Source: Polaribacter sejongensis (lineage in GTDB: Bacteria; Bacteroidota; Bacteroidia; Flavobacteriales; Flavobacteriaceae). From it: a stretch of 64,000 nt of DNA. Location: positions 1,681,501-1,745,500 of the forward strand of contig NZ_CP150667.1 in NCBI RefSeq assembly GCF_038024065.1, written 5' to 3'. Shown here one piece after another: positions 1-64,000 of this stretch. The position numbers and the translations under genes were made by a program. Numbering within the stretch: the stretch's first letter is position 1; each line of letters begins with the position of its first letter. A model generated the notes under the pieces. The model did not search any database. It was not told the DNA's origin and worked only from the letters and a program-made list of their open reading frames with translations.

Positions 1-1362
1 TCTATTCTATTTTTGTGCGCATCTGTTACCGCACAAACTTTTGATGTAACCACAATTACACAGTCTGGTTCTAATGATAGTAGAATTAATGTTGTAATTC
101 TATCAGATGGATATCAAAGTACAGAGCTGAATCAATTTATAACGGATGCCACTAATTTTTCAAATGCTCTATTTTCAGAAACACCTTATAAAGAGTATAA
201 AAATTACTTTAATGTCCATGCTATAAAAGTACCATCTAATGAAAGTGGAGCAAAACATCCACGTACAGCATCAGATGAAAATACTTCTAACAATCAACCT
301 GCAGCTACTGTAGATAATTATTTTGAATCGACTTTTGATGCATATGATGTTCATAGACTTTTAGTAGCTAACAACGCTATAGTAAACACTGTTTTAGCAA
401 ATAATTTTCCTAATTACGACATTGTTTTAGTTTTAGTAAACAGCCCTTATTATGGTGGTAGTGGTGGTGAAATTGCCGTAGCATCATTGCATGCATCAGC
501 TAACCAAATTGCCATTCATGAGTTAGGACACTCTTTTGCAAATCTTATTGATGAGTATTACCCTGGAGATATTTATGTAAGAGAAGGCATAAACATGACC
601 CAAGAGACAAACCCAACAAATGTGAAATGGAAAAATTGGATGAACCAAAATGGAGTTGGTATTTATCCGCATGGCACATCCGGAACGGCTGCTAGCTGGT
701 ATAAACCGCATCAAAATTGTAAAATGGAATCTTTAAATAGTCCTTTTTGTTCAGTTTGTACAGAGGGAACTATAGAACAAATACACTCTTTAACTTCGGT
801 AATAGAAAACTATTCTCCACAAAACACAGGTTCTATAGATTTATCTACAGTTTTAGATTTTACAATAAACACTATAAACCCACTTCCAAACACCTTAGAC
901 ATTACATGGACTTTAAACGGAACAGTAATAAATAGTAAAGACTATACGGTCTCTATTTCAAAAGAAGATTTAACGAGTGGAAATAATCAACTACTGGCAA
1001 CTATTGAAGATAAAACTACATTACTTAAAGTTGACAATCATGAAACGGTACATTTCTCTACGACACTTTGGAATATAAATTCTAGCACTTTAAGTATCGA
1101 TGATATTTCAACAAATAGTTTTGACATAAAACTATTCCCAAACCCTACTCAGAATATTTTATATTTTGATATCACCAACAATAATGAAGACTATAACGTG
1201 TTTATTAGTGATATTTCTGGAAAGCAATTGATTCATAAAAAAATGAATAACGTAGGCGAAAATCAAAATATACGAATAGGCACACTGCCTTCTGGAGTCT
1301 ATTTTATCAACTTTACATTTGCAAACGGATTACATATTTCTAAGAAAATAGTTAAAAAATAA
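1..1362 (+). CDS. Secreted M64-family zinc metallopeptidase with T9SS sorting domain (5' partial)
   Basis: The reading frame is open from base 1, and the residues before the first internal start candidate (SILFLCASVTAQ) look like the end of a signal peptide, so the true start lies outside the window. The catalytic motif HELGH followed by DEY (bases 517-558) is the zinc site of peptidase family M64 (IgA peptidase-like). The C-terminal ~75 residues contain LFPNPTQN and end in ISKKIVKK, the type A sorting domain used by the Bacteroidota type IX secretion system. The protein is therefore likely exported and either released or attached to the cell surface. Its substrate cannot be told from sequence; M64 members in environmental Bacteroidota are general extracellular proteases rather than proven IgA proteases. 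A strong hairpin follows the stop. Confidence 0.85.
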   Translation, partial: SILFLCASVTAQTFDVTTITQSGSNDSRINVVILSDGYQSTELNQFITDATNFSNALFSETPYKEYKNYFNVHAIKVPSNESGAKHPRTASDENTSNNQPAATVDNYFESTFDAYDVHRLLVANNAIVNTVLANNFPNYDIVLVLVNSPYYGGSGGEIAVASLHASANQIAIHELGHSFANLIDEYYPGDIYVREGINMTQETNPTNVKWKNWMNQNGVGIYPHGTSGTAASWYKPHQNCKMESLNSPFCSVCTEGTIEQIHSLTSVIENYSPQNTGSIDLSTVLDFTINTINPLPNTLDITWTLNGTVINSKDYTVSISKEDLTSGNNQLLATIEDKTTLLKVDNHETVHFSTTLWNINSSTLSIDDISTNSFDIKLFPNPTQNILYFDITNNNEDYNVFISDISGKQLIHKKMNNVGENQNIRIGTLPSGVYFINFTFANGLHISKKIVKK

Positions 1363-1397
1363 AAACAACCCTTATTTTAAAACATAAAATTAATTTC

Positions 1398-1436
1398 AAA
1401 GAATCTCAAAATGTACATTTTGAGATTCTTTTTGTT
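1398..1436 (+). terminator. Rho-independent terminator after the M64 peptidase
   Basis: A near-perfect 15-bp inverted repeat (arms starting AAAGAATCTCAAAAT) folds around GTAC and runs into a T-rich tail. It lies about 35 bases after the stop codon. Confidence 0.8.
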
Positions 1437-1548
1437 TAAACCTTTTCATTTTATTAACAAACCCACATCCTATTTAACTTCTTATTTATTTTAAAAAAAA
1501 CTAACTTAGCAAACGACACATATATCTCATTAATCTGTATTTACAATA

Positions 1549-2709
1549 ATGGAAAATATAAAATATTACACCCAATTAAAAAGTTCTAGTAAAACACTCG
1601 TTGATTTATTAGCAGATGAATCTGATTTCTCTGAATTACCAAATACTTGGCATGTAGTAGTTGTTGATGTTAAAAATTCTACCAAAGCTGTTGATGAAGG
1701 CAAACATCATCAGATAAACTTAACAGCAACCGGAGCAATAATTTCTGTATTAAACACCATTAGAAAAGAAAAGAAAAACATAGAAATTCCATATTTTTTT
1801 GGAGGAGATGGCGCTACTTTTATTATACCAACACTACTTTTAAATAAAATTACATTGGTTTTAGAAAACTACAGTCTTCATATTAAAAAAAACATCGATT
1901 TAATACTTAGAGTTGGACATATTTCCATAAAAGAATTATCAGAAAAAAAAGCCAATTTAAAAATAGTAAAACACCAACTAACAGATCAATTAGCTATTCC
2001 TATTATTTTAGGAAACGGTTTAAAAAAAGCAGAAGAAATCATTAAAAGTACTTTTACAAAAATAGAAGATATTGATTTTAAAAAAGACCTTTTAAACTTA
2101 GAAGGAATGGAATGTAGATGGAAAGAAATAAACCCAAGACAAACCCAAAAAAAAGTGATTTGTTTATTGTTAGACACGGTAAACGAAAATGATCAAAGAG
2201 CTATTTATAGAGATGTACTTACAAAAATGGACACTATTTTTGGCACCTTTAACAATAGGCAACCTATAAAATCGAAAAACTTAAAATTAAACTTTAGCAT
2301 TTCTAAAATATGGGAAGAAATGAAAGTGACGCTCGCCAATAAGAACTTAAAATATTTATTAAAAAATTGGTTTAAAACTTTAATTGGTAAATGGTATTTT
2401 AATATGTCTGAAGACGGAAAGCAATACTTAAATCAAATTGGTCAATTATCACATACCTTTATGTTAGACGGTATGATTAATACAATATTTACAGCAGAAC
2501 AACCTAAAATAGACTTATTTATAATCTACCTGAATCAACTAGAAAAAGAAAATAAAATTGTTTACGGCATTCATGTAACACACGCCTCCGTAATGTCTTG
2601 TTACGTATTAGACAGAAAAACAAAACACGCACACTTTATAGACGGTACAGAAGGAGGCTACACAACTGCTGCCAAAATGTTTAAAGTAAAAATGAAGGCA
2701 TTAAATTAG
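1549..2709 (+). CDS. DUF3095 family protein (nucleotide-cyclase-like)
   Basis: The N-terminal third carries the DUF3095 signature: VVVVDVKNSTKAVDEG at about residues 36-51, then YFFGGDGATF near residue 83. These resemble the metal-binding and glycine-rich loops of class III nucleotide cyclases, and some family members are annotated as adenylate cyclases, but activity is unproven. No signal peptide or membrane helix is evident, so it is probably cytoplasmic. The C-terminal ~130 residues (TFMLDGMINTIF, then GIHVTHASVMSCYV) match the usual two-part layout of the family. The ATG is preceded by the A-rich stretch typical of this lineage and a TAACTTAG element near base 1502. It appears to be monocistronic. 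The family call is firm; the biochemical role is unknown. Confidence 0.75.
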   Translation: MENIKYYTQLKSSSKTLVDLLADESDFSELPNTWHVVVVDVKNSTKAVDEGKHHQINLTATGAIISVLNTIRKEKKNIEIPYFFGGDGATFIIPTLLLNKITLVLENYSLHIKKNIDLILRVGHISIKELSEKKANLKIVKHQLTDQLAIPIILGNGLKKAEEIIKSTFTKIEDIDFKKDLLNLEGMECRWKEINPRQTQKKVICLLLDTVNENDQRAIYRDVLTKMDTIFGTFNNRQPIKSKNLKLNFSISKIWEEMKVTLANKNLKYLLKNWFKTLIGKWYFNMSEDGKQYLNQIGQLSHTFMLDGMINTIFTAEQPKIDLFIIYLNQLEKENKIVYGIHVTHASVMSCYVLDRKTKHAHFIDGTEGGYTTAAKMFKVKMKALN

Positions 2710-2752
2710 TTTGATTGTTCTATTTTGATAAAAAACAAATATTTAGTACTTG

Positions 2753-2783
2753 TTGATTTTATGAAACCAAAAAACTAACTTTA
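2753..2783 (+). promoter_or_regulatory. Probable promoter of the NYN-domain gene
   Basis: TTG at 2753-2755 is followed after 20 bases by TAACTTTA, a 7/8 match to the Bacteroidota -7 element TAnnTTTG. It lies about 75 bases before the NYN start codon. Confidence 0.4.
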
Positions 2784-2856
2784 CTTTTTAAATTATAATT
2801 AATAGAATTGCAGACACCGAACATACTTCTGTTCGCTGCAATTACAAAACAAAAAA

Positions 2857-3594
2857 ATGGCCCAAAACAATATAAATTTAGCAGTACTTATAGACGGAGA
2901 CAACATACCGTCTGCTCACGTTAAGGAAATGATGGAAGAAATTGCAAAGTATGGCAACCCAACTATTAAAAGAATTTATGGAGATTGGACGAGTCCGCAT
3001 TTGTCTAAGTGGAAAAATTTACTATTACAAAATGCTATTACTCCTATACAGCAATACGCATATACTACCGGAAAAAACGCCACCGACTCTGCCATGATTA
3101 TTGACGCGATGGATATTCTATATTCAGAAAAAGTAAATGGTTTTTGCTTAGTTTCTAGTGATAGTGATTTTACAAAACTAGCAACTCGATTAAGAGAAGC
3201 AGGTCAGCAAGTTATTGGTATTGGAGAGAAAAAAACTCCAACACCCTTTATTGTTGCTTGTGATAAATTTATCTATATAGAAATTCTTAGAAAACAAACC
3301 GAGAAGAAAGAAAGTATTAGCACCAAAGACAATGAAAAAGATAGTGTTGATAAAATAACATCAAAAGTAATTAAACTAATCTCTTCAACAATTTCAGATT
3401 TATCTGATGAAGAAGGTTGGGCTTTTCTTGGTGATGTAGGTAGTTTACTTCAGAAAAAACAACCCAATTTCGACTCAAGAAATTATGGTTTTGACAAATT
3501 AACTCCGCTTATTAAGTCTATTGGTAAATTTGATTTAGACCAAAGAGAGAACTCAAAGAGCAGACATAAATTAATTTTTGTGAAAAATAAATAA
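2857..3594 (+). CDS. NYN-domain (PIN-like) putative RNase with C-terminal OST-HTH/LOTUS region
   Basis: Residues 7-145 form an NYN domain of the LabA/DUF88 type. Acidic residues expected at a PIN-like metal site are visible in LIDGDNIP (residues 11-18), TDSAMIIDAMD (about 75-85) and VSSDSDFTKL (about 98-107). The C-terminal part (about 168-240, with EEGWAFLGDVGSLLQKKQPNFD) resembles an OST-HTH/LOTUS domain, a fold known to bind RNA or recruit partners. This NYN plus OST-HTH architecture is widespread in bacteria and is predicted to act on RNA, but few members have been tested. It has no signal peptide, stands alone, and has a probable promoter upstream and a terminator downstream. Confidence 0.82.
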   Translation: MAQNNINLAVLIDGDNIPSAHVKEMMEEIAKYGNPTIKRIYGDWTSPHLSKWKNLLLQNAITPIQQYAYTTGKNATDSAMIIDAMDILYSEKVNGFCLVSSDSDFTKLATRLREAGQQVIGIGEKKTPTPFIVACDKFIYIEILRKQTEKKESISTKDNEKDSVDKITSKVIKLISSTISDLSDEEGWAFLGDVGSLLQKKQPNFDSRNYGFDKLTPLIKSIGKFDLDQRENSKSRHKLIFVKNK

Positions 3595-3947
3595 TTTAAG
3601 TTTTATACTTAAGAAATTACCTTAAATCAATAAATTCTGAAGTTGCAATAATATCATATTGTAAAACATCGTTTTCTTCTACTATAAAACTCTAGATCTT
3701 ATCAACTAAATAAGACCTAGAGTTTTTTTATTTTTTTCATTCAAGTATTCAAAAGTGCTTACTTTTTTATCCGAAGAAAAATTCTTTAATTTTAGTGAAA
3801 TCTAATGGAAGAGAATATAAATAAAAAGGCTCCTAATTTTTTAAATTGATATTTTAAAAGTAATCTCGATTGCATTCTTGTAAATTATTTAACTATTTTA
3901 TTTACACATATACCATATATTTGTAATTAAATTTAAGCATAAAAAAA
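3595..3947. other. Intergenic stretch with terminator and -7 element
   Basis: This gene-free stretch holds the terminator of the NYN gene in its first half. Its last 35 bases carry TATATTTG (3916-3923), a perfect -7 box for the downstream lipoprotein, but no good -33 TTG at normal spacing. I see nothing coding in the rest. Confidence 0.5.
3686..3728 (+). terminator. Rho-independent terminator after the NYN gene
   Basis: Arms AAAACTCTAG and CTAGAGTTTT plus an inner ATCTTAT/ATAAGA pairing form a long stem followed by a run of seven T. Confidence 0.8.
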
Positions 3948-4976
3948 ATGAAAAAATTAACACTTGCACTTTTTACACTATTAGCAATTGCTTCTTGTAC
4001 AAAAGAACATTCTAAAGAATACGTTTCTTTATCTGGTAAATTAGAAAATAACACAGATTCTATTCTAACAATTTCTAGTAGAACAGGTATCCTTAAAACA
4101 ATTACAATTAATAAAGACGGTTCTTTTAAAGATACATTAAAAGTGCCAAAAGTAGATGTTTATACATTTCAAACTAGTGCTCAAAAAAGAGCTCCATTAT
4201 ATTTAAAAAATGGGTTTGACATTACAGTAAAAGGTGATTCTGAAGAATTCATGAAAAGCTTCAAGTATTCAGGAGCTGGATCTTCTAACTCTAATTTTAT
4301 CATTGCACAATTAGAACAAAGTGAAAACATAGGAAATCCTGCAGACCTTTTTGCTTTAGACCAAGAAGCTTTTGATACTAAAATGACCTCATTAAAAAAA
4401 GATTTTGATAGTATTCTATCTTCTTATAATGATTTAGATAGTTCTTTAGTAGATATGGCTACTAAACAAAATACACAAATGTTTGAGTACTTTGAAAAAA
4501 CGTATATATCAAACAAAAGTATGGGAAAAGGAAATGCTTCTCCTAAATTTGAAGACTATGTAGATGTTAAAGGTGGAAAAAAATCTTTGGATTCTTTTAA
4601 AGGAAAATATGTATATATAGATGTTTGGGCTACTTGGTGCGGACCTTGTATTAGAGAAATACCTTCTTTAAAAAGTATAGAAAAAGAATTTCATAATAAA
4701 AATATAGAATTTATTAGTATTTCTACTGATGAATCTAGAAGAAGTGGTGGTTCTTGGGAAGCTGCAGAAAAAAAATGGAGAGACTTTGTAAAAGAAAAAG
4801 ATTTAAGTGGTGTTCAACTTTGGGCAGGGCAAGATTTTAGTTTTCAGCAAGCATACCAAATATCTGGTATTCCAAGATTTATTTTAATTGATCCACAAGG
4901 AAACATTGTAGAAGCAAATGCTCCAAGACCTTCAGATCCTAGATTAAAATCTTTATTAGAGTCTTTAGACATATAA
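3948..4976 (+). CDS. TlpA-like thiol-disulfide lipoprotein
   Basis: The N-terminus is a lipoprotein signal peptide ending in the lipobox AIASC (Cys at residue 17). Residues 25-110 resemble the DUF4369 domain often found N-terminal to such proteins. The C-terminal half is a TlpA/ResA-type thioredoxin fold with the redox motif WCGPC (Cys231 and Cys234) and the cis-proline region SGIPRFILID. The protein is probably anchored in the envelope and reduces or isomerises disulfides in periplasmic proteins, for example during cytochrome or metalloprotein maturation; the actual partner is unknown. It is a single gene with its own -7 element upstream and a strong bidirectional hairpin downstream. Confidence 0.88.
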   Translation: MKKLTLALFTLLAIASCTKEHSKEYVSLSGKLENNTDSILTISSRTGILKTITINKDGSFKDTLKVPKVDVYTFQTSAQKRAPLYLKNGFDITVKGDSEEFMKSFKYSGAGSSNSNFIIAQLEQSENIGNPADLFALDQEAFDTKMTSLKKDFDSILSSYNDLDSSLVDMATKQNTQMFEYFEKTYISNKSMGKGNASPKFEDYVDVKGGKKSLDSFKGKYVYIDVWATWCGPCIREIPSLKSIEKEFHNKNIEFISISTDESRRSGGSWEAAEKKWRDFVKEKDLSGVQLWAGQDFSFQQAYQISGIPRFILIDPQGNIVEANAPRPSDPRLKSLLESLDI

Positions 4977-4996
4977 TTAAATATAAATTCATAAAA

Positions 4997-5033
4997 AAAA
5001 GGCGAAATCTACATGTAGATTTCGCCTTTTTTT
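4997..5033. terminator. Bidirectional terminator between the TlpA-like gene and accA
   Basis: AAAAGGCGAAATCTACATGT and its complement form a perfect 17-bp stem flanked by A on the left and T on the right, as expected between two convergent genes. Confidence 0.88.
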
Positions 5034-5051
5034 GTGCTTAGTAATAAGAGG

Positions 5052-6005
5052 TTACTCTTTGTAAACTCCCATTGCAGCATATTTATCCATTCTTTGAGAA
5101 ACTAAATCTGTATCATTTAAATCTTTTAACTCATCAAATGCAGTAAGAATTTGTTCTTGTACCGCTTTAAAAGCTCCTTCTCTATCGGTATGTGCTCCAC
5201 CTATTGGTTCCGCTATAATTCCGTCAATTAATTTTAACTTCTTCATATCTGTACCTGTTAACTTTAATGCAGCAGCAGCTTGTTCTTTATACTCCCAACT
5301 TCTCCATAAAATAGAAGAACATGATTCTGGAGAAATAACAGTATACCAAGTATTTTCCATCATATAAACTCTATCTCCTACTCCAATACCTACAGCACCA
5401 CCAGATGCTCCTTCACCAATAACAACCGTAATAATTGGTGTTTTTAAACGAGTCATTTCTAGAATATTTCTAGCAATAGCTTCTCCTTGTCCACGCTCTT
5501 CTGCTTCTAAACCAGGATATGCACCAGGTGTATCTAATAAAGTAACCACAGGAATACCAAATTTCTCTGCCATTTTCATTAAACGCAATGCTTTTCTGTA
5601 ACCTTCAGGATTTGCCATCCCAAAGTTTCTATACTGACGCGTTTTTGTGTTGTATCCTTTTTGTTGACCAATAAACATAAAAGACTGATCTCCAATTTTA
5701 CCTAAACCACCAATCATGGCTTTATCATCCTTTACATTTCTATCTCCATGGAGCTCCATAAAGGTATTTCCGCAAATAGCTTTAATATAATCTAAAGTAT
5801 AAGGTCTATTAGGGTGCCTAGATAATTGAACTCTTTGCCAAGGGGTTAAGTTCTTATATATATCTTTCTTAGCTTTATCTAATTTCTTTTCGATTTTCTT
5901 ACAAGTAGCACTTACATCTACATCACTTTCTTTACCGATAATTTCACACTTATCTAATTGATCTAAAAGCTCTTTAATAGGCATTTCAAAATCTAAATAT
6001 TCCAT
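5052..6005 (-). CDS. accA: Acetyl-CoA carboxylase carboxyltransferase subunit alpha
   Basis: This is the alpha subunit of the carboxyltransferase that transfers CO2 from biotin to acetyl-CoA to make malonyl-CoA, the first committed step of fatty acid synthesis; it acts in a complex with AccD. The length (317 residues) and sequence are typical, including [17 protein letters not shown] text near residue 65, [16 protein letters not shown], the acyl-CoA-binding segment [19 protein letters not shown] (about 158-176) and [17 protein letters not shown]. accA stands alone, convergent with the TlpA-like gene and separated from the upstream transporter by about 75 bases that contain its own -7 box. Confidence 0.97.
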
Positions 6006-6039
6006 ATTGTAATTATTTGATTTTAGTTGTTTGAATAGA

Positions 6040-6047
6040 CAAACATA
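6040..6047 (-). promoter_or_regulatory. -7 element upstream of accA
   Basis: On the minus strand the bases read TATGTTTG, a perfect TAnnTTTG, about 35 bases before the accA start. No clear -33 TTG is present at the usual distance. Confidence 0.45.
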
Positions 6048-6079
6048 CTATAAAATTAGTTGTTTTTTTTAAAAAGAAG

Positions 6080-6994
6080 TTACTTTTTTCTAACAGTCTT
6101 TGCTTTAATCTTATTTCTTATCACCGTTTTATTCTTTATAATTCCGTTTAATAAAACTACAAAGAGTACTATAAATGCTCCAAAATAAAATTCTGGATTC
6201 ATTTTTTCTTTTTCACCAAATATAAATAACGCTAAAACAATTGCATAAATAGGTTCTAAATTAATGGTTAGCATTACCGTATATGGAGATATGTATTTCA
6301 TTATTTTAACAGAAGCTATAAACGCATACGCCGTACAAATACTACTTAAAATTAAAAGGTATATCCAATCTGAAGTTGGAATTATAAAAAAAGAGACCGA
6401 GAAACCATTTGTAACTAAAAGATAAACAGTTATAAAAAGCACCCCAAAAACTAATTGATATAATGATATTGTATTTGCAGCATACTCTTTAATAAAAAGG
6501 CCATTAAACACAGAAAACAATGCACTTAAAAAAGATGCAATTAACGCATAGATGATTCCTAATTTATATTGACTCTCAAAATTAAAGATGATATAAAGCC
6601 CAAAAATAACAATTAAGCCCAACACCATTTCTAATGGATTAATTCTTCTTTTATAGAAAATAGGTTCTATTAAAGCGGCAAAAAATGCACCGGTACTTAT
6701 AGTTACTAGCGCAACAGAAACATTAGAAACCTTTATGGCTTTAAAGAAAAAAATCCAATGCAGCGCAATGATAACTCCTGTTACAAAGAACTTTGCAAGT
6801 CCTTTTTTGTCAACTTTAAATGATTTCTTTTTGATAATAAAATAAAGTACAATAAAAACTACTGCTAAAGACATTCTGTACCAAACTAACGGAATGGCAT
6901 CTAAACTAATTAATGCGCCTAAAATTGCAGTAAACCCCCAAATAAAAACAATAAGGTGTAACTGTAAATAATTGTTTAACTTATTTTCTTGCAT
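6080..6994 (-). CDS. EamA/DMT-family inner-membrane transporter
   Basis: The protein is almost entirely hydrophobic, with about ten predicted membrane helices in two EamA repeats (GFTAILGALISLDAIPLVWYR in the first, ending EPIFYKRRINPLE; the second ending NLEPIYAIVLALFIFGEKEKM). This is the drug/metabolite transporter superfamily, whose members export amino acids, nucleosides or other small metabolites; the substrate cannot be assigned. The basic tail (KNKTVIRNKIKAKTVRKK) should face the cytoplasm. The start codon overlaps the last 14 bases of the LptF/G-family gene, so the two are translationally coupled in one operon. Confidence 0.88.
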   Translation of the reverse strand: MQENKLNNYLQLHLIVFIWGFTAILGALISLDAIPLVWYRMSLAVVFIVLYFIIKKKSFKVDKKGLAKFFVTGVIIALHWIFFFKAIKVSNVSVALVTISTGAFFAALIEPIFYKRRINPLEMVLGLIVIFGLYIIFNFESQYKLGIIYALIASFLSALFSVFNGLFIKEYAANTISLYQLVFGVLFITVYLLVTNGFSVSFFIIPTSDWIYLLILSSICTAYAFIASVKIMKYISPYTVMLTINLEPIYAIVLALFIFGEKEKMNPEFYFGAFIVLFVVLLNGIIKNKTVIRNKIKAKTVRKK

Positions 6995-8078
6995 TATAGT
7001 AGAGATAAATAGCTACACAGCCAAAAACAATATTTGGAAGCCAAACATACAGTAGCGAGTTAACCCCCGCAACAGCACCTAAAACCTCAGCTATTTTCAT
7101 TAAGAAAACATACATAAACATTAATCCAATTCCTATAGCCAAATTGACTCCAGTACCACCTCTTCTTTTTCTAAAAGCCAAAGCAACGGCAATAATAGTT
7201 AAAATATAAGAAGCTATTGGTAAGCTTGTTCTTTTATAAAACTCCACCAGATATGCATTTAAATTTTTAACACCTCTCTTTTTAGAAACTCCAATAAATT
7301 CTTGTAATTCTCCAGAAGGCATTTCTTGAGCTAAAGCAGATTTATAAATTAAATCTCTTGGAGTAAAGTTAAAAACAGTATCTATTTTAGATCCAGAAAA
7401 AATACTGTCTCTATCGTTAAAAATTTTACGTAATTTCCAATTAGATAAGGTAAAAATAGAAGTAGAATCGGTTTTTTTATAACTTATTCTATCAGCAACT
7501 AGTTTCGATTTCATTTCTATACCATCATATACTTCTGATGTAAAATCATAACCGGAATTAGATTCTGTATCAAAACTACGTATAAAGATGTAAGTGCTAT
7601 CAGTAAGTTGCAAACTAAATTCTCTTACATATTTTAACTCGTGCTTTTGCCTGCTACTTTTAATATACTCTCTTTCAAACTTTTTCCGTTCCTTACTACT
7701 ATTAGGTACCACAAAATGATTCATCCCTAAAGAAATAATTGTAACTAAGGTAGCTCCAACAAAATAAGGATATAAAAAACGTGTGAATGAAACTCTTGCA
7801 TTTGTAATGGCAATAATTTCTGTATTATTAGATAGTTTAGAAGTAAATAAAATTACAGCAATAAATAATGCCAAAGGCATAAATGTATTGGCATAATAGA
7901 TGATAAAATTCTTGTAATATTCATCTATAATTTGGTACAATCCTAAATCTGCATGCTCTAAAAAGTTATCAATCTTTTCTGATATATCTATGGCAATAGC
8001 AATAGGAATCAAGATTAATAAGGTGAACAAGAAAGTTACCAAAAATCGTTTTAATATGTACCAGTCTATTATTTTCAT
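6981..8078 (-). CDS. LptF/LptG (YjgP/YjgQ) family LPS export permease
   Basis: The start MKIIDWYILKRFLVTFLFTLL, three N-terminal helices, a large periplasmic beta-rich region (about residues 125-260) and three C-terminal helices are the standard architecture of LptF and LptG. These form the inner-membrane channel that, with the LptB ATPase, extracts lipopolysaccharide and passes it to LptC/LptA. Which of the two paralogues this is cannot be decided here, so no symbol is given. It lies downstream of tgt, a common neighbour in Bacteroidota, and overlaps the EamA transporter. The ATG is directly preceded by a dispersed hairpin repeat (8087-8115), so the ribosome-loading region derives from repeat sequence. 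Confidence 0.88.
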   Translation of the reverse strand: MKIIDWYILKRFLVTFLFTLLILIPIAIAIDISEKIDNFLEHADLGLYQIIDEYYKNFIIYYANTFMPLALFIAVILFTSKLSNNTEIIAITNARVSFTRFLYPYFVGATLVTIISLGMNHFVVPNSSKERKKFEREYIKSSRQKHELKYVREFSLQLTDSTYIFIRSFDTESNSGYDFTSEVYDGIEMKSKLVADRISYKKTDSTSIFTLSNWKLRKIFNDRDSIFSGSKIDTVFNFTPRDLIYKSALAQEMPSGELQEFIGVSKKRGVKNLNAYLVEFYKRTSLPIASYILTIIAVALAFRKRRGGTGVNLAIGIGLMFMYVFLMKIAEVLGAVAGVNSLLYVWLPNIVFGCVAIYLYYNARK

Positions 8079-8086
8079 AAGCCCAT

Positions 8087-8115
8087 CCTAAATCCTTCCC
8101 GAAGGGAAGGACTTT
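8087..8115. repeat. Short palindromic element in the tgt/lptG-type spacer
   Basis: TCCTTCCCGAAGGGAAGGA is an 8-bp GC-rich stem with a tight loop, unlike the AT-rich surroundings. On the minus strand it continues as TTTAGGATGGGCTT and then reaches the ATG of the LptF/G-family gene. The composition suggests a dispersed repeat; only this copy is in the window. Confidence 0.55.
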
Positions 8116-8217
8116 TACGAAGTGATTTTTTTTACTTATTATATTATTTTTTATTCTAATTCTTTCTTAAAACGTTACTATTCTAACTGTAAACTGAGAC
8201 TGCTCAGTGCTTACTTT

Positions 8218-9348
8218 TTAAAGACGTTTATCCATTTGTTTTACCATCATATCTTTCCACTCTCTAAAGTCTCCTGCTATGATATGTTTTCTTGCTTCAC
8301 GTGTTAACCAAACATAAAAACCTAAATTATGAATTGAGGCAATCTGCTTTCCTAACATTTCTTTTGCTGCAAATAAATGGCGTAAATAGGCTTTAGAATA
8401 CATGGTGTCTACTCCTGTAATTCCCATATCGTCTATTGGACTAAAATCTTCTGCCCACTTTTTATTTTTTATATTGATAGAACCGTGTGCTGTAAACAAC
8501 ATACCGTTTCTAGCATTTCTTGTTGGCATTACACAATCGAACATATCTATACCCAAAGCAATGTTTTCTAAAATGTTAATTGGCGTACCAACTCCCATTA
8601 AATATCTTGGTTTGTCTTCTGGTAAAATTTCTGTAACAACTTCTGTCATTGCATACATTTCTTCTGCTGGTTCCCCAACTGAAAGACCTCCAATTGCATT
8701 TGCTTGCTGACCTGAATTTGCAATATATTCTGCAGATTGTCTACGTAAATCTTTATACGTACTACCTTGTACAATTGGCATAAAAGTTTGCTCGAAACCG
8801 TATTTATAAGGTAATTTATCTAAATGATTGATACATCTAGTCAACCATCTATGTGTCATATGCATAGATCTTTTTGCATAATTATAATCACAAGGATATG
8901 GTGTACACTCATCAAACGCCATAATAATGTCTGCACCAATAGTTCTTTGGGTTTCCATTACATTTTCTGGTGTAAAATGATGCGTAGAACCATCTATATG
9001 GCTTTTAAACTTTACCCCTTCTTCGTTAATTTTTCTTCTTCCAGAAAGAGAATATACTTGGTAACCACCAGAATCTGTAAGAATATTTCTATCCCAATTC
9101 ATAAATTTGTGCAAACCACCTGCTTTTTCTAAAATATCTAAACCAGGACGTAAATATAAGTGATACGTGTTTCCTAAAATAATATCAGGATTTATGTCGT
9201 TTTTTAATTCTGTTTGATGTACTCCTTTTACGGTTCCAACAGTTCCCACAGGCATAAAGATAGGAGTTTCTATTACTCCGTGATCAGTAGTTATTACTCC
9301 TGCTCTTGCCTTACTTTTTGGGTCGGTAATTTTTAAGTCGAATTTCAA
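8218..9348 (-). CDS. tgt: tRNA-guanine transglycosylase (queuosine insertion)
   Basis: The enzyme exchanges guanine-34 in tRNAs for Asp, Asn, His and Tyr with the queuosine precursor preQ1. Catalytic regions are clear: ILTDSGGYQVYSLS with the first active-site Asp (about residues 89-102), IIMAFDECTPYP, GGLSVGEP, and DMFDCVMPTRNARNGMLFT with the nucleophilic Asp. The length of 376 is standard. The usual zinc-binding CxCxxC before the YSKAYLRHL motif is absent: the segment reads DDMGITGVDTMYSKAYLRHL, although the fourth ligand His in ASIHNL is kept. It heads a cluster with the LptF/G-family permease and the EamA transporter. Confidence 0.95.
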   Translation of the reverse strand: MKFDLKITDPKSKARAGVITTDHGVIETPIFMPVGTVGTVKGVHQTELKNDINPDIILGNTYHLYLRPGLDILEKAGGLHKFMNWDRNILTDSGGYQVYSLSGRRKINEEGVKFKSHIDGSTHHFTPENVMETQRTIGADIIMAFDECTPYPCDYNYAKRSMHMTHRWLTRCINHLDKLPYKYGFEQTFMPIVQGSTYKDLRRQSAEYIANSGQQANAIGGLSVGEPAEEMYAMTEVVTEILPEDKPRYLMGVGTPINILENIALGIDMFDCVMPTRNARNGMLFTAHGSINIKNKKWAEDFSPIDDMGITGVDTMYSKAYLRHLFAAKEMLGKQIASIHNLGFYVWLTREARKHIIAGDFREWKDMMVKQMDKRL

Positions 9349-9465
9349 TCGTTTAATTTTTGATGATTTTTGTAACTATAATTAATTACAAAACTTTAGA
9401 ACCGATATAATTATCTGGTCCTCTCATTTATTTATTTTTTAAAATAAATTCCATTTCATTGCCTG

Positions 9466-9473
9466 CAAAGATA
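9466..9473 (-). promoter_or_regulatory. -7 element upstream of tgt
   Basis: The minus strand reads TATCTTTG (perfect TAnnTTTG) followed by CAGG, implying a tgt leader of roughly 110 bases. A small inverted repeat TTTTGTAA/TTACAAAA lies in that leader near 9367-9392. The -33 box is not obvious. Confidence 0.45.
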
Positions 9474-9556
9474 CTATTATTTAAGAATTGATAAATAAAA
9501 TGAACTGTTATAAAAAAGGCAAAAAATTATGGCTTTATTTTGGTTGGCTAAAATGT

Positions 9557-9659
9557 GCGTTAAGGATTGAAGCGGCATCCTTTTTTTATAATTTTAATGC
9601 TTTTGCATAAAATTATAAAAAAAGATATAGCGTAAAGCCTGACCTGCAAGGTAACGCCC
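9557..9659. repeat. Dispersed structured repeat, copy A (GCGTTA...TAACGCCC)
   Basis: The element starts GCGTTAAGGATTGAAGCGG and ends AAAGCCTGACCTGCAAGG then TAACGCCC, so its ends are complementary (GCGTTA/TAACGC). The centre is a long A/T hairpin whose arms start TTTTTTTATAATTTTA. Both termini match a second copy at 61601-61684 (minor differences), and the inner part matches a rearranged copy at 26294-26359. It fills most of the 319-base gap between the pseudouridine synthase gene and tgt, which otherwise contains only the tgt promoter region. Confidence 0.75.
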
Positions 9660-9667
9660 AAAAAAGA

Positions 9668-10558
9668 TTACCAGCGTTTCTTTTTAGAGGAAGCACCAGC
9701 GTTATTTCTTTTACTTTTTGGAGATGATTTTCTAAAAGAAGCACTTTTTTTATTGAAATCGTTTTTAGTTGGCGCTGCCTTTTTCTTAGAAACTTGCTTT
9801 TTAGGCTTCTCTTTAACTGCAGATGCTTCTTGAGTTTTTGATGAACTAGAAATCATTTTATTAATTTCTTTCATCTCTTCATCTGTTAATTCTCGCCAAT
9901 CTCCAGATTGTAGATAACCAAGCTCAACATTCATTATTCTAGTACGTTTTAACTTGGTAACTTCGTAATCTAAGTATTCGCACATTCTACGAATTTGGCG
10001 GTTTAATCCTTGCGTTAAAATAATTTTGAAAATTTTATCGCTTACTTTTTCTACCAAACATTTTTTGGTCATAGTACCTAAAATAGGAATTCCACTCCCC
10101 ATTTTATCAATAAAATCATCTGTAATAGATTTGTCTACAGAAACAAAATATTCTTTCTCGTGGTTGTTACCCGCACGTAGAATCTTGTTAACGATATCTC
10201 CATCATTTGTTAAAAAAATTAATCCTTCAGACGGTTTATCTAAACGTCCAATAGGAAATAGTCTTTCTGGATAATTTACGTGTTTTACAATGTTATTTGG
10301 CTCTCTATCATCGGTAGTAGAAACTATACCTACCGGCTTATTTAAGGCAATATATAGCGTAACATTTTTAGGTTCTACTAATCGTCCGTCTAACTTTACA
10401 ACATCTTTTTTAGCAACTCTGTTTCCTAATTGCGTTGGTTTACCGTTGATGGTAACTCTACCTTCATTTATAAATTTTTCTGCTTCTCTACGAGAGCACA
10501 TACCAGATGAGCTGATATATTTATTAAGGTTTGTCGATTTTTGATTTGTAGTATCCAA
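9668..10558 (-). CDS. rluF: RluF-like 23S rRNA pseudouridine synthase
   Basis: An N-terminal S4 RNA-binding domain ([20 protein letters not shown], residues 10-29) is followed by an RsuA-family catalytic domain with [16 protein letters not shown] and the catalytic aspartate in [18 protein letters not shown] (about residues 98-115). [17 protein letters not shown] is typical of the RluF branch, which modifies U2604 in 23S rRNA. Residues after about 235 form a Lys/Ser-rich basic tail ([17 protein letters not shown] onward), a low-complexity extension common in Flavobacteriaceae. A -7 box TATTTTTG (10576-10583, minus strand) lies directly upstream. Confidence 0.85.
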
Positions 10559-10635
10559 AAGAAAATAATTTTGTGCAAAAATACAAATTATTTAAAGGGA
10601 TTACCGCACTTATTTTAAATTACAAAGCTATTTGT

Positions 10636-11880
10636 TTAATCTATTTTCTTTTTATTAAACCATTGACCAACAAAGTTTAGGTTTAAAGTAATTTTATGAA
10701 AGTTTTCTTGAATCAAGTTGCTATCTAAAGTACCTTCTCTACCGTAAGAATAAGAAATATTAAAATTATCATTACTATACTTTTTCATTGGTAAACCTAC
10801 CCCAAAAGATATAAAATAACTATCTATTTGTTGGTTAGAAATCTTTAAAAAACCTGTATTATAATTAAAACCTGCTCTATACTTTATATTAGACCAATAA
10901 TTATATTTTTTTGATGTAGACACATATTCTACACCAAAAGCATAGATAGATTGGTCTGCATAACTTTCGTTATTTTGCGGTTGTGCAGTGTCGCTCCAAA
11001 GTAATTTTCGGTAATCTAAACTTGTAGTAATTTTTTTATTGATTACAGAAGTAAGTCCTACTCCGTAGGAAAATGGCAATTCGAAATTCTCTAAATCATT
11101 TTCTACATCCTCTTCTATACTTATTGATGTTCCGCTTGATGATGTTTTGTAAGAAGTTCTGGTTTGCGATCCTCCTAAAGATGAAGGCGATTCTAACGTA
11201 GCGCCAATAGTGTTTTCGAAACCTTTAATTGATGGTAATTTATATTGCAATCCTGTTTTTAACTTTACGCCTCCGTAATGATTTTGATCACTGATAGAAA
11301 CTAAAGAACCTGTATACACTATACTTTCTTGATTGATAGATCCAAAAAGAAAAGACACATCTACACCAAAAGATAAATTTTTAATCACTTTAAAACCGGT
11401 AGATAAATAAAATTTATTTAAACCTCCTTCTCCTGTTATTCTTGTAATATAGGTGTCTGCAGAACCTTCAATGGCATTTTCTACATCTATATTGTATCCC
11501 GTTTTTGTATACGGAAGCAAACCAATACTCATACCCCAACCTTGTTTTATAGGAAATGCAATTGCTAGATGAGAGATGTTTCCATTGCTAGTACTTTCAC
11601 TAACACTGCTTGTTTGTAAGGTAGAATATGTACCGTTTAAACCAAATTCATATAAAAAAGACTTTGGTAAAATACTACTTAAACTCGCTGGGTTAAATAA
11701 ATTTATTTCAAACGGATTAGCTTGTGCAATACCTGTGTTTCCTAAACCGGTTAAACCTCCTGTGGCTGTTTTATTTTCTACACCTAAACCAAATAAAGAA
11801 TAGGGTGTATTTGTATTACTTTGAGCAAACAAAGCGTGTCCTGAAACTACTAACACTAGTAATAATATCTTTTTTCTCAT
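10636..11880 (-). CDS. Outer-membrane beta-barrel protein
   Basis: A signal peptide (MRKKILLLVLVVSGHALFAQ) is followed by a sequence with FadL/OmpP1-like layout: an N-terminal motif with TPYSLFGLGV and GLGNTGIAQANPFEINLFNPASLSS, then alternating amphipathic strands ending KITLNLNFVGQWFNKKKID. The predicted location is the outer membrane. No specific family function is recognisable. It begins only one base after the DUF4270 lipoprotein stop, so the two are probably made and perhaps function together. Confidence 0.7.
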   Translation of the reverse strand: MRKKILLLVLVVSGHALFAQSNTNTPYSLFGLGVENKTATGGLTGLGNTGIAQANPFEINLFNPASLSSILPKSFLYEFGLNGTYSTLQTSSVSESTSNGNISHLAIAFPIKQGWGMSIGLLPYTKTGYNIDVENAIEGSADTYITRITGEGGLNKFYLSTGFKVIKNLSFGVDVSFLFGSINQESIVYTGSLVSISDQNHYGGVKLKTGLQYKLPSIKGFENTIGATLESPSSLGGSQTRTSYKTSSSGTSISIEEDVENDLENFELPFSYGVGLTSVINKKITTSLDYRKLLWSDTAQPQNNESYADQSIYAFGVEYVSTSKKYNYWSNIKYRAGFNYNTGFLKISNQQIDSYFISFGVGLPMKKYSNDNFNISYSYGREGTLDSNLIQENFHKITLNLNFVGQWFNKKKID

Positions 11881-11881
11881 C

Positions 11882-13201
11882 TTAATAGTTTAAATATTTT
11901 ACTGATAATTTTACTTCTCTATTAGTACTTGCGTTATTTTCTATAACTACATTATTTACTTCTTTAGAGAAGTTTCCCGACTGAATCATTAAGGCATAAT
12001 TTAAATCGGTATCTGAGTATAAAATTTGCTCTACAAATCCACTTAAATTAACGTAGTAATAAGTATCTTCATTAAATTCATCTGTATCTTCTATTAAAAT
12101 TGCAGAAGCTGTATTACCATCTATATCCGTAAGTTGTTGTATAATTCTATTCTTATGATCTACAATATAAACCGACAAGTATTCTGGTAGCGGATTATCA
12201 TCACTATAACTCCCCTTTAAGGGACTAAAGGTTAATTCGGCACTTAAAGTAGCAGCATTTTCATACAACTCAGAAAGTCTTTTAATAGAAGGCATTTCTA
12301 TTCTCGCTGAAATTCCTGTTCCAGATTGTGCAAACAATAAATTATCTGTGGTTGTACTTAATTTTATTTCTTCACCATCTTCAAAATCGCCTAAAACGGT
12401 ACTAGACAAATCCGATTTTATTTCATTAAACTGTTGCCCTGCTGAAGAAATTACAAAATCTATGTAATAATCATTATCTTCACTGTCATCATCATTTATA
12501 GAATAATACAATCGCATCATAGAATTCCCTACACCTGTTGTAGTTTGTGCATTAAAACCTAAAACATGGCTACTTACAGACGTATCTGGCGCAATTACCA
12601 ATCCTTTAAAATATTGTAAAAAATCGTCTGTGTTATTAATATCATTGTCTACAATTTTATCAAAAATTTCTTCTCCTAAAAGGTCATCCATTTTAACAAA
12701 TAAAGAATCTGTAGGTCTATTAGGTCTTGGCGTAAATGAAAGTTGCCCTAAAATTGCAGCATCGTATTCTAAGGAAGATGTATTGTAAAAACTAGTAGCA
12801 TCGTCTTCTGGCTCTACTGTTTCTGTAATTCTATGTAATGTATAGGTTTGTACTTTTGTAGTATCTCCATAATAGTAATTATCATAATTTAAAATCATCC
12901 CTATAGAATCATACACCGCATCTGTACTTATAGAAAAATTAGAGGTTATTAACTGAAGATAAGATTTTGCAGTTAAAGTACCTAAATGCCCATCTTCTAC
13001 ATTACCCACTAAAATTCTGTTAGTACCAGACGTAATTAAAGAATCTAATTTAAAAGTTCCTGTTTTTATAGAAAATGTATCTAAAATTCTAACTTGAATA
13101 TTGTTATCAATAAAATCACTTCCTACTTCATAAGTAGTATCATCTGTAGCACAAGATGCTAAAAAGACAATACCTATAATACCAAAAATCAAATACCTCA
13201 T
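11882..13201 (-). CDS. DUF4270 family lipoprotein
   Basis: A lipoprotein signal peptide ends in FLASC (Cys at residue 17), followed by the Asp-rich TDDTTYEVGSDFID. The body matches DUF4270, a Bacteroidota family of about 430-550 residues with the N-terminal phrase IDNNIQVRILDTFSIKTGTFKLDSL. Members are predicted to be exposed lipoproteins of unknown function. It is the first gene of a two-gene unit with the downstream barrel protein and has one of the best promoters in the window. Confidence 0.8.
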   Translation of the reverse strand: MRYLIFGIIGIVFLASCATDDTTYEVGSDFIDNNIQVRILDTFSIKTGTFKLDSLITSGTNRILVGNVEDGHLGTLTAKSYLQLITSNFSISTDAVYDSIGMILNYDNYYYGDTTKVQTYTLHRITETVEPEDDATSFYNTSSLEYDAAILGQLSFTPRPNRPTDSLFVKMDDLLGEEIFDKIVDNDINNTDDFLQYFKGLVIAPDTSVSSHVLGFNAQTTTGVGNSMMRLYYSINDDDSEDNDYYIDFVISSAGQQFNEIKSDLSSTVLGDFEDGEEIKLSTTTDNLLFAQSGTGISARIEMPSIKRLSELYENAATLSAELTFSPLKGSYSDDNPLPEYLSVYIVDHKNRIIQQLTDIDGNTASAILIEDTDEFNEDTYYYVNLSGFVEQILYSDTDLNYALMIQSGNFSKEVNNVVIENNASTNREVKLSVKYLNY

Positions 13202-13215
13202 TTTACTTTTTCAAG

Positions 13216-13244
13216 CAAAAATATTAGGACAGCTCTCATCAAAA
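13216..13244 (-). promoter_or_regulatory. Promoter of the DUF4270-barrel operon
   Basis: On the minus strand TTTTTG, a 16-base spacer and TATTTTTG match the Bacteroidota sigma-A promoter (TTTG / TAnnTTTG). The -7 box ends about 15 bases before the start codon, so the leader is very short. Confidence 0.6.
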
Positions 13245-13431
13245 ATCATAAAATATATAAACAGACTCTTTTTATAGACTTACCCATAAAAAACACCGCT
13301 AAACCTTATAATTAACACCTTTTAAGAAAATTAACATTTGGTTTACATGTTTATCTATAAAATACCCTTGTTTGTCTATTTTGTAATGTTACCTATTTAT
13401 TAGCTTTTAAGTTTGCCCAATAATTAAGCAA

Positions 13432-14463
13432 ATGAATAAATTAAATCTAATGAGAAAAACAAATTTAATAAAGAAGAGTAGTATTCTCTTTTTAGCAACA
13501 TTATTAATGTCTCTATTTTTTGTAGGATGTAGTGATGATGACGATGATGAATACGGAAACTGGGTAGAGAGTTCTGCTTTTAATGGAGATTCTAGAGCAA
13601 ACTCTGTAAGTTTTACTATTGGTGATAAAGGATACCTTGTTACAGGTTATGATGGTGATGATTTTTTAGCTGATACTTGGGAATATAATTCTAGTGAAAA
13701 TTACTGGATAAAGAAAGCTGATTTCCCTGGAGTTGCAAGAAGTAGTGCTGTAGGTTTTTCTATTAATGGTAAAGGGTATTTAGGTACTGGTTTTAATAGC
13801 GAACTTGATGAAGAAGAATTAAAAGATTTTTGGGAATATGACCCAACTACAGACACTTGGACTCAAAAAGCAGATTTTGGAGGAACTGCAAGATATGCTG
13901 CTATTGGTTTTTCTATTGGTAACGATGGTTATATTGGTACAGGTTATGATGGTAGCGAACAAAAAGATTTCTGGAAATATGATGTTGCTTCAAACACATG
14001 GGAACAATCTGTTGGTTTTAGTGGACAAAAACGTAAAGATGCTTCTGTTTTCACTATTGATGATGTTGCTTATATTGGCTTAGGAATCCATAATAATGCT
14101 TACGAAGAAGATTTTTATGCTTTTAATGGTAACACTTGGACACGTTTAACAGACTTAGATGACGATGAAGATGATGATGACGATTATAGCATTCTATTAA
14201 GCAGTGGTGCAGCTTTTTCTTTAGACGGAAAAGGATATGTAACTACAGGTATTGCTGGTTCTATAAATACCAATGCTTGGGAATATAGCCCTGCTACAGA
14301 TACTTGGGAAGAGTTACCAGTATTTGAAGGTTCTGCAAGACAAAACGCATCTACTTTTACTTTTGATACAAAAGCATTTGTATTAATGGGTAGAAGCGGT
14401 AATTATTATTTTGATGATGTTTGGGAATTTAGACCTTATGAATTAGAAAATGAAGATGATTAA
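13432..14463 (+). CDS. Kelch-repeat surface lipoprotein
   Basis: The signal peptide ends in FVGC and is followed by SDDDDDEY, the acidic signal that sends lipoproteins to the cell surface in this phylum. The mature protein contains about six kelch/galactose-oxidase-like blades, each with a variant of G.GY.GTG followed by .W.Y....W, giving a predicted beta-propeller. An acidic insert DLDDDEDDDDDYS lies at about residues 241-253. Start choice is uncertain between the ATG used here and the one at 13450, which gives MRKTNLIKK. TAAGTTTG at 13408-13415 is a likely -7 box. Function unknown; such propellers usually bind glycans or proteins. Confidence 0.82.
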   Translation: MNKLNLMRKTNLIKKSSILFLATLLMSLFFVGCSDDDDDEYGNWVESSAFNGDSRANSVSFTIGDKGYLVTGYDGDDFLADTWEYNSSENYWIKKADFPGVARSSAVGFSINGKGYLGTGFNSELDEEELKDFWEYDPTTDTWTQKADFGGTARYAAIGFSIGNDGYIGTGYDGSEQKDFWKYDVASNTWEQSVGFSGQKRKDASVFTIDDVAYIGLGIHNNAYEEDFYAFNGNTWTRLTDLDDDEDDDDDYSILLSSGAAFSLDGKGYVTTGIAGSINTNAWEYSPATDTWEELPVFEGSARQNASTFTFDTKAFVLMGRSGNYYFDDVWEFRPYELENEDD

Positions 14464-14490
14464 TACGTCTTACTCTTAAAAGATATATTT

Positions 14491-14543
14491 AAGGTTGAAA
14501 ATTAAGCTACTTATTTCTAGTAACTTAATTTTCAACCTTTTTT
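14491..14543 (+). terminator. Terminator after the kelch lipoprotein
   Basis: The 16-bp arms AAGGTTGAAAATTAAG and CTTAATTTTCAACCTT flank a 17-base loop and are followed by TTTT. Confidence 0.85.
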
Positions 14544-14612
14544 GTGATAAAAACAACAGTTTATTGGGAGAGTTTTAAGAAACGTCTCATATAATTTTGC
14601 ATTTGTTAAATA

Positions 14613-15656
14613 ATGAAAACATTGAGTACTTTATTTAAAAAAAATAACACCATAATAATTGTCCATTGTCTTATATGGATTTTCTTTTTGGTGATAACTG
14701 CCATTCAGTCTTATGCTAGACTAAGCACAATTCCGAATGCGTTTTATATTTTAAACTTCACTTTTATTGCTGTTTTTTATTTAAATTATTTAGTGCTAAT
14801 CCCCCATTTTTTACTGAATAAAAAAATTATTTTATACCTTTTAATTTCATTAGGAATTATATTTTCTATAACTTTTATAATGAAATATTCTTTAAAAATT
14901 TCTTTAAGACCGCCTTTTCCCGAAGGTCAATTTAATCCCAATTTTAGAGGACCTAGAGAAAACAACTTCAATTTAAGACCTCCTATTTTACTGCTGATAT
15001 TTTTTGCTTTAAGCACTTGTGTAAAGCTAGTTGCAGAATGGTATAAATCTGAAAAAGAACGAACTATTGCTGCTTCTCAAAAAGTAAATTCTGAATTATC
15101 ATTTTTAAAAGCACAGTTAAACCCTCATTTTTTATTTAATACATTAAACAGTATTTATTCTTTAGCGAATAAAAAATCTGATGATACTACCGTTGCCATT
15201 GTTACCTTATCCGAACTCATGCGATATATGATTTACGAGGCCAATGAAGATTATATTTGTTTAGAAAAAGAAATAGAATACATAAAAAATTACATCTCTT
15301 TACAGTTATTAAGATTAAAGGATTCTAGTGGTGTAAAAATAAATGTTCATGGAAATTTAAACTATAAAATAGAACCTCTGCTTCTTATTTCTTTTATAGA
15401 AAATGCCTTTAAATACGGAACAGATTATAAAGGTAAAACAGATATTACTATTAAAATATCTACAAATGAAGATCAATTACATTTAGCTGTTTACAATTTA
15501 TCATCACTACAAAATGCTTTAAATAAAGACTCTGGTATTGGTTTAGAAAACATACAAAACAGATTAAATTTATTGTACCCAAACGCGCATACTTTAGAGA
15601 TTACGAATACTAAAAAATCATTTGAAGTAAATCTAAAAATCAACTTAAAAAAATAA
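14613..15656 (+). CDS. LytS-type sensor histidine kinase
   Basis: Four predicted N-terminal membrane helices (about residues 12-150, with a Pro/Arg-rich loop RPPFPEGQFNPNFRGP) precede a His_kinase domain. The phospho-accepting His lies in LNPHFLFNTLNSIYSLANKK and the ATP-binding domain shows ISFIENAFKYG and GIGLENIQNRL. The next gene, four bases later, is a LytTR response regulator, so this is a two-component pair of the LytS/LytR (AlgZ/AlgR) type. The signal is unknown. TAATTTTG (14592-14599) is a probable -7 box just upstream of the ATG. Confidence 0.9.
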   Translation: MKTLSTLFKKNNTIIIVHCLIWIFFLVITAIQSYARLSTIPNAFYILNFTFIAVFYLNYLVLIPHFLLNKKIILYLLISLGIIFSITFIMKYSLKISLRPPFPEGQFNPNFRGPRENNFNLRPPILLLIFFALSTCVKLVAEWYKSEKERTIAASQKVNSELSFLKAQLNPHFLFNTLNSIYSLANKKSDDTTVAIVTLSELMRYMIYEANEDYICLEKEIEYIKNYISLQLLRLKDSSGVKINVHGNLNYKIEPLLLISFIENAFKYGTDYKGKTDITIKISTNEDQLHLAVYNLSSLQNALNKDSGIGLENIQNRLNLLYPNAHTLEITNTKKSFEVNLKINLKK

Positions 15657-15659
15657 AAA

Positions 15660-16367
15660 ATGAAGTGTATAATTATTGATGACGAACCGCTAGCATTAGA
15701 ATTATTAGAAGACTTTATTTCTAAAGTTCCGTTTTTAGAATTAGTAGGTTCTTGCTCTAATGGATTTGAAGCAACAACCATTTTACAAGCACAAAAAATA
15801 GATTTAATTTTTACTGATATAGAAATGCCAGATTTTTCTGGAATCGATTTTATAAAATCTTTAGACAACAAACCACTATTTATTTTTACAACTGCATACT
15901 CTCATTATGCCGTAGAAGGTTTTAACTTAAATGCCATCGACTACCTAGTAAAACCAATTCCTTTTCATCGCTTTTTAAAAGCGGCAACAAGAGCACAAAG
16001 TTTATTGAAGTCTAAAACAGAAGAAGAAACACCTGTTACAAACTTAGAAACAACACCTGAGTTTATTTTTGTAAAATCTGAATATGAGAATCTAAAAATA
16101 AACTTAGCAGATATAAAATATATAGAGTCTTTAAAAGATTATATTAAAATTCATACCCATAGAGAAAAACCTATTTTAACACTTAGCAGTCTTAAGAGTT
16201 TTGAAGAAAAATTAGGGAGATTAAATTTTATCCGTGTGCATAAATCCTACATTGTTTCTATAAAACATATTTATTCTGTGCAAAGAAATAGAATTATTAT
16301 TGATAATAATTGGATACCTATTGGGTTAAATTATAGAGACGATTTTATCAAAAAAATTGATAATTAA
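15660..16367 (+). CDS. LytTR-family response regulator
   Basis: Residues 1-120 are a receiver domain with the acidic pocket IIDDEP, the phospho-acceptor Asp in IFTDIEMPDFSG and the Lys in DYLVKPIPF. Residues about 135-232 are a LytTR DNA-binding domain (FVKSEYENLKINLADIKYIE, LNFIRVHKSYIVS). It should be phosphorylated by the kinase encoded just upstream and bind direct-repeat DNA sites. Its targets are not evident; no other plus-strand genes are co-transcribed, and the convergent alkB stop lies only two bases away with no terminator in between. Confidence 0.92.
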   Translation: MKCIIIDDEPLALELLEDFISKVPFLELVGSCSNGFEATTILQAQKIDLIFTDIEMPDFSGIDFIKSLDNKPLFIFTTAYSHYAVEGFNLNAIDYLVKPIPFHRFLKAATRAQSLLKSKTEEETPVTNLETTPEFIFVKSEYENLKINLADIKYIESLKDYIKIHTHREKPILTLSSLKSFEEKLGRLNFIRVHKSYIVSIKHIYSVQRNRIIIDNNWIPIGLNYRDDFIKKIDN

Positions 16368-16369
16368 CA

Positions 16370-16972
16370 TTACAATTCTATTGTTCTAAAAGTTAAATTA
16401 ATTCTAGGTGAATTCACCTTTTTAGTTGGCGGTAATCTGTGCAACCAATTGGTTTGTGTCCCTTTTTTCATAACCAACAAACTCCCTTTTTCTAAAATAA
16501 TGTCTACTCTTTGTTTGTTCTCTTTATGTTTAAAAGAAAACTTACGATCTGCTCCTAAAGATAAAGAAGCAATAGCTCCGTTTTCCTTTAGCATTTTTTC
16601 TCCATCGGAATGATACGCCATTCCTTCATCACCAGAATGGTATAAATTTAACAAGCAAGAATTATACGTTTCACCACTCTCCTGCTCTACGATTTCTTTA
16701 AGAGCTAACAATTCTTTGGTAAAAATATTGGCGGTTTTTGTTATCTTAGAATAAGTATAGGAATATTCTGACTCTCCGTACCAAGCTACTTTTCTCTTGG
16801 TCAATATCTTTTTACCAAAAATAATTGCTTCATCATTTTTAAAGTTGATGGTTTCCATTAATTTTTGATAATAAAACGCACACTGCTTTTTATTTAGAAT
16901 TATTCCGTGATAATTTGTAACTCCATCAAAAGGTAAAATATTTTGTATTGTTTCTGAAGAAAATAAATCCAT
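16370..16972 (-). CDS. AlkB-type Fe(II)/2-oxoglutarate dioxygenase
   Basis: AlkB enzymes remove methyl groups from damaged DNA or RNA bases by oxidation. Iron ligands are visible as the HSD of GMAYHSDGEKM and a His in NWLHRLPPTKK, and the 2-oxoglutarate-binding arginines in SPRINLTFR at the C-terminus. The length of about 200 residues fits the ALKBH2/3-like bacterial group. I place the start at MDLFSSETIQ because the five residues before it (MYFYF) are not conserved-looking. The gene is convergent with the LytTR regulator. Confidence 0.87.
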   Translation of the reverse strand: MDLFSSETIQNILPFDGVTNYHGIILNKKQCAFYYQKLMETINFKNDEAIIFGKKILTKRKVAWYGESEYSYTYSKITKTANIFTKELLALKEIVEQESGETYNSCLLNLYHSGDEGMAYHSDGEKMLKENGAIASLSLGADRKFSFKHKENKQRVDIILEKGSLLVMKKGTQTNWLHRLPPTKKVNSPRINLTFRTIEL

Positions 16973-17034
16973 AAAATAAAAATACAATTTTAACTTGAAT
17001 TGATTACTTTTAAAGACTCAAAAAAATAATTTTC

Positions 17035-17913
17035 ATGCACAATAACTTGATAATATTAGCAGGCGGAGCATCTTCTAGAATGAAAAAACCGGCTACTTCT
17101 AAAACCATAGATTCTAATGAAACTGCACAAGCAAACAACAGAAGTAAAAGTTTAATTAGTTTAGATAAAACAGGGAGACCTGTGTTAGATTATCTGTTGT
17201 ACAATGCAAAAAAAGCAGGTTATAAAAACATCTATATAGTTATCAATGAAAAAGGTGGTTTGTTTAAAGAGTTCTACGGAAGTAAAGATAAAAACAATGA
17301 TTTTAACGGATTAAATATTTCTTTTCCCATACAATATATTCCAAAAGACAGAGTAAAACCTTTTGGAACTGCAGACGCTCTTTTACAAGCTGTAGAACAA
17401 TTCCCCGAATTGAACAATCAATTTTATACGGTTTGTAATAGCGATAATCTATACTCTACAGAAGCACTTTATACACTAAGAAAAACTGAACACAAGAATG
17501 CTTTTATCAGTTATAATAGAGACACCTTAGAATTTCCGTTAGAACGAATTTCTAAATTTGCATTGACAAAATTAGATGATCAAAATAACCTCATCAACAT
17601 TCTTGAAAAACCTTCGGAAGAAGAGGTGCCTAATTTTTATGACAGAGACGGAAAGCTAAGAGTGAGTATGAATATTTTTAAATTTGATGGTAAAGAGTTT
17701 TATCCATTTTTAAAAAATTGTCCTGTACACCCTATTAGAAATGAAAAGGAAATGCAAAGCTCTCTTTTAAATTACATTACAGAAACGACTAATAAAGTTG
17801 TCGGAATTCCGCTTTCGGAACACGTACCAGACTTATCTTCTAAAGATGATATTGTTATTGTAAAAGCATATCTAAAAAAACATTATGCAAGCTTAGATTG
17901 GAATTCTATTTAA
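17035..17913 (+). CDS. Sugar-phosphate nucleotidyltransferase
   Basis: The N-terminus carries the nucleotidyl-transferase motif ILAGGASSRMKK (residues 7-18), and later segments match the fold: RVKPFGTADALLQAVEQF, then the metal-site CNSDNLYS (about residues 141-148). The enzyme should activate a sugar 1-phosphate with an NTP. It is longer at the start than classic family members, with a polar insert (TSKTIDSNETAQANNRS) between the P-loop and the catalytic Lys. Neither nucleotide nor sugar can be assigned. It stands alone, upstream of the aldA cluster but separated from it by 400 bases. Confidence 0.75.
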   Translation: MHNNLIILAGGASSRMKKPATSKTIDSNETAQANNRSKSLISLDKTGRPVLDYLLYNAKKAGYKNIYIVINEKGGLFKEFYGSKDKNNDFNGLNISFPIQYIPKDRVKPFGTADALLQAVEQFPELNNQFYTVCNSDNLYSTEALYTLRKTEHKNAFISYNRDTLEFPLERISKFALTKLDDQNNLINILEKPSEEEVPNFYDRDGKLRVSMNIFKFDGKEFYPFLKNCPVHPIRNEKEMQSSLLNYITETTNKVVGIPLSEHVPDLSSKDDIVIVKAYLKKHYASLDWNSI

Positions 17914-18315
17914 GAAAAATTGATAGTTACTAAACAATTAAATATTTTAACAGTAGGCTCTCAATTCTAATAAATATCATCAATATATAAATTAGATTAC
18001 ATTGTAACATATTAATTGAAACTAAAAACACAATTCAGACAAAACATTTATAGAACATACACAAAACCAACTTTATAATATTCACAAAAAAACATCTCTA
18101 CAAGTAATTATTAGAGGGTTGTTACACCTTTTTAAATACACTTATGTTTAAATTATACATATTATTGCATATTATGGATAAAATTTTACTCAGTTATATT
18201 TATAAGTTTGCTTAATGTCTTTTATGACCAATATGTTAGTAGCAGAAGAAGCTTAAAAATTATCTTATTTTTTTGACTTCATTTAATATAAAAACAATTA
18301 ATTAAAAAATATTTT
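17914..18315. other. AT-rich intergenic region upstream of aldA
   Basis: No ORF or RNA gene is recognised. TAAGTTTG at 18203-18210 is a perfect -7 element about 105 bases before aldA and could drive it, though no TTG lies at the usual distance. The size suits a regulated promoter with operator sites for the AraC protein encoded downstream; no clear repeat marks such a site. Confidence 0.4.
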
Positions 18316-19755
18316 ATGCAGCAATTTGAACAGTATATCAACGGAAAATTTGTAAAATCTACCTCTACAGAAGTAATTGAAATTTTAAATCCTTGTACAG
18401 AAGAAGTGTTATCTTTAATGCCTATTGGAAGCGTTAAGGATGCTCAATTAGCTTTAGAAGCAGCACAAGCTTCTCAACATGCATGGAAATCTCTTCCTGC
18501 AATTCAAAGAGCTAACTATTTAAATAAAATGGCCGATGTTATTCGTGAAAATAGAATTTTCTTAGCAAAAACGTTAGCAGCAGAGCAAGCAAAAGTAATG
18601 GGGTTAGCACAAGTAGAAATTGATGTTACCGCAGATTACTTTGACTATTATGCAGGTTTTGCAAGAAGAATAGAAGGAGAAATTATACAAAGTGACCGTG
18701 CTAAAGAGCACATCTTTTTACACAAAGCACCTATTGGTGTTGCCGTAGGTATTTTACCTTGGAACTTTCCATTCTTTGTAATGGCTAGAAAAGTTGCTGG
18801 CTCTTTAATTACCGGAAATACATGTGTAATAAACCCAAGTTCTATTGCACCAAATACGGTAATGGCATTTGCTAAATTAATAGAAGCAATAAAACTTCCT
18901 GCTGGTGTATTAAACTATGTTTGTGGTAAAGGTAGTATTGTTGGTAATGCACTTTCTAAAAGTCCTATTACTGGTATTATTAGCTTAACAGGTAGTGTTG
19001 GTGCTGGTCAAATGGTTATGGAAGCCGCCTCTAAAAACATTACTAAAGTTTCTTTAGAGTTAGGTGGTAAAGCTCCAGCAATTGTATGTGCAGATGCTAA
19101 TTTAGAATTGGCTGTAAATGCGGTTGTTACTTCTAGAATTACGTTTAGCGGACAAGTATGTAACTGTGCAGAACGTTTATATGTAGAAGAATCTATACAC
19201 GATAAATTTTTAGACATGGTTGCAGCAAAAATGAAAACTCTAAAAGTAGAAGATGCTTTTTCTGAAAACAATCCAGATATGAGTGCTTTGGTTTCTAAAG
19301 CGCAATTAGATAAGGTTTCTGAAATGGTAGAATTTGCTAAAAAAGAAGGAGCAGAAGTTGTTGTTGGAGGAACTAGAACTCCAGGATTTGATAAAGGATA
19401 TTTTTATCAACCAACTTTATTAACTAATGTAACTCAAAACATGCAAATTATTCAAGAAGAAGTTTTCGGACCGGTTTTACCTGTGATGAAATTTAGTACT
19501 CTTGACGAAGCAATTGCTTTAGCAAATGACTGTGAATTTGGATTAACATCATCTATATTCTCAGAAAACTTTAACAAAGTAATGCATGCTGCAGAAGAAT
19601 TACAATATGGTGAAACCTACATTAACAGAGAGCATTTTGAAGCAATTCAAGGTTTCCACGCAGGTTGGAAAAAATCTGGTTTAGGTGGTGCAGATGGTAA
19701 ACATGGAATGGAAGAATATTTACAAACAAAAGTTATCTATGCACAATATAGATAA
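18316..19755 (+). CDS. aldA: Lactaldehyde dehydrogenase
   Basis: This NAD-dependent aldehyde dehydrogenase aligns well along its length with Escherichia coli AldA (L-lactaldehyde to L-lactate), including AVGILPWNFPFFVMARK-like text, the catalytic base region VSLELGGKAPAIV and the AldA-specific catalytic segment GQVCNCAERLYVEE with nucleophile Cys282. The C-terminal phrase GFHAGWKKSGLGGADGKHGMEEYLQTKV is also characteristic. L-lactaldehyde is the product of L-fucose and L-rhamnose breakdown, which fits the fucose-type permease and lactate oxidase genes that follow. A terminator separates it from fucP. Confidence 0.92.
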   Translation: MQQFEQYINGKFVKSTSTEVIEILNPCTEEVLSLMPIGSVKDAQLALEAAQASQHAWKSLPAIQRANYLNKMADVIRENRIFLAKTLAAEQAKVMGLAQVEIDVTADYFDYYAGFARRIEGEIIQSDRAKEHIFLHKAPIGVAVGILPWNFPFFVMARKVAGSLITGNTCVINPSSIAPNTVMAFAKLIEAIKLPAGVLNYVCGKGSIVGNALSKSPITGIISLTGSVGAGQMVMEAASKNITKVSLELGGKAPAIVCADANLELAVNAVVTSRITFSGQVCNCAERLYVEESIHDKFLDMVAAKMKTLKVEDAFSENNPDMSALVSKAQLDKVSEMVEFAKKEGAEVVVGGTRTPGFDKGYFYQPTLLTNVTQNMQIIQEEVFGPVLPVMKFSTLDEAIALANDCEFGLTSSIFSENFNKVMHAAEELQYGETYINREHFEAIQGFHAGWKKSGLGGADGKHGMEEYLQTKVIYAQYR

Positions 19756-19773
19756 TATTTCTTAATATTATAG

Positions 19774-19830
19774 AAGCACTTTTAATTTAACGATCTCCCC
19801 CCAATATAGATCTTTTAAAAGTGCTTTTTT
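19774..19830 (+). terminator. Terminator between aldA and fucP
   Basis: The 12-bp arms AAGCACTTTTAA and TTAAAAGTGCTT are followed by a T run. It overlaps the first codons of a longer possible fucP reading frame, which argues for the internal fucP start. Confidence 0.8.
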
Positions 19831-19853
19831 TATACACACAACAAAACTTTATT

Positions 19854-21152
19854 ATGGCTGAGTCAAAAAAAATCCCCGTAGTTTCCAAGGAAGTTTTAAT
19901 TCCTTTTATCATCATTACCTCTTTATTTTCACTCTGGGGTTTTGCCAATGATATTACAAATCCCATGGTTGCTGCATTTGGTACCGTCATGGAAATATCT
20001 ACCGCCAAAGCCGCTTTAGTGCAACTTGCTTTTTATGGTGGTTACGCAACAATGGCAATTCCTGCCGCTTTATTTGTAAGAAAATACAGCTATAAGAAAG
20101 GAATTCTTTTAGGATTAACCTTATACGCTATTGGAGCTTTATTATTTTTTCCGGCAGCGGAATTTGAAGTCTTCGGTTTCTTTTTAGGATCGCTTTATAT
20201 TTTAACCTTCGGATTGGCGTTTTTAGAAACTACAGCAAACCCTTTTATTCTTTCTATGGGAGATGAAAGAACAGCTACACAACGTTTAAATTTAGCACAA
20301 GCCTTTAATCCTATTGGGTCTTTATTCGGAATGTTTGTCGCTTCAAAATTTATATTAGTCGCCCTAGATTCTGATAAAAGAAATGAAGCAGGAGAACTTA
20401 TTTTTAACACATTAGACGAAGCTCAAAAAGCAGTAATAAGAACACACGATTTAGCAATTATTAGAGACCCGTACGTAATACTTGGTTTTGTAGTAATAGC
20501 AATGTTGGTGTTAATTTCGGTAACTAAAATGCCGAAAAGAGATACTACTAAAAAATATTCTAGTGCAGCAGATTCTTTTAAAAGATTATTTGCAAACGGA
20601 AAATACAAAGAAGGTGTTTTAGCACAAATGTTTTATGTAGCAGCACAAATTATGTGTTGGACATTTATTATTCAATATGCAGGAAATTTAGGAATACCAA
20701 AATCGACAGCGCAAAACTTTAATATTGTTGCCATGTCTATTTTCTTAGGAAGTCGTTTTATCAGTACTTTTATGATGAAATACATCAACGCAAAAAAACT
20801 ATTAATGATTTTCGCAATTGGTGCGATGGTTACCACTGCTGGAGTAATTTTAATTGAAGGAATGGCTGGTTTATACTTACTAGTTGCAACCTCTGCATTT
20901 ATGTCTTTAATGTTCCCTACAATTTACGGAATAGCCTTAGACGGATTAAGTGAAGAAGATTCGGCTCTAGGAGCTGCAGGTTTGGTTATGGCAATTGTAG
21001 GTGGTGCTTTAATGCCAATATTACAAGGTTCAATGATAGATATGGAAAAAATTGGTCCGTTTACAGGAGTCAACTTTTCATTTATTTTACCTTTTATTTG
21101 CTTTTGCTTTATTGCTCTTTACGGATACAGGGCTTTTAAAATTTATAAATAA
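19854..21152 (+). CDS. fucP: FucP-type L-fucose:proton symporter (MFS)
   Basis: Twelve predicted membrane helices and a long match to E. coli FucP identify the L-fucose permease subfamily. Residues linked to proton coupling and sugar binding in FucP have counterparts here: the Asp in WGFANDITNPM and the Glu in GLAFLETTANPF. Related Bacteroidota proteins carry other hexoses, so substrate is inferred from the neighbours, which handle lactaldehyde and L-lactate. I chose the ATG giving MAESKKIPVV because the upstream extension lies in the aldA terminator. The stop is four bases from the lldD start, indicating one transcript. Confidence 0.85.
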   Translation: MAESKKIPVVSKEVLIPFIIITSLFSLWGFANDITNPMVAAFGTVMEISTAKAALVQLAFYGGYATMAIPAALFVRKYSYKKGILLGLTLYAIGALLFFPAAEFEVFGFFLGSLYILTFGLAFLETTANPFILSMGDERTATQRLNLAQAFNPIGSLFGMFVASKFILVALDSDKRNEAGELIFNTLDEAQKAVIRTHDLAIIRDPYVILGFVVIAMLVLISVTKMPKRDTTKKYSSAADSFKRLFANGKYKEGVLAQMFYVAAQIMCWTFIIQYAGNLGIPKSTAQNFNIVAMSIFLGSRFISTFMMKYINAKKLLMIFAIGAMVTTAGVILIEGMAGLYLLVATSAFMSLMFPTIYGIALDGLSEEDSALGAAGLVMAIVGGALMPILQGSMIDMEKIGPFTGVNFSFILPFICFCFIALYGYRAFKIYK

Positions 21153-21156
21153 AAAA

Positions 21157-22305
21157 ATGGAAATAAAAATAAACCCTAAATATCCCTCTGTAACAGATTT
21201 AAGAAAAAGAGCAATGGTTAAAATGCCAAAATTTGCTTTTGAGTATTTAGATGGTGGATGTAACGAAGATATTAATTTAGACAAGAATCGAACGGACCTT
21301 CAGAAAATAGAGTTAATGCCTCAATATTTATCAAAGTTTGATAAATCTAATTTAAAAACAGAATTATTTGGTCATGAATATGATGCTCCTTTTGGAATTT
21401 CACCAGTTGGACTTCAGGGACTTATGTGGCCAAATTCTCCAGAAATTTTAGCGAAAGCAGCCTTTGATCATAATGTGCCTTTTATCTTAAGTACTGTTAC
21501 TACTTCTAGTATAGAACGCGTAGCAGAATTAACAGAAGGAAAATCATGGTTTCAATTATATCATCCTGCAGAAGAAAGTGTTAAAAGAGATTTGTTAGAT
21601 AGAGCTGCAAATGCAGGAACAGATGTCTTAGTTATTTTAGCAGATGTACCTACATTTGGTTATAGACCAAGAGATGTTAGAAACGGCTTAGCAATGCCTC
21701 CATCTATGAGTGTAAAAAATATTCTTGAAGTATTTAAAAAGCCAGATTGGGCTATCCAAACTTTAATTCATGGGCAACCTGCTTTTAAAACAATGGAAAA
21801 GTATATGCCTAAAGGATTGAATCTAAAAAAATTAGGTGAATTTATGGATGTAACTTTTTCAGGTCGATTAAATGAAGATAGAATTGCTTCTATAAGAGAC
21901 CAATGGAAAGGTAAATTAGTCATAAAAGGTGTTGTAAATGAAATGGATGCACAAAAAACCATTAATTTAGGTGTAGATGGATTAATTGTATCTAATCATG
22001 GAGGAAGACAATTAGACGCAGGTCAATCTTCTATTGTACCTATGACTCATTTGGCTAAAAAGTTTAAGAATGACATAAAAATCATGGTAGACTCTGGTTT
22101 ACGTGGTGGGCCAGATATTGCTAGAGCAATGGCTAACGGAGCAGAATTTACATTTATGGGACGTAGTTTTATGTACGGTGTTGGCGCATTAGGTAAAGAA
22201 GGTGGTAACCATACCATTTCTTTAATGAAACGAGAATTTCAGCAAATTATGGAGCAATTATGCTGCGAGCATGTTAAAGACTTGCCGAACCATTTGATAA
22301 AATAG
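21157..22305 (+). CDS. lldD: FMN-dependent L-lactate dehydrogenase
   Basis: A member of the alpha-hydroxy-acid oxidising flavoprotein family (LldD, glycolate oxidase, cytochrome b2). The catalytic His281 lies in VSNHGGRQLD, flavin-phosphate binding in DSGLRGGPDIARAM and GRSFMYG, and the N-terminal PKFAFEYLDGGC matches the Tyr-containing start of the family. The expected product is pyruvate, with electrons entering the respiratory chain. The reading frame is open further upstream inside fucP, but the family N-terminus is met at MEIKINPKYPSV, four bases after fucP. Some members prefer other 2-hydroxy acids; context favours L-lactate. Confidence 0.87.
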   Translation: MEIKINPKYPSVTDLRKRAMVKMPKFAFEYLDGGCNEDINLDKNRTDLQKIELMPQYLSKFDKSNLKTELFGHEYDAPFGISPVGLQGLMWPNSPEILAKAAFDHNVPFILSTVTTSSIERVAELTEGKSWFQLYHPAEESVKRDLLDRAANAGTDVLVILADVPTFGYRPRDVRNGLAMPPSMSVKNILEVFKKPDWAIQTLIHGQPAFKTMEKYMPKGLNLKKLGEFMDVTFSGRLNEDRIASIRDQWKGKLVIKGVVNEMDAQKTINLGVDGLIVSNHGGRQLDAGQSSIVPMTHLAKKFKNDIKIMVDSGLRGGPDIARAMANGAEFTFMGRSFMYGVGALGKEGGNHTISLMKREFQQIMEQLCCEHVKDLPNHLIK

Positions 22306-22359
22306 CAAACAATAATTACTATATTTTTCTTAGACTAATATTTTAATTTTTTAATTATA

Positions 22360-22408
22360 ACAGAAATTTAGTACCTTTATTATGGTATTAAATTTCTGTT
22401 TTTTTTTT
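22360..22408 (+). terminator. Terminator after lldD
   Basis: ACAGAAATTTA and TAAATTTCTGT, with an inner GTACC/GGTA pairing, form a stem followed by nine or more T. Confidence 0.85.
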
Positions 22409-22425
22409 ACAAAATATTATTTTTC

Positions 22426-23304
22426 ATGAAATTACACCGCTTAGATAGAAGCAGTATTAGTAATAGCTCTTTAACTACAAAGGTAAATGAATACCCTTAT
22501 TTTTTAAAAATATGGCATTATCATGCTGAGTTAGAATTAGTGGTGATCTTAAAAAGTGAAGGCACTTGTTTCATTGGCGATAGTATTGAAAAATTTAATG
22601 TTGGAGATGTAATCCTAATTGGTAAAAACCTACCTCACATGTGGGTGAATAGTGAAGATTATTTTAATCAAAATGCTACCGAATTAGTAAAGGCAATTGC
22701 GATTCATTTTAAGCAAAACTATTTAGGAGATTCGTTTTTTGAAGCTTCAGAAATGAAACATATATTAGCACTTTTTGAAAGAGCTAAATATGGTGTAAAA
22801 TTCTTAAACGTAGATACTAGCCTTATCAATGAGATTAAAAAAATGCTAGATTTAGAAGGATTTAATAAAACAATCTCATTTTTAATTATATTAAATAAAC
22901 TCGCAAAACACACATCTACAAAAAAATTAGCGAGTGATGGATTTGTTAATTCCTTTAAATCTAACAAAAGTGATATACAAGACAAAGTACAAGCTTACAT
23001 ATTTAAAAACTTTAATAAAGAAATTAATTTAGAAACCGCTGCTTCTATTGCTAACATGAATACCGCTGCTTTTAGTCGCTATTTTAAACGTGTAAATAAA
23101 AAAACGTTCTCTAGATACGTTACTGAAATAAGAATAGGATATGCTTGTAAAATGTTAATGGAAGACAAATTTAATATTGCCGGAATTTGTTATGAATCTG
23201 GCTTTAAAAATATATCTAATTTTAATCGTCAATTTAAAATAGTGATGAACTCTACTCCTTCTAACTATTTAAAAAAATATAAAACCAAAATTTCCGAGCA
23301 GTAA
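22426..23304 (+). CDS. AraC-family transcriptional regulator
   Basis: The N-terminal ~110 residues are a cupin-type effector domain (YFLKIWHYHAELELVVIL, then GDVILIGKNLPHMW). The C-terminal ~100 residues are a two-helix-turn-helix AraC DNA-binding domain (INLETAASIANMNTAAFSRYF and FNIAGICYESGFKNISNFNRQF). Lying between aldA-fucP-lldD and lutABC, all on the same strand, it is the obvious candidate to regulate both in response to a sugar or lactate. This is inferred from position. It has its own spacer of about 120 bases with the lldD terminator. Confidence 0.9.
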   Translation: MKLHRLDRSSISNSSLTTKVNEYPYFLKIWHYHAELELVVILKSEGTCFIGDSIEKFNVGDVILIGKNLPHMWVNSEDYFNQNATELVKAIAIHFKQNYLGDSFFEASEMKHILALFERAKYGVKFLNVDTSLINEIKKMLDLEGFNKTISFLIILNKLAKHTSTKKLASDGFVNSFKSNKSDIQDKVQAYIFKNFNKEINLETAASIANMNTAAFSRYFKRVNKKTFSRYVTEIRIGYACKMLMEDKFNIAGICYESGFKNISNFNRQFKIVMNSTPSNYLKKYKTKISEQ

Positions 23305-23557
23305 TTAATTAGTGCTAACGTTATTTTATTAGCTTTTACAATGTATTCTGCTATACATTTAATTTAAAAAGTAAAACACCCTCTTTTTAACTAGTTAACT
23401 CTAGATAAAAACTTAAATATTTATGCTTTTATTTGCTTTATTTAATATCAATCTAAATAATAAGGCAAAATAAGTATTACTAATGGTCAAAATTTAGGAA
23501 GACTCCAATAATCAGTTTTTGTACTATTGTATCTATAAATATTAATATCATTTCCGC

Positions 23558-24295
23558 ATGAAAGTAGGTCTATTTATACCCTGTTACATCAATCAGTTAT
23601 ACCCACAAGTTGGTATTGCTACCTTAGAACTTTTAGAAAAATTAAATGTTGATGTTGGGTATCCGTCAGGGCAAACCTGTTGTGGTCAACCCATGGCAAA
23701 CTCGGGTTATGAATATGAATCTGTTGGTGCTTGTAATAACTTTGTAGACAATTTTAAGGAGTTCGATTATATTGTTACTCCGTCTGGAAGTTGCGCGTAT
23801 CATGTAAAAAAACATTACAACATTATTCCTCAAACAGCTGAAGTAACAAAGGTGAGAGATAATGTATATGAATTGTGCGATTTTATTTTAAACATCTTAA
23901 AAATAAAAGATGTAGGCGCAACTTTTTCTCACAAAATTGGAGTTCATAAAAGTTGCCACGGACTAAGAGGTTTGCGTTTAGGTTCTTGCTCGGAAGTGGT
24001 TGGTCCAAAATATTCTTATATAGAAGAATTGCTACAAGAGGTAAAAGGAGCAGAATTAGTCACTTTAAAAAGAAGTGACGAATGTTGTGGTTTTGGAGGT
24101 ACGTTTGCTGTTACAGAAGAAGCCGTTTCTGTTAAAATGGGAAAAGACAAAATTCAAGATCATTTAGAAAGTGGTGCAGAAGTAATTACTGCTACAGACA
24201 CTTCTTGCTTAATGCATTTAGAAGGATTAATTAATAGAAACAAGCAACCTTTAAAAGTTTTGCACATCGCAGAAATTTTAAATAGCAACCTATAA
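23558..24295 (+). CDS. lutA: LutA, cysteine-rich subunit of the L-lactate oxidation complex
   Basis: Two cysteine-rich CCG domains are visible: FIPCYINQLYPQ with GQTCCGQPM in the first half and GVHKSCHGLRG with DECCGFGGTF in the second. They resemble the [4Fe-4S]/CCG domains of heterodisulfide reductase and glycolate oxidase GlcF. LutA works with LutB and LutC (LldEFG) to oxidise L-lactate to pyruvate. The three genes are spaced 11 and 3 bases apart, in the order seen in Bacillus. The 250-base region before it shows no complete promoter I can name with confidence. Confidence 0.93.
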   Translation: MKVGLFIPCYINQLYPQVGIATLELLEKLNVDVGYPSGQTCCGQPMANSGYEYESVGACNNFVDNFKEFDYIVTPSGSCAYHVKKHYNIIPQTAEVTKVRDNVYELCDFILNILKIKDVGATFSHKIGVHKSCHGLRGLRLGSCSEVVGPKYSYIEELLQEVKGAELVTLKRSDECCGFGGTFAVTEEAVSVKMGKDKIQDHLESGAEVITATDTSCLMHLEGLINRNKQPLKVLHIAEILNSNL

Positions 24296-24306
24296 AATAC
24301 TAAAAC

Positions 24307-25680
24307 ATGAGTCATTCTAAACTAGCAAGTATTTTTAATAAAGATGAAAAAAGGGTTGATTGGCACGACAAAGCCTTGTGGTTTGTGCGTCATAAAAGAG
24401 ACCTATCTGTTCACAATGTTCAAGGATGGGAAGAACTAAGAAACCTAGGCCACGGAATTAAAGCTCACATGTTGTCTAACTTAGACAACTATTTAATTCA
24501 GTTTGAAGAAAATGCCAAAAAGAACGGTGTAGAAGTTCATTGGGCAGCAAATGCAGAAGAACACAATAAAATTGTACTTCAAATTCTTAAAGATAATAAT
24601 GCAAAAAAAATAGTAAAAAGTAAATCGATGTTAACCGAAGAATGTCATCTAAATCCAGCTTTGGAAGCAGATGGAATTGAGGTAATAGACACCGATTTAG
24701 GAGAACGCATCGTTCAATTAGCAAAAGAAACACCAAGTCATATTGTATTGCCTGCCATTCATAAAAACAGACATGAAGTAGACGAATTGTTTCAAGAACA
24801 TTTAGGTACAAAACCTTGTGATGGAGATCCACAATATTTAACTGGTGAAGCAAGAAAACACTTACGAACCAAATTTATTCAAGCAGATGCAGCTCTTACA
24901 GGCGTAAATTTTGCCGTTGCAGAAACTGGTGGATTTGTAGTTTGTACCAACGAAGGAAATGCCGATATGGGCGCACATTTAGCACCTGTTCATATTGCCT
25001 GTATGGGTGTAGAAAAAATAATTCCTAAACAAGAACACTTAGGTCTATTTTTAAGACTATTGGCAAGATCTGCAACCGGACAACCAATAACCACCTATTC
25101 ATCGCACTTTAAAAAACCGAGAAAAGGTGCAAAAATGCACATTGTAATTGTAGACAACGGACGATCTGAACAATTAAGTAGACCCGATTTTAGAGCCTCT
25201 TTACACTGTATTCGCTGTGGCGCTTGTATGAACACCTGCCCTATTTACAGAAGAAGTGGCGGTCATAGTTACGATGCTACCATTCCAGGACCAATTGGTT
25301 CTATTTTATCACCAGGAAAAGACTTAAAAAAACACAGTACTTTACCATTTGCATCCACTTTATGTGGCTCTTGTTCAGATGTGTGTCCTGTAAAAATCGA
25401 CATTCACACACAGTTGTATAAATGGCGACAGATAATTACTAAAGAAACACCTCAGCCGTTTGTAAAAAAACAAGCCATGAAAGCTATGGGAAGCATTTTT
25501 GCACATCCTAATCGTTTTGAAACCGTTGGTAAAATTGCACGTTGGTCTTTAAGAAACTTACCACAAGCAATGATTAACTCCAAACCAAATGCTTGGGGAA
25601 AAGCAAGAGATTTACCTTTAGGACCAGAAAAAAGTTTCGACCAATGGTTTAAAGACAGAGAGAACGAGAAAAAAAGTTAA
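24307..25680 (+). CDS. lutB: LutB, iron-sulfur subunit of the L-lactate oxidation complex
   Basis: The N-terminal two-thirds are a LUD (DUF162) domain, with FAVAETGGFVVCTNEGNADM near residue 200-220. The C-terminal part carries two ferredoxin-type clusters, CIRCGACMNTCPIY (about residues 302-315) and CGSCSDVCPVKIDI (about 353-366). It passes electrons from lactate oxidation towards the respiratory chain. It lies directly between lutA and lutC. Confidence 0.94.
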   Translation: MSHSKLASIFNKDEKRVDWHDKALWFVRHKRDLSVHNVQGWEELRNLGHGIKAHMLSNLDNYLIQFEENAKKNGVEVHWAANAEEHNKIVLQILKDNNAKKIVKSKSMLTEECHLNPALEADGIEVIDTDLGERIVQLAKETPSHIVLPAIHKNRHEVDELFQEHLGTKPCDGDPQYLTGEARKHLRTKFIQADAALTGVNFAVAETGGFVVCTNEGNADMGAHLAPVHIACMGVEKIIPKQEHLGLFLRLLARSATGQPITTYSSHFKKPRKGAKMHIVIVDNGRSEQLSRPDFRASLHCIRCGACMNTCPIYRRSGGHSYDATIPGPIGSILSPGKDLKKHSTLPFASTLCGSCSDVCPVKIDIHTQLYKWRQIITKETPQPFVKKQAMKAMGSIFAHPNRFETVGKIARWSLRNLPQAMINSKPNAWGKARDLPLGPEKSFDQWFKDRENEKKS

Positions 25681-25683
25681 ATT

Positions 25684-26274
25684 ATGGGAAGTAGAAATCA
25701 AATATTAAACAGAATTAAAGCCAATAAACCGGAACTTTTAGATTTACCGAACATCAATACTTCTCTTTTTGATGAAGGTTTAGACCTTCTTAAAGAATTT
25801 ACCAAAAAAGTAGAAGTAGTTGGGGGTAACGTTGTTACTTTAAACTCTAATGACGAAATTATTCAGCAAATAGAAAACACATTTACTGATGCAAAAGTCA
25901 AGTTTTCTAATTTGCCCAACACCGCTTCTTTTAACACTATAGAATTAGCCACTTTACAGAATCCGCACGATTTAGAAGATTTAGATATTTTAATTCTAGA
26001 AAGTAACTTAGGTGTTGCAGAAAATGGTTCCGTTTGGGTGTCAGATTCAGAGATACCTGTACGCGTATTACCGTTTATTACCAAACACTTAATATTGGTT
26101 ATATCAGCAAAAGACATTGTACCATATATGCACCAAGCATACGAGAAACTAACCAATAAAGATGCTGGTTTTGGAGTATTTATTGCAGGCCCTTCTAAAA
26201 CCGCAGATATAGAGCAATCATTGGTTATTGGCGCTCACGGTGCCTTAAGCCTTACCGTATTTTTAAAAGATTAA
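25684..26274 (+). CDS. lutC: LutC, LUD-domain subunit of the L-lactate oxidation complex
   Basis: A single LUD (DUF162) domain of about 195 residues with the family phrases LGVAENGSVWV, LVISAKDIVPYMHQAYE and FIAGPSKTADIEQSLVIGAHGA. This is the third member of the LutABC operon. Three bases separate it from lutB. It is followed by a 430-base gap occupied by dispersed repeats rather than by further genes. Confidence 0.93.
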   Translation: MGSRNQILNRIKANKPELLDLPNINTSLFDEGLDLLKEFTKKVEVVGGNVVTLNSNDEIIQQIENTFTDAKVKFSNLPNTASFNTIELATLQNPHDLEDLDILILESNLGVAENGSVWVSDSEIPVRVLPFITKHLILVISAKDIVPYMHQAYEKLTNKDAGFGVFIAGPSKTADIEQSLVIGAHGALSLTVFLKD

Positions 26275-26293
26275 TTTATTATTTATTTAGTGT

Positions 26294-26359
26294 GCCCACG
26301 CAAAAAAAAGCGTGGTCAGGCTATCCGTTTCAAGTCCTCGTTAGTACCTCACTGTGGGC
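26294..26359. repeat. Dispersed structured repeat, rearranged copy C
   Basis: The ends GCCCAC and GTGGGC are inverted repeats, and CCACGC-A8-GCGTGG forms an inner hairpin. On the minus strand it reads GGACTTGAAACGGATAGCCT then GACC, corresponding to GGATTGAAGCGG and AAAGCCTGACC of copy A. The middle carries an insert not present in the other two copies. Confidence 0.6.
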
Positions 26360-26460
26360 TTGGAGTTTATCTTGAGCGAAGTAGAAAACCTTCTACCCTT
26401 CACGCAAAAGAACAATTTAAACTAATTCATTTACAATTAATTATACAGAAAATCCGCTTC

Positions 26461-26483
26461 GTCATTGCGAAGTACGAAGCAAT
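26461..26483. repeat. Short palindromic element (ATTGC...GCAAT)
   Basis: GTCATTGCGAAGTACGAAG followed by CAAT forms a 5-bp stem ATTGC/GCAAT. It shares the layout GTCATT..CGA...CGA..AAT with the 45-bp elements inside cusA, so it may belong to a related family. Confidence 0.45.
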
Positions 26484-26562
26484 ATTATAAAGAAAACGAA
26501 AACCAGTATCAAAAATCAAGCTTACAATTATCAAAAAAGAGAAAGAAGTAACACTCTTTTTT

Positions 26563-26639
26563 AAAACTAAAACAGGATTAAACGATAAAAGTCTAATCCT
26601 GTAGTTTTAAATTGCACAGTAAAGTGCGTGCAATTTTTC
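26563..26639. terminator. Tandem terminator hairpins between lutC and the HMA lipoprotein gene
   Basis: The first hairpin (ACAGGATTA/TAATCCTGT, with TTTTAGTTTT on its minus-strand side) fits termination of the minus-strand gene. The second (ATTGCAC/GTGCAAT then TTTTT) fits plus-strand transcripts from lutC. Confidence 0.6.
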
Positions 26640-26708
26640 TAATATACAACTGACCATATTAGAAGTAAAACCTAAAAGAAATCTTTTAGATTAATAACTA
26701 TTAGAATA

Positions 26709-27122
26709 TTAATCTGCTACTGTTTCACCAGACTGATTCATTGCCATTGTATGATCATATTTACAACAACCAGGTAAACCACTGTATGCATCTTTGCTAC
26801 TAGAAACCTCTTCAGTATCATATCCAGAAGCTGCAATTGCAGTATGAATTGCCATAACATCTGTCTTAGCATCATTAAAAGACACATCTATTTTCTTTTT
26901 ATTTACATCCCAAGTTGCGGTTGCAACGCCTTCTACGGCATTTGCTGCTTTTTCTATCGTCTGCTTGCACATACCACAGTTTCCTCTAACTCCAAAAGAC
27001 AGAGACGCATTTGCTATTTCATTAGAAACTTCTGTAGTTTCTGTTTTTTGTTTGGCGTCATTTTTACAACTTGTAAAACCTACTGAAGCTATAATAGCTA
27101 GACTTAAAATTACTTTTTTCAT
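26709..27122 (-). CDS. HMA-domain metal-binding lipoprotein
   Basis: A lipoprotein signal peptide ends in GFTSC (Cys20). The mature part is a heavy-metal-associated domain with the binding motif GNCGMC (about residues 49-54), spanning to about residue 110, followed by GLPGCCKYDHTM, a second Cys/His-rich metal site. It is likely an envelope copper chaperone or buffer working with CusB or CopA, whose genes lie just upstream in the same orientation. A 265-base spacer with tandem 14-bp repeats separates it from cusB, so it may be transcribed separately. Confidence 0.85.
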   Translation of the reverse strand: MKKVILSLAIIASVGFTSCKNDAKQKTETTEVSNEIANASLSFGVRGNCGMCKQTIEKAANAVEGVATATWDVNKKKIDVSFNDAKTDVMAIHTAIAASGYDTEEVSSSKDAYSGLPGCCKYDHTMAMNQSGETVAD

Positions 27123-27130
27123 TGTTTTTC

Positions 27131-27167
27131 TATTTAATTGTTACTATTTAATTGTTACTATTTAATT
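27131..27167. repeat. Tandem 14-bp repeat upstream of the HMA lipoprotein gene
   Basis: TATTTAATTGTTAC occurs twice in perfect tandem plus a partial third unit (TATTTAATT), starting nine bases before the ATG on the minus strand. It may alter leader length between strains. Confidence 0.7.
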
Positions 27168-27387
27168 TTTTAGGTGTCCCATTAAAAATAGTTGAGTTTG
27201 ATATAACCTTTAAAAAAAAGATTTTCACAGTTTTTATTTTTAATGAAACCTCACTTTTCAGAATCATTCTTAAACAGCTTTTAAAGCTATTTTTAATTAC
27301 ATCTGTTTTCTAGTTCGTAACAATCAAGTCTTGGCTCTTAGTTCTAAAAGCGAAGCGTTCTTTTGTTTTTTATCGAACATTAATTAT

Positions 27388-29163
27388 TTAATTTATTACT
27401 TGTTTTACTTCTCCACAAGTAAGCATTGCATCTCCAAAATAAGGATTCACTACTTTTTCTTCTCTACTTAACCAATAGGCACCTTTATTACTATTTGCCA
27501 TCGGACAAAATTGATGGTACACTTTTTCATTGACTCCAAATACTTCAATGGCATTTGTTAATTGTGTAGAAACTATTTTAAAATGATTTCGCTGTTCTTT
27601 AATAGCAGAATTCTCTAAAATTAAGGTAGTGGCTGTTTTTAGCTGCTTTTCTATATCCATCCAATGTTTATGGGCTTCTGCTGCTTTTAATTGCTTCATA
27701 TCTACTTTTTCTAAATTACTTAAGAAATTTTTAGAAACTGTAAGCACTTCTGTAGAATTCTCTAAAACCAAAGCATCTTTTAAATCTATATAATCATTAA
27801 ACACCACTTTTAATTGATTTTGAAATTCCTTAGACACTTTAATTCTTTCATTTTTATTTATAGTTTTTCCTTCAACAGAACCACTCATTTCCATACCAAG
27901 GTGTCCTTCATGCCCCGTCATTACTTTACCTCCACCTTTATTCATCATCGATTTTTTGCCTTGTAATTGTGCTGCTGCATCTACCGTAAAAGTTCCGTTG
28001 GTTACAATTTCATTACCATTATTTAAACCTTCCAAAACCTGATAATTACTATTTACTTGATTGCCTAAAGTAATTTCGCGCATTTCGAAAATAGGTTCTT
28101 TCGGATTCGTTTTCACATACACAACAGATCGTTTCCCTGTCCATAAAACAGCCGAAGCAGGTATTGTAATTGCTTGTTTTTTATCCACAGAAACAATACC
28201 TTTCATCTTTCCTTCTACAAACATACCTGGTTTAAACAGCTCATTTTTATTATTTAAAACTACTCTTAAATTTACAGTTCTTGTTTGCGTATCTAAAATA
28301 GGGTCTATAAAATTAACCTTTCCTTTAAACGCTTTATTTGGATATGCATTTGTGGTTACCTCAACATCCTGACCTTTTTTAAATTGACTAATTTGATTTT
28401 CATATACATCAAAATTTGCCCAAACAGTGTTTAAATTAGATACTTTAAAAATCGGTTTTCCGTCCATAATATGCGAACCTACATTTATCGCAATTTCCGT
28501 AACTACACCAGATACATGCGAGTAAATGGTAAAACTATTTTTCACTTTTCCTGTTTGCTCTACCTCATCTAATTGCGTACCATGAATCATCCAATTTTTA
28601 AACTTATTTTTAACAGCATTATATAATTGTGGTTGAGATCCTTTTAATTTATAGGCCGTTATTAATTCTTGTTGAGCCGCAATTAATTCTGGCGAATATA
28701 TTTGAGCAACTGCTTGCCCTTTTGTAACACGTTCTCCCAAAGAATTTACAAATAGTTTTTCTACCCTACCATTAAAATGAGCAGGCATGGTTGCGGTTTC
28801 ATCTTCATTTTCTGTAATTTTTCCTGATAAAACAAAACCTGTATCAGCATCAGAAATATGTGCTCCTACTATTGAGGTTTGTATGTTAGCCAATGCCATC
28901 GCGTTTTCTGAAAGCTTAAATTGATCGGCAGACAATCCTTCTGCACTGCTTGCTGCAGGAATTAAATCCATTCCGCAAATAGGACAATCACCCGCTTCTG
29001 GTTGCATAATTTGTGGGTGCATAGAGCAGGTCCACATTTGGTTTGTTTCTGCTACAGCATCGTGCTTGTGCATTTCTTCTGTATTCGAATTCCCTCCAAA
29101 AAGCACCCAGCCTAAAAGTAGTCCAACAGCTAATATTGCTATGTAATTTATATATTTTTTCAT
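27388..29163 (-). CDS. cusB: CusB-type periplasmic adaptor of a Cu/Ag RND efflux pump
   Basis: An N-terminal membrane anchor (YIAILAVGLLLGWVLFGG) precedes a heavy-metal-binding domain (MWTCSMHPQIMQPEAGDCPICGMDL, which I cite only by its Cys/Met/His pattern at residues 43-66). Next come the barrel-sandwich and membrane-proximal domains of a membrane-fusion protein, and after about residue 445 a DUF3347 domain with HQFCPMANSNKGAYWLS. It should bridge CusA and the outer-membrane CusC. The gene follows copA by four bases, away from cusA and cusC, so the pump is encoded in two transcription units. Confidence 0.93.
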   Translation of the reverse strand: MKKYINYIAILAVGLLLGWVLFGGNSNTEEMHKHDAVAETNQMWTCSMHPQIMQPEAGDCPICGMDLIPAASSAEGLSADQFKLSENAMALANIQTSIVGAHISDADTGFVLSGKITENEDETATMPAHFNGRVEKLFVNSLGERVTKGQAVAQIYSPELIAAQQELITAYKLKGSQPQLYNAVKNKFKNWMIHGTQLDEVEQTGKVKNSFTIYSHVSGVVTEIAINVGSHIMDGKPIFKVSNLNTVWANFDVYENQISQFKKGQDVEVTTNAYPNKAFKGKVNFIDPILDTQTRTVNLRVVLNNKNELFKPGMFVEGKMKGIVSVDKKQAITIPASAVLWTGKRSVVYVKTNPKEPIFEMREITLGNQVNSNYQVLEGLNNGNEIVTNGTFTVDAAAQLQGKKSMMNKGGGKVMTGHEGHLGMEMSGSVEGKTINKNERIKVSKEFQNQLKVVFNDYIDLKDALVLENSTEVLTVSKNFLSNLEKVDMKQLKAAEAHKHWMDIEKQLKTATTLILENSAIKEQRNHFKIVSTQLTNAIEVFGVNEKVYHQFCPMANSNKGAYWLSREEKVVNPYFGDAMLTCGEVKQVIN

Positions 29164-29167
29164 TGGA

Positions 29168-31666
29168 CTATATTTTAATATTTCTTAAACGTAAGGCATT
29201 TGCAATTACTGTTACCGAACTAAAACTCATAGCCAAAGCAGCAATCATAGGAGATAACAAAATTCCGAAAAAAGGAAACAAAACTCCTGCTGCAACTGGT
29301 ATACCTAATGTGTTATAAAACAAGGCAAAAAATAAGTTTTGTTTAATGTTTTTCATAACAGCTTCACTTAAATGTTGTGCTTTTACAATACCATGTAAAT
29401 CTCCTTTTACCAAAGTAATCATCGCACTTTCTATAGCGACATCTGTACCCGTTCCCATGGCAATACCAACATCACTTTTTGCCAATGCAGGTGCGTCATT
29501 AATTCCGTCTCCAGCCATTGCAACTACTTTTCCTTGCTCTTGTAATTTGGTTACTTCTTGCAATTTATTTTCGGGTAACATACTTGCTTTAAAATCGGCA
29601 AGATTTAATTCGTTAGCCACAGCTTGTGCGGTATCATAATTATCACCCGTTAACATTATTACCGAAACGCCTCTATCTTGAAGTGCTTTTATTGCTTTTG
29701 CACTCGTTGCTTTAATTTTATCACCAATAACCACATAACCAACAACTTTTTTATCTACTGATAAAAAAGAAACCGTTTTCCCTTGTTTCTGATACGTTTT
29801 AGCTTCATCCTCCATTTTAGGTGTAATTTCAGCATTTACATACTCCATCATTTTAGGATTTCCTAAAGCTACTTTTTTACCGTTTATTGTTGCTTCCACA
29901 CCTTTTCCTGTAACAGCACTAAATCCTTCCGATTTAAAAACTTCCGTGTTTTGCTCTTTACCATATTTTACAGTGGCTTCGGCTAAAGGGTGTTCGCTAT
30001 TACTATTTAACGACACAATGTATTGCAACACTTCTGCATCACTTAAAATAGCATTAAACGCAGCCGCTTTTTCTACGGTTGGTTTCCCTTCGGTAATGGT
30101 TCCGGTTTTATCTATAATTAAAGTATCTACTTTAGCCATTCGTTCTAAAGCTTCTGCATTTTTAACCAAGACACCATTTTGTGCTCCTTTACCAACACCA
30201 ACCATTATAGACATTGGCGTTGCTAAACCTAATGCACAGGGACAAGCAATAATTAATACGGCTATAGCATTTACAAAAGCATAGACATACACAGGTTCTG
30301 GTCCATAAATTGCCCAAACAGCAAATGTTATTAAAGAAATAAGCACCACAACAGGTACAAAATAACCAGAAACTTTATCTGCTAAATTCTGAATTGGAGC
30401 GCGACTTCTACTTGCATCATTCACCATTTTAATAATTTGAGAGAGTAGGGTATCGCTACCAATTTTCTCTGCTTTCATTAAAAAAACTTGATTGCCATTA
30501 ATAGTACCTCCACTTACTTTATCGCCTTTAGATCGGTCTACCGGAAGCGGTTCTCCAGAAATCATCGATTCATCAATAGTTGTGTTTCCTTCGGTTATAA
30601 TACCATCTACAGGAATTTTATCACCCGGTTTTACTTTTAAAATATCATGCAATGCAATTTTATCAATAGAAACCTCAACATCTTCTCCATCTACTATTTT
30701 TATCGCTTTATTAGGTGCTAATTTTAAGAGTTCTTTTACGGCTGAATTCGTTTTTCCATGTGCACGTGCTTCTAATAATTGACCTAAAAGAACCAATGTT
30801 AAAATAACAGTTGCTGCTTCAAAATAAACATGTACCGCTCCTGATTCGGTTTTAAATTGAGCAGGAAAAACATCTGGAAAAAATAGCCCGAAAACAGAAA
30901 ATAGCCAAGAAACACCTGCACCAATCCCTATAAGTGTAAACATATTTAGATTCCATGTTTTTATACTTCTATAGGCACGCTCAAAGAACATCCAAGTGGC
31001 ATAAAAGACCACAGGAATAGACAGTGCAAACTGAATCCAATTCCACTGTTTTTGTTCCAAAATTGTATATAATGGATTGTTTGGGATCATTTCGCTCATG
31101 GCAATTAAAAATATTGGCAAGGTAAAAGCTACTGCAATCCAAAACTTTTTTATGATCTTTTGGTATGTTTTTTCTTCTGATGAAAGATCGGGTTTCATAG
31201 GTACTAAATCCATTCCGCAAATAGGGCAGTCTCCAGCTTCATCTCTTACAACTTCAGGATGCATTGGGCAAGTCCACTGTTCTGCGGTGTTAATAGAAAT
31301 GTTTTGTTCTTCTACTAAATCCATTCCACAGACAGGGCAATCTCCCACTTTGTCATACGTTTTATCGCCTTCACAATGCATCGGACAATAAAATGTACCC
31401 GTTCCTTTTCCTTTCGGAAGTTCTTTTTTTACTTCTTTAATATGATGATGTTCTCCCGGTTTGTGAATGCTATATCGGCCACCATCATTTTTTAAAGCTT
31501 CTTGGAAGGTTTCTAATGAAATATGAGATTCCATTTCTATAGTAGCTTCTGCTTTTTCTAAATTAACTGTAGCTTTAGAAACACCTTTAACTTTAGAAAG
31601 TGTTTCTTCTACGTGTCCACGACAACCGTTACAAGTCATTCCGTGTATGTGATATGTATGTTTCAT
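29168..31666 (-). CDS. copA: Copper-translocating P1B-type ATPase
   Basis: The N-terminus has an HMA domain (GMTCNGC, residues 9-15) and two heavy-metal-binding domains with GDCPVCGMDL and GDCPICGMDL (ending about residues 118 and 159). The ATPase core shows TISGEP-equivalent SGEPLPVDRS, the transport motif CPCALG (about residue 475), the phosphorylation motif DKTGTITEGKPT (about 517), the HP motif NSEHPLAEA and GDGINDAPAL. It pumps Cu(I) out of the cytoplasm. It leads a copA-cusB unit with TACATTTG as -7 element. Confidence 0.96.
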   Translation of the reverse strand: MKHTYHIHGMTCNGCRGHVEETLSKVKGVSKATVNLEKAEATIEMESHISLETFQEALKNDGGRYSIHKPGEHHHIKEVKKELPKGKGTGTFYCPMHCEGDKTYDKVGDCPVCGMDLVEEQNISINTAEQWTCPMHPEVVRDEAGDCPICGMDLVPMKPDLSSEEKTYQKIIKKFWIAVAFTLPIFLIAMSEMIPNNPLYTILEQKQWNWIQFALSIPVVFYATWMFFERAYRSIKTWNLNMFTLIGIGAGVSWLFSVFGLFFPDVFPAQFKTESGAVHVYFEAATVILTLVLLGQLLEARAHGKTNSAVKELLKLAPNKAIKIVDGEDVEVSIDKIALHDILKVKPGDKIPVDGIITEGNTTIDESMISGEPLPVDRSKGDKVSGGTINGNQVFLMKAEKIGSDTLLSQIIKMVNDASRSRAPIQNLADKVSGYFVPVVVLISLITFAVWAIYGPEPVYVYAFVNAIAVLIIACPCALGLATPMSIMVGVGKGAQNGVLVKNAEALERMAKVDTLIIDKTGTITEGKPTVEKAAAFNAILSDAEVLQYIVSLNSNSEHPLAEATVKYGKEQNTEVFKSEGFSAVTGKGVEATINGKKVALGNPKMMEYVNAEITPKMEDEAKTYQKQGKTVSFLSVDKKVVGYVVIGDKIKATSAKAIKALQDRGVSVIMLTGDNYDTAQAVANELNLADFKASMLPENKLQEVTKLQEQGKVVAMAGDGINDAPALAKSDVGIAMGTGTDVAIESAMITLVKGDLHGIVKAQHLSEAVMKNIKQNLFFALFYNTLGIPVAAGVLFPFFGILLSPMIAALAMSFSSVTVIANALRLRNIKI

Positions 31667-31692
31667 TTTGTAGGTTCTTTATAATTTACAAA

Positions 31693-31700
31693 CAAATGTA
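31693..31700 (-). promoter_or_regulatory. -7 element upstream of copA
   Basis: The minus strand reads TACATTTG, a perfect TAnnTTTG, 27 bases before the copA ATG. There is no clear -33 box, which would fit dependence on an activator such as the HMA-AraC protein encoded just upstream. Confidence 0.45.
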
Positions 31701-31742
31701 TCGCTGTTTTAAAAAATAAGTTTTTCTAATTCTGATTATAAT

Positions 31743-32300
31743 TTATACAATTTGGTCTAATTCTTTCCGGTCCCAATCTTGTAATTTTCGATACTCAGAC
31801 ATAGACATTCCCGTTACAGATTTAAACTGTTTTGCTAAATGACTACTATTGTTATAATTGAGATTGTATGCTATTTCAGAAAAGTTTAATTGATTTAATT
31901 GTATGTATTCTTTTACTTTTTCAATTTTTAAGTTGATGATATACTTCTCTAGCGTAATGCCTTCCGATTTACTAAAAAGCTTACTAATTGCCGAATCGTT
32001 TTTACCAATTTCTTTTGTGATTTTCGAAATAATAGGTTCTGAGTCATTTTCTGATAGACTCTGAATTACAATCACTTTAATTTGTTCTACCAACACTTTA
32101 GATTCATCTTCAATCAACTCAAAACCGAGATCTTTAAGTCCGTTTTTAATAGCATTATAATTATTTTCTAAAGCTTGCTTTACAACAACTTTCCCTAACT
32201 CTATAGATTCAATTTCTAAACCATTACGTGTCAATAATTCTATAACTGTCGATTTGCATCTAGCACAAACCATATTTTTTATAATTAATGTTTGTCCCAT
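31743..32300 (-). CDS. HMA-AraC fusion, probable copper-responsive regulator
   Basis: Residues 1-65 look like a heavy-metal-associated fold with the metal motif MVCARC (residues 10-15) in the usual loop position. Residues about 100-175 are an AraC-type DNA-binding domain (LNFSEIAYNLNYNNSSHLAKQF followed by VTGMSMSEYRKLQ). This is small (185 residues) for an AraC protein because the cupin sensor is replaced by HMA. It starts two bases after the cusC stop and lies between the cus and cop units, so metal-dependent control of both is a strong inference. No membrane helix is present. Confidence 0.85.
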   Translation of the reverse strand: MGQTLIIKNMVCARCKSTVIELLTRNGLEIESIELGKVVVKQALENNYNAIKNGLKDLGFELIEDESKVLVEQIKVIVIQSLSENDSEPIISKITKEIGKNDSAISKLFSKSEGITLEKYIINLKIEKVKEYIQLNQLNFSEIAYNLNYNNSSHLAKQFKSVTGMSMSEYRKLQDWDRKELDQIV

Positions 32301-32302
32301 TT

Positions 32303-33541
32303 TTATTGAATTAAATAGTGAATACTCGTTGTTTGAATATAATAATTATAAATGGCTTCAACTTGATTCATTTGAAACTTTAATTGTAATTCCTGAATAT
32401 CTAAAACATCATTAAAATCAATCGTTCCAGTTTCGTAACTTCTAATTAAAATATCTTCTGCATCTTTTGCTTGTTGTAGGTTCTTAACCTGCGTATCATA
32501 ACTAATTCTTGCAGAAGACCGATCGTTTATTGCCTTATCTAAAAGCGTTTCTAAAGTATTGTAACGTTCTTGTTTTTGAGCTTCAATTTCTTGCTGCTGT
32601 AACTCGTTTTGTTTAGTTTTCGATTTATATTTTTTATTGAATATAGGAATAGATAAGGATACGGTTGGCATAAAAATATCTTTTCCTTTTTCACTAAAAG
32701 TGATGTCTGGTCCTGCTTGAATATTAATATAATCGAACCCAAAACCAAAGGAAGGATTACTTTCTTTCTGATTCAGAAATTCAGATTGTTCTACAGATTG
32801 AAATAGTTTGTCATATTTTAATAATTCAGGATGCAATCCTAAATTACTAGAAGTAATTTCAAAATCTTTAGAGGGCATTAGCAAAGCATCAACAACCTCA
32901 ATTTGAATATCCTTTTCTCTATTCAATAGATTATTAAAAGCCGTTTGTTCTGATAAATATTGTTGCTCTAAAACCTGTCTTAATTGCTCTAATTCATTCT
33001 GACGCATTTGCAATTTAAAAACATCAACTGCAGAAGCTTTACCAACTTCAATCGATTTTAAAGCCAACGTTTCATAGGTTTTAAGCAGTTTGCTATTTTC
33101 AATTAAAATTGCTTGTTTTGCTTTGTTTACGTATAATTTGTAATAAGACTGAGAAACGGAAACCATTAATTTTCGTTTGGCAATTACTACATCTTCATAT
33201 TTGGTGTCTGCCAAAGAACTTGCATAATTTTCGCGAGAAGTAATTGTTCCAAACCAAGGCAACATTTGTTTTGCTGATACTTTAAAACGCTGTGTTCCTG
33301 TTCTAGTTTCTGGTTCTAACACAAAATAACCTGCACTAAATTCGGTATTTGGTAATGTGTTTACTTCGTTTACCTTTTCTGAAGCAATATGATATTGTAA
33401 CTCGAATTTCTGAATTTCAGGACTATTTTCTAAAGCTTCCTTAATATAGGTTTCTAGTTCTTGACTTTGAACATTTAGAACAAAGAATAAAGAACCAAGA
33501 AGCAAGACTACTTTCTGTACGATATAATTATTATTTTTCAT
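32303..33541 (-). CDS. cusC: CusC-type outer-membrane efflux channel (TolC family)
   Basis: A signal peptide (VVLLLGSLFFVLNVQSQ) is followed by two outer-membrane efflux protein repeats rich in long amphipathic helices, for example LETYIKEALENSPEIQKFEL near the start and YETGTIDFNDVLDIQELQL near the end. Length 412 is typical. It is the outer-membrane exit duct of the CusABC pump. It sits 17 bases downstream of cusA. Confidence 0.9.
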   Translation of the reverse strand: MKNNNYIVQKVVLLLGSLFFVLNVQSQELETYIKEALENSPEIQKFELQYHIASEKVNEVNTLPNTEFSAGYFVLEPETRTGTQRFKVSAKQMLPWFGTITSRENYASSLADTKYEDVVIAKRKLMVSVSQSYYKLYVNKAKQAILIENSKLLKTYETLALKSIEVGKASAVDVFKLQMRQNELEQLRQVLEQQYLSEQTAFNNLLNREKDIQIEVVDALLMPSKDFEITSSNLGLHPELLKYDKLFQSVEQSEFLNQKESNPSFGFGFDYINIQAGPDITFSEKGKDIFMPTVSLSIPIFNKKYKSKTKQNELQQQEIEAQKQERYNTLETLLDKAINDRSSARISYDTQVKNLQQAKDAEDILIRSYETGTIDFNDVLDIQELQLKFQMNQVEAIYNYYIQTTSIHYLIQ

Positions 33542-33558
33542 GATTTGTTTTTTAAAGT

Positions 33559-36500
33559 CTATTTTCTAAGCTCTTTTCTCTTTATTCTCTTCAATTTCAT
33601 CTCTTCTCTCCAGCTATATAAAACGGGCACAATAAAATAAGAAGTGATATCAATTACCATTCCTCCAAATATTGGAATTGCCATCGGAATCATAATATCG
33701 CTTCCTTTTCCTGTGGATGTTAAAACAGGTAACAAGGCTAAAATGGTAGTTACTGTTGTCATTAAACACGGGCGAATTCGTTTTTTAGCAGCTTCTAAGG
33801 CCGAAGCTCTAATGCTCATTTTATCCGAAGGTTTTTCACGATCAAAAGTTTGTGTAAGATAGGTTGCCATAACAACACCATCATCTGTTGCAATTCCGAA
33901 TAAGGCTATAAAACCAACCCAAACAGCTACACTTAAATTGATAGTTTTCATATTGAAAAGGTCTCGCATATTCTCCCCAAAGAAACTAAAATTAAAAAAC
34001 CAATCTTGACCGTATAACCAAATCATAATAAAACCACCCGCAAATGCTACTGCAATTCCGGTAAACACCATTAATGAAGTAGTCACTGATTTAAACTGAA
34101 AGTACAGGATTAAAAAGATGATAGCCAACGCCAAAGGAACTACTATAGCTAATGTTTTTTCTGCACGTAATTGATTTTCATACGTTCCTGTGAACTTATA
34201 ACTGATTCCTTTAGGAACAATTAATTCTCCTGAATCCATTTTCTGTTGAAATAACGCTTGTGCATTTTCTACCACAGCTACTTCTGCAAAACCATCTATT
34301 TTATCAAACAATACATAACCAACTAAAAAGGTGTCTTCACTTTTTATTACCTGCGGACCTTGTTCATAACGAATCGTTGCCAACTCACTTAAAGGCACAG
34401 GACTCCCTTTTTCTACAGGAATATAAATGTCTTTAATGTCTTCTGGATTGCCACGTAATTCTCTTGGGTAACGTACACGAACTCCATATCGTTCTCGCCC
34501 TTCCACAGTTTGTGTTAAGGACATACCACCAATAGCAACCTTTAACACACTCTGTACATCTTCGATTGAAATTCCATAACGTGCTATTTTTTCTCTATCA
34601 ATATCAATCAATAAATAAGGTTTACCAACAATTCTATCGGCAAAAACAGCTTCTACTTTAACACCTTCCGCTTGTTTTAAAAGACTTTCTAGCTCTAATC
34701 CAAAAGCTTCAATTTGTTTTAAATCTTGCCCTTTTACTTTAATTCCCATAGGTGCTCGCATCCCTGTTTGAAGCATCACTAAGCGGGTTTCTATAGGTTG
34801 TAATTTAGGTGCAGATGTAACGCCTGGTAATTTGGTGACTTTTATGATTTCTTTCCAAATATCATCTGGACTCTTAATTTCTGGTCGCCAGTTTCGGTAG
34901 AATTCTCCGTCGCTGTCTTCGATAAGTTGGTTTGCTTTAATTGATGTGCCTGAAGTAATGAAACGTTTTGTTTTGTTAGCATGACCTTTATGAGATTCCT
35001 CGTCGCTCGTTCTTTGCGCTGTCGGAATGACATTCGTTTTCAATTCAAACAAACCATCCTCATTTACTTTATAACGTTGTCTTTTTCCTTCGGAGTTACG
35101 CATGTATTCAGTTTTGTATTGAATCATGTTTTCGTACATCGATAAAGGTGCTGGATCTAAAGCAGATTCTGTTCTACCAGCCTTTCCAACCACTGTTTCA
35201 ATTTCTGGAATGGTAGCAACTGCCATATCTAATTGCTGTAACACACGTTTGTTTTCTTCCACTCCAGAATGTGGTAACGATGTTGGCATCAGTAGAAAAG
35301 ATCCTTCATTTAAAGAAGGCATAAATTCTTTTCCGGTGTTGCTCATAATCCAAAATCCAGAAACAAGAACTGTAATTGGAACCATTAAAAACAACATTTT
35401 ATTCGCTAAAGCCCATTGTAAAATTTGTCCGTAATATTTTCTAAAAATAGAAAACAGTCCTAAAATTCCGAAGCAAATAATAGCAACAAAAACCAAGTTG
35501 ATTAAAATACTACGATTAAAACCTAAAGGTCTCCAATATTCAGCCAATAAAAATACAATAGCTACCGAAGAAATAATAATATTTACAAGGTTTACTTTTT
35601 TACTATCTAGTTTTCCTAAAATACCTAATAAGCCCGAAATTCCGAAAGCAACTACAATAGCACCCAACCAATAACCGCTTACTATAATCGACAGTCCTAC
35701 AATAATGATAGCACCGTTTAAGAAATGTCTAAACGATTTTTTTAGCGTTGTTTTACGGAATAAAAAAGCCGCTAAAGGAGGAATTATAAACAAAGCAATC
35801 ACTAAAGAAGCAGATAATGCCATTGTTTTTGTAAAAGCCAAAGGTCTAAACAACTTTCCTTCTGCACCAATCATTGTGAATACAGGAACAAAACTAATAA
35901 TGGTTGTTAAAACGGCTGTTAATATGGCTCCGGAAACTTCCGCGGTAGCGTTATAAATAATTTCGTTTATGGAAAGTTTGTTGTTTTGATGAGATTCCTC
36001 GTCGCTCGTGCCTTGCGCTGTCGGAAGGACATTTTCACTCTTCACTTTCTCCTCATCAAGATGACGAATCATATTTTCGGCGAGTATGACGCCTACATCT
36101 ACCATGGTTCCAATGGCAATTGCAATACCCGAAAGTGCTACAATATTTGCATCAACATTAAATAGTTTCATCGCCACAAAAACCATTAAAATAGCAACAG
36201 GTAACAAACCAGAAATTAAAATAGAAGCTCTTAAATTAAAAACCATTATAATAATCACCAAAATGGTAATTAATATCTCTAAAGTTAATGCTTCGGTAAG
36301 TGTGTCTAAGGTTTCTACAATTAATTCAGAACGATCGTAAAAAGGAACCACTGTTAGTTGAGATGTTCGTCCGTCTGCTAATACCTTCGTAGGCAAACCA
36401 CCTTTTAGTTCAGCTATTTTTTCTTTTACGTTGGTAATTACTTCCATAGGATTTGCTCCATATCTAGCAACTACAACACCACCAACTACTTCTGCGCCTT

Positions 36501-37386
36501 CTTTATCTAATAATCCACGTCGTGCTGCAGGACCTAAAGAAACTTTACCAATATCTTTAATTTTAATGGATGTAAAATCTTTTGAAGTTACCACAGCATT
36601 TTCAATATCTGCAACCGATTTTATATACCCTAAACCACGAACTAAATATTCTGCTTGATTGATTTCTAAAGTTTGTGCACCAATATCTTGATTACTACTT
36701 TTTACAGCCTTAACAACTTCACTTAAACCAATATTGTATTGACGCATCAATTCTGGATTCACATCTACCTGATATTCCTGAACATAACCACCAATAGAAG
36801 CTACTTCTGAAACGCCACTTGCAGAAGACAACGCGTACTTTACATAGTAATCTTGTATGCTTCGTAATTCTTGTAAATCCCATCCACCAGTAACATTTCC
36901 GTCTTTATCTCTACCCTCTAGAGTATACCAATAAATCTGACCTAATCCTGTAGCATCTGGTCCTAAAGCAGGATTAACACCTTCTGGTAATAATCCGCTT
37001 GGTAGTGAATTTAATTTTTCTAAAATTCGACTACGGCTCCAATAAAACTCGATGTCTTCTTCAAAAATGATATAAATACTAGAGAAGCCAAACATAGAAG
37101 AACTACGAATGGTTTTTACTCCAGGAATACCCAATAAGGAGGTGGTTAAAGGATAGGTAATTTGGTCTTCTATATCTTGTGGCGAACGACCATCCCACTT
37201 TGTGAATACAATTTGTTGATTTTCACCAATATCTGGTATGGCATCTACAGCCACAGGGTCACTTGGTAAAAAGCCTGTATTCCAATTAAAAGGAGCGTTT
37301 ACAGTTCCCCATCCTACAAAAAGGACAAGTAATAAAACCGCTACGAGTTTATTCTCTATTAAGAATTTGATGCTTTTATTTAGCAT
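33559..37386 (-). CDS. cusA: CusA-type Cu/Ag RND efflux transporter with two repeat-derived insertions
   Basis: The heavy-metal efflux RND family is clear from MLNKSIKFLIENKLVAVLLL at the start, DAIPDIGENQQIVFTKWDGRSPQDIEDQ, GIAIAIGTMVDVGVILAENMI (proton-relay Asp) and GIATDDGVVMATYL. The Met-rich LVMLQTGMRAPMGIKV suggests Cu(I)/Ag(I) rather than Co/Zn. I use the ATG at MLNKSIKF; the extra upstream codons are not conserved in type. At 1275 residues it is longer than E. coli CusA (about 1050): an extra hydrophobic block of about four helices spans roughly residues 550-665, and two 15-residue peptides (residues 452-466 and 785-799) are encoded by copies of a 45-bp repeat. The frame is intact. 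Confidence 0.95.
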   Translation of the reverse strand: MLNKSIKFLIENKLVAVLLLVLFVGWGTVNAPFNWNTGFLPSDPVAVDAIPDIGENQQIVFTKWDGRSPQDIEDQITYPLTTSLLGIPGVKTIRSSSMFGFSSIYIIFEEDIEFYWSRSRILEKLNSLPSGLLPEGVNPALGPDATGLGQIYWYTLEGRDKDGNVTGGWDLQELRSIQDYYVKYALSSASGVSEVASIGGYVQEYQVDVNPELMRQYNIGLSEVVKAVKSSNQDIGAQTLEINQAEYLVRGLGYIKSVADIENAVVTSKDFTSIKIKDIGKVSLGPAARRGLLDKEGAEVVGGVVVARYGANPMEVITNVKEKIAELKGGLPTKVLADGRTSQLTVVPFYDRSELIVETLDTLTEALTLEILITILVIIIMVFNLRASILISGLLPVAILMVFVAMKLFNVDANIVALSGIAIAIGTMVDVGVILAENMIRHLDEEKVKSENVLPTAQGTSDEESHQNNKLSINEIIYNATAEVSGAILTAVLTTIISFVPVFTMIGAEGKLFRPLAFTKTMALSASLVIALFIIPPLAAFLFRKTTLKKSFRHFLNGAIIIVGLSIIVSGYWLGAIVVAFGISGLLGILGKLDSKKVNLVNIIISSVAIVFLLAEYWRPLGFNRSILINLVFVAIICFGILGLFSIFRKYYGQILQWALANKMLFLMVPITVLVSGFWIMSNTGKEFMPSLNEGSFLLMPTSLPHSGVEENKRVLQQLDMAVATIPEIETVVGKAGRTESALDPAPLSMYENMIQYKTEYMRNSEGKRQRYKVNEDGLFELKTNVIPTAQRTSDEESHKGHANKTKRFITSGTSIKANQLIEDSDGEFYRNWRPEIKSPDDIWKEIIKVTKLPGVTSAPKLQPIETRLVMLQTGMRAPMGIKVKGQDLKQIEAFGLELESLLKQAEGVKVEAVFADRIVGKPYLLIDIDREKIARYGISIEDVQSVLKVAIGGMSLTQTVEGRERYGVRVRYPRELRGNPEDIKDIYIPVEKGSPVPLSELATIRYEQGPQVIKSEDTFLVGYVLFDKIDGFAEVAVVENAQALFQQKMDSGELIVPKGISYKFTGTYENQLRAEKTLAIVVPLALAIIFLILYFQFKSVTTSLMVFTGIAVAFAGGFIMIWLYGQDWFFNFSFFGENMRDLFNMKTINLSVAVWVGFIALFGIATDDGVVMATYLTQTFDREKPSDKMSIRASALEAAKKRIRPCLMTTVTTILALLPVLTSTGKGSDIMIPMAIPIFGGMVIDITSYFIVPVLYSWREEMKLKRIKRKELRK
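34990..35034 (-). repeat. 45-bp element inside cusA, copy 2
   Basis: It matches the copy at 35989-36033 at 42 of 45 bases, including 21 identical bases from the left end. In the cusA frame it encodes NVIPTAQRTSDEESH, in a large periplasmic-loop region of the pump. ATTCC and GGAAT near its ends are inverted repeats. Confidence 0.85.
35989..36033 (-). repeat. 45-bp element inside cusA, copy 1
   Basis: It encodes NVLPTAQGTSDEESH, in frame, in the hydrophilic loop after the helix ending ILAENMIRHLDEE. It differs from copy 2 at three bases, two of which change residues. Confidence 0.85.
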
Positions 37387-37494
37387 TGGTTTAATTATTA
37401 AACAGTTAGACATTGGTGTTAAAAAAAACACCGAATACAAGAAATTATCCCAATGAGATTAATCACAGGATAACACAGTCTTTTTGTTTAAAAA

Positions 37495-37908
37495 TTAAAT
37501 TAAATAAGTCTCGTCTAACTTAAATATTTGCCTGTTAGCGAGCAGAGGTTCGTACTCTCCAGATGAAGGTACATTATTTTCTAAACCTTCAAAAAGGTTG
37601 ATATAAGAATAAATAAATGAAGCAATGAATACTTGTTGCTCAAAAGAAATGCTATCAATATGATGTTGTAATTCATTTTGACCTTCAACAACTACTTGTT
37701 CGTCATTACAGCAGTTCTTTTTTGAAATATTACAATCTTCAGATAAAGGTTTTTGCATTTCCATACCACAACCTTCTGCTTTTTGAAACATAGCTGTTTC
37801 TACCAAAGTATCACCACAATAATGCATACTAAAAGTCAATGACATTGTAGAGAATAGGACTACAACAGCCATTGCAATTGACATTATTTTATGTGAAACT
37901 TTCTTCAT
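37495..37908 (-). CDS. HYC_CC_PP-type small envelope protein of the copper cluster
   Basis: A short protein (137 residues from this start) with a hydrophobic N-terminus (MAVVVLFSTMSLTFS) followed by the motifs that name the family: MHYCGD, then NCCND, and a PSSGEY segment near the end. Cys, Met and His content (GCGMEMQ) suggests metal binding. Such genes commonly accompany copper systems in Bacteroidota. A longer frame starts 21 bases upstream but its extra codons run over a perfect -7 box (TACCTTTG), so I prefer MKKVSHKIM. It is first in a row with cusA, cusC and the HMA-AraC gene. Confidence 0.75.
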   Translation of the reverse strand: MKKVSHKIMSIAMAVVVLFSTMSLTFSMHYCGDTLVETAMFQKAEGCGMEMQKPLSEDCNISKKNCCNDEQVVVEGQNELQHHIDSISFEQQVFIASFIYSYINLFEGLENNVPSSGEYEPLLANRQIFKLDETYLI

Positions 37909-37916
37909 ATTGGCCG

Positions 37917-37942
37917 CAAAGGTATACAAAATTAAAGAACAA
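37917..37942 (-). promoter_or_regulatory. Promoter of the HYC-cusA-cusC unit
   Basis: The minus strand reads TTTTG, 15 bases, then TACCTTTG. The -7 box ends nine bases before the chosen ATG, predicting a leader of only a few bases. Confidence 0.5.
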
Positions 37943-38656
37943 AATATTAGTTAAGAAAAATTTAACTGAAAACAAGACAACTGACTTTCATAAATGTATC
38001 CCTATATTTTATTTAAAATCAGACATCATTCATTTAGAGAGTTTAGCGTAAAAAAGCAAGCCATATATTTACAAACATAAAAAACTCACACAACCTAGGT
38101 TAAAAAATCAGCGACAGTATATTTAAATCGAAATGTCTTTAATAAAAATAGATTGAAGAAATAATGTAAATTTCGTAAAATTGAAATTTAGCACAAAAAC
38201 AGTTCAAATTATTTTACGTCCTTCTAAACGGATAAAAGTATTTTTGACAGGGATAAACAATAATTTTTATATTTAACCTGTTTTTCTTTAATCCTATAAA
38301 GTAGCACCTCGATAATTATATCAATTGCATTTTTAAAATTCATTTCAGAATTATAACGAAATGTACTTCTTTATTTATTGATAAACGTCCATTTTTACTT
38401 ACTAATAAGTTTATCTATATTTAAAGTTGTTTGTTTTAAGCTTACTCCACAATCTTTTGCTTTAACAATATTTCCGTTATTCCATTATGTTTCAAAATAA
38501 CTAGGGTACCCCATAGGGTAACTGTCACATGCTTTTTAAGGAGATTAAGATATTATCTATTTGATCTAAAAATTCTTAACTCTAATAAATTATAAGGTGA
38601 ACTCAGTGTTTATAAAGGTTTAAGAGATTTAACCATCCTAGAATGTGATGTATAAA
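37943..38656. other. Gene-free AT-rich region between the copper cluster and tRNA-Ser
   Basis: I find no credible ORF, RNA gene or long repeat in these roughly 700 bases. The only local oddity is a GC-richer patch around 38500-38520 with AGGGTA twice. A degraded gene or an unrecognised small RNA cannot be excluded. Confidence 0.4.
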
Positions 38657-38685
38657 AAAAGCCTCACATAATATGTGAGGCTTTT
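38657..38685 (-). terminator. Terminator of tRNA-Ser
   Basis: AAAAGCCTCACAT and ATGTGAGGCTTTT form a perfect stem; on the minus strand it is followed by TTTTTTT and begins right at the tRNA 3' end. Confidence 0.85.
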
Positions 38686-38772
38686 GGCGGAGAAAGAGGG
38701 ATTCGAACCCCCGGACCTGTTACAGTCAACAGTTTTCAAGACTGCCGCATTCGACCGCTCTGCCATTTCTCC
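38685..38772 (-). tRNA. tRNA-Ser(UGA)
   Basis: The acceptor stem GGAGAAA pairs with TTTCTCC, the T arm reads GGTTCGAATCC in class II context, a long variable arm is present and the anticodon loop is CTTGAAA. The CCA end is encoded. A strong promoter and terminator flank it, so it is transcribed alone. Confidence 0.95.
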
Positions 38773-38807
38773 AGTGCGTCTCATCAAGTATTCCCTGATT
38801 GCGGCTG

Positions 38808-38838
38808 CAAATATAGAAAGGTTTTTTAGTTTACAAAA
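38808..38838 (-). promoter_or_regulatory. Promoter of tRNA-Ser
   Basis: The minus strand reads TTTTTG, an 18-base spacer, then TATATTTG. Both boxes are ideal for a Bacteroidota housekeeping promoter. Confidence 0.7.
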
Positions 38839-39019
38839 ACAAAAAACGATTTATTTTTATTTTTTTTTTGAATATCATACATGAAACCACATATCTATCT
38901 ATAAATCAAGTATTTTAAATTATTATTATTTTTTTAGAAATCGTCACAAAAAAGTCTAAATAAAGAATTCTTGTATAGTAGTTCATTATATTTGCCTTTA
39001 TTATTTTAATTATAAAATT

Positions 39020-40084
39020 ATGTCATTTAATTCCTTTGGAAATTTATTAAAAGTAACAACGTATGGAGAATCTCATGGAACTGCTATTGGTGGCGTCATA
39101 GATGGATTCCCTGCAGGATTAGAGGTAGATTTTGAAGCCATTCAAAATGAGTTAGATAGACGTAAACCTGGGCAATCTAAAATTGTTACTCAGCGTAAAG
39201 AACCAGATACTGTAGAGTTTCTTTCAGGTATTTTTGAAGGAAAAACAACAGGAACTTCTATTGGTTTTGTTATTAGAAACACCAATCAAAAATCTAAAGA
39301 CTACAACCACAATACCAATGTATATAGACCTTCTCATGCAGATTTTACGTATGATAAGAAATTTGGAAACAGAGATTATAGAGGCGGCGGAAGAAGTTCT
39401 GCCCGTGAAACTGCCAATTGGGTAGTTGCTGGTGCTTTAGCAAAACAGCTTATTGCAAGCATGAATATAAATGCATTTACATCTTCGGTTGGAGATATTT
39501 TTATAGACAAACCGTATCAAGATTTAGATTTTTCTAAAACAGAAAGCAATATTGTTCGTTGTCCGGATGAAGCTTCTGCAGAGAAAATGATCAACAGAAT
39601 ACAAGAAATTAGAAAAGCAGGAGATACTATTGGTGGTACCGTAACATGTGTTGCACAAAATGTACCTGTAGGATTAGGAGAACCTATATTTCAGAAATTA
39701 CACGCACAATTAGGTAGCGCAATGTTATCTATAAATGCCGTAAAAGGTTTTGAATTTGGAAGTGGTTTTTGTGGTGCAAAAATGAAAGGTTCAGATCATA
39801 ACGATGTTTTTAATGCAGACGGCTCTACACAATCTAATTTATCTGGAGGAATACAAGGTGGAATAAGTAATGGTATGGATATTTACTTTAGAGTTGCTTT
39901 TAAACCTGTTGCAACCATTATGAGCTCTCAACAAACTATTAACTCAGAATATGAAGTTACAGAAATTACAGGTAAAGGAAGACATGATCCTTGTGTTGTA
40001 CCAAGAGCTGTACCAATTGTAGAAGCTATGACTGCTTTAGTATTAGCAGATTTTTGGTTGCTAAATAAAACGAGACAGATATAA
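39020..40084 (+). CDS. aroC: Chorismate synthase
   Basis: The enzyme forms chorismate from EPSP, the last common step to aromatic amino acids, folates and quinones. Signatures are the N-terminal [20 protein letters not shown], the flavin-site [18 protein letters not shown] (about residues 119-136) and [20 protein letters not shown] at the C-terminus. Length 354 is normal. TATATTTG at 38987-38994 is a perfect -7 box 25 bases before the ATG. It is divergent from tRNA-Ser and stands alone. Confidence 0.97.
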
Positions 40085-40159
40085 TTTACGTACTATTTAA
40101 AAGATTGAAATAGAATACTTGTAAATTTATTTACCTTTAACGGAAAAACTTTTTTTTCT

Positions 40160-41248
40160 GTGGATATTAAACGACTATATTTTATTGATATTATTAGGGC
40201 TTTTGCTATCTTAATGATGCTACAAGGGCACTTTATAGATACATTACTAGCTGACTCGTATAGAGACTTAAATGATCCTATTTTTAGTGTATGGTCTTAT
40301 TTTAGGGGAATTACTGCTCCGACTTTCTTTACTATTTCTGGATTAATTTTTACTTATCTTTTGCTAAAGGCAAAAGAGAAAGGATTAGAAAACCAAAGAA
40401 TGACAAAAGGGATCACAAGAGGTTTCTTTTTAATAGGTATTGGTTATTTGTTAAGAATTCCCGTTTTTAGTTGGTTAGCAGGAATATTTAGCCCCTATTT
40501 TCTAGTAATTGATGTACTTCAAATAATAGGTTTAAGCTTAATATTAATTATTTGTATTTATTTTCTTTGTAATAATAAAACAATCCTTTTTTCTATAATT
40601 ACATTACTCTTTGGTACCAGTATATTTATATTAGAACCGCTGTATAGAGATTTAAACTTAACCTCTATTCCTCTTTTTTTAAACAACTATATTTCTAAAA
40701 GTAATGGATCTATATTTACAATTATTCCTTGGTCTGGTTATGTCTGTTTTGGTGCGTTTATAGCAACAATATTTCATAAAAACGTATTCAAAAAAAGCTT
40801 TAAAAAAATAATAATTACTTCTTTTATCCTTTTTGGATTCATTCTAATTTTTTATTCTTCAAATATTCTCGTTTTCTTCTCAAAACTATTACAATCTCAA
40901 CTATTAATGGATGCGGCAAGCTATAATTATCTATTTACTAGATTTGGAAATGTATTATTAATTTTCGCTTTCTTTTATAGCCTTGAGAAGTATTTAAAAT
41001 CGCCTTTAATTTTAAAAATAGGACAAAAAACACTTTCTATATATGTAATTCATTTTATCATTATTTATGGGAGTTTTACTGGTTATGGGTTAAAGTATAT
41101 TATTGGTAAAACCTTAAATCCAATAGAAGCTATTATTGGAGCAATACTATTCTTAATATCAGTTTGTCTACTATCTTTTTATTATGCAAAAACAAATACT
41201 TTTTTATATTTAAATTTGAGAAAACTATTTCATAAAGTAAAATCTTAA
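40160..41248 (+). CDS. Membrane acyltransferase (heparan-alpha-glucosaminide N-acetyltransferase-like)
   Basis: About ten predicted membrane helices and the N-terminal motif FIDIIRAFAILMMLQGHFID (residues 8-27), with Arg and His in positions typical of DUF1624/HGSNAT-like and acyltransferase-3 families. Such proteins move acetyl groups across the membrane onto sugars. The start is a GTG: no ATG lies between the upstream in-frame stop and the first helix. The stop is six bases from an alpha/beta hydrolase start, so an acyl-transfer/deacylation pair is possible. The substrate is unknown. Confidence 0.7.
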   Translation: MDIKRLYFIDIIRAFAILMMLQGHFIDTLLADSYRDLNDPIFSVWSYFRGITAPTFFTISGLIFTYLLLKAKEKGLENQRMTKGITRGFFLIGIGYLLRIPVFSWLAGIFSPYFLVIDVLQIIGLSLILIICIYFLCNNKTILFSIITLLFGTSIFILEPLYRDLNLTSIPLFLNNYISKSNGSIFTIIPWSGYVCFGAFIATIFHKNVFKKSFKKIIITSFILFGFILIFYSSNILVFFSKLLQSQLLMDAASYNYLFTRFGNVLLIFAFFYSLEKYLKSPLILKIGQKTLSIYVIHFIIIYGSFTGYGLKYIIGKTLNPIEAIIGAILFLISVCLLSFYYAKTNTFLYLNLRKLFHKVKS

Positions 41249-41254
41249 TCTAAA

Positions 41255-42142
41255 ATGAAAACGCTTTTATCTCTTTGCTCTATATTCTATTTTTTAAATA
41301 GTTTTTCTCAGGTAGATTACTTATCTAAATCAAATAAATTTTCCGAGAGAACATATACCTATCTCAGAATAAAAAAAGAGAAGAACTTAAAGTTCGATTT
41401 TTACAGACCTAAAAAGACAAAAGGAAAAGTTCCGTTGTTAATTTATGTTCATGGTGGTGGTTTTTCTGGAGGTGATAGAAAAGATAAAAATTCTACAGCT
41501 TTTGCAAAAGAAATGGTTCAATACGGTTACGCTGTCGCAACAATATCATATCGGTTAACAATGAAAGGTAAAGGTTTTGGATGTGCGACAAATTCTGCAT
41601 TAAAAATAGAAGCTTTTAACGATGTTTCTAAAGATATCAGTTATGCCGTAAAGTATTTTTTAAGACGTAAAAAGAGGCTTAAAATAGATGCTGATAAAAT
41701 AATTCTAGTAGGTTCTAGTGCTGGTGCGGAAGCAATTTTAAATTTAGCGTATGTTTACAATAACAAAATTTTAGATCCAAATTTTAAATTTGCAGGAATT
41801 ATTGCCATGTCTGGAGCCGTAACTTCTATTGATAAAATAACAACTGAAACAGCTATTCCAACCCAATTATTTCATGGAACAAAAGATAACCTTGTGCCTT
41901 ATAATATTGCATCTCATCATTTTTGTAAACTAGAATCTGTTGGATATTTAAACCTTTTTGGTTCTAAAGCAATTGCTAAAAAATTAAAATCTATTCAGAA
42001 ACCTTTTTATTTATATAGTGTAAAAAATGGAGATCATAGTTGGAACACAAGACCTATTTATCAATGTAAAAACGAAATATTGGACTTTTTATATTATGAT
42101 ATTTTAAAACAGAAAAACAGACAGATAGAAACTGAGATTTAA
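41255..42142 (+). CDS. Secreted alpha/beta-hydrolase (esterase)
   Basis: A signal peptide (LLSLCSIFYFLNSFS) precedes an alpha/beta-hydrolase domain with oxyanion-hole HGGGFSGGDR, nucleophile serine in VGSSAGAEA, and candidate acid and base in GTKDNLVPY and GDHSW. This is the hormone-sensitive-lipase/carboxylesterase group. Its position right after a membrane acyltransferase suggests activity on acylated sugars in the envelope, an inference. A strong hairpin ends the unit. Confidence 0.8.
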   Translation: MKTLLSLCSIFYFLNSFSQVDYLSKSNKFSERTYTYLRIKKEKNLKFDFYRPKKTKGKVPLLIYVHGGGFSGGDRKDKNSTAFAKEMVQYGYAVATISYRLTMKGKGFGCATNSALKIEAFNDVSKDISYAVKYFLRRKKRLKIDADKIILVGSSAGAEAILNLAYVYNNKILDPNFKFAGIIAMSGAVTSIDKITTETAIPTQLFHGTKDNLVPYNIASHHFCKLESVGYLNLFGSKAIAKKLKSIQKPFYLYSVKNGDHSWNTRPIYQCKNEILDFLYYDILKQKNRQIETEI

Positions 42143-42151
42143 TAATCATAA

Positions 42152-42181
42152 AAAAAGCGAAACAAAATTGTTTCGCTTTTT
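42152..42181. terminator. Bidirectional terminator between the esterase and phytase genes
   Basis: AAAAAGCGAAACA and TGTTTCGCTTTTT form a 13-bp stem with A on one side and T on the other, between convergent genes. Confidence 0.85.
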
Positions 42182-42198
42182 AAAATATAGCTATTTTT

Positions 42199-43221
42199 CT
42201 ACTTTAATAATTTATCCAAATCATAAAAGTAAAAATCTTTGGCATCATTCATTGCCACAAACAATCCGCTTTTAAAGGTATCGTTTAAAGGCACAGTAAC
42301 CACATCACATCCATCTGTTTGGGTAGTTGACAGATTAACTGCTTTTACAAACTCATTTGTTTGTCTATCAAATAAATTAAATTGCCCTTTTTGTTGATCA
42401 GAAACAATAATATACCCTTTCTCATTCTCAAATTTAGCAATTGCAATACCTTCTATATCTCTTTCAAAAAGTTCACTTCCAAAACAAGTAATTTCTTCAT
42501 TTCCTTTAGATGGCTCTGCATAATATTTACGAACACAGTGCATTTCATCAGAATAGTAAACAAAGCCCATTTCTGCATCAACAGCAATGGCTTCAATTTC
42601 TTTTTTACCACTAAATTGTCCAAATTTCCTAACCAAAGTAGCCGTTACTTTACTGTTTTCTGAAACTAATTTATATTGATATAAATACCCTTCTTTAGGT
42701 CCCGTTTTTCTACCAACTATTGCATAAAAAGTTCCATCAATCGGACTCTTATAAATAGCAACTCCCATTGGTAATTTGTTTTCAGGAATAGTTTCATCTT
42801 CAAAGACAGGAAATCCTCCTTCATCTAAAGGTTTCATATCTGGTACAGAAAACATTCTAATTTGCTGCTCTTCTCTTTCTGTAAAAATTAAAACATCAAC
42901 TTTTACAGAATCGTTTACTTGAAAACCATACTCTAAATCTACATTGTTAGGTCTTTTTATATTTCTGATGGTTTTATCTTCTATAACTTTACCTTGTAAA
43001 TCATACGCATAAATTGCTCCATTGGTTTCTTTATCTGTTCCAAAAACAATACTTTTTGATGCGTCTGTTGGATGAATCCAAATTGCAGGATCATCTGTAT
43101 CATTAACAGATTTTTCGGTAATTACATCTGGTGCAATTGCTGGTAATTTACTACCAGAATTACACGATAACAATGTTACTGTTCCTAAAAATAGGATACT
43201 ATTTTTTATAGATAATTTCAT
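42199..43221 (-). CDS. Beta-propeller phytase lipoprotein
   Basis: A lipoprotein signal peptide ends in LLSC (Cys20). The rest matches beta-propeller phytases: DTDDPAIWIHP near residue 41, GTDKETNGAIYAYDLQG, RPNNVDLEYGF, a segment KKEIEAIAVDAEMGFVYYSDE with calcium-binding acids, and GYIIVSDQQKGQFNLFDR. The enzyme releases phosphate from myo-inositol hexakisphosphate, an important organic phosphorus source in the sea. It lies five bases downstream of a TonB-dependent receptor, a pairing known in marine Flavobacteriia, and is likely displayed in the envelope. Confidence 0.92.
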   Translation of the reverse strand: MKLSIKNSILFLGTVTLLSCNSGSKLPAIAPDVITEKSVNDTDDPAIWIHPTDASKSIVFGTDKETNGAIYAYDLQGKVIEDKTIRNIKRPNNVDLEYGFQVNDSVKVDVLIFTEREEQQIRMFSVPDMKPLDEGGFPVFEDETIPENKLPMGVAIYKSPIDGTFYAIVGRKTGPKEGYLYQYKLVSENSKVTATLVRKFGQFSGKKEIEAIAVDAEMGFVYYSDEMHCVRKYYAEPSKGNEEITCFGSELFERDIEGIAIAKFENEKGYIIVSDQQKGQFNLFDRQTNEFVKAVNLSTTQTDGCDVVTVPLNDTFKSGLFVAMNDAKDFYFYDLDKLLK

Positions 43222-43226
43222 GTTTT

Positions 43227-46076
43227 CTATTTTTTAAATAAATCGTATTTTAAACCAAAAGTAATTCTTCTACCGTAGTATTCCATTTGCATTGTTCTAC
43301 CACTTTCTCCTTGGTAGTAACGTAATGGTTGGTTAGTCAGATTATTTACACTAGCATAAATACTTAGGTTTTTATTAATGGTATAACCTGTACTAAAATC
43401 TAAGAAAAATTGTTTGTCGTAATAACGATCTTCAAAAGCATTACCTCCTATTTCATCTACATAAGCATCAGAAAAATTACCAGAAAGTCTTGCATTAAAT
43501 TTAGCATCTGCATACCCTAAAGAAGCGTTTAACATATTTGGTGTTGTGTTAGGCAAATCTATATCTTCTCTTTCCTCTCCGTCTTCATTACGAATTCCGT
43601 TTGCATCCGAAGTTAAAAAGGTATAATTAGCATACACACTAAAGTTTTTTAAGAAACCAGGTAAAAAATCTAATTTTCTTTGGATTGCTAATTCTGCTCC
43701 AAAAATAGATGCTTTATCACCATTTAAAGGTTGATAAACTTCAAAACCAGTAGTTCCTGGTCCAAAAGCATCTGTAGTAGTTTCTGATTGAAAAGTATAG
43801 GTAAAATCACTAATGTTTTTGTAAAAAAAACCTCCAGACAAAATACCTACATTTTCAAAATAAGTTTCTGCCATTACATCAAAATTCATAGAAGTTGTTG
43901 GCTTTAAATCTGGGTTACCTAAAAACACTTCTTCATCTCCAGTTACAACATCTAAAGTTGGTGTAATATCAACATAATTTGGTCTTGCCAATGTATTTGT
44001 CCAAGCAAATCTTAATACTGTTTTATCAGAAATATCGTATTTAACATGTACACCTGGCATTAAATTAGAATAAGAACTTTTTTCTGTTAAAGTACCATCT
44101 AAAGTATCTTCATCTAAAATATTATTTCCTGTTGCCGTTAATTTTGTGTGCTCTAATCGTAAACCAAACAATACACTTAACTTGTCAGACAATCTTTGAT
44201 TTGTCATCACATAACTCGCAAATACATTTTCCTTTACATCATAATTAGCTCTTAAAAACTCATCACTTATAGTTTCACCATTATTTAAATCTAAGCTTCC
44301 TAACCATTCTTCATCTGCAAATAAACCTGATTGGTATTGACTACCTGCTAAATAATCTGGGTTCGAATAATCTTTGGTTGGTATAGATGATAACGTAGGA
44401 TAATCGCTTTCTAAATCATATTCAAAGAAATCATTATCTCTTAATTTTGTTTTAAAACGACCTCTAAACCCAAATTTTATAAATCCATCTCCATGACCAA
44501 AAAAGTCTGATGGTAATTCAAAATTAACAAAAGTATTAAAGTCTTTTTCTTCTGTATATTGATTTTCTTCTGTGATTTCACCAAACTCAAAACTAGCAAG
44601 ATCATTAAAATCTGATGAATTTACGGCAGTAAACAAAGGAAACCTAGAATCAGAAATATCGTTATTAATACTATATTCAGTTTCAAACTCAGCATAACGT
44701 TCATTTAATCTTTCTTCGGATGCTTTTGCAAAAGAAGTCATCCAATCAATTTTTAATTTACCTGCAGCGTGGTTACCACCAAGTGTGTAATTCTGCATTT
44801 TTTGATCTTCTAAGCGTCTATTTTTATTTCGATCGTTATCAATACCACCTTTAGATTGTCTTTTAACTTCAACAGGAAACATTGTAGGTGTATTATCTGT
44901 AATGGTAAAATCTCCAAGTCCTATATCTTCTGCATCTAAAATCTCATGTTCTAATCTAAAACGATTTTCTCTGTCGTCTCTCCAATTATACATCGATTTA
45001 AAATAGATATTATTGTCATCATTAATTTGATAATCGAAGTTTGCAGAAAAACTTCTACGAACTCTTTGTACTAAATACGTACGTTCTTCAAAAACATTGG
45101 TATACGGATTTACTTCCAATTCAACTTCTTCACCAGCGTCATTTGTATATGCAAATTCATCCGTCCATTCTGCTTCCACATCATGAGAACCAAAATCATT
45201 ATCATTGATAGTTGCAGAAATCATCCAACCAAATTTTTTGTTTTTAGAACGATCTCCTACTAGAAAAGAACCATTTAAAATTCTTTTGTTTGTAATTGTG
45301 TTTACACCAGATCCTGCGGTTGCAGAAAGTCTAAAACTTTGAGGAGATGTTCTTGTTATTAAATTTACAGAACCTCCTAAAGCATCTGCATCCATATCTG
45401 GAGTTACCGCTTTATTAACTTGTATAGATTGTATCATGTCCGACGGAATTAAATCCATCTGTACATTTCTATTATCGCCTTCTGCAGACGGAATTCTACT
45501 TCCGTTAAGAGTTACGGAGTTTAATTGAGGAGAAAGACCTCTAATAATAATATTTCTAGCTTCTCCTTGATCTACTTGCATCGTAATACCAGGAATCCTT
45601 TTAACGGCATCTCCAATATTTGCATCCGGAAATTTACCAATTTGATCTGTAGAAACTACATTGGTAATATTTAAATTATTCTTTTGAGTGTTTAATGCTT
45701 TAGATTGGCTACCTAAGCTGTAAGATGTAATTAAAACATCATCTAATTGAATACTTTCTGAAACAAGTGCAATTTTAATCGATGTAGTTTCATTTTCTTT
45801 TACAACAACTTCTTGTAAAATATCTTTAAATCCTAAATAAGTTATTCTTATAGTGTGCGTACCAGCGGGTACACCAACTAAGGTGAACTTTCCATCAAAA
45901 TTAGAAATATCTCCTTTTTTAAGCGCTTCTATTAAAACATTTGCACCAGGTACATAAAGTCCATCCTTATCAGTAATAAGACCTTGTATTTTACTGGTTT
46001 GTGCAAATGAATTAAACGCACTTAACGACAAAAACATCGTTAATAAAAATAAATTAAAATTATAAAATTGTTTCAT
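43227..46076 (-). CDS. TonB-dependent receptor paired with the phytase
   Basis: Signal peptide (residues 1-26), a CarboxypepD_reg-like domain (about 29-110: IQGLITDKDGLYVPGANVLIE), a plug domain with IGKFPDANIGDAVKRIPGI (about 145-163), and a 22-stranded barrel ending FGLKYDLFKK. IGKFPDANIGDAVKRIPG is typical of the receptor group that carries oligosaccharides or phytate-like substrates in Bacteroidota. No SusD gene is adjacent. With the phytase it should bind and import inositol phosphates or products across the outer membrane. Confidence 0.92.
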   Translation of the reverse strand: MKQFYNFNLFLLTMFLSLSAFNSFAQTSKIQGLITDKDGLYVPGANVLIEALKKGDISNFDGKFTLVGVPAGTHTIRITYLGFKDILQEVVVKENETTSIKIALVSESIQLDDVLITSYSLGSQSKALNTQKNNLNITNVVSTDQIGKFPDANIGDAVKRIPGITMQVDQGEARNIIIRGLSPQLNSVTLNGSRIPSAEGDNRNVQMDLIPSDMIQSIQVNKAVTPDMDADALGGSVNLITRTSPQSFRLSATAGSGVNTITNKRILNGSFLVGDRSKNKKFGWMISATINDNDFGSHDVEAEWTDEFAYTNDAGEEVELEVNPYTNVFEERTYLVQRVRRSFSANFDYQINDDNNIYFKSMYNWRDDRENRFRLEHEILDAEDIGLGDFTITDNTPTMFPVEVKRQSKGGIDNDRNKNRRLEDQKMQNYTLGGNHAAGKLKIDWMTSFAKASEERLNERYAEFETEYSINNDISDSRFPLFTAVNSSDFNDLASFEFGEITEENQYTEEKDFNTFVNFELPSDFFGHGDGFIKFGFRGRFKTKLRDNDFFEYDLESDYPTLSSIPTKDYSNPDYLAGSQYQSGLFADEEWLGSLDLNNGETISDEFLRANYDVKENVFASYVMTNQRLSDKLSVLFGLRLEHTKLTATGNNILDEDTLDGTLTEKSSYSNLMPGVHVKYDISDKTVLRFAWTNTLARPNYVDITPTLDVVTGDEEVFLGNPDLKPTTSMNFDVMAETYFENVGILSGGFFYKNISDFTYTFQSETTTDAFGPGTTGFEVYQPLNGDKASIFGAELAIQRKLDFLPGFLKNFSVYANYTFLTSDANGIRNEDGEEREDIDLPNTTPNMLNASLGYADAKFNARLSGNFSDAYVDEIGGNAFEDRYYDKQFFLDFSTGYTINKNLSIYASVNNLTNQPLRYYQGESGRTMQMEYYGRRITFGLKYDLFKK

Positions 46077-46096
46077 TATTTAGTTTTTTTATAATG

Positions 46097-46119
46097 CAAA
46101 AGTAAATTTTGATTTACTT
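46097..46119 (-). promoter_or_regulatory. -7 element and overlapping inverted repeat upstream of the receptor-phytase operon
   Basis: The minus strand has TACTTTTG as -7 box. AAGTAAATTTTGATTTACTT (46100-46119) is a perfect 8-bp inverted repeat with a 4-base centre that overlaps this box, the position of a repressor or activator site. No -33 TTG is visible. Confidence 0.45.
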
Positions 46120-46259
46120 AACATTATTAACTAATTAAAAACAAAAAGCTAATTTTATACTTAATTTTAACCTGAATTAACGTTAACTTTAAAATGAATT
46201 AATCTAAATTTTAAACAATAAAAACAAATCTACTTACTATAGAGATATAAGCAAAAAAA

Positions 46260-46288
46260 AAAAGACCACTTAAAAAAGCAGTCTTTAT
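46260..46288 (-). terminator. Terminator of the DUF3467 gene
   Basis: On the minus strand AAAGACTGCTT and AAGTGGTCTTT pair (one mismatch/wobble) and are followed by a long T run. Confidence 0.7.
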
Positions 46289-46296
46289 ACTATTTA

Positions 46297-46608
46297 TTAA
46301 GCCTGTCCTGTAGGCCCAAAATTCATAGGAATTGGAGGTTGCTCATAATCTTTAATTTCACCATGTTGTTCTTCAAACTTTCTAACATTATCTGCTAAAG
46401 CTTGTGTTAAGCGTTTTGCATGTTGCGGAGTTAAAATAATTCTAGATTTTACTTTTGCCTTTGGTACACCTGGCATAATATTAATAAAATCTACAATAAA
46501 TTCTGACATAGAATGATTAATAATTGCAAGATTAGAATACGTTCCTTCTGCAATTTCCTGATCTAACTCAATATTTATTTGTCCGTCTTTGTTTTGATTT
46601 TCTTCCAT
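46297..46608 (-). CDS. DUF3467 family protein
   Basis: A 103-residue acidic protein matching DUF3467: INIELDQEIAEGTYSNLAII near residue 11, FVDFINIMPGVPKAKVKSRII, and the His-containing LTPQHAKRL. It has no signal peptide and is probably cytoplasmic. In this phylum it is regularly found next to rpoC, as here, which suggests a link with transcription, but function is unknown. The rpoC terminator lies between them. Confidence 0.85.
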   Translation of the reverse strand: MEENQNKDGQINIELDQEIAEGTYSNLAIINHSMSEFIVDFINIMPGVPKAKVKSRIILTPQHAKRLTQALADNVRKFEEQHGEIKDYEQPPIPMNFGPTGQA

Positions 46609-46715
46609 AATTAAAATTGTGTATTTGTTAATTCTAGTACATGTAAAATCGTAAAAAAAAATGAATTACACCCGTAAAATTTCACCTTTTATATTTAATA
46701 AAAGCTATAAAAAAG

Positions 46716-46768
46716 AAAAAGTTGAATTGAATAGTGCATCTGAGATACCCTAAACAATTCAACTTTTA
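46716..46768 (-). terminator. Terminator at the end of the rpoBC operon
   Basis: AAAAGTTGAATTG and CAATTCAACTTTT form a 13-bp stem with a 25-base loop; the minus-strand tail is TTTTTCTTTTTT. Confidence 0.8.
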
Positions 46769-46804
46769 AATAATTAAACTTTTACGTTTACACGTTTCGT
46801 TTAT

Positions 46805-49800
46805 TTAGAAACTTTTTTCTATTTCGTCTTTAGGACCAACTAGAATGTTTTCATAAGCTCTCATACCTGTACCTGCTGGAATTCTCTTACCAACAATTAC
46901 ATTTTCTTTTAAGCCTTCTAATGTATCTATTTTACCACTAACAGCAGCCTCGTTTAATACTTTTGTAGTTTCCTGGAAAGAAGCTGCAGAAATAAACGAT
47001 TTTGTTTGAAGTGATGCTCTTGTAATACCTTGTAAAACTTGCTCTGCCGTTGCCGGTTTAGCCTCTCTTGCCGTTACTAAGTTCTGATCATTTCTTCTTA
47101 ATAAAGAATTTTCATCTCTTAATTGACGAGCTGTAATAATTTGACCTGCACTTAAGTTTTCTGAATCTCCAGCGTCTTCAACAACCTTCATTCCAAAAAT
47201 ATCATCATTATCTTTGATAAAGTCAATTTTATGAACTAATTGATTCTCTAATAATAAAGTATCACCAGAATCTATAATTTTAACTTTACGCATCATTTGA
47301 CGAACAACAACCTCAAAATGCTTGTCATTAATTTTTACACCTTGTAAACGATATACTTCTTGAATTTCATTTACCAAGTACATTTGTACTGCAGATGGAC
47401 CTTGAATTCTTAAAATATCTGAAGGAGTTGTAGCTCCGTCTGATAATGGCATACCAGCTTTAATAAAGTCATTTTCTTGAACTAAAATCTGATTAGAAAG
47501 TTTTACTAAATACTTACTAATATCTCCAGTTTTAGATTCAACGATAATTTCTCTATTTCCACGTTTAATTTTACCGAAAGAAACAACACCATCAATCTCA
47601 GAAACAACAGATGGATTAGAAGGATTACGTGCTTCGAATAATTCTGTTACACGTGGTAAACCTCCTGTAATATCCCCAGCTTTACCAGATTTTCTTGGTA
47701 TTTTAACTAAAGTATGACCACTTTCTACTTTATCTCCATCAGTTACCATTAAGTGTGCACCTAAAGGTAAACTATAAGAACGTAAAGCATTACCGTCATT
47801 ATCTTCAATAATTAAAGATGGTATGATTTTCTTGTTTTTCGAGTCGATCATTACAATCTCCTGGAAACCAGTTTGCTCATCTACTTCTACAGAGTAATTG
47901 ATACCTTGTATTAAATTATCAAACTTCACTTTTCCAGCGAACTCAGAAACAATAACCCCGTTAAATGGATCCCATTGTACAATAGCATCTCCTTTTTTGA
48001 TTGATTTTATATCTTTATCAAATATAATAGAACCATAAGGAAGGATATTCGTACTTTGAGTAATTCCTGTTTTCTTGTCTATAATTTTAATCTCAGCAGT
48101 TCTAGAAATTACAATGTCAATTTCTTTACCTTCATTGTCTTTACCAGTTACTGTACGTAAATCATCTATAACAACTTTACCATCAAACTTAGCAATTAAT
48201 TTATTCTCTTCAGAAATATTACCTGCAACCCCACCAACGTGGAATGTACGTAATGTTAACTGTGTACCAGGTTCTCCAATAGATTGTGCTGCAATTACAC
48301 CAACTGCTTCACCAATTTGTACTTTGTTAAGGGTAGATAAACTCTGACCATAACATTTTGCACAAATACCTTTTGTAGATTCACAAGTTAAAGCAGATCT
48401 TACTTCTACAGCATCAATTCCAGACTTCTCAACAGCTACTGCTAATTGATAAGAAATTGGTTGATTTGCTTTTAAAAGAACTTCTTCTGTTAACGGGTGA
48501 TATACATCGTTTAATGAAACTCTACCTTCAATTCTTTCTGATAAAGATTCTACAATCTCATCATTTTTCTTTAAAGGTGCTACTTCTAAACCTCTTAATG
48601 TACCACAATCTTCTTCGTTAATGATAACATCTTGAGAAACATCTACTAATCTACGAGTTAAGTAACCAGCATCTGCCGTTTTTAAAGCCGTATCCGCAAG
48701 TCCTTTACGAGCACCGTGAGTAGAGATAAAGTATTCAAGAATTGATAAACCTTCCTTAAAGTTAGAAAGAATCGGATTCTCAATAATTTCTCCACCACCT
48801 GCAGTAGATTTCTTAGGTTTTGCCATTAATCCACGCATACCTGTTAACTGACGAATCTGCTCCTTAGAACCCCTTGCACCAGAATCAAGCATCATGTATA
48901 CCGAGTTGAAACCTTGTTGATCTTCACGTAAACGTTTCATAGATAACTCAGTTAAATCGTTATTGGTTCTACCCCAAATATCAATTACCTGATTATAACG
49001 CTCTTTTTGCGTTAACATACCCATGTTATAATTTCCTACAATAATATCCACCTCTTTGTTGGCTTCATCAATCATAGATTGTTTTTCTTTAGGAATAATA
49101 ATATCCCCTAATGAGAAAGATAAACCACCTTGGAAGGCAAATTTATATCCCATATTTTTAATATTATCTAAGAATTCTCCTGTAGTAGGAATATCTGTAG
49201 CTTTTAAAATACCACCAATAATTCCACGTAAGTTTTTCTTAGTTAATACCTCATTAATGTAACCAGCTTTCGCAGGAACAACTTCGTTAAATAATACTCT
49301 ACCAACAGTAGTTTGTATTATTTTTCTAACTTGCTCTCCGTTCTCATCAACATCGTAAGTTCTTACTTTAATTCCAGCATTTAAGTCTACCATTTCTTCG
49401 TTAAAAGCAATAGTTACTTCTTCTGGTGAATAAAAAGTTAATCCTTCTCCTTTAATTTTCACTTCTGGAGTAGAGATTCTCTCTTTAGTCATATAGTATA
49501 AACCAAGTACCATATCCTGAGAAGGAACTGTTACTGGTGCACCATTTGCAGGATTTAAGATATTATGAGAAGCCAACATTAATAATTGCGCTTCTAAAAT
49601 AGCTTCTGGTCCTAATGGTAAGTGAACCGCCATTTGATCCCCATCAAAATCCGCATTAAATGCAGAACATGCTAATGGGTGTAATTGGATTGCTTTTCCT
49701 TCAATTAATTTTGGTTGAAAAGCTTGTATACCTAGTCTGTGTAAAGTAGGAGCCCTGTTTAATAAAACTGGATGTCCTTTAATTACATTTTCTAAAATAT

Positions 49801-51079
49801 CCCAAACAACTGGTTCTTTTCTATCTATTATTTTCTTTGCAGATTTTACTGTTTTTACAATTCCTCTTTCAATTAGTTTTCTAATTACAAAAGGCTTGTA
49901 AAGTTCAGCTGCCATATCTTTTGGCAATCCACATTCAGATAATTTCATTTCTGGTCCAACAACAATTACAGAACGTGCAGAATAATCAACACGCTTTCCT
50001 AATAAATTCTGACGGAAACGTCCTTGTTTACCTTTTAATGAATCTGATAAAGATTTTAAAGGTCTGTTAGATTCAGTTTTTACTGCAGATGATTTACGTG
50101 TATTGTCAAATAAAGAATCTACTGATTCTTGTAACATACGTTTCTCATTACGTAAAATAACTTCTGGAGCTTTTATTTCAACCAATCTTTTTAAACGATT
50201 GTTTCTAATAATAACTCTTCTATAAAGATCATTTAAATCTGAAGTTGCAAAACGTCCACCATCTAAAGGAACTAAAGGTCTTAATTCTGGTGGAATAACT
50301 GGTACAGCTTTCATAATCATCCATTCTGGATGATTCTCTCTATTTTTCTGAGAGTCTCTAAATGCTTCAACAACATTTAAACGTTTTAATGCTTCAGTTT
50401 TACGTTGTTTAGACGTTTCTGTATTTGCCTTGTGTCTTAATTCAAAAGACAACCCATCTAAATCGATACGCGCTAATAAATCAATTAAACATTCAGCACC
50501 CATTTTAGCGATAAACTTGTTTGGGTCAGTATCATCTAAGTATTGGTTATCTTGTGGTAACTCATCAGCAATATCTAAATATTCCTCTTCCGTTAAGAAA
50601 TCCATTTTTTGTAATGGCTCTCCTTCCACATTCTTTGCAATACCTGGTTGAATTACTACATAACGTTCATAGTAAATAATCATATCTAACTTCTTAGATG
50701 GTAAACCTAAAAGGTATCCCATTTTGTTAGGTAATGATCTAAAATACCAAATATGAGCAACAGGCACAACTAAGTTGATATGCCCTACTCTTTCTCTACG
50801 TACTTTCTTTTCAGTTACTTCTACACCACATCTATCACAAACGATACCTTTGTAGCGAATTCTTTTGTACTTTCCACAAGCACATTCATAATCCTTTACA
50901 GGACCAAAAATACGCTCACAAAATAAACCATCTCTTTCTGGCTTGTGTGTACGGTAATTTATAGTTTCTGGTTTTAAAACTTCACCTTTAGAAATTTCTA
51001 AAATAGCTTCTGGTGAGGATAAACCAATTGAGATTTTGTTAAACTTTTTTACAGTGTATTTCTCTTGTTTTCTTGCCAT
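46805..51079 (-). CDS. rpoC: RNA polymerase subunit beta'
   Basis: The catalytic largest subunit of RNA polymerase. The N-terminal zinc site ([21 protein letters not shown], cited by its four Cys near residues 66-84), the active-site NADFDGDQM at about residue 470, and the second zinc site [11 protein letters not shown] are intact. Length 1424 agrees with Bacteroidota homologues. It is 79 bases downstream of rpoB, with a palindromic element in the spacer. Confidence 0.99.
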
Positions 51080-51091
51080 GTCTTTTGATAA

Positions 51092-51143
51092 GTATTCAGT
51101 TGGCAGTATTCAATAACCAGTTACAAAATTGTAACTGGTTATT
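51092..51143. repeat. Palindromic insert in the rpoB-rpoC spacer
   Basis: AGTATTCAGT and GGCAGTATTCA are direct near-repeats beside a perfect 32-base palindrome (51112-51143) with arms AATAACCAGTTACAAA. It fills most of the spacer. Similar words (GTGTTCAGTGTTCAGTGTATT) occur at 61685-61705. Confidence 0.75.
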
Positions 51144-51158
51144 GGTTACTGAAAAAAT

Positions 51159-54100
51159 TTATTCTTCTAATCTAACGTCTAAACCTAAACCTTTAAGTTC
51201 ATGCATTAATACGTTAAACGACTCTGGTAAACCTGGTTCTGGCATAGCTTCACCTTTCACAATACTTTCGTATGTTTTAGCTCTTCCCATAACATCATCC
51301 GATTTCACAGTTAAGATTTCTCTTAAGATACTTGATGCACCATAAGCCTCAAGTGCCCAAACTTCCATCTCTCCAAAACGCTGACCCCCAAATTGTGCTT
51401 TACCACCTAAAGGTTGTTGTGTAATTAATGAATATGGTCCAATAGAACGCGCATGCATTTTATCTTCAATCATGTGACCTAACTTAATCATATAAATGAT
51501 ACCAACTGTTGCCGGTTGATCGAAACGTTTTCCTGTTCCACCATCATATAAATAAGTATGTCCAAATCTTGGTACACCTGCTGTATCCGTAATCTCATTA
51601 ATCTGGTCTAAAGATGCTCCATCAAAAATTGGTGTTGCATACTTAGTTCCTAATTTTTGACCTGCCCAACCAAGAACAGTTTCATAAATCTGACCAATAT
51701 TCATACGAGAAGGTACCCCTAATGGATTTAATACGATATCAACTGGAGTTCCGTCTTCTAAGAAAGGCATATCTTCTGCACGTACAATACGAGCAACAAT
51801 ACCTTTATTTCCGTGACGTCCCGCCATTTTATCACCCACTTTTAACTTACGTTTCTTAGCGATATAAACTTTAGCAAGCTTTAAAATACCTGCTGGCAAT
51901 TCATCTCCAACAGAGATTGTAAATTTTTGACGACGTAAAGAACCTTGTAAATCATTTACTTTAATTTTGTAATTGTGAACTAATTCACCTACAAAACTAT
52001 TTAAGTCTTTATCTGTTGTCCAAGAACCTGTTAAGTGAATATAATCATCAACAGAATTTAACATTTTAAGTGTGTATTTTTTACCTTTTGGTAAAACTTC
52101 TTCACCTAAGTCATTGTAAACTCCTTGCGAAGTTTTTCCACTGATAAGTAAAAACAACTTGTCTATTAAAACATCTTTTAAACCTTCGAATTTAGATACA
52201 AATGAAGCTTCTAACTTAGCTACTGCTTCTTTATCTCTTAATCTCTTGTTTTTATCTTTAACAGCTCTTCTAAATAATTTTTTATCAATTACTACACCTC
52301 TTAATGATGGAGAAGCTTTTAATGATGCATCTTTTACATCACCAGCTTTATCACCAAAAATTGCGCGTAATAATTTTTCTTCTGGAGTAGGATCGGATTC
52401 TCCTTTTGGTGTAATCTTACCAATTAAGATATCACCAGGATTCACTTCTGCTCCAATTCTAATCATTCCGTTTTCATCTAAATCTTTGGTAGCTTCTTCA
52501 GAAACGTTAGGAATATCATTAGTTAACTCTTCAGTTCCTAATTTTGTATCTCTTACGTCTAAAGAATACTCATCAATATGAATAGATGTAAATATATCTT
52601 CACGAACAACTTTTTCAGAAATTACAATTGCATCCTCAAAGTTATACCCTTTCCAAGGCATAAAGGCTACTTTCATGTTTCTACCTAAAGCTAATTCTCC
52701 TTTTTGTGTTGCATAACCTTCACAAAGAACTTGTCCTTCTTCAACTCTATCTCCTTTTTCTACAATCGGTTTTAAGTTGATGTTTGTTCCTTGATTCGTT
52801 TTTCTAAATTTAATTAAGTTATAAGAAACTTCATCAGATTCAAAACTTACAAGTTTTTCCTCTTCTGTTCTATCATACTTAATTGTAATTTTATTAGCAT
52901 CTACATAAGTAACTTCACCTGCTCCTTCAGCATTAATTAAGATACGAGAATCTTTTGCAACTCTACGCTCTAAACCTGTACCTACAATTGGAGATTCTGG
53001 TCTTAATAATGGTACTGCTTGACGCATCATGTTAGATCCCATCAACGCTCTATTCGCATCATCATGTTCCAAGAAAGGAATTAAAGATGCAGAAATTGAA
53101 GCAATCTGGTTAGGAGCAACATCCATAAAGTTAATGTCTTCAGGACTTACAACTGGGAAATCACCACCTTCACGTGAAATCATTCTTTCAGCAACAAATC
53201 TTCCATCTTTATCTAATTCTAAGTTAGATTGAGCAAATTTCATTCCCTCTTCTTCCTCAGCACTTAAATAAATTGGCTCTTCAGTTCCAACAACACCTTC
53301 TACTACTTTTCTATATGGAGTCTCAATAAACCCTAAATTATTCACTTTTGCAAAAACAGAAAGTGAAGAAATTAAACCAATATTTGGTCCCTCAGGAGTT
53401 TCAATTGGACATAAACGACCATAGTGAGTATAGTGAACATCACGTACCTCAAAACCAGCTCTTTCTCTAGATAAACCACCCGGTCCTAGTGCAGATAATC
53501 TACGCTTGTGAGTAATCTCTGCTAATGGATTGGTTTGATCCATAAACTGAGACAATTGGTTGGTACCAAAGAATGAGTTAATTACAGATGATAATGTTTT
53601 AGCATTAATTAAATCGATAGGAGTAAACACTTCGTTATCACGTACATTCATACGCTCACGAATTGTTCTAGCCATACGAGCTAAACCAACACCAAACTGA
53701 CCTGCTAATTGCTCACCAACAGTTCTTACACGTCTGTTAGATAAGTGATCAATATCATCTACCTCTGCTTTAGAGTTGATTAACTCAATTAAATATTTAA
53801 TAATAGTTATAATATCTAATTTTGTTAATACTTTTTGATCAATAGGTTCATTTAACTGAAGTTTAGTGTTCATTCTAAAACGACCAACTTCACCTAAATT
53901 ATATCTTTGTTCAGAAAAGAATAACTTATCTATAATACCTCTTGCAGTCTCCTCATCTGGCGGTTCTGCATTACGTAATTGTCTATAGATATGTTCTACT
54001 GCTTCTTTTTCAGAATTCGTAGGATCTTTCTGTAAAGTATTATGAATAATAGCATAATCTGCCATATCGTTATCTTCTTTATGAAGTAAAACGGTTTTAG

Positions 54101-54968
54101 CACCTGCGTCTATTATTTCATCAATATGTTCTTTATCTAAAATGGTATCACGATCAAAAATTATTTCATTTCTTTCGATTGATACAACTTCACCAGTATC
54201 TTCATCTACAAAATCTTCATGCCAAGTTTTTAAAACTCTAGCAGCTAATTTGCGACCTAATACTTTTTTTAATCCAGCTTTAGAAACCTTTACCTCTTCT
54301 GCAAGATCAAATATCTCTAAAATATCTTTATCTCTTTCAAAACCGATTGCTCTGAATAATGTTGTTACTGGTAATTTTTTCTTTCTATCAATATAAGCAT
54401 ACATTACTTGATTGATATCGGTAGCAAATTCTATCCAAGAACCTTTAAAAGGTATTACCCTTGCTGAATATAATTTTGTACCATTTGCATGGAAAGATTG
54501 TCCGAAGAATACACCAGGAGACCTGTGTAATTGTGAAACGACAACACGCTCTGCACCATTAATTACAAAGGTACCAGAGTTAGTCATATAAGGTATTGTA
54601 CCAAGATAAACATCTTGAACAATAGTTTCGAAATCTTCATGTTCTGGATCTGTACAGTACAATTTTAGACGTGCTTTTAAAGGCACACTGTGCGTTAGAC
54701 CTCTTTCAATACACTCTTGTATAGAGTATCTTGGTGGGTCTACGAAGTAATCTAAAAATTCTAAAACGAATTGATTTCTTGTATCTGTAATTGGAAAGTT
54801 ATCCATGAAGGTTTTGTACAAACCTTCTTCACCTCTTTCTTCTGCCTTAGTTTGAAGTTGGAAAAAATCTTGAAAAGATTTTACCTGAATATCCAAAAAG
54901 TCTGGATATTCCTTTATCATTTGAGAAGTAGCGAAGTTGATTCTTTCAGTAGTGTTTTTCGTTGCCAA
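51159..54968 (-). CDS. rpoB: RNA polymerase subunit beta
   Basis: Forms the active centre with rpoC. The rifampicin-region sequence [25 protein letters not shown] is present near residue 460 (cited in part: [15 protein letters not shown]), with the Mg-proximal [13 protein letters not shown] and the C-terminal [21 protein letters not shown]. The residues expected at the common rifampicin-resistance positions look wild type ([19 protein letters not shown]). Length 1269 is typical. Confidence 0.99.
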
Positions 54969-55030
54969 AAGAGAATATTTTTTTGATTAAAATCTGAAAT
55001 AAAAATAAAAAACGAATATATACACAAAAT

Positions 55031-55107
55031 GGTTTAGGTCTAAAAACGTTAGTTCTTAGTACCTAAACCTAAATTTGTTTTCCCGTTTCGATTACTCGAA
55101 CTCGGGA
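55031..55107. repeat. Hairpins in the rplL-rpoB spacer
   Basis: GGTTTAGGT and ACCTAAACC (55031-55039, 55061-55069) form a 9-bp stem. A second structure TCCCG...CGGGA with inner TCGA/TCGA lies at 55081-55107, just after the rplL stop. They lie where other bacteria place an attenuator or RNase processing site that lowers rpoBC relative to L7/L12. Confidence 0.6.
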
Positions 55108-55115
55108 CAAAATGC

Positions 55116-55490
55116 TTACTTAAGCTCTACCTCAGCTCCAGCTTCTTCTAAAGATTTTTTAAGACCTTCAGCCTCATCTTTAGAGATACCTTCTTTTACT
55201 GCTGCTGGTGCGCTATCTACGATACCTTTAGCTTCTTTTAATCCTAAACCAGTTAATTCTTTAACTAATTTTACAACTGCTAATTTAGAAGAACCTGCTG
55301 CTTTTAAAATAACATCAAATTCAGTTTGTTCATCTGCTGCATCTTCTCCTGCTGCTGCTGGACCTGCTACTGCTACTGCTGCTGCTGCTGGCTCAATACC
55401 ATATTCATCTTTTAAAATAGTAGCTAATTCATTAACTTCTTTTACTGTTAAGTTAACTAATTGCTCTGCGAAATCTTTTAATTCTGCCAT
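55116..55490 (-). CDS. rplL: 50S ribosomal protein L7/L12
   Basis: The acidic stalk protein that recruits GTPase factors. It has the N-terminal dimerisation region ([20 protein letters not shown]), an Ala/Gly-rich hinge ([18 protein letters not shown]) and the conserved C-terminal domain ([21 protein letters not shown]). Length 124 is normal. It is followed by a spacer with two hairpins before rpoB. Confidence 0.98.
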
Positions 55491-55540
55491 TTTAATTGTT
55501 TTTAAAAATTTTGTTTATTATAGTTTATTTGTGCGCGTAC

Positions 55541-56056
55541 TTATTTTTCAGATAAAGTCTTAAGAATACCTGAAATTGTTTGTCCACCAGATTGTAATGC
55601 TGAAATAACATTTTTAGCTGGAGACTGTAATAATCCAATGATTTCACCAATAAGCTCTTCTCTAGATTTAATATCTACTAAAGCATCTAATTGATCATCA
55701 CCAATGTAAACAGATTCTTCTGCAAATGCTCCTTTTAACAAAGGAATAGTGCCTTTCTTTCTGAATTCTTTGATTAATTTAGCTGGAGCATTAGCTGCTT
55801 CAGAAATCATCATTGATGTATTACCTTTTAATACTGTTGGTAAGTCTCCAAATTCTTTATCTGAAGCTTCCATTGCTTTTGCAAGTAATGTGTTTTTAAC
55901 AACTGATAACTGAATCCCTGCTTTAAAACAAGCTCTACGTAAATTAGAGGTAGTTTGTGCATTTAACCCAGAAATATCTGCTAAATATAACGTATTTGTA
56001 TCTGCTAATACTGCTGTTAAATCTTGTATTACTTGTGATTTCTCTTCTCTAGTCAT
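55541..56056 (-). CDS. rplJ: 50S ribosomal protein L10
   Basis: The protein anchors the L7/L12 stalk to 23S rRNA. MTREEKSQVIQDLTAVLADT and LRRACFKAGIQLSVVKNTLLAKAM match the family, and the C-terminal helix binds L7/L12. In many bacteria L10 with L7/L12 represses its own mRNA leader; no such leader structure is evident in the 20-base gap after rplA. Confidence 0.98.
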   Translation of the reverse strand: MTREEKSQVIQDLTAVLADTNTLYLADISGLNAQTTSNLRRACFKAGIQLSVVKNTLLAKAMEASDKEFGDLPTVLKGNTSMMISEAANAPAKLIKEFRKKGTIPLLKGAFAEESVYIGDDQLDALVDIKSREELIGEIIGLLQSPAKNVISALQSGGQTISGILKTLSEK

Positions 56057-56075
56057 AATTATAAGTTTTAACGTA

Positions 56076-56765
56076 TTAAACAGCTTTCACCTCAACAGCA
56101 ATACTAGGACTCATAGTACTAGACATAAAAACGCTTTTTACATACGTTCCTTTTGCAGTTGTTGGTTTCAATTTAATAATAGTTTGTATTAATTCGTTTG
56201 CATTTTCCTCAATTTTCTTTGCATCAAAAGATACTTTTCCAATTGCAGCATGAACGATACCAGTTTTATCAACTTTAAAATCGATTTTACCAGCTTTTAC
56301 ATCTGTAACAGCTTTTGCAACATCCATTGTTACTGTACCAGTCTTTGGGTTTGGCATTAAACCTCTAGGACCTAAAATTCTTCCTAAAGGACCTAATTTC
56401 CCCATTACACTTGGCATGGTAATAATTACGTCTACATCTGTCCAACCTCCTTTAATTTTCTGAAGGTATTCATCTAATCCAACATAATCTGCACCTGCTG
56501 CTGTAGCTTCTGCTTCTTTATCTGGAGTTACTAATGCTAAAACTTTTACATCTTTTCCTGTTCCGTGAGGTAATGTTACTACACCACGAACCATTTGATT
56601 AGCTTTACGAGGATCAACTCCTAAACGTATTGCTAAATCTACTGATGCATCAAACTTTACATTAGTAATGTCTTTGACTAGCGCTGAAGCCGCTGCTAAA
56701 TCATAAGATTTAGAGCTGTCTAACTTTGCGTGAGCTTCTTTTTGCTTTTTTGTTAATTTTGCCAT
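56076..56765 (-). CDS. rplA: 50S ribosomal protein L1
   Basis: Forms the L1 stalk that helps release the E-site tRNA. The signature [21 protein letters not shown] is present at about residues 125-145 (here cited as [14 protein letters not shown]). The length of 229 is normal. It is 20 bases downstream of rplK, as in most bacteria, where L1 can repress both. Confidence 0.98.
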
Positions 56766-56785
56766 TTTACTACTTTTTATAAAGT

Positions 56786-57223
56786 TTATGCTGGTGCATT
56801 ACCTTTTACTGTTAATCCCATAGAACGAGCCGTACCTGCAATCATTCGCATTGCTGAAGAAATTTCAAAGGCATTTAAATCTACCATTTTGTCTTCTGCA
56901 ATAATTTGAATTTGATCCCAAGTAACTGATGCTACTTTCTTTCTGTTTGGTTCTCCTGAACCTTTTTTAATTTTGGCTGCTTCTAGTAACTGAACTGCTG
57001 CAGGAGGAGTCTTAACAAGAAAATCGAATGATTTATCTTTAAAAACAGTAATAACAACAGGTAAAACTTTACCTTGTTTGTCTTGCGTTCTTGCATTAAA
57101 CTGTTTACAGAACTCCATAATGTTAACACCAGCAGCTCCTAAAGCAGGTCCAACCGGCGGCGATGGATTCGCTGCGCCTCCCTTTACTTGTAACTTAACT
57201 ACTTTACTAACTTCTTTTGCCAT
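56786..57223 (-). CDS. rplK: 50S ribosomal protein L11
   Basis: Binds the GTPase-associated region of 23S rRNA. Pro-rich N-terminus ([21 protein letters not shown]) and C-terminal RNA-binding part ([12 protein letters not shown]) are typical, as is the length of 145. It follows nusG by 76 bases, a gap large enough for an L1-binding leader, though none is obvious. Confidence 0.98.
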
Positions 57224-57299
57224 TTTAAAAATGTTTAATGATTTATTTTAAGTTGGAAGCCAAAAAATAAATCGATATCAATATATATTTGTGTAACAA

Positions 57300-57851
57300 T
57301 TATATTTTTTCTACTTGCATATAACTTAATTCTAATGGTGTTTTTCTTCCGAATATTTTCACCATTACCTCAAGCTTACGCTTTTCTTCATTCACTTTCT
57401 CTATAGTTCCGTCAAATCCATTAAAAGGACCATCTACAACTTTTACAGTTTCACCGATATTAAAAGGAATTGCAATATTTTCATCTTGTATTGATAGTTC
57501 ATCAACTTTACCTAACATTCTGTTAACTTCAGATTTACGCATAGGAACCGGCTCACCACCTTTAACTTCTCCTAAAAACCCAATAACACCTGTTATACCT
57601 TTAATTACGTGAGGAACTTCTCCAGATAGATTCGCTTCAACCATAATGTAACCAGGGAAATAAACTCTTTCTCTGTTTACTTTTTTTCCATTTCTAATCT
57701 GAATAACTTTTTCAGTTGGTACAATTACCTGACTAACATAATCTGATAATCCTACTCTAGAAATTTCTGTTTCTATGTAAGCTTTTACTTTATTTTCTTG
57801 TCCTCCAATGGCTCTAACAACATACCACTTCATTACTGAATCAGCTGCCAT
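57300..57851 (-). CDS. nusG: Transcription termination/antitermination protein NusG
   Basis: Couples RNA polymerase with ribosomes and Rho. It has the NGN domain (KWYVVRAIGGQENKVKAYIE) and the C-terminal KOW domain (IGETVKVVDGPFNGFDGTIEKVNEEKRKLEV, cited from about residue 127). Length 183 is normal. It begins two bases after the secE stop. Confidence 0.97.
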   Translation of the reverse strand: MAADSVMKWYVVRAIGGQENKVKAYIETEISRVGLSDYVSQVIVPTEKVIQIRNGKKVNRERVYFPGYIMVEANLSGEVPHVIKGITGVIGFLGEVKGGEPVPMRKSEVNRMLGKVDELSIQDENIAIPFNIGETVKVVDGPFNGFDGTIEKVNEEKRKLEVMVKIFGRKTPLELSYMQVEKI

Positions 57852-57853
57852 AA

Positions 57854-58051
57854 TTAGTTAGATTTAAACATTCCAAAAAAGTTATCTAATCCTGTTTGAA
57901 AAACATAATCTATACCAGCTACAGCTAAAGCAAATACAATCGTAAAAACAGCAACAGTTACTGTAGTTTTTTGAGCTTCTTCTTTAGTTACCCACGTCAT
58001 GTGATTGCTTAATTCGTCAAAAGAATCTTTGATGTATTGTATAAAGTTCAT
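57854..58051 (-). CDS. secE: Preprotein translocase subunit SecE
   Basis: A small single-span subunit of the SecYEG channel. The cytoplasmic amphipathic helix (SFDELSNHMTWVTKEEAQKTT) precedes one membrane helix (VAVFTIVFALAVAGIDYVF). The reading frame is open seven codons further upstream, but MNFIQYIKDSFDEL matches the family start, giving 65 residues. The longer start would nearly abut tRNA-Trp. Confidence 0.95.
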   Translation of the reverse strand: MNFIQYIKDSFDELSNHMTWVTKEEAQKTTVTVAVFTIVFALAVAGIDYVFQTGLDNFFGMFKSN

Positions 58052-58069
58052 TTTTCTTATTTTTAATTG

Positions 58070-58141
58070 CACGGGCGGAGAGATTCGAACTCCCGACAGC
58101 TGGTTTTGGAGACCAGTGCTCTACCGCTGAACTACGCCCGT
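58070..58141 (-). tRNA. tRNA-Trp(CCA)
   Basis: Acceptor ACGGGCG pairs with CGCCCGT, anticodon loop CTCCAAA, T arm GTTCGAATC. CCA is not encoded. It lies between tuf and secE, a conserved position. Confidence 0.95.
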
Positions 58142-58163
58142 ATTTTAATTCAATATTAAAGGC

Positions 58164-58182
58164 GTTCCGTTAAAAACGGAAC
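58164..58182 (-). terminator. Hairpin between tuf and tRNA-Trp
   Basis: GTTCCGTT and AACGGAAC form an 8-bp stem about 35 bases after the tuf stop. The following T content is modest, so it may be a partial terminator or a processing site rather than a full stop. Confidence 0.4.
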
Positions 58183-58216
58183 ACCCTTAGAATTTATTTA
58201 TTAAAACTAATAAATC

Positions 58217-59404
58217 TTAGTCTAATAATTCAGTAACCTGACCTGCTCCTACAGTTCTACCACCCTCACGGATTGCAAAACGTAAACCAATATTTAATGC
58301 AATTGGTTGGATTAAATCTACTGTAATAGTTAAGTTATCTCCTGGCATAACCATTTCAACACCATCAGGTAAATTAATTGTACCTGTAACATCTGTAGTT
58401 CTTACATAGAACTGAGGACGATAGTTGTTATGGAATGGAGTATGACGTCCACCTTCTTCTTTTTTAAGAACATAAACTTCTGCCTTAAATTTACCATGAG
58501 GAGTTACAGAACCTGGCTTACAGATTACCATTCCTCTTTTTATATCTTCTTTTGCAATACCTCTTAATAAGATACCTGCATTATCTCCAGCCTCACCTCT
58601 ATCTAAGATTTGACGGAACATTTCAATACCAGTAATAGTAGAAGTCATTTTCTCAGCTCCCATACCAATAATATCTACAACATCTCCTGTATTAGCAATA
58701 CCAGTCTCAATACGACCAGTTGCAACAGTACCACGTCCAGTAATAGAGAATACATCCTCAACTGGCATTAAGAAATCTTTATCAACTTCTCTTAAAGGCT
58801 CTTCAATCCAAGCATCAACTGCTTCCATTAATTCTAAAACAGTATCAACCCATTTTTGCTCACCGTTAAGTGCACCTAATGCAGATCCAGCAATTACTGG
58901 TCCATTATCACCATCATATTCATAGAAAGAAAGTAATTCTCTTACTTCCATATCTACTAATTCGATTAATTCTTCATCATCAACCATATCCACTTTATTC
59001 ATGAATACAACCATACGAGGAATACCAACCTGACGACCTAATAAGATATGCTCTCTAGTTTGAGGCATTGGTCCATCCGTCGCAGCAACAACTAAAATAG
59101 CACCATCCATTTGAGCAGCACCAGTTACCATGTTCTTTACGTAATCCGCGTGACCTGGACAGTCAACGTGCGCGTAGTGACGATTAGCTGTTTGATACTC
59201 TACGTGAGAAGTGTTAATTGTAATACCTCTTTCTTTTTCTTCTGGTGCATTATCAATCTGATCGAAAGATTTTGCTTCAGAAAATCCTGCATCAGCTAAT
59301 ACTTTAGTAATAGCAGCAGTTAAAGTTGTTTTACCGTGATCTACGTGTCCAATAGTACCTATGTTAAGGTGTGGTTTTGAACGATCGAAAGTTGCCTTTG
59401 CCAT
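58217..59404 (-). CDS. tuf: Elongation factor Tu
   Basis: Delivers aminoacyl-tRNA to the ribosome. GTPase motifs are complete: [15 protein letters not shown] (P-loop), [34 protein letters not shown] and [12 protein letters not shown] G5. Length 395 is standard. It follows four tRNA genes and precedes tRNA-Trp and secE, the classical arrangement. Confidence 0.99.
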
Positions 59405-59465
59405 GTTTATTAATTTTAATTCTTAGTTTAAATATATATAATGTGTAAAAAATACCCTTTAAATG

Positions 59466-59538
59466 AGCCAGCGATGAGATTTGAACTCACGACCTCATCC
59501 CTACCAAGGATGCGCTCTACCAACTGAGCTACACCGGC
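59466..59538 (-). tRNA. tRNA-Thr(GGU)
   Basis: Acceptor GCCGGTG pairs with CGCTGGC (two G-T pairs), anticodon loop TTGGTAG, D arm TAGCTCAGTTGGTAGAGC. CCA is not encoded. Last of the four tRNAs before tuf. Confidence 0.95.
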
Positions 59539-59553
59539 CTGTTGATAATCTTG

Positions 59554-59626
59554 AGCGAAAGACCGGGTTCGAACCGGCGACATTCAGCTTGGAAGGCTGA
59601 CGCTCTACCAACTGAGCTACTTTCGC
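59554..59626 (-). tRNA. tRNA-Gly(UCC)
   Basis: Acceptor GCGAAAG pairs with CTTTCGC, anticodon loop CTTCCAA, T arm GGTTCGAACCC. CCA is not encoded. Confidence 0.95.
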
Positions 59627-59642
59627 GTTAATATGTAAATTG

Positions 59643-59724
59643 TGGGGAGAGCAGGATTCGAACCTGCGAAGACGTAGTCAACGGAGTTACAGTCCGTCCT
59701 CGTTGGCCGCTTGAGTATCTCCCC
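59643..59724 (-). tRNA. tRNA-Tyr(GUA)
   Basis: Acceptor GGGGAGA pairs with TCTCCCC, long class II variable arm, anticodon loop CTGTAAC. This tRNA is a substrate of the Tgt encoded at the other end of the window. CCA is not encoded. Confidence 0.95.
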
Positions 59725-59777
59725 TTTAATTTACTATTTTAATGAACTTAACTGCTTTCGCAATTTTATTGTTTTTG

Positions 59778-59851
59778 AGCCGATGGAGGGACTCGAACCC
59801 ACGACCTGCTGATTACAAATCAGCTGCTCTAGCCAGCTGAGCTACATCGGC
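59778..59851 (-). tRNA. tRNA-Thr(UGU)
   Basis: Acceptor GCCGATG pairs with CATCGGC on the opposite end, anticodon loop TTTGTAA, D arm TAGCTCAGCTGGCTAGAGC. First gene of the tRNA-tuf transcript. Confidence 0.95.
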
Positions 59852-59866
59852 TTTTGATGCAAAAAA

Positions 59867-59921
59867 CAATCCGCTATTTCTAACGGATTGCAAATGTACG
59901 AAGTTATTTTAGTTTTCAAAA
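59867..59921 (-). promoter_or_regulatory. Promoter of the tRNA-tuf operon with inverted repeat at the start site
   Basis: The minus strand reads TTTTG, an 18-base spacer, then TACATTTG (59891-59898). Directly downstream CAATCCG and CGGATTG (59867-59873, 59884-59890) are inverted repeats followed by TTTTTT. The predicted start site falls inside the first arm, so this may be an operator-like site or a leader structure. Confidence 0.65.
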
Positions 59922-59956
59922 CTTTTTTTAAAGTTTTTTTACTTTTTTTTTCATTT

Positions 59957-60265
59957 TTATGAATTAACAGAGTCTCGAAGCTTTTCTTTAGACCTTTTTA
60001 ACTGTCTTTTTAAATTGTCAACAGCAGCATTAACGCCTTCTTCAAAGGTTTTTGCCTCTCTTTTTATGATTAGCTCACTTCCTGGTATATTTATCTTAAC
60101 TTCTGTAACTTTATTTTCTTTATCGCTAGTGTTGATCACTTTTAAAAAAACTTCTGCGTCAACTATCTTATCGTGAAATTTAGTTAATGATAAAACCTTT
60201 TCATCTACATATGCTATAAGTTCCTTATCTGCATTAAAATTAACTGATTGCGTGAATACTTTCAT
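59957..60265 (-). CDS. hpf: Ribosome hibernation-promoting factor (short HPF/RaiA family)
   Basis: At 102 residues this is the short form, with the single N-terminal beta-alpha-beta-beta-beta-alpha domain (VNFNADKELIAYVDEKVLSL, then IIKREAKTFEEGVNAAVDNLKRQL). It binds the 30S decoding centre and inactivates ribosomes in stationary phase. It is three bases downstream of the Xer-type recombinase gene and shares a transcript with it. Confidence 0.92.
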   Translation of the reverse strand: MKVFTQSVNFNADKELIAYVDEKVLSLTKFHDKIVDAEVFLKVINTSDKENKVTEVKINIPGSELIIKREAKTFEEGVNAAVDNLKRQLKRSKEKLRDSVNS

Positions 60266-60268
60266 ATT

Positions 60269-61162
60269 TTACTGTGTTTTATGACTCTTAGGGTGAGCCT
60301 GGTTATATACTTTTTTAATAACTGCAAGACTATTTTGTGTATAGACTTGCGTTGATGCTAAAGATGAATGCCCTAACAACTCTTTAACTGAATTTATATC
60401 TGCTCCTTCATTTAACAGATGTGTAGCAAAAGAATGCCTTAATATATGAGGGCTTTTTTTCTGCTTTGAAGAGACTTGACTAAAGTAAGTATTAATAATT
60501 CTGTAAACAAGAGTTTCATAAATTTTATTTCCTTTTTCGGTAATAAAAAGCTCATCTAAACCAATTGTAAATTCTTGTTTAAATTTTAAATATTGTTTTA
60601 ACGTTTGAATAACAGTACCTAATAAAGGTACAAAGCGTTCTTTATTTCTTTTCCCCAATACTTTTATCGTTTTATCTGATAAACTAACGTCTCTTTCTTT
60701 TATATTAATTAACTCTGCTCTTCGAATACCTGTAGAATAAAACAATTCGACAATTAATTTGTTTCTAATAGAAGTAAAAGTAACATCTACCTCTTTTTCT
60801 ATTTGATTGATGACCTCATTAATTTCTTTTGATGTAAAAGGCACCTGAACTCTTTTTTCTGTTTTTAAGGCTTTATGCTTAGAAAGCGGATTTAATTCTA
60901 TCTGTTTGGTTTTTTGCAAAAATTTATAAAAAGACTTTAAAGAACTTACCTTTCTATTAATGGTTCTATTTGATATTTGAGTATCTACTAAAAAAACAAT
61001 CCAACTTCTAATTTGTGGATAATGCACTTCTAATAAACTTTCTTGATCATACTCTGTCTCTAAAAAGTCTCTAAATGAGGTTAAATCGTTTTTATAAGCA
61101 GTAATAGTATGTACAGAGTATTTTTTCTCAAAAGACAAATATTCTAAAAAAGGATCAATCAA
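60269..61162 (-). CDS. xerC: Tyrosine recombinase of the XerC/XerD family
   Basis: A core SAM-like N-terminal domain (MIDPFLEYLSFEKKYSVHTI) is followed by the catalytic domain with Arg in YSTGIRRAELINI, Lys in KVLGKRNKERFVPL, His-x-x-Arg in PHILRHSFATHLLNEG, His in LLGHSSLASTQVYTQ with the nucleophilic Tyr at its end. Its size (297) and location next to hpf and rpsU in the chromosome core indicate the housekeeping recombinase for chromosome-dimer resolution at dif, not a mobile-element integrase. The C or D assignment is provisional. No dif site is seen here. Confidence 0.85.
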   Translation of the reverse strand: MIDPFLEYLSFEKKYSVHTITAYKNDLTSFRDFLETEYDQESLLEVHYPQIRSWIVFLVDTQISNRTINRKVSSLKSFYKFLQKTKQIELNPLSKHKALKTEKRVQVPFTSKEINEVINQIEKEVDVTFTSIRNKLIVELFYSTGIRRAELINIKERDVSLSDKTIKVLGKRNKERFVPLLGTVIQTLKQYLKFKQEFTIGLDELFITEKGNKIYETLVYRIINTYFSQVSSKQKKSPHILRHSFATHLLNEGADINSVKELLGHSSLASTQVYTQNSLAVIKKVYNQAHPKSHKTQ

Positions 61163-61209
61163 ATTGTTAGCTATTAAGTGTTAGTAAATTTACAAAAAAT
61201 TGAACACAA

Positions 61210-61242
61210 AAAACCCGTATTGAAAATTCAATACGGGTTTTA
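61210..61242 (-). terminator. Terminator or attenuator between rpsU and the xer gene
   Basis: AAACCCGTATTGAA and TTCAATACGGGTTT form a perfect 14-bp stem with flanking A and T runs. It would separate abundant rpsU mRNA from xer-hpf transcription, either fully or in part. Confidence 0.85.
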
Positions 61243-61263
61243 TTTCTTAGAATTAAGTTATTT

Positions 61264-61461
61264 CTAACCTACTTCTTCTTGTGTTCTTAATCTCTGAACG
61301 TAAGAAGCTTTAATTCTTTGAGCTCTGTTTGCTACAGAAGGTTTTGTGAAGTTCTTTCTAGCACGCAAGTTCTTCATCGTTTTTGTACGATCGAATTTTC
61401 TCTTGTAACGCTTTAAAGCTCTATCGATATTCTCTCCTTCTTTAATTGGTATAATTAACAT
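61264..61461 (-). CDS. rpsU: 30S ribosomal protein S21
   Basis: A 65-residue basic protein with the bS21 start MLIIPIKEGENIDRALKRYK and the family's Arg/Lys-rich helices. It lies at the 3' end of 16S rRNA and helps hold the anti-Shine-Dalgarno. In Flavobacteriia the anti-SD is occluded by bS21, bS6 and bS18, which fits the perfect SD seen in front of this gene and suggests autoregulation. It has a complete promoter and is followed by a strong terminator. Confidence 0.95.
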   Translation of the reverse strand: MLIIPIKEGENIDRALKRYKRKFDRTKTMKNLRARKNFTKPSVANRAQRIKASYVQRLRTQEEVG

Positions 61462-61468
61462 AAGTTGG

Positions 61469-61478
61469 CACCTCCCTT
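61469..61478 (-). promoter_or_regulatory. Strong Shine-Dalgarno of rpsU
   Basis: The minus strand reads AAGGGAGGTG, then seven bases, then the ATG. GGAGGTG is a perfect complement to the 16S anti-SD. No other gene start I checked in this window has a comparable match; most are preceded by A-rich sequence. Confidence 0.85.
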
Positions 61479-61536
61479 CATAGTCTCTTTATATTTTAGA
61501 ATAGTATTTAAACTATTATTTTTATTTTTTGGACTG

Positions 61537-61566
61537 CAAATGTAATTACAAATTATGAATTGACAA
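61537..61566 (-). promoter_or_regulatory. Promoter of rpsU
   Basis: The minus strand reads TTG, a 19-base spacer and TACATTTG followed by CAG, giving a leader of about 70 bases. A small AATAGT/ACTATT hairpin lies in the leader (61500-61517). Confidence 0.65.
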
Positions 61567-61600
61567 TTAGTTATTACAATATATTTTAAATAAGCAATAT

Positions 61601-61684
61601 GCGTTAGGGATTGAACGGCTTGTTTGAGCTCTTTTGAGGCACGAAAAAAGCGAGTAGTGAAAGCCCGACCTTTAGGTAACGCCC
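61601..61684. repeat. Dispersed structured repeat, copy B (GCGTTA...TAACGCCC)
   Basis: Begins GCGTTAGGGATTGAACGG and ends GAAAGCCCGACCTTTAGG then TAACGCCC, matching copy A at both ends but with a different middle (GAGCTCTTTTGAGG, AAAAAAGCGAG). It lies in the spacer downstream of the acyl-CoA dehydrogenase. Confidence 0.75.
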
Positions 61685-61753
61685 GTGTTCAGTGTTCAGT
61701 GTATTCAAAAATTAAAATTTTTGAATTGCTACCTACAAGGTTTTAGAAACCTT
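61685..61753. repeat. Mosaic of small palindromes at the 3' end of the acyl-CoA dehydrogenase gene
   Basis: GTGTTCAGTGTTCAGTGTATT is a short tandem motif. ATTCAAAAATTAAAATTTTT onward (61703-61726) is a perfect palindrome with 11-bp arms. AAGGTTTTAGAAACCTT (61737-61753) is a palindrome that overlaps the dehydrogenase stop codon and may end its transcript. Confidence 0.65.
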
Positions 61754-62918
61754 ATGTTGCTGGTTTATATTCTTTCTTATCAATTACAATCTTTGCGATA
61801 ATCTCTTTTAAGATTTCTGAAGTCCCTCCTCCTATTGGTCCTAATCTACTATCTCTTAATAAACGTGCCATCGGGTACTCTTCCATATAACCATAGCCGC
61901 CTAACATTTGTAAAGCATCGTAAATAACTTCATCTGCCATTTTTGTAGAGAGTAATTTAGACATACTTGCTTCTTTTACCACATATTGGCCGTCATTAAG
62001 GCGTTTTGTAATTGAGTAGTTGTATTCTTTACACATATCTACTCTACTTGCCATTTCTGCAATCTTATGTCTTAATACTTGAAACTTATCTAAAGACTTA
62101 CCAAAAGCAATTCGTTCTTGCATATAATTTAAAGCATATTCTAGGGCGAATTCTGCTCTAGCATGTGCATTTACACCCATTACCAATCTTTCTAAAGCAA
62201 AATGCTGCATAATATAAGGAAATCCTTTTCCTTCTTCTCCTAATAAATTTTCTGCAGGAATTTCTACATTATCAAATGCTATTTCTCCAGTATCTGATGC
62301 TTTCCAACCTAACTTATCTAACTTTGTTGCTGTAAGTCCTTTTGAAGCTCTATCTACCACAAAAATGCTAATTCCTTTATACTTATCTGAAGGATCTGTT
62401 TTTGCAGCTACAATTAAATAATCTGAATAAACTCCGTTTGTAATAAAGGTTTTAGAACCGTTTAAAATATATGTATCTCCTTGCTTAATTGCTGTAGAAC
62501 GCATACCTGCAACATCAGACCCACCAAATGGTTCTGTGATACACATACAACCAATCATATCTCCCTCTATACTTGGTGTTAAATATTTATTTTTTATAAA
62601 ATCATCACCTTCTTTAGCTAAGTGTGTCATGGCTAAATATTCGTGCGCCCACATTGCCGCCGCAAAACCACCTGAATTGACTTTCTGCAATTCTTCTAAA
62701 AAGATAACTGTATAAAATAAATCTAAATTTAAGCCTCCGAACTCTTCTGGAGTATTTAAACCGAAATAGCCCATTTCTCCGAATTTCTTCCAAATAAAAC
62801 GTTCTATACTACCTTCTTTTTCCCATTTATCTATATGAGGAATTACTTCTTTTTTCAAAAACTCTTTAAAACTTGCACGGAAAGCTTCGTGCTCTTCAGT
62901 AAAATACATACTGCTCAT
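61752..62918 (-). CDS. Acyl-CoA dehydrogenase
   Basis: An FAD enzyme that introduces the first double bond in fatty acyl-CoA beta-oxidation. It has the three-domain layout, with CMCITEPFGGSDVAGMRSTA (about residues 128-147), GWKASDTGEIAFDNVEIPAENLLGEEG and QMLGGYGYMEEYPMARLLRDSR at the C-terminal domain, then GGGTSEILKEII. Chain-length preference cannot be set; the sequence style is that of long-chain type enzymes. It is 26 bases downstream of the helix-hairpin-helix gene. Confidence 0.93.
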   Translation of the reverse strand: MSSMYFTEEHEAFRASFKEFLKKEVIPHIDKWEKEGSIERFIWKKFGEMGYFGLNTPEEFGGLNLDLFYTVIFLEELQKVNSGGFAAAMWAHEYLAMTHLAKEGDDFIKNKYLTPSIEGDMIGCMCITEPFGGSDVAGMRSTAIKQGDTYILNGSKTFITNGVYSDYLIVAAKTDPSDKYKGISIFVVDRASKGLTATKLDKLGWKASDTGEIAFDNVEIPAENLLGEEGKGFPYIMQHFALERLVMGVNAHARAEFALEYALNYMQERIAFGKSLDKFQVLRHKIAEMASRVDMCKEYNYSITKRLNDGQYVVKEASMSKLLSTKMADEVIYDALQMLGGYGYMEEYPMARLLRDSRLGPIGGGTSEILKEIIAKIVIDKKEYKPAT

Positions 62919-62944
62919 AAGCCAATAAATGTGTTTGTGGTTTG

Positions 62945-63832
62945 TTATTCAGCCATCAAATATAAGACTATTCTATCATATTTATCTAACGGAAAATCTA
63001 TGATATTTTTTAATTCAGAAATATTTTGAAGTTCAGCTACTTCATCTCTGTATTCAAAAATCTTTTTACACAACGAATAATCTATGTAAGGATTCTTTAA
63101 AAGCGCTTTAAATGAAGCTGTATTTACATTTATTTTATTGATAATTGGTTTCTCAACTATTTTAAATTTTGATAATACTTTATTAGCAACTTCTATATCT
63201 AATCCCCAAACTTCCTTTAATTGATCTTCAATAGAAAAGCCTTGTAGTTTTGTTCGATAGTTTACAATTCGCTCGGAGAAAGCGGCTCCGATTCCGCTTA
63301 TAGTTCTAAAATCCTGGGCAGTTGCTTTATTGATATCTGTAGTAGATACTTTCTTTTCCTTCTTTTTATAATAAGTTTGATTTCTACCTGAAGATGATGG
63401 GCTAGAATTTTGTTTGACAACCCAATCTGGAAACTTAAAATACGGTGCTATTTTATTTAATAATGAATCGGATATAAGGGTTACTTTCTGAAACTCAATT
63501 TTAGAGTTGACAAATTTATTTGTTTTTCTAAATGTTAATAACCTGTCTATTTCTTTTATAGACATGCCTAATTGTTCTCCTTTACTATCTGTGATATAAT
63601 TAGGATTAAAAGGATAAATTTTAGGTTTTCTATTCTCTATTTCAATAGTTCGTAAACTGTCTATTTGTTGATGAAATGCTAAAACCTGTTTAGAATTGAT
63701 GTCTATTTTGTCATCCGAAGAAAAATTACCAAAGACAATTACCGATTGTACGATAAGGATAAGTAGGATTAAAAAGAAAATCCCATTTCTTTGGCTTTTG
63801 TGATACCAGAAATGGGATTTTAATATTTTCAT
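62945..63832 (-). CDS. Helix-hairpin-helix (ComEA-like) membrane-anchored protein
   Basis: An N-terminal membrane anchor (GIFFLILLILIVQSVIVFG) is followed by repeated helix-hairpin-helix motifs: DINKATAQDFRTISGIGAAFSERIVNYR (about residues 163-190) and INVNTASFKALLKNPYIDYSLCKKIFEYR (about 233-261), with a degenerate one earlier (SDSLLNKIAPYF). Such motifs bind DNA without sequence preference; ComEA uses one in natural transformation, but many Bacteroidota have longer multi-HhH proteins of unknown role. It may act in DNA uptake, an inference only. Confidence 0.82.
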   Translation of the reverse strand: MKILKSHFWYHKSQRNGIFFLILLILIVQSVIVFGNFSSDDKIDINSKQVLAFHQQIDSLRTIEIENRKPKIYPFNPNYITDSKGEQLGMSIKEIDRLLTFRKTNKFVNSKIEFQKVTLISDSLLNKIAPYFKFPDWVVKQNSSPSSSGRNQTYYKKKEKKVSTTDINKATAQDFRTISGIGAAFSERIVNYRTKLQGFSIEDQLKEVWGLDIEVANKVLSKFKIVEKPIINKINVNTASFKALLKNPYIDYSLCKKIFEYRDEVAELQNISELKNIIDFPLDKYDRIVLYLMAE

Positions 63833-63842
63833 AAAAAGTGAT

Positions 63843-64000
63843 TTATGCTTCTGTCCTAGACTTTATAGCAGCCATGTACTTATTTAGTTCTTCTTTTACT
63901 TTAGGCGCAAGAATAATTAAACCGATCATATTTGGAACCATCATTGCAAAAACCATTGCATCAGAGAAACCAATTACAGAACCTAAACTTGCTGCCGCAC
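63843..64000 (-). CDS. Alanine/glycine:cation symporter, C-terminal end (partial)
   Basis: The minus-strand frame entering from the right edge ends [20 protein letters not shown] then [18 protein letters not shown], the last membrane helix and tail of AGCS-family sodium:alanine symporters. Only about 52 residues are in the window. It ends 10 bases before the helix-hairpin-helix gene, so AGCS, HhH and the dehydrogenase may form one operon. Confidence 0.75.

Follow-up and report, generated by a model that had tools for sequence, protein, structure and literature searches.

The window analysed here is a stretch of 64,000 nucleotides from Polaribacter sejongensis, the genome of which is a single contig of 4.5 Mb. 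At 33559..37440, on the minus strand, the window carries cusA, a 1293-codon ORF for an RND-type heavy-metal efflux pump (copper/silver; Pfam ACR_tran, E 1.7e-185). The true start of the gene is probably the ATG at 37384-37386. The E. coli CusA structures 3k07 and 3t51 match the product with E about 2.5e-189. Outside two loops, cusA and the gene of the nearest relative (genome G135) are identical at 95.6% of the amino acids but at 74% of the four-fold sites, so that cusA is, judging by its pattern of substitutions, conserved as a working protein. The two loops vary among homologues, and were delimited by alignment as loop 1 (35962..36060, minus strand, 99 nt) and loop 2 (34930..35037, minus strand, 108 nt). 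Their assignment is based on the alignment with E. coli CusA rather than on a structure model. Loop 2 falls where the E. coli protein has almost no sequence (residues 640 to 642); loop 1 presumably lies between helices TM4 and TM5, going by the general layout of RND pumps. A structure prediction of CusA residues 30-1225 from 37 sequences was too poor for use (mean pLDDT 42); in it both elements described below fall in stretches without regular structure.

Each loop includes one copy of a short repeat, called A. The copy in loop 1 (35989..36033, minus strand) encodes NVLPTAQGTSDEESH, that in loop 2 (34990..35034, minus strand) encodes NVIPTAQRTSDEESH. The two segments are identical at 42/45 nucleotides and are read in the same frame. 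Their coordinates, sequences, frame and peptides had been reported in an earlier note on this DNA, and are correct as given there. The best identity between 45-mers in each of 20 codon-shuffled versions of cusA is 28-30, and the real pair is the longest of 16 direct-repeat families detected within 33000-38000 (48 bp, 92%, spacing 999). The odd base composition mentioned in the note is real as well: GC measures 0.49 and 0.56 in the segments, 0.356 in cusA and 0.317 in the window, and the two values are attained by 4.0% and 0.5%, respectively, of the 45-nt windows of cusA.

A is a REP-like, TGTC-tagged family (TGTCATTCCGACAG...GACGAGGAATCTCA), found also between genes and in other genes, in P. 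sejongensis as in relatives. The pattern GATTCCT N6-36 GGAANGAC occurs at 53 sites in the P. sejongensis genome, two of them overlapping, and its reversed control at none. Only 4/53 sites lie within ORFs of at least 120 codons: the cusA pair, another in an ORF of 272 codons which has no Pfam match, and one in an ORF starting inside the element. Five close copies of A were counted, three of them outside cusA. Intergenic copies are the rule, as the earlier note had supposed from the style of the sequence, though some reside in other genes. When up to 3 mismatches are allowed, A is found at 65 places in 25/29 genomes, selected mainly as carriers of A in cusA (control 0); by coordinates, 26 places are in cusA and 39 outside. 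Four of the 34 outside places that were inspected fall within ORFs of at least 120 codons, three encoding a mutase and one an E2 acyltransferase. The strict A pattern has matches in 12/31 genomes, and its reversed control has none. In six of these (G001-G004, G017, G019) the sole match is the cusA copy, which implies that A need not originate within those genomes. Two tandem arrays, with a 129-bp unit repeated 5.7 and 8.7 times, are present elsewhere on the P. sejongensis contig (L137, 2306-3034 and 3425-4557; C1, ~723.3-725.6 kb), and each unit harbours a pair of A-type elements facing opposite ways, as in BIME clusters.

The window hosts one further intergenic repeat, taken by the earlier note as a shorter relative of A at 26461-26483. 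The sequence is actually CGTCATTGCGAAGTACGAAGCAATA, at 26460..26484 on the plus strand; it is no A copy, and resembles family B (GTCATTGCGAG...GAAGCAATCTC). Ahead of it, at ~26352-26385, TATCTTGAGCGAAGTAGAAAACC resembles a worn E-type repeat.

The content of the two loops has been sorted in a chosen sample of 130 CusA loci, which correspond to 122 distinct rows, and the fractions given here describe that sample alone. The sample unites the top 80 out of 579 named loci with 50 same-genus matches (30 best, 20 chosen), that of the window included; the same-genus set includes genomes with a cusA DNA core identical to Tenacibaculum ovolyticum and Polaribacter marinus records. Loops are either empty, or occupied by A, or by other repeats, which at loop 2 are B, C, E and the palindrome F. 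According to the second of two classifications, A resides at loop 1 in 24/122 rows; loop 2 features A in 6 rows, B in 15, C in 8, E in 18 and F in 2, and 54/122 rows have a repeat in either loop. Homologues lacking A at loop 1, which the earlier note had indicated as a check on insertion, are common (100/122 rows in the first classification, 98/122 in the second). Empty and filled states can be directly compared at loop 1, which measures 36 nt in L114 and L128 and 81 nt in L083, the 45-nt surplus containing A. More complex states have been found in L159, where an E-like repeat is nested in C, in L142, where A is trimmed in frame, and in L170, where half a C element precedes A. In most rows the offset within the loop is nearly constant for each family (A 14, B 16, C 41, E 47). 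In cusA, the A, B, C and E repeats start with TGTC, F does not. At the loose threshold, labels of family D are chance matches except in L117, and some G labels are likewise due to chance. A low-complexity AAGTGAAAAGTGGAAAGTGAAGAG-type stretch ahead of A lengthens loop 1 in L051, L143 and L170. In L167 (G071) loop 1 contains the hairpin TTCCCACGAAAGTGGGAATC, read in frame, which we take to resemble the CGTC-1 type of REP.

B, C and F likewise recur across genomes. B elements, with variable interiors, were found in 18/28 genomes (control 0); the cusA version of B occurs once per genome in 8 genomes, at positions agreeing with cusA. C resides in 14/14 genomes, with 24 copies in P. sejongensis (control 0), and F in 9/18 genomes, with 15 copies in P. 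sejongensis (control 0), none of which lies in an ORF of 120 codons or longer. F replaces A at loop 2 in the nearest relative, G135, CusA of which is 94% identical. The G135 genome contains 10 F copies, that one included, the cusA element being one or two letters away from the nine others; one of 8 other copies inspected is near the start of a 453-codon ORF. F copies are often paired ~350-495 bp apart, as in G000 (C1:2736444/2736939), G135 (C1:2882884/2883377) and G092 (C1:2819059/2819412 and 3712793/3713281). As a genome-wide repeat, E is weakly attested: a pattern covering also C has 7 sites in P. sejongensis, none exactly of the E type, and two exact E-type sites outside cusA were found among the four other genomes.

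The palindromic nature attributed by the earlier note to the window copies is weak at best. Their outer arms are ATTCC/GGAAT (5 bp), and the DNA fold z scores, -0.36 and +0.24, show no marked hairpin in either. Palindromic character is found in the A dimer of relatives, in C and in F, the latter being perfectly palindromic (z -8.9). Some rows carry an inverted partner after A, as L052 and L055 do at loop 2 and L077 and L160 at loop 1; this 74-nt A dimer of relatives is bounded by inverted ends of 8 bp, and its fold is better than that of shuffled sequences (z -2.9 and -3.3). Because the dimer folds and single A does not, the copies in the window look like half dimers, probably left halves.

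Repeats were identified in other host proteins. A is found in the ORF of a fused methylmalonyl-CoA mutase in P. sejongensis, G135 and G064, and in an E2 acyltransferase ORF of Winogradskyella pacifica. In 31 fused mutases (the 30 best-scoring loci and L197), loop 2 contains at least one repeat family in 16/31, and loop 1 a palindrome, H, in 10/31. In 620 codon-shuffled mutase loops, the same thresholds gave 1 match, to the inverted partner, and none to A, B, C, E or H. B, the inverted partner and A are stacked in loop 2 of the P. sejongensis mutase (L251, C1:3758561-3761599), loop 1 of which has palindrome H (CCTTCCC.AAGGGAAGG) after GMIND. Among the 112 E2 linkers that could be parsed from the 120 best listed, A-like peptides were found in 9, SSAVE in 25 and VTLSAVE in 6; the linkers were judged from protein letters, except L206, which was checked in DNA. 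The three forward frames of A are open, as is one of the three reverse frames. Even so, all five host sites (the two loops of CusA, the mutase, E2, and the 272-codon ORF) read A in a single frame, and the chance of this, if frames were equally acceptable, is about (1/3)^4 = 0.012. The peptide that is tolerated would be the hydrophilic, acidic one.

The DNA of A is unusually conserved. Third positions are identical at 0.86 in the 24 loop-1 carriers (276 pairs), a figure inflated by the choice of carriers on similarity to the consensus; in 1064 windows of 13 codons from the rest of cusA the mean is 0.60 (sd 0.056, maximum 0.768). Whole-A identity is 0.87-0.88 between carriers with cusA third positions 50-70% identical, and 0.91-0.93 between nearer carriers. 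Coding constraint at the level of the peptide is insufficient alone to account for this; insertion after divergence, exchange, or constraint on DNA would suffice. The earlier note had held that diverged codons and no other genomic copies would speak for an internal duplication of ordinary type; the codons of A turned out to be unusually conserved.

Fresh insertion appears not to be the only source of change within cusA, whole loops being exchanged as well. L053 and L052 are 98-99% identical in the regions flanking loop 2, but the loop itself contains B in the former and the A dimer in the latter (aligned loop identity 0.55). Four distant rows have B loops that are 0.81-0.88 identical to the one in L053, although their near flanks match those of L053 at just 0.62-0.72. 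The window gene and its nearest relative have near flanks identical at 0.88 and 0.87, and loop 2 at 0.39 (A versus F). On a FastTree tree built without the loops, with 43/119 inner branches drawn open, no fewer than 12 changes are needed for A at loop 1, and 36 changes of state for loop 2 (34 in the first classification). Insertion and recombination not being separable in these counts, they measure turnover, not the number of insertions. The named genes closest to cusA of the window, among the best 80 of 579 named loci, are from Winogradskyella, while the chorismate synthase of the window is closest, among named matches, to that of Polaribacter (92%), then of Tenacibaculum (88%). The discrepancy suggests transfer of cusA between genera, and metal-efflux genes may possibly be horizontally transferred.

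Taken together, the data make it highly probable that both segments are copies of A, residing in frame in permissive hydrophilic loops of CusA and predicted to be translated within the pump. The proposal of a mobile element which tolerates being translated is supported by the dispersed copies, by the empty and filled loops and by the conserved codons. REP-like elements would be rarely inserted by some mobilising activity. Insertions breaking the frame or harming the protein would be lost, which may explain why most copies are intergenic, and survivors would be those in loops tolerant of changes in length, later decaying by in-frame deletion and passing between cusA genes as whole loops. Tolerance of the A peptide, as opposed to selection for some task, is most likely. 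Among the compared homologues, none was caught in the act of gaining an insertion, and no target-site duplication was legible by eye in the A-rich flanks of their loops.

The same segments could have arisen by ordinary internal duplication, one cusA loop segment being copied to the other and then inherited, without any repeat element. Several genes carry A at both loops, and the window copies share variants at 39/42 positions, being about as close as are the loop-2 copies of other species (38-40/42); but A copies outside cusA, carriers of A at a single loop, and the occupation of the same loops by other families contradict such an origin, which is extremely unlikely. Ancestral loop-to-loop copying starting from a repeat may have occurred. 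A could also be kept for a role at the DNA or RNA level, as binding site or RNA structure, as its third positions, far more conserved than those of the gene, would allow. This seems very improbable, since single A has no unusual fold, other repeats substitute for it, and most sampled homologues do without. A known RNA family for A was also discarded, as the single Rfam match in 33500-37500 is below the curated cut-off and elsewhere in cusA.

A serious contender, a little short of an even chance, is a weaker form of the favoured explanation, according to which a few old insertions were followed by horizontal transfer of cusA and by short exchanges of loop cassettes, recent transposition being scarce or absent. 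The loop swap between the nearly identical flanks of L052 and L053, with a B cassette like that of distant rows, is what recombination would leave. The cusA version of B, a single copy of which resides at cusA in every one of 8 genomes, and a relatedness among cusA genes which does not track genus, point the same way, and the near-constant offset of each family within the loop favours few insertions, then spread. Against an account by recombination mostly, the F element in G135 cusA is within one or two letters of the nine other F copies of that genome, and several repeat families are found in unrelated genes; insertion, accordingly, does occur.

Insertion of A in frame has counterparts among known repeats. 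Rickettsia palindromic elements (RPEs) are described as dispersed repeats, found both between genes and in frame within conserved genes, to which they add a peptide, with several families per genome (PMC10969869, PMC3733652). The comparison with RPEs made in the earlier note holds as a working principle: to judge from these descriptions, A is similarly found in frame in conserved genes, homologues of which lack it (CusA, the mutase, and partly E2). The hosts belong to another phylum, however, A measures 42-75 nt and RPEs are given as about 150 bp, the A copies in the window are scarcely palindromic, and here different families fill the same loops across species. Two RPE families, RPE-4 and RPE-6, are listed as shorter CGTC REPs (PMC3733652). 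CGTC/TGTC REPs are described in the same survey as mostly intergenic, with some intragenic, as having no dedicated transposase, and as including Bacteroidetes among their hosts; the string 'Flavobacter' is absent from its main text. As there outlined, they share with A the TGTC end (CGTC and CCTC being the other termini of the super-family), A-T first stem pairs, inverted dimers and a mostly intergenic location, but feature stems of 8-9 bp and loops of 4-5 nt, whereas the stem of A measures 5 bp and its interior is long, and A ends with GGAATCTCA rather than with a CCA-like tail. Dispersed and mostly intergenic copies, as in CGTC-tagged REPs, are many also for A (4/53 sites in ORFs of at least 120 codons); 8-9 bp stems are missing, as the 8-bp ends of the dimer are not those of a single REP unit, and A is therefore called REP-like rather than assigned to the super-family. 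GTAG REPs mobilised by RAYTs are, in the accounts given, also short dispersed repeats, often in inverted pairs (PMC3733652, PMC2817692), and two Y1 transposase genes reside in the P. sejongensis genome. A lacks the GTAG tag, however, and the repeats do not flank the Y1 genes: a link to a Y1/RAYT transposase was rejected, as four stretches of 2.5-3.2 kb scanned around both genes contain no exact match to the A, B, C, D or F patterns.

In-frame REPs and RPEs are already known; what is newer is that different families occupy the same loops. One comparable case, different REPs at about the same site in recB of two Xanthomonas, is mentioned in PMC3733652. A literature search, covering titles and abstract openings and with subscription journals mostly outside, found no repeat-encoded inserts in proteins of Flavobacteriaceae. 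Rickettsia is the best-known source of palindromic repeats that encode protein, while REPs within genes have been noted in scattered instances. In cusA, by contrast, a single gene provides dozens of sites that are naturally filled, empty or swapped, in marine bacteria available in culture. With these sites one can test by what means REP-like repeats that lack a known transposase are moved, and whether new protein segments are regularly supplied by non-coding repeats. For the Flavobacteriaceae, a broader reading is evenly poised: several unrelated REP-type families may feed segments into the same few permissive loops (two in CusA, two in the fused methylmalonyl-CoA mutase, and one E2 acyltransferase linker), where they would be inserted, nested, trimmed and exchanged, in a continuing renewal across the family. 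The presence of different families in the same two CusA loops of related bacteria suggests that repeats of this kind give rise to new protein segments time and again.
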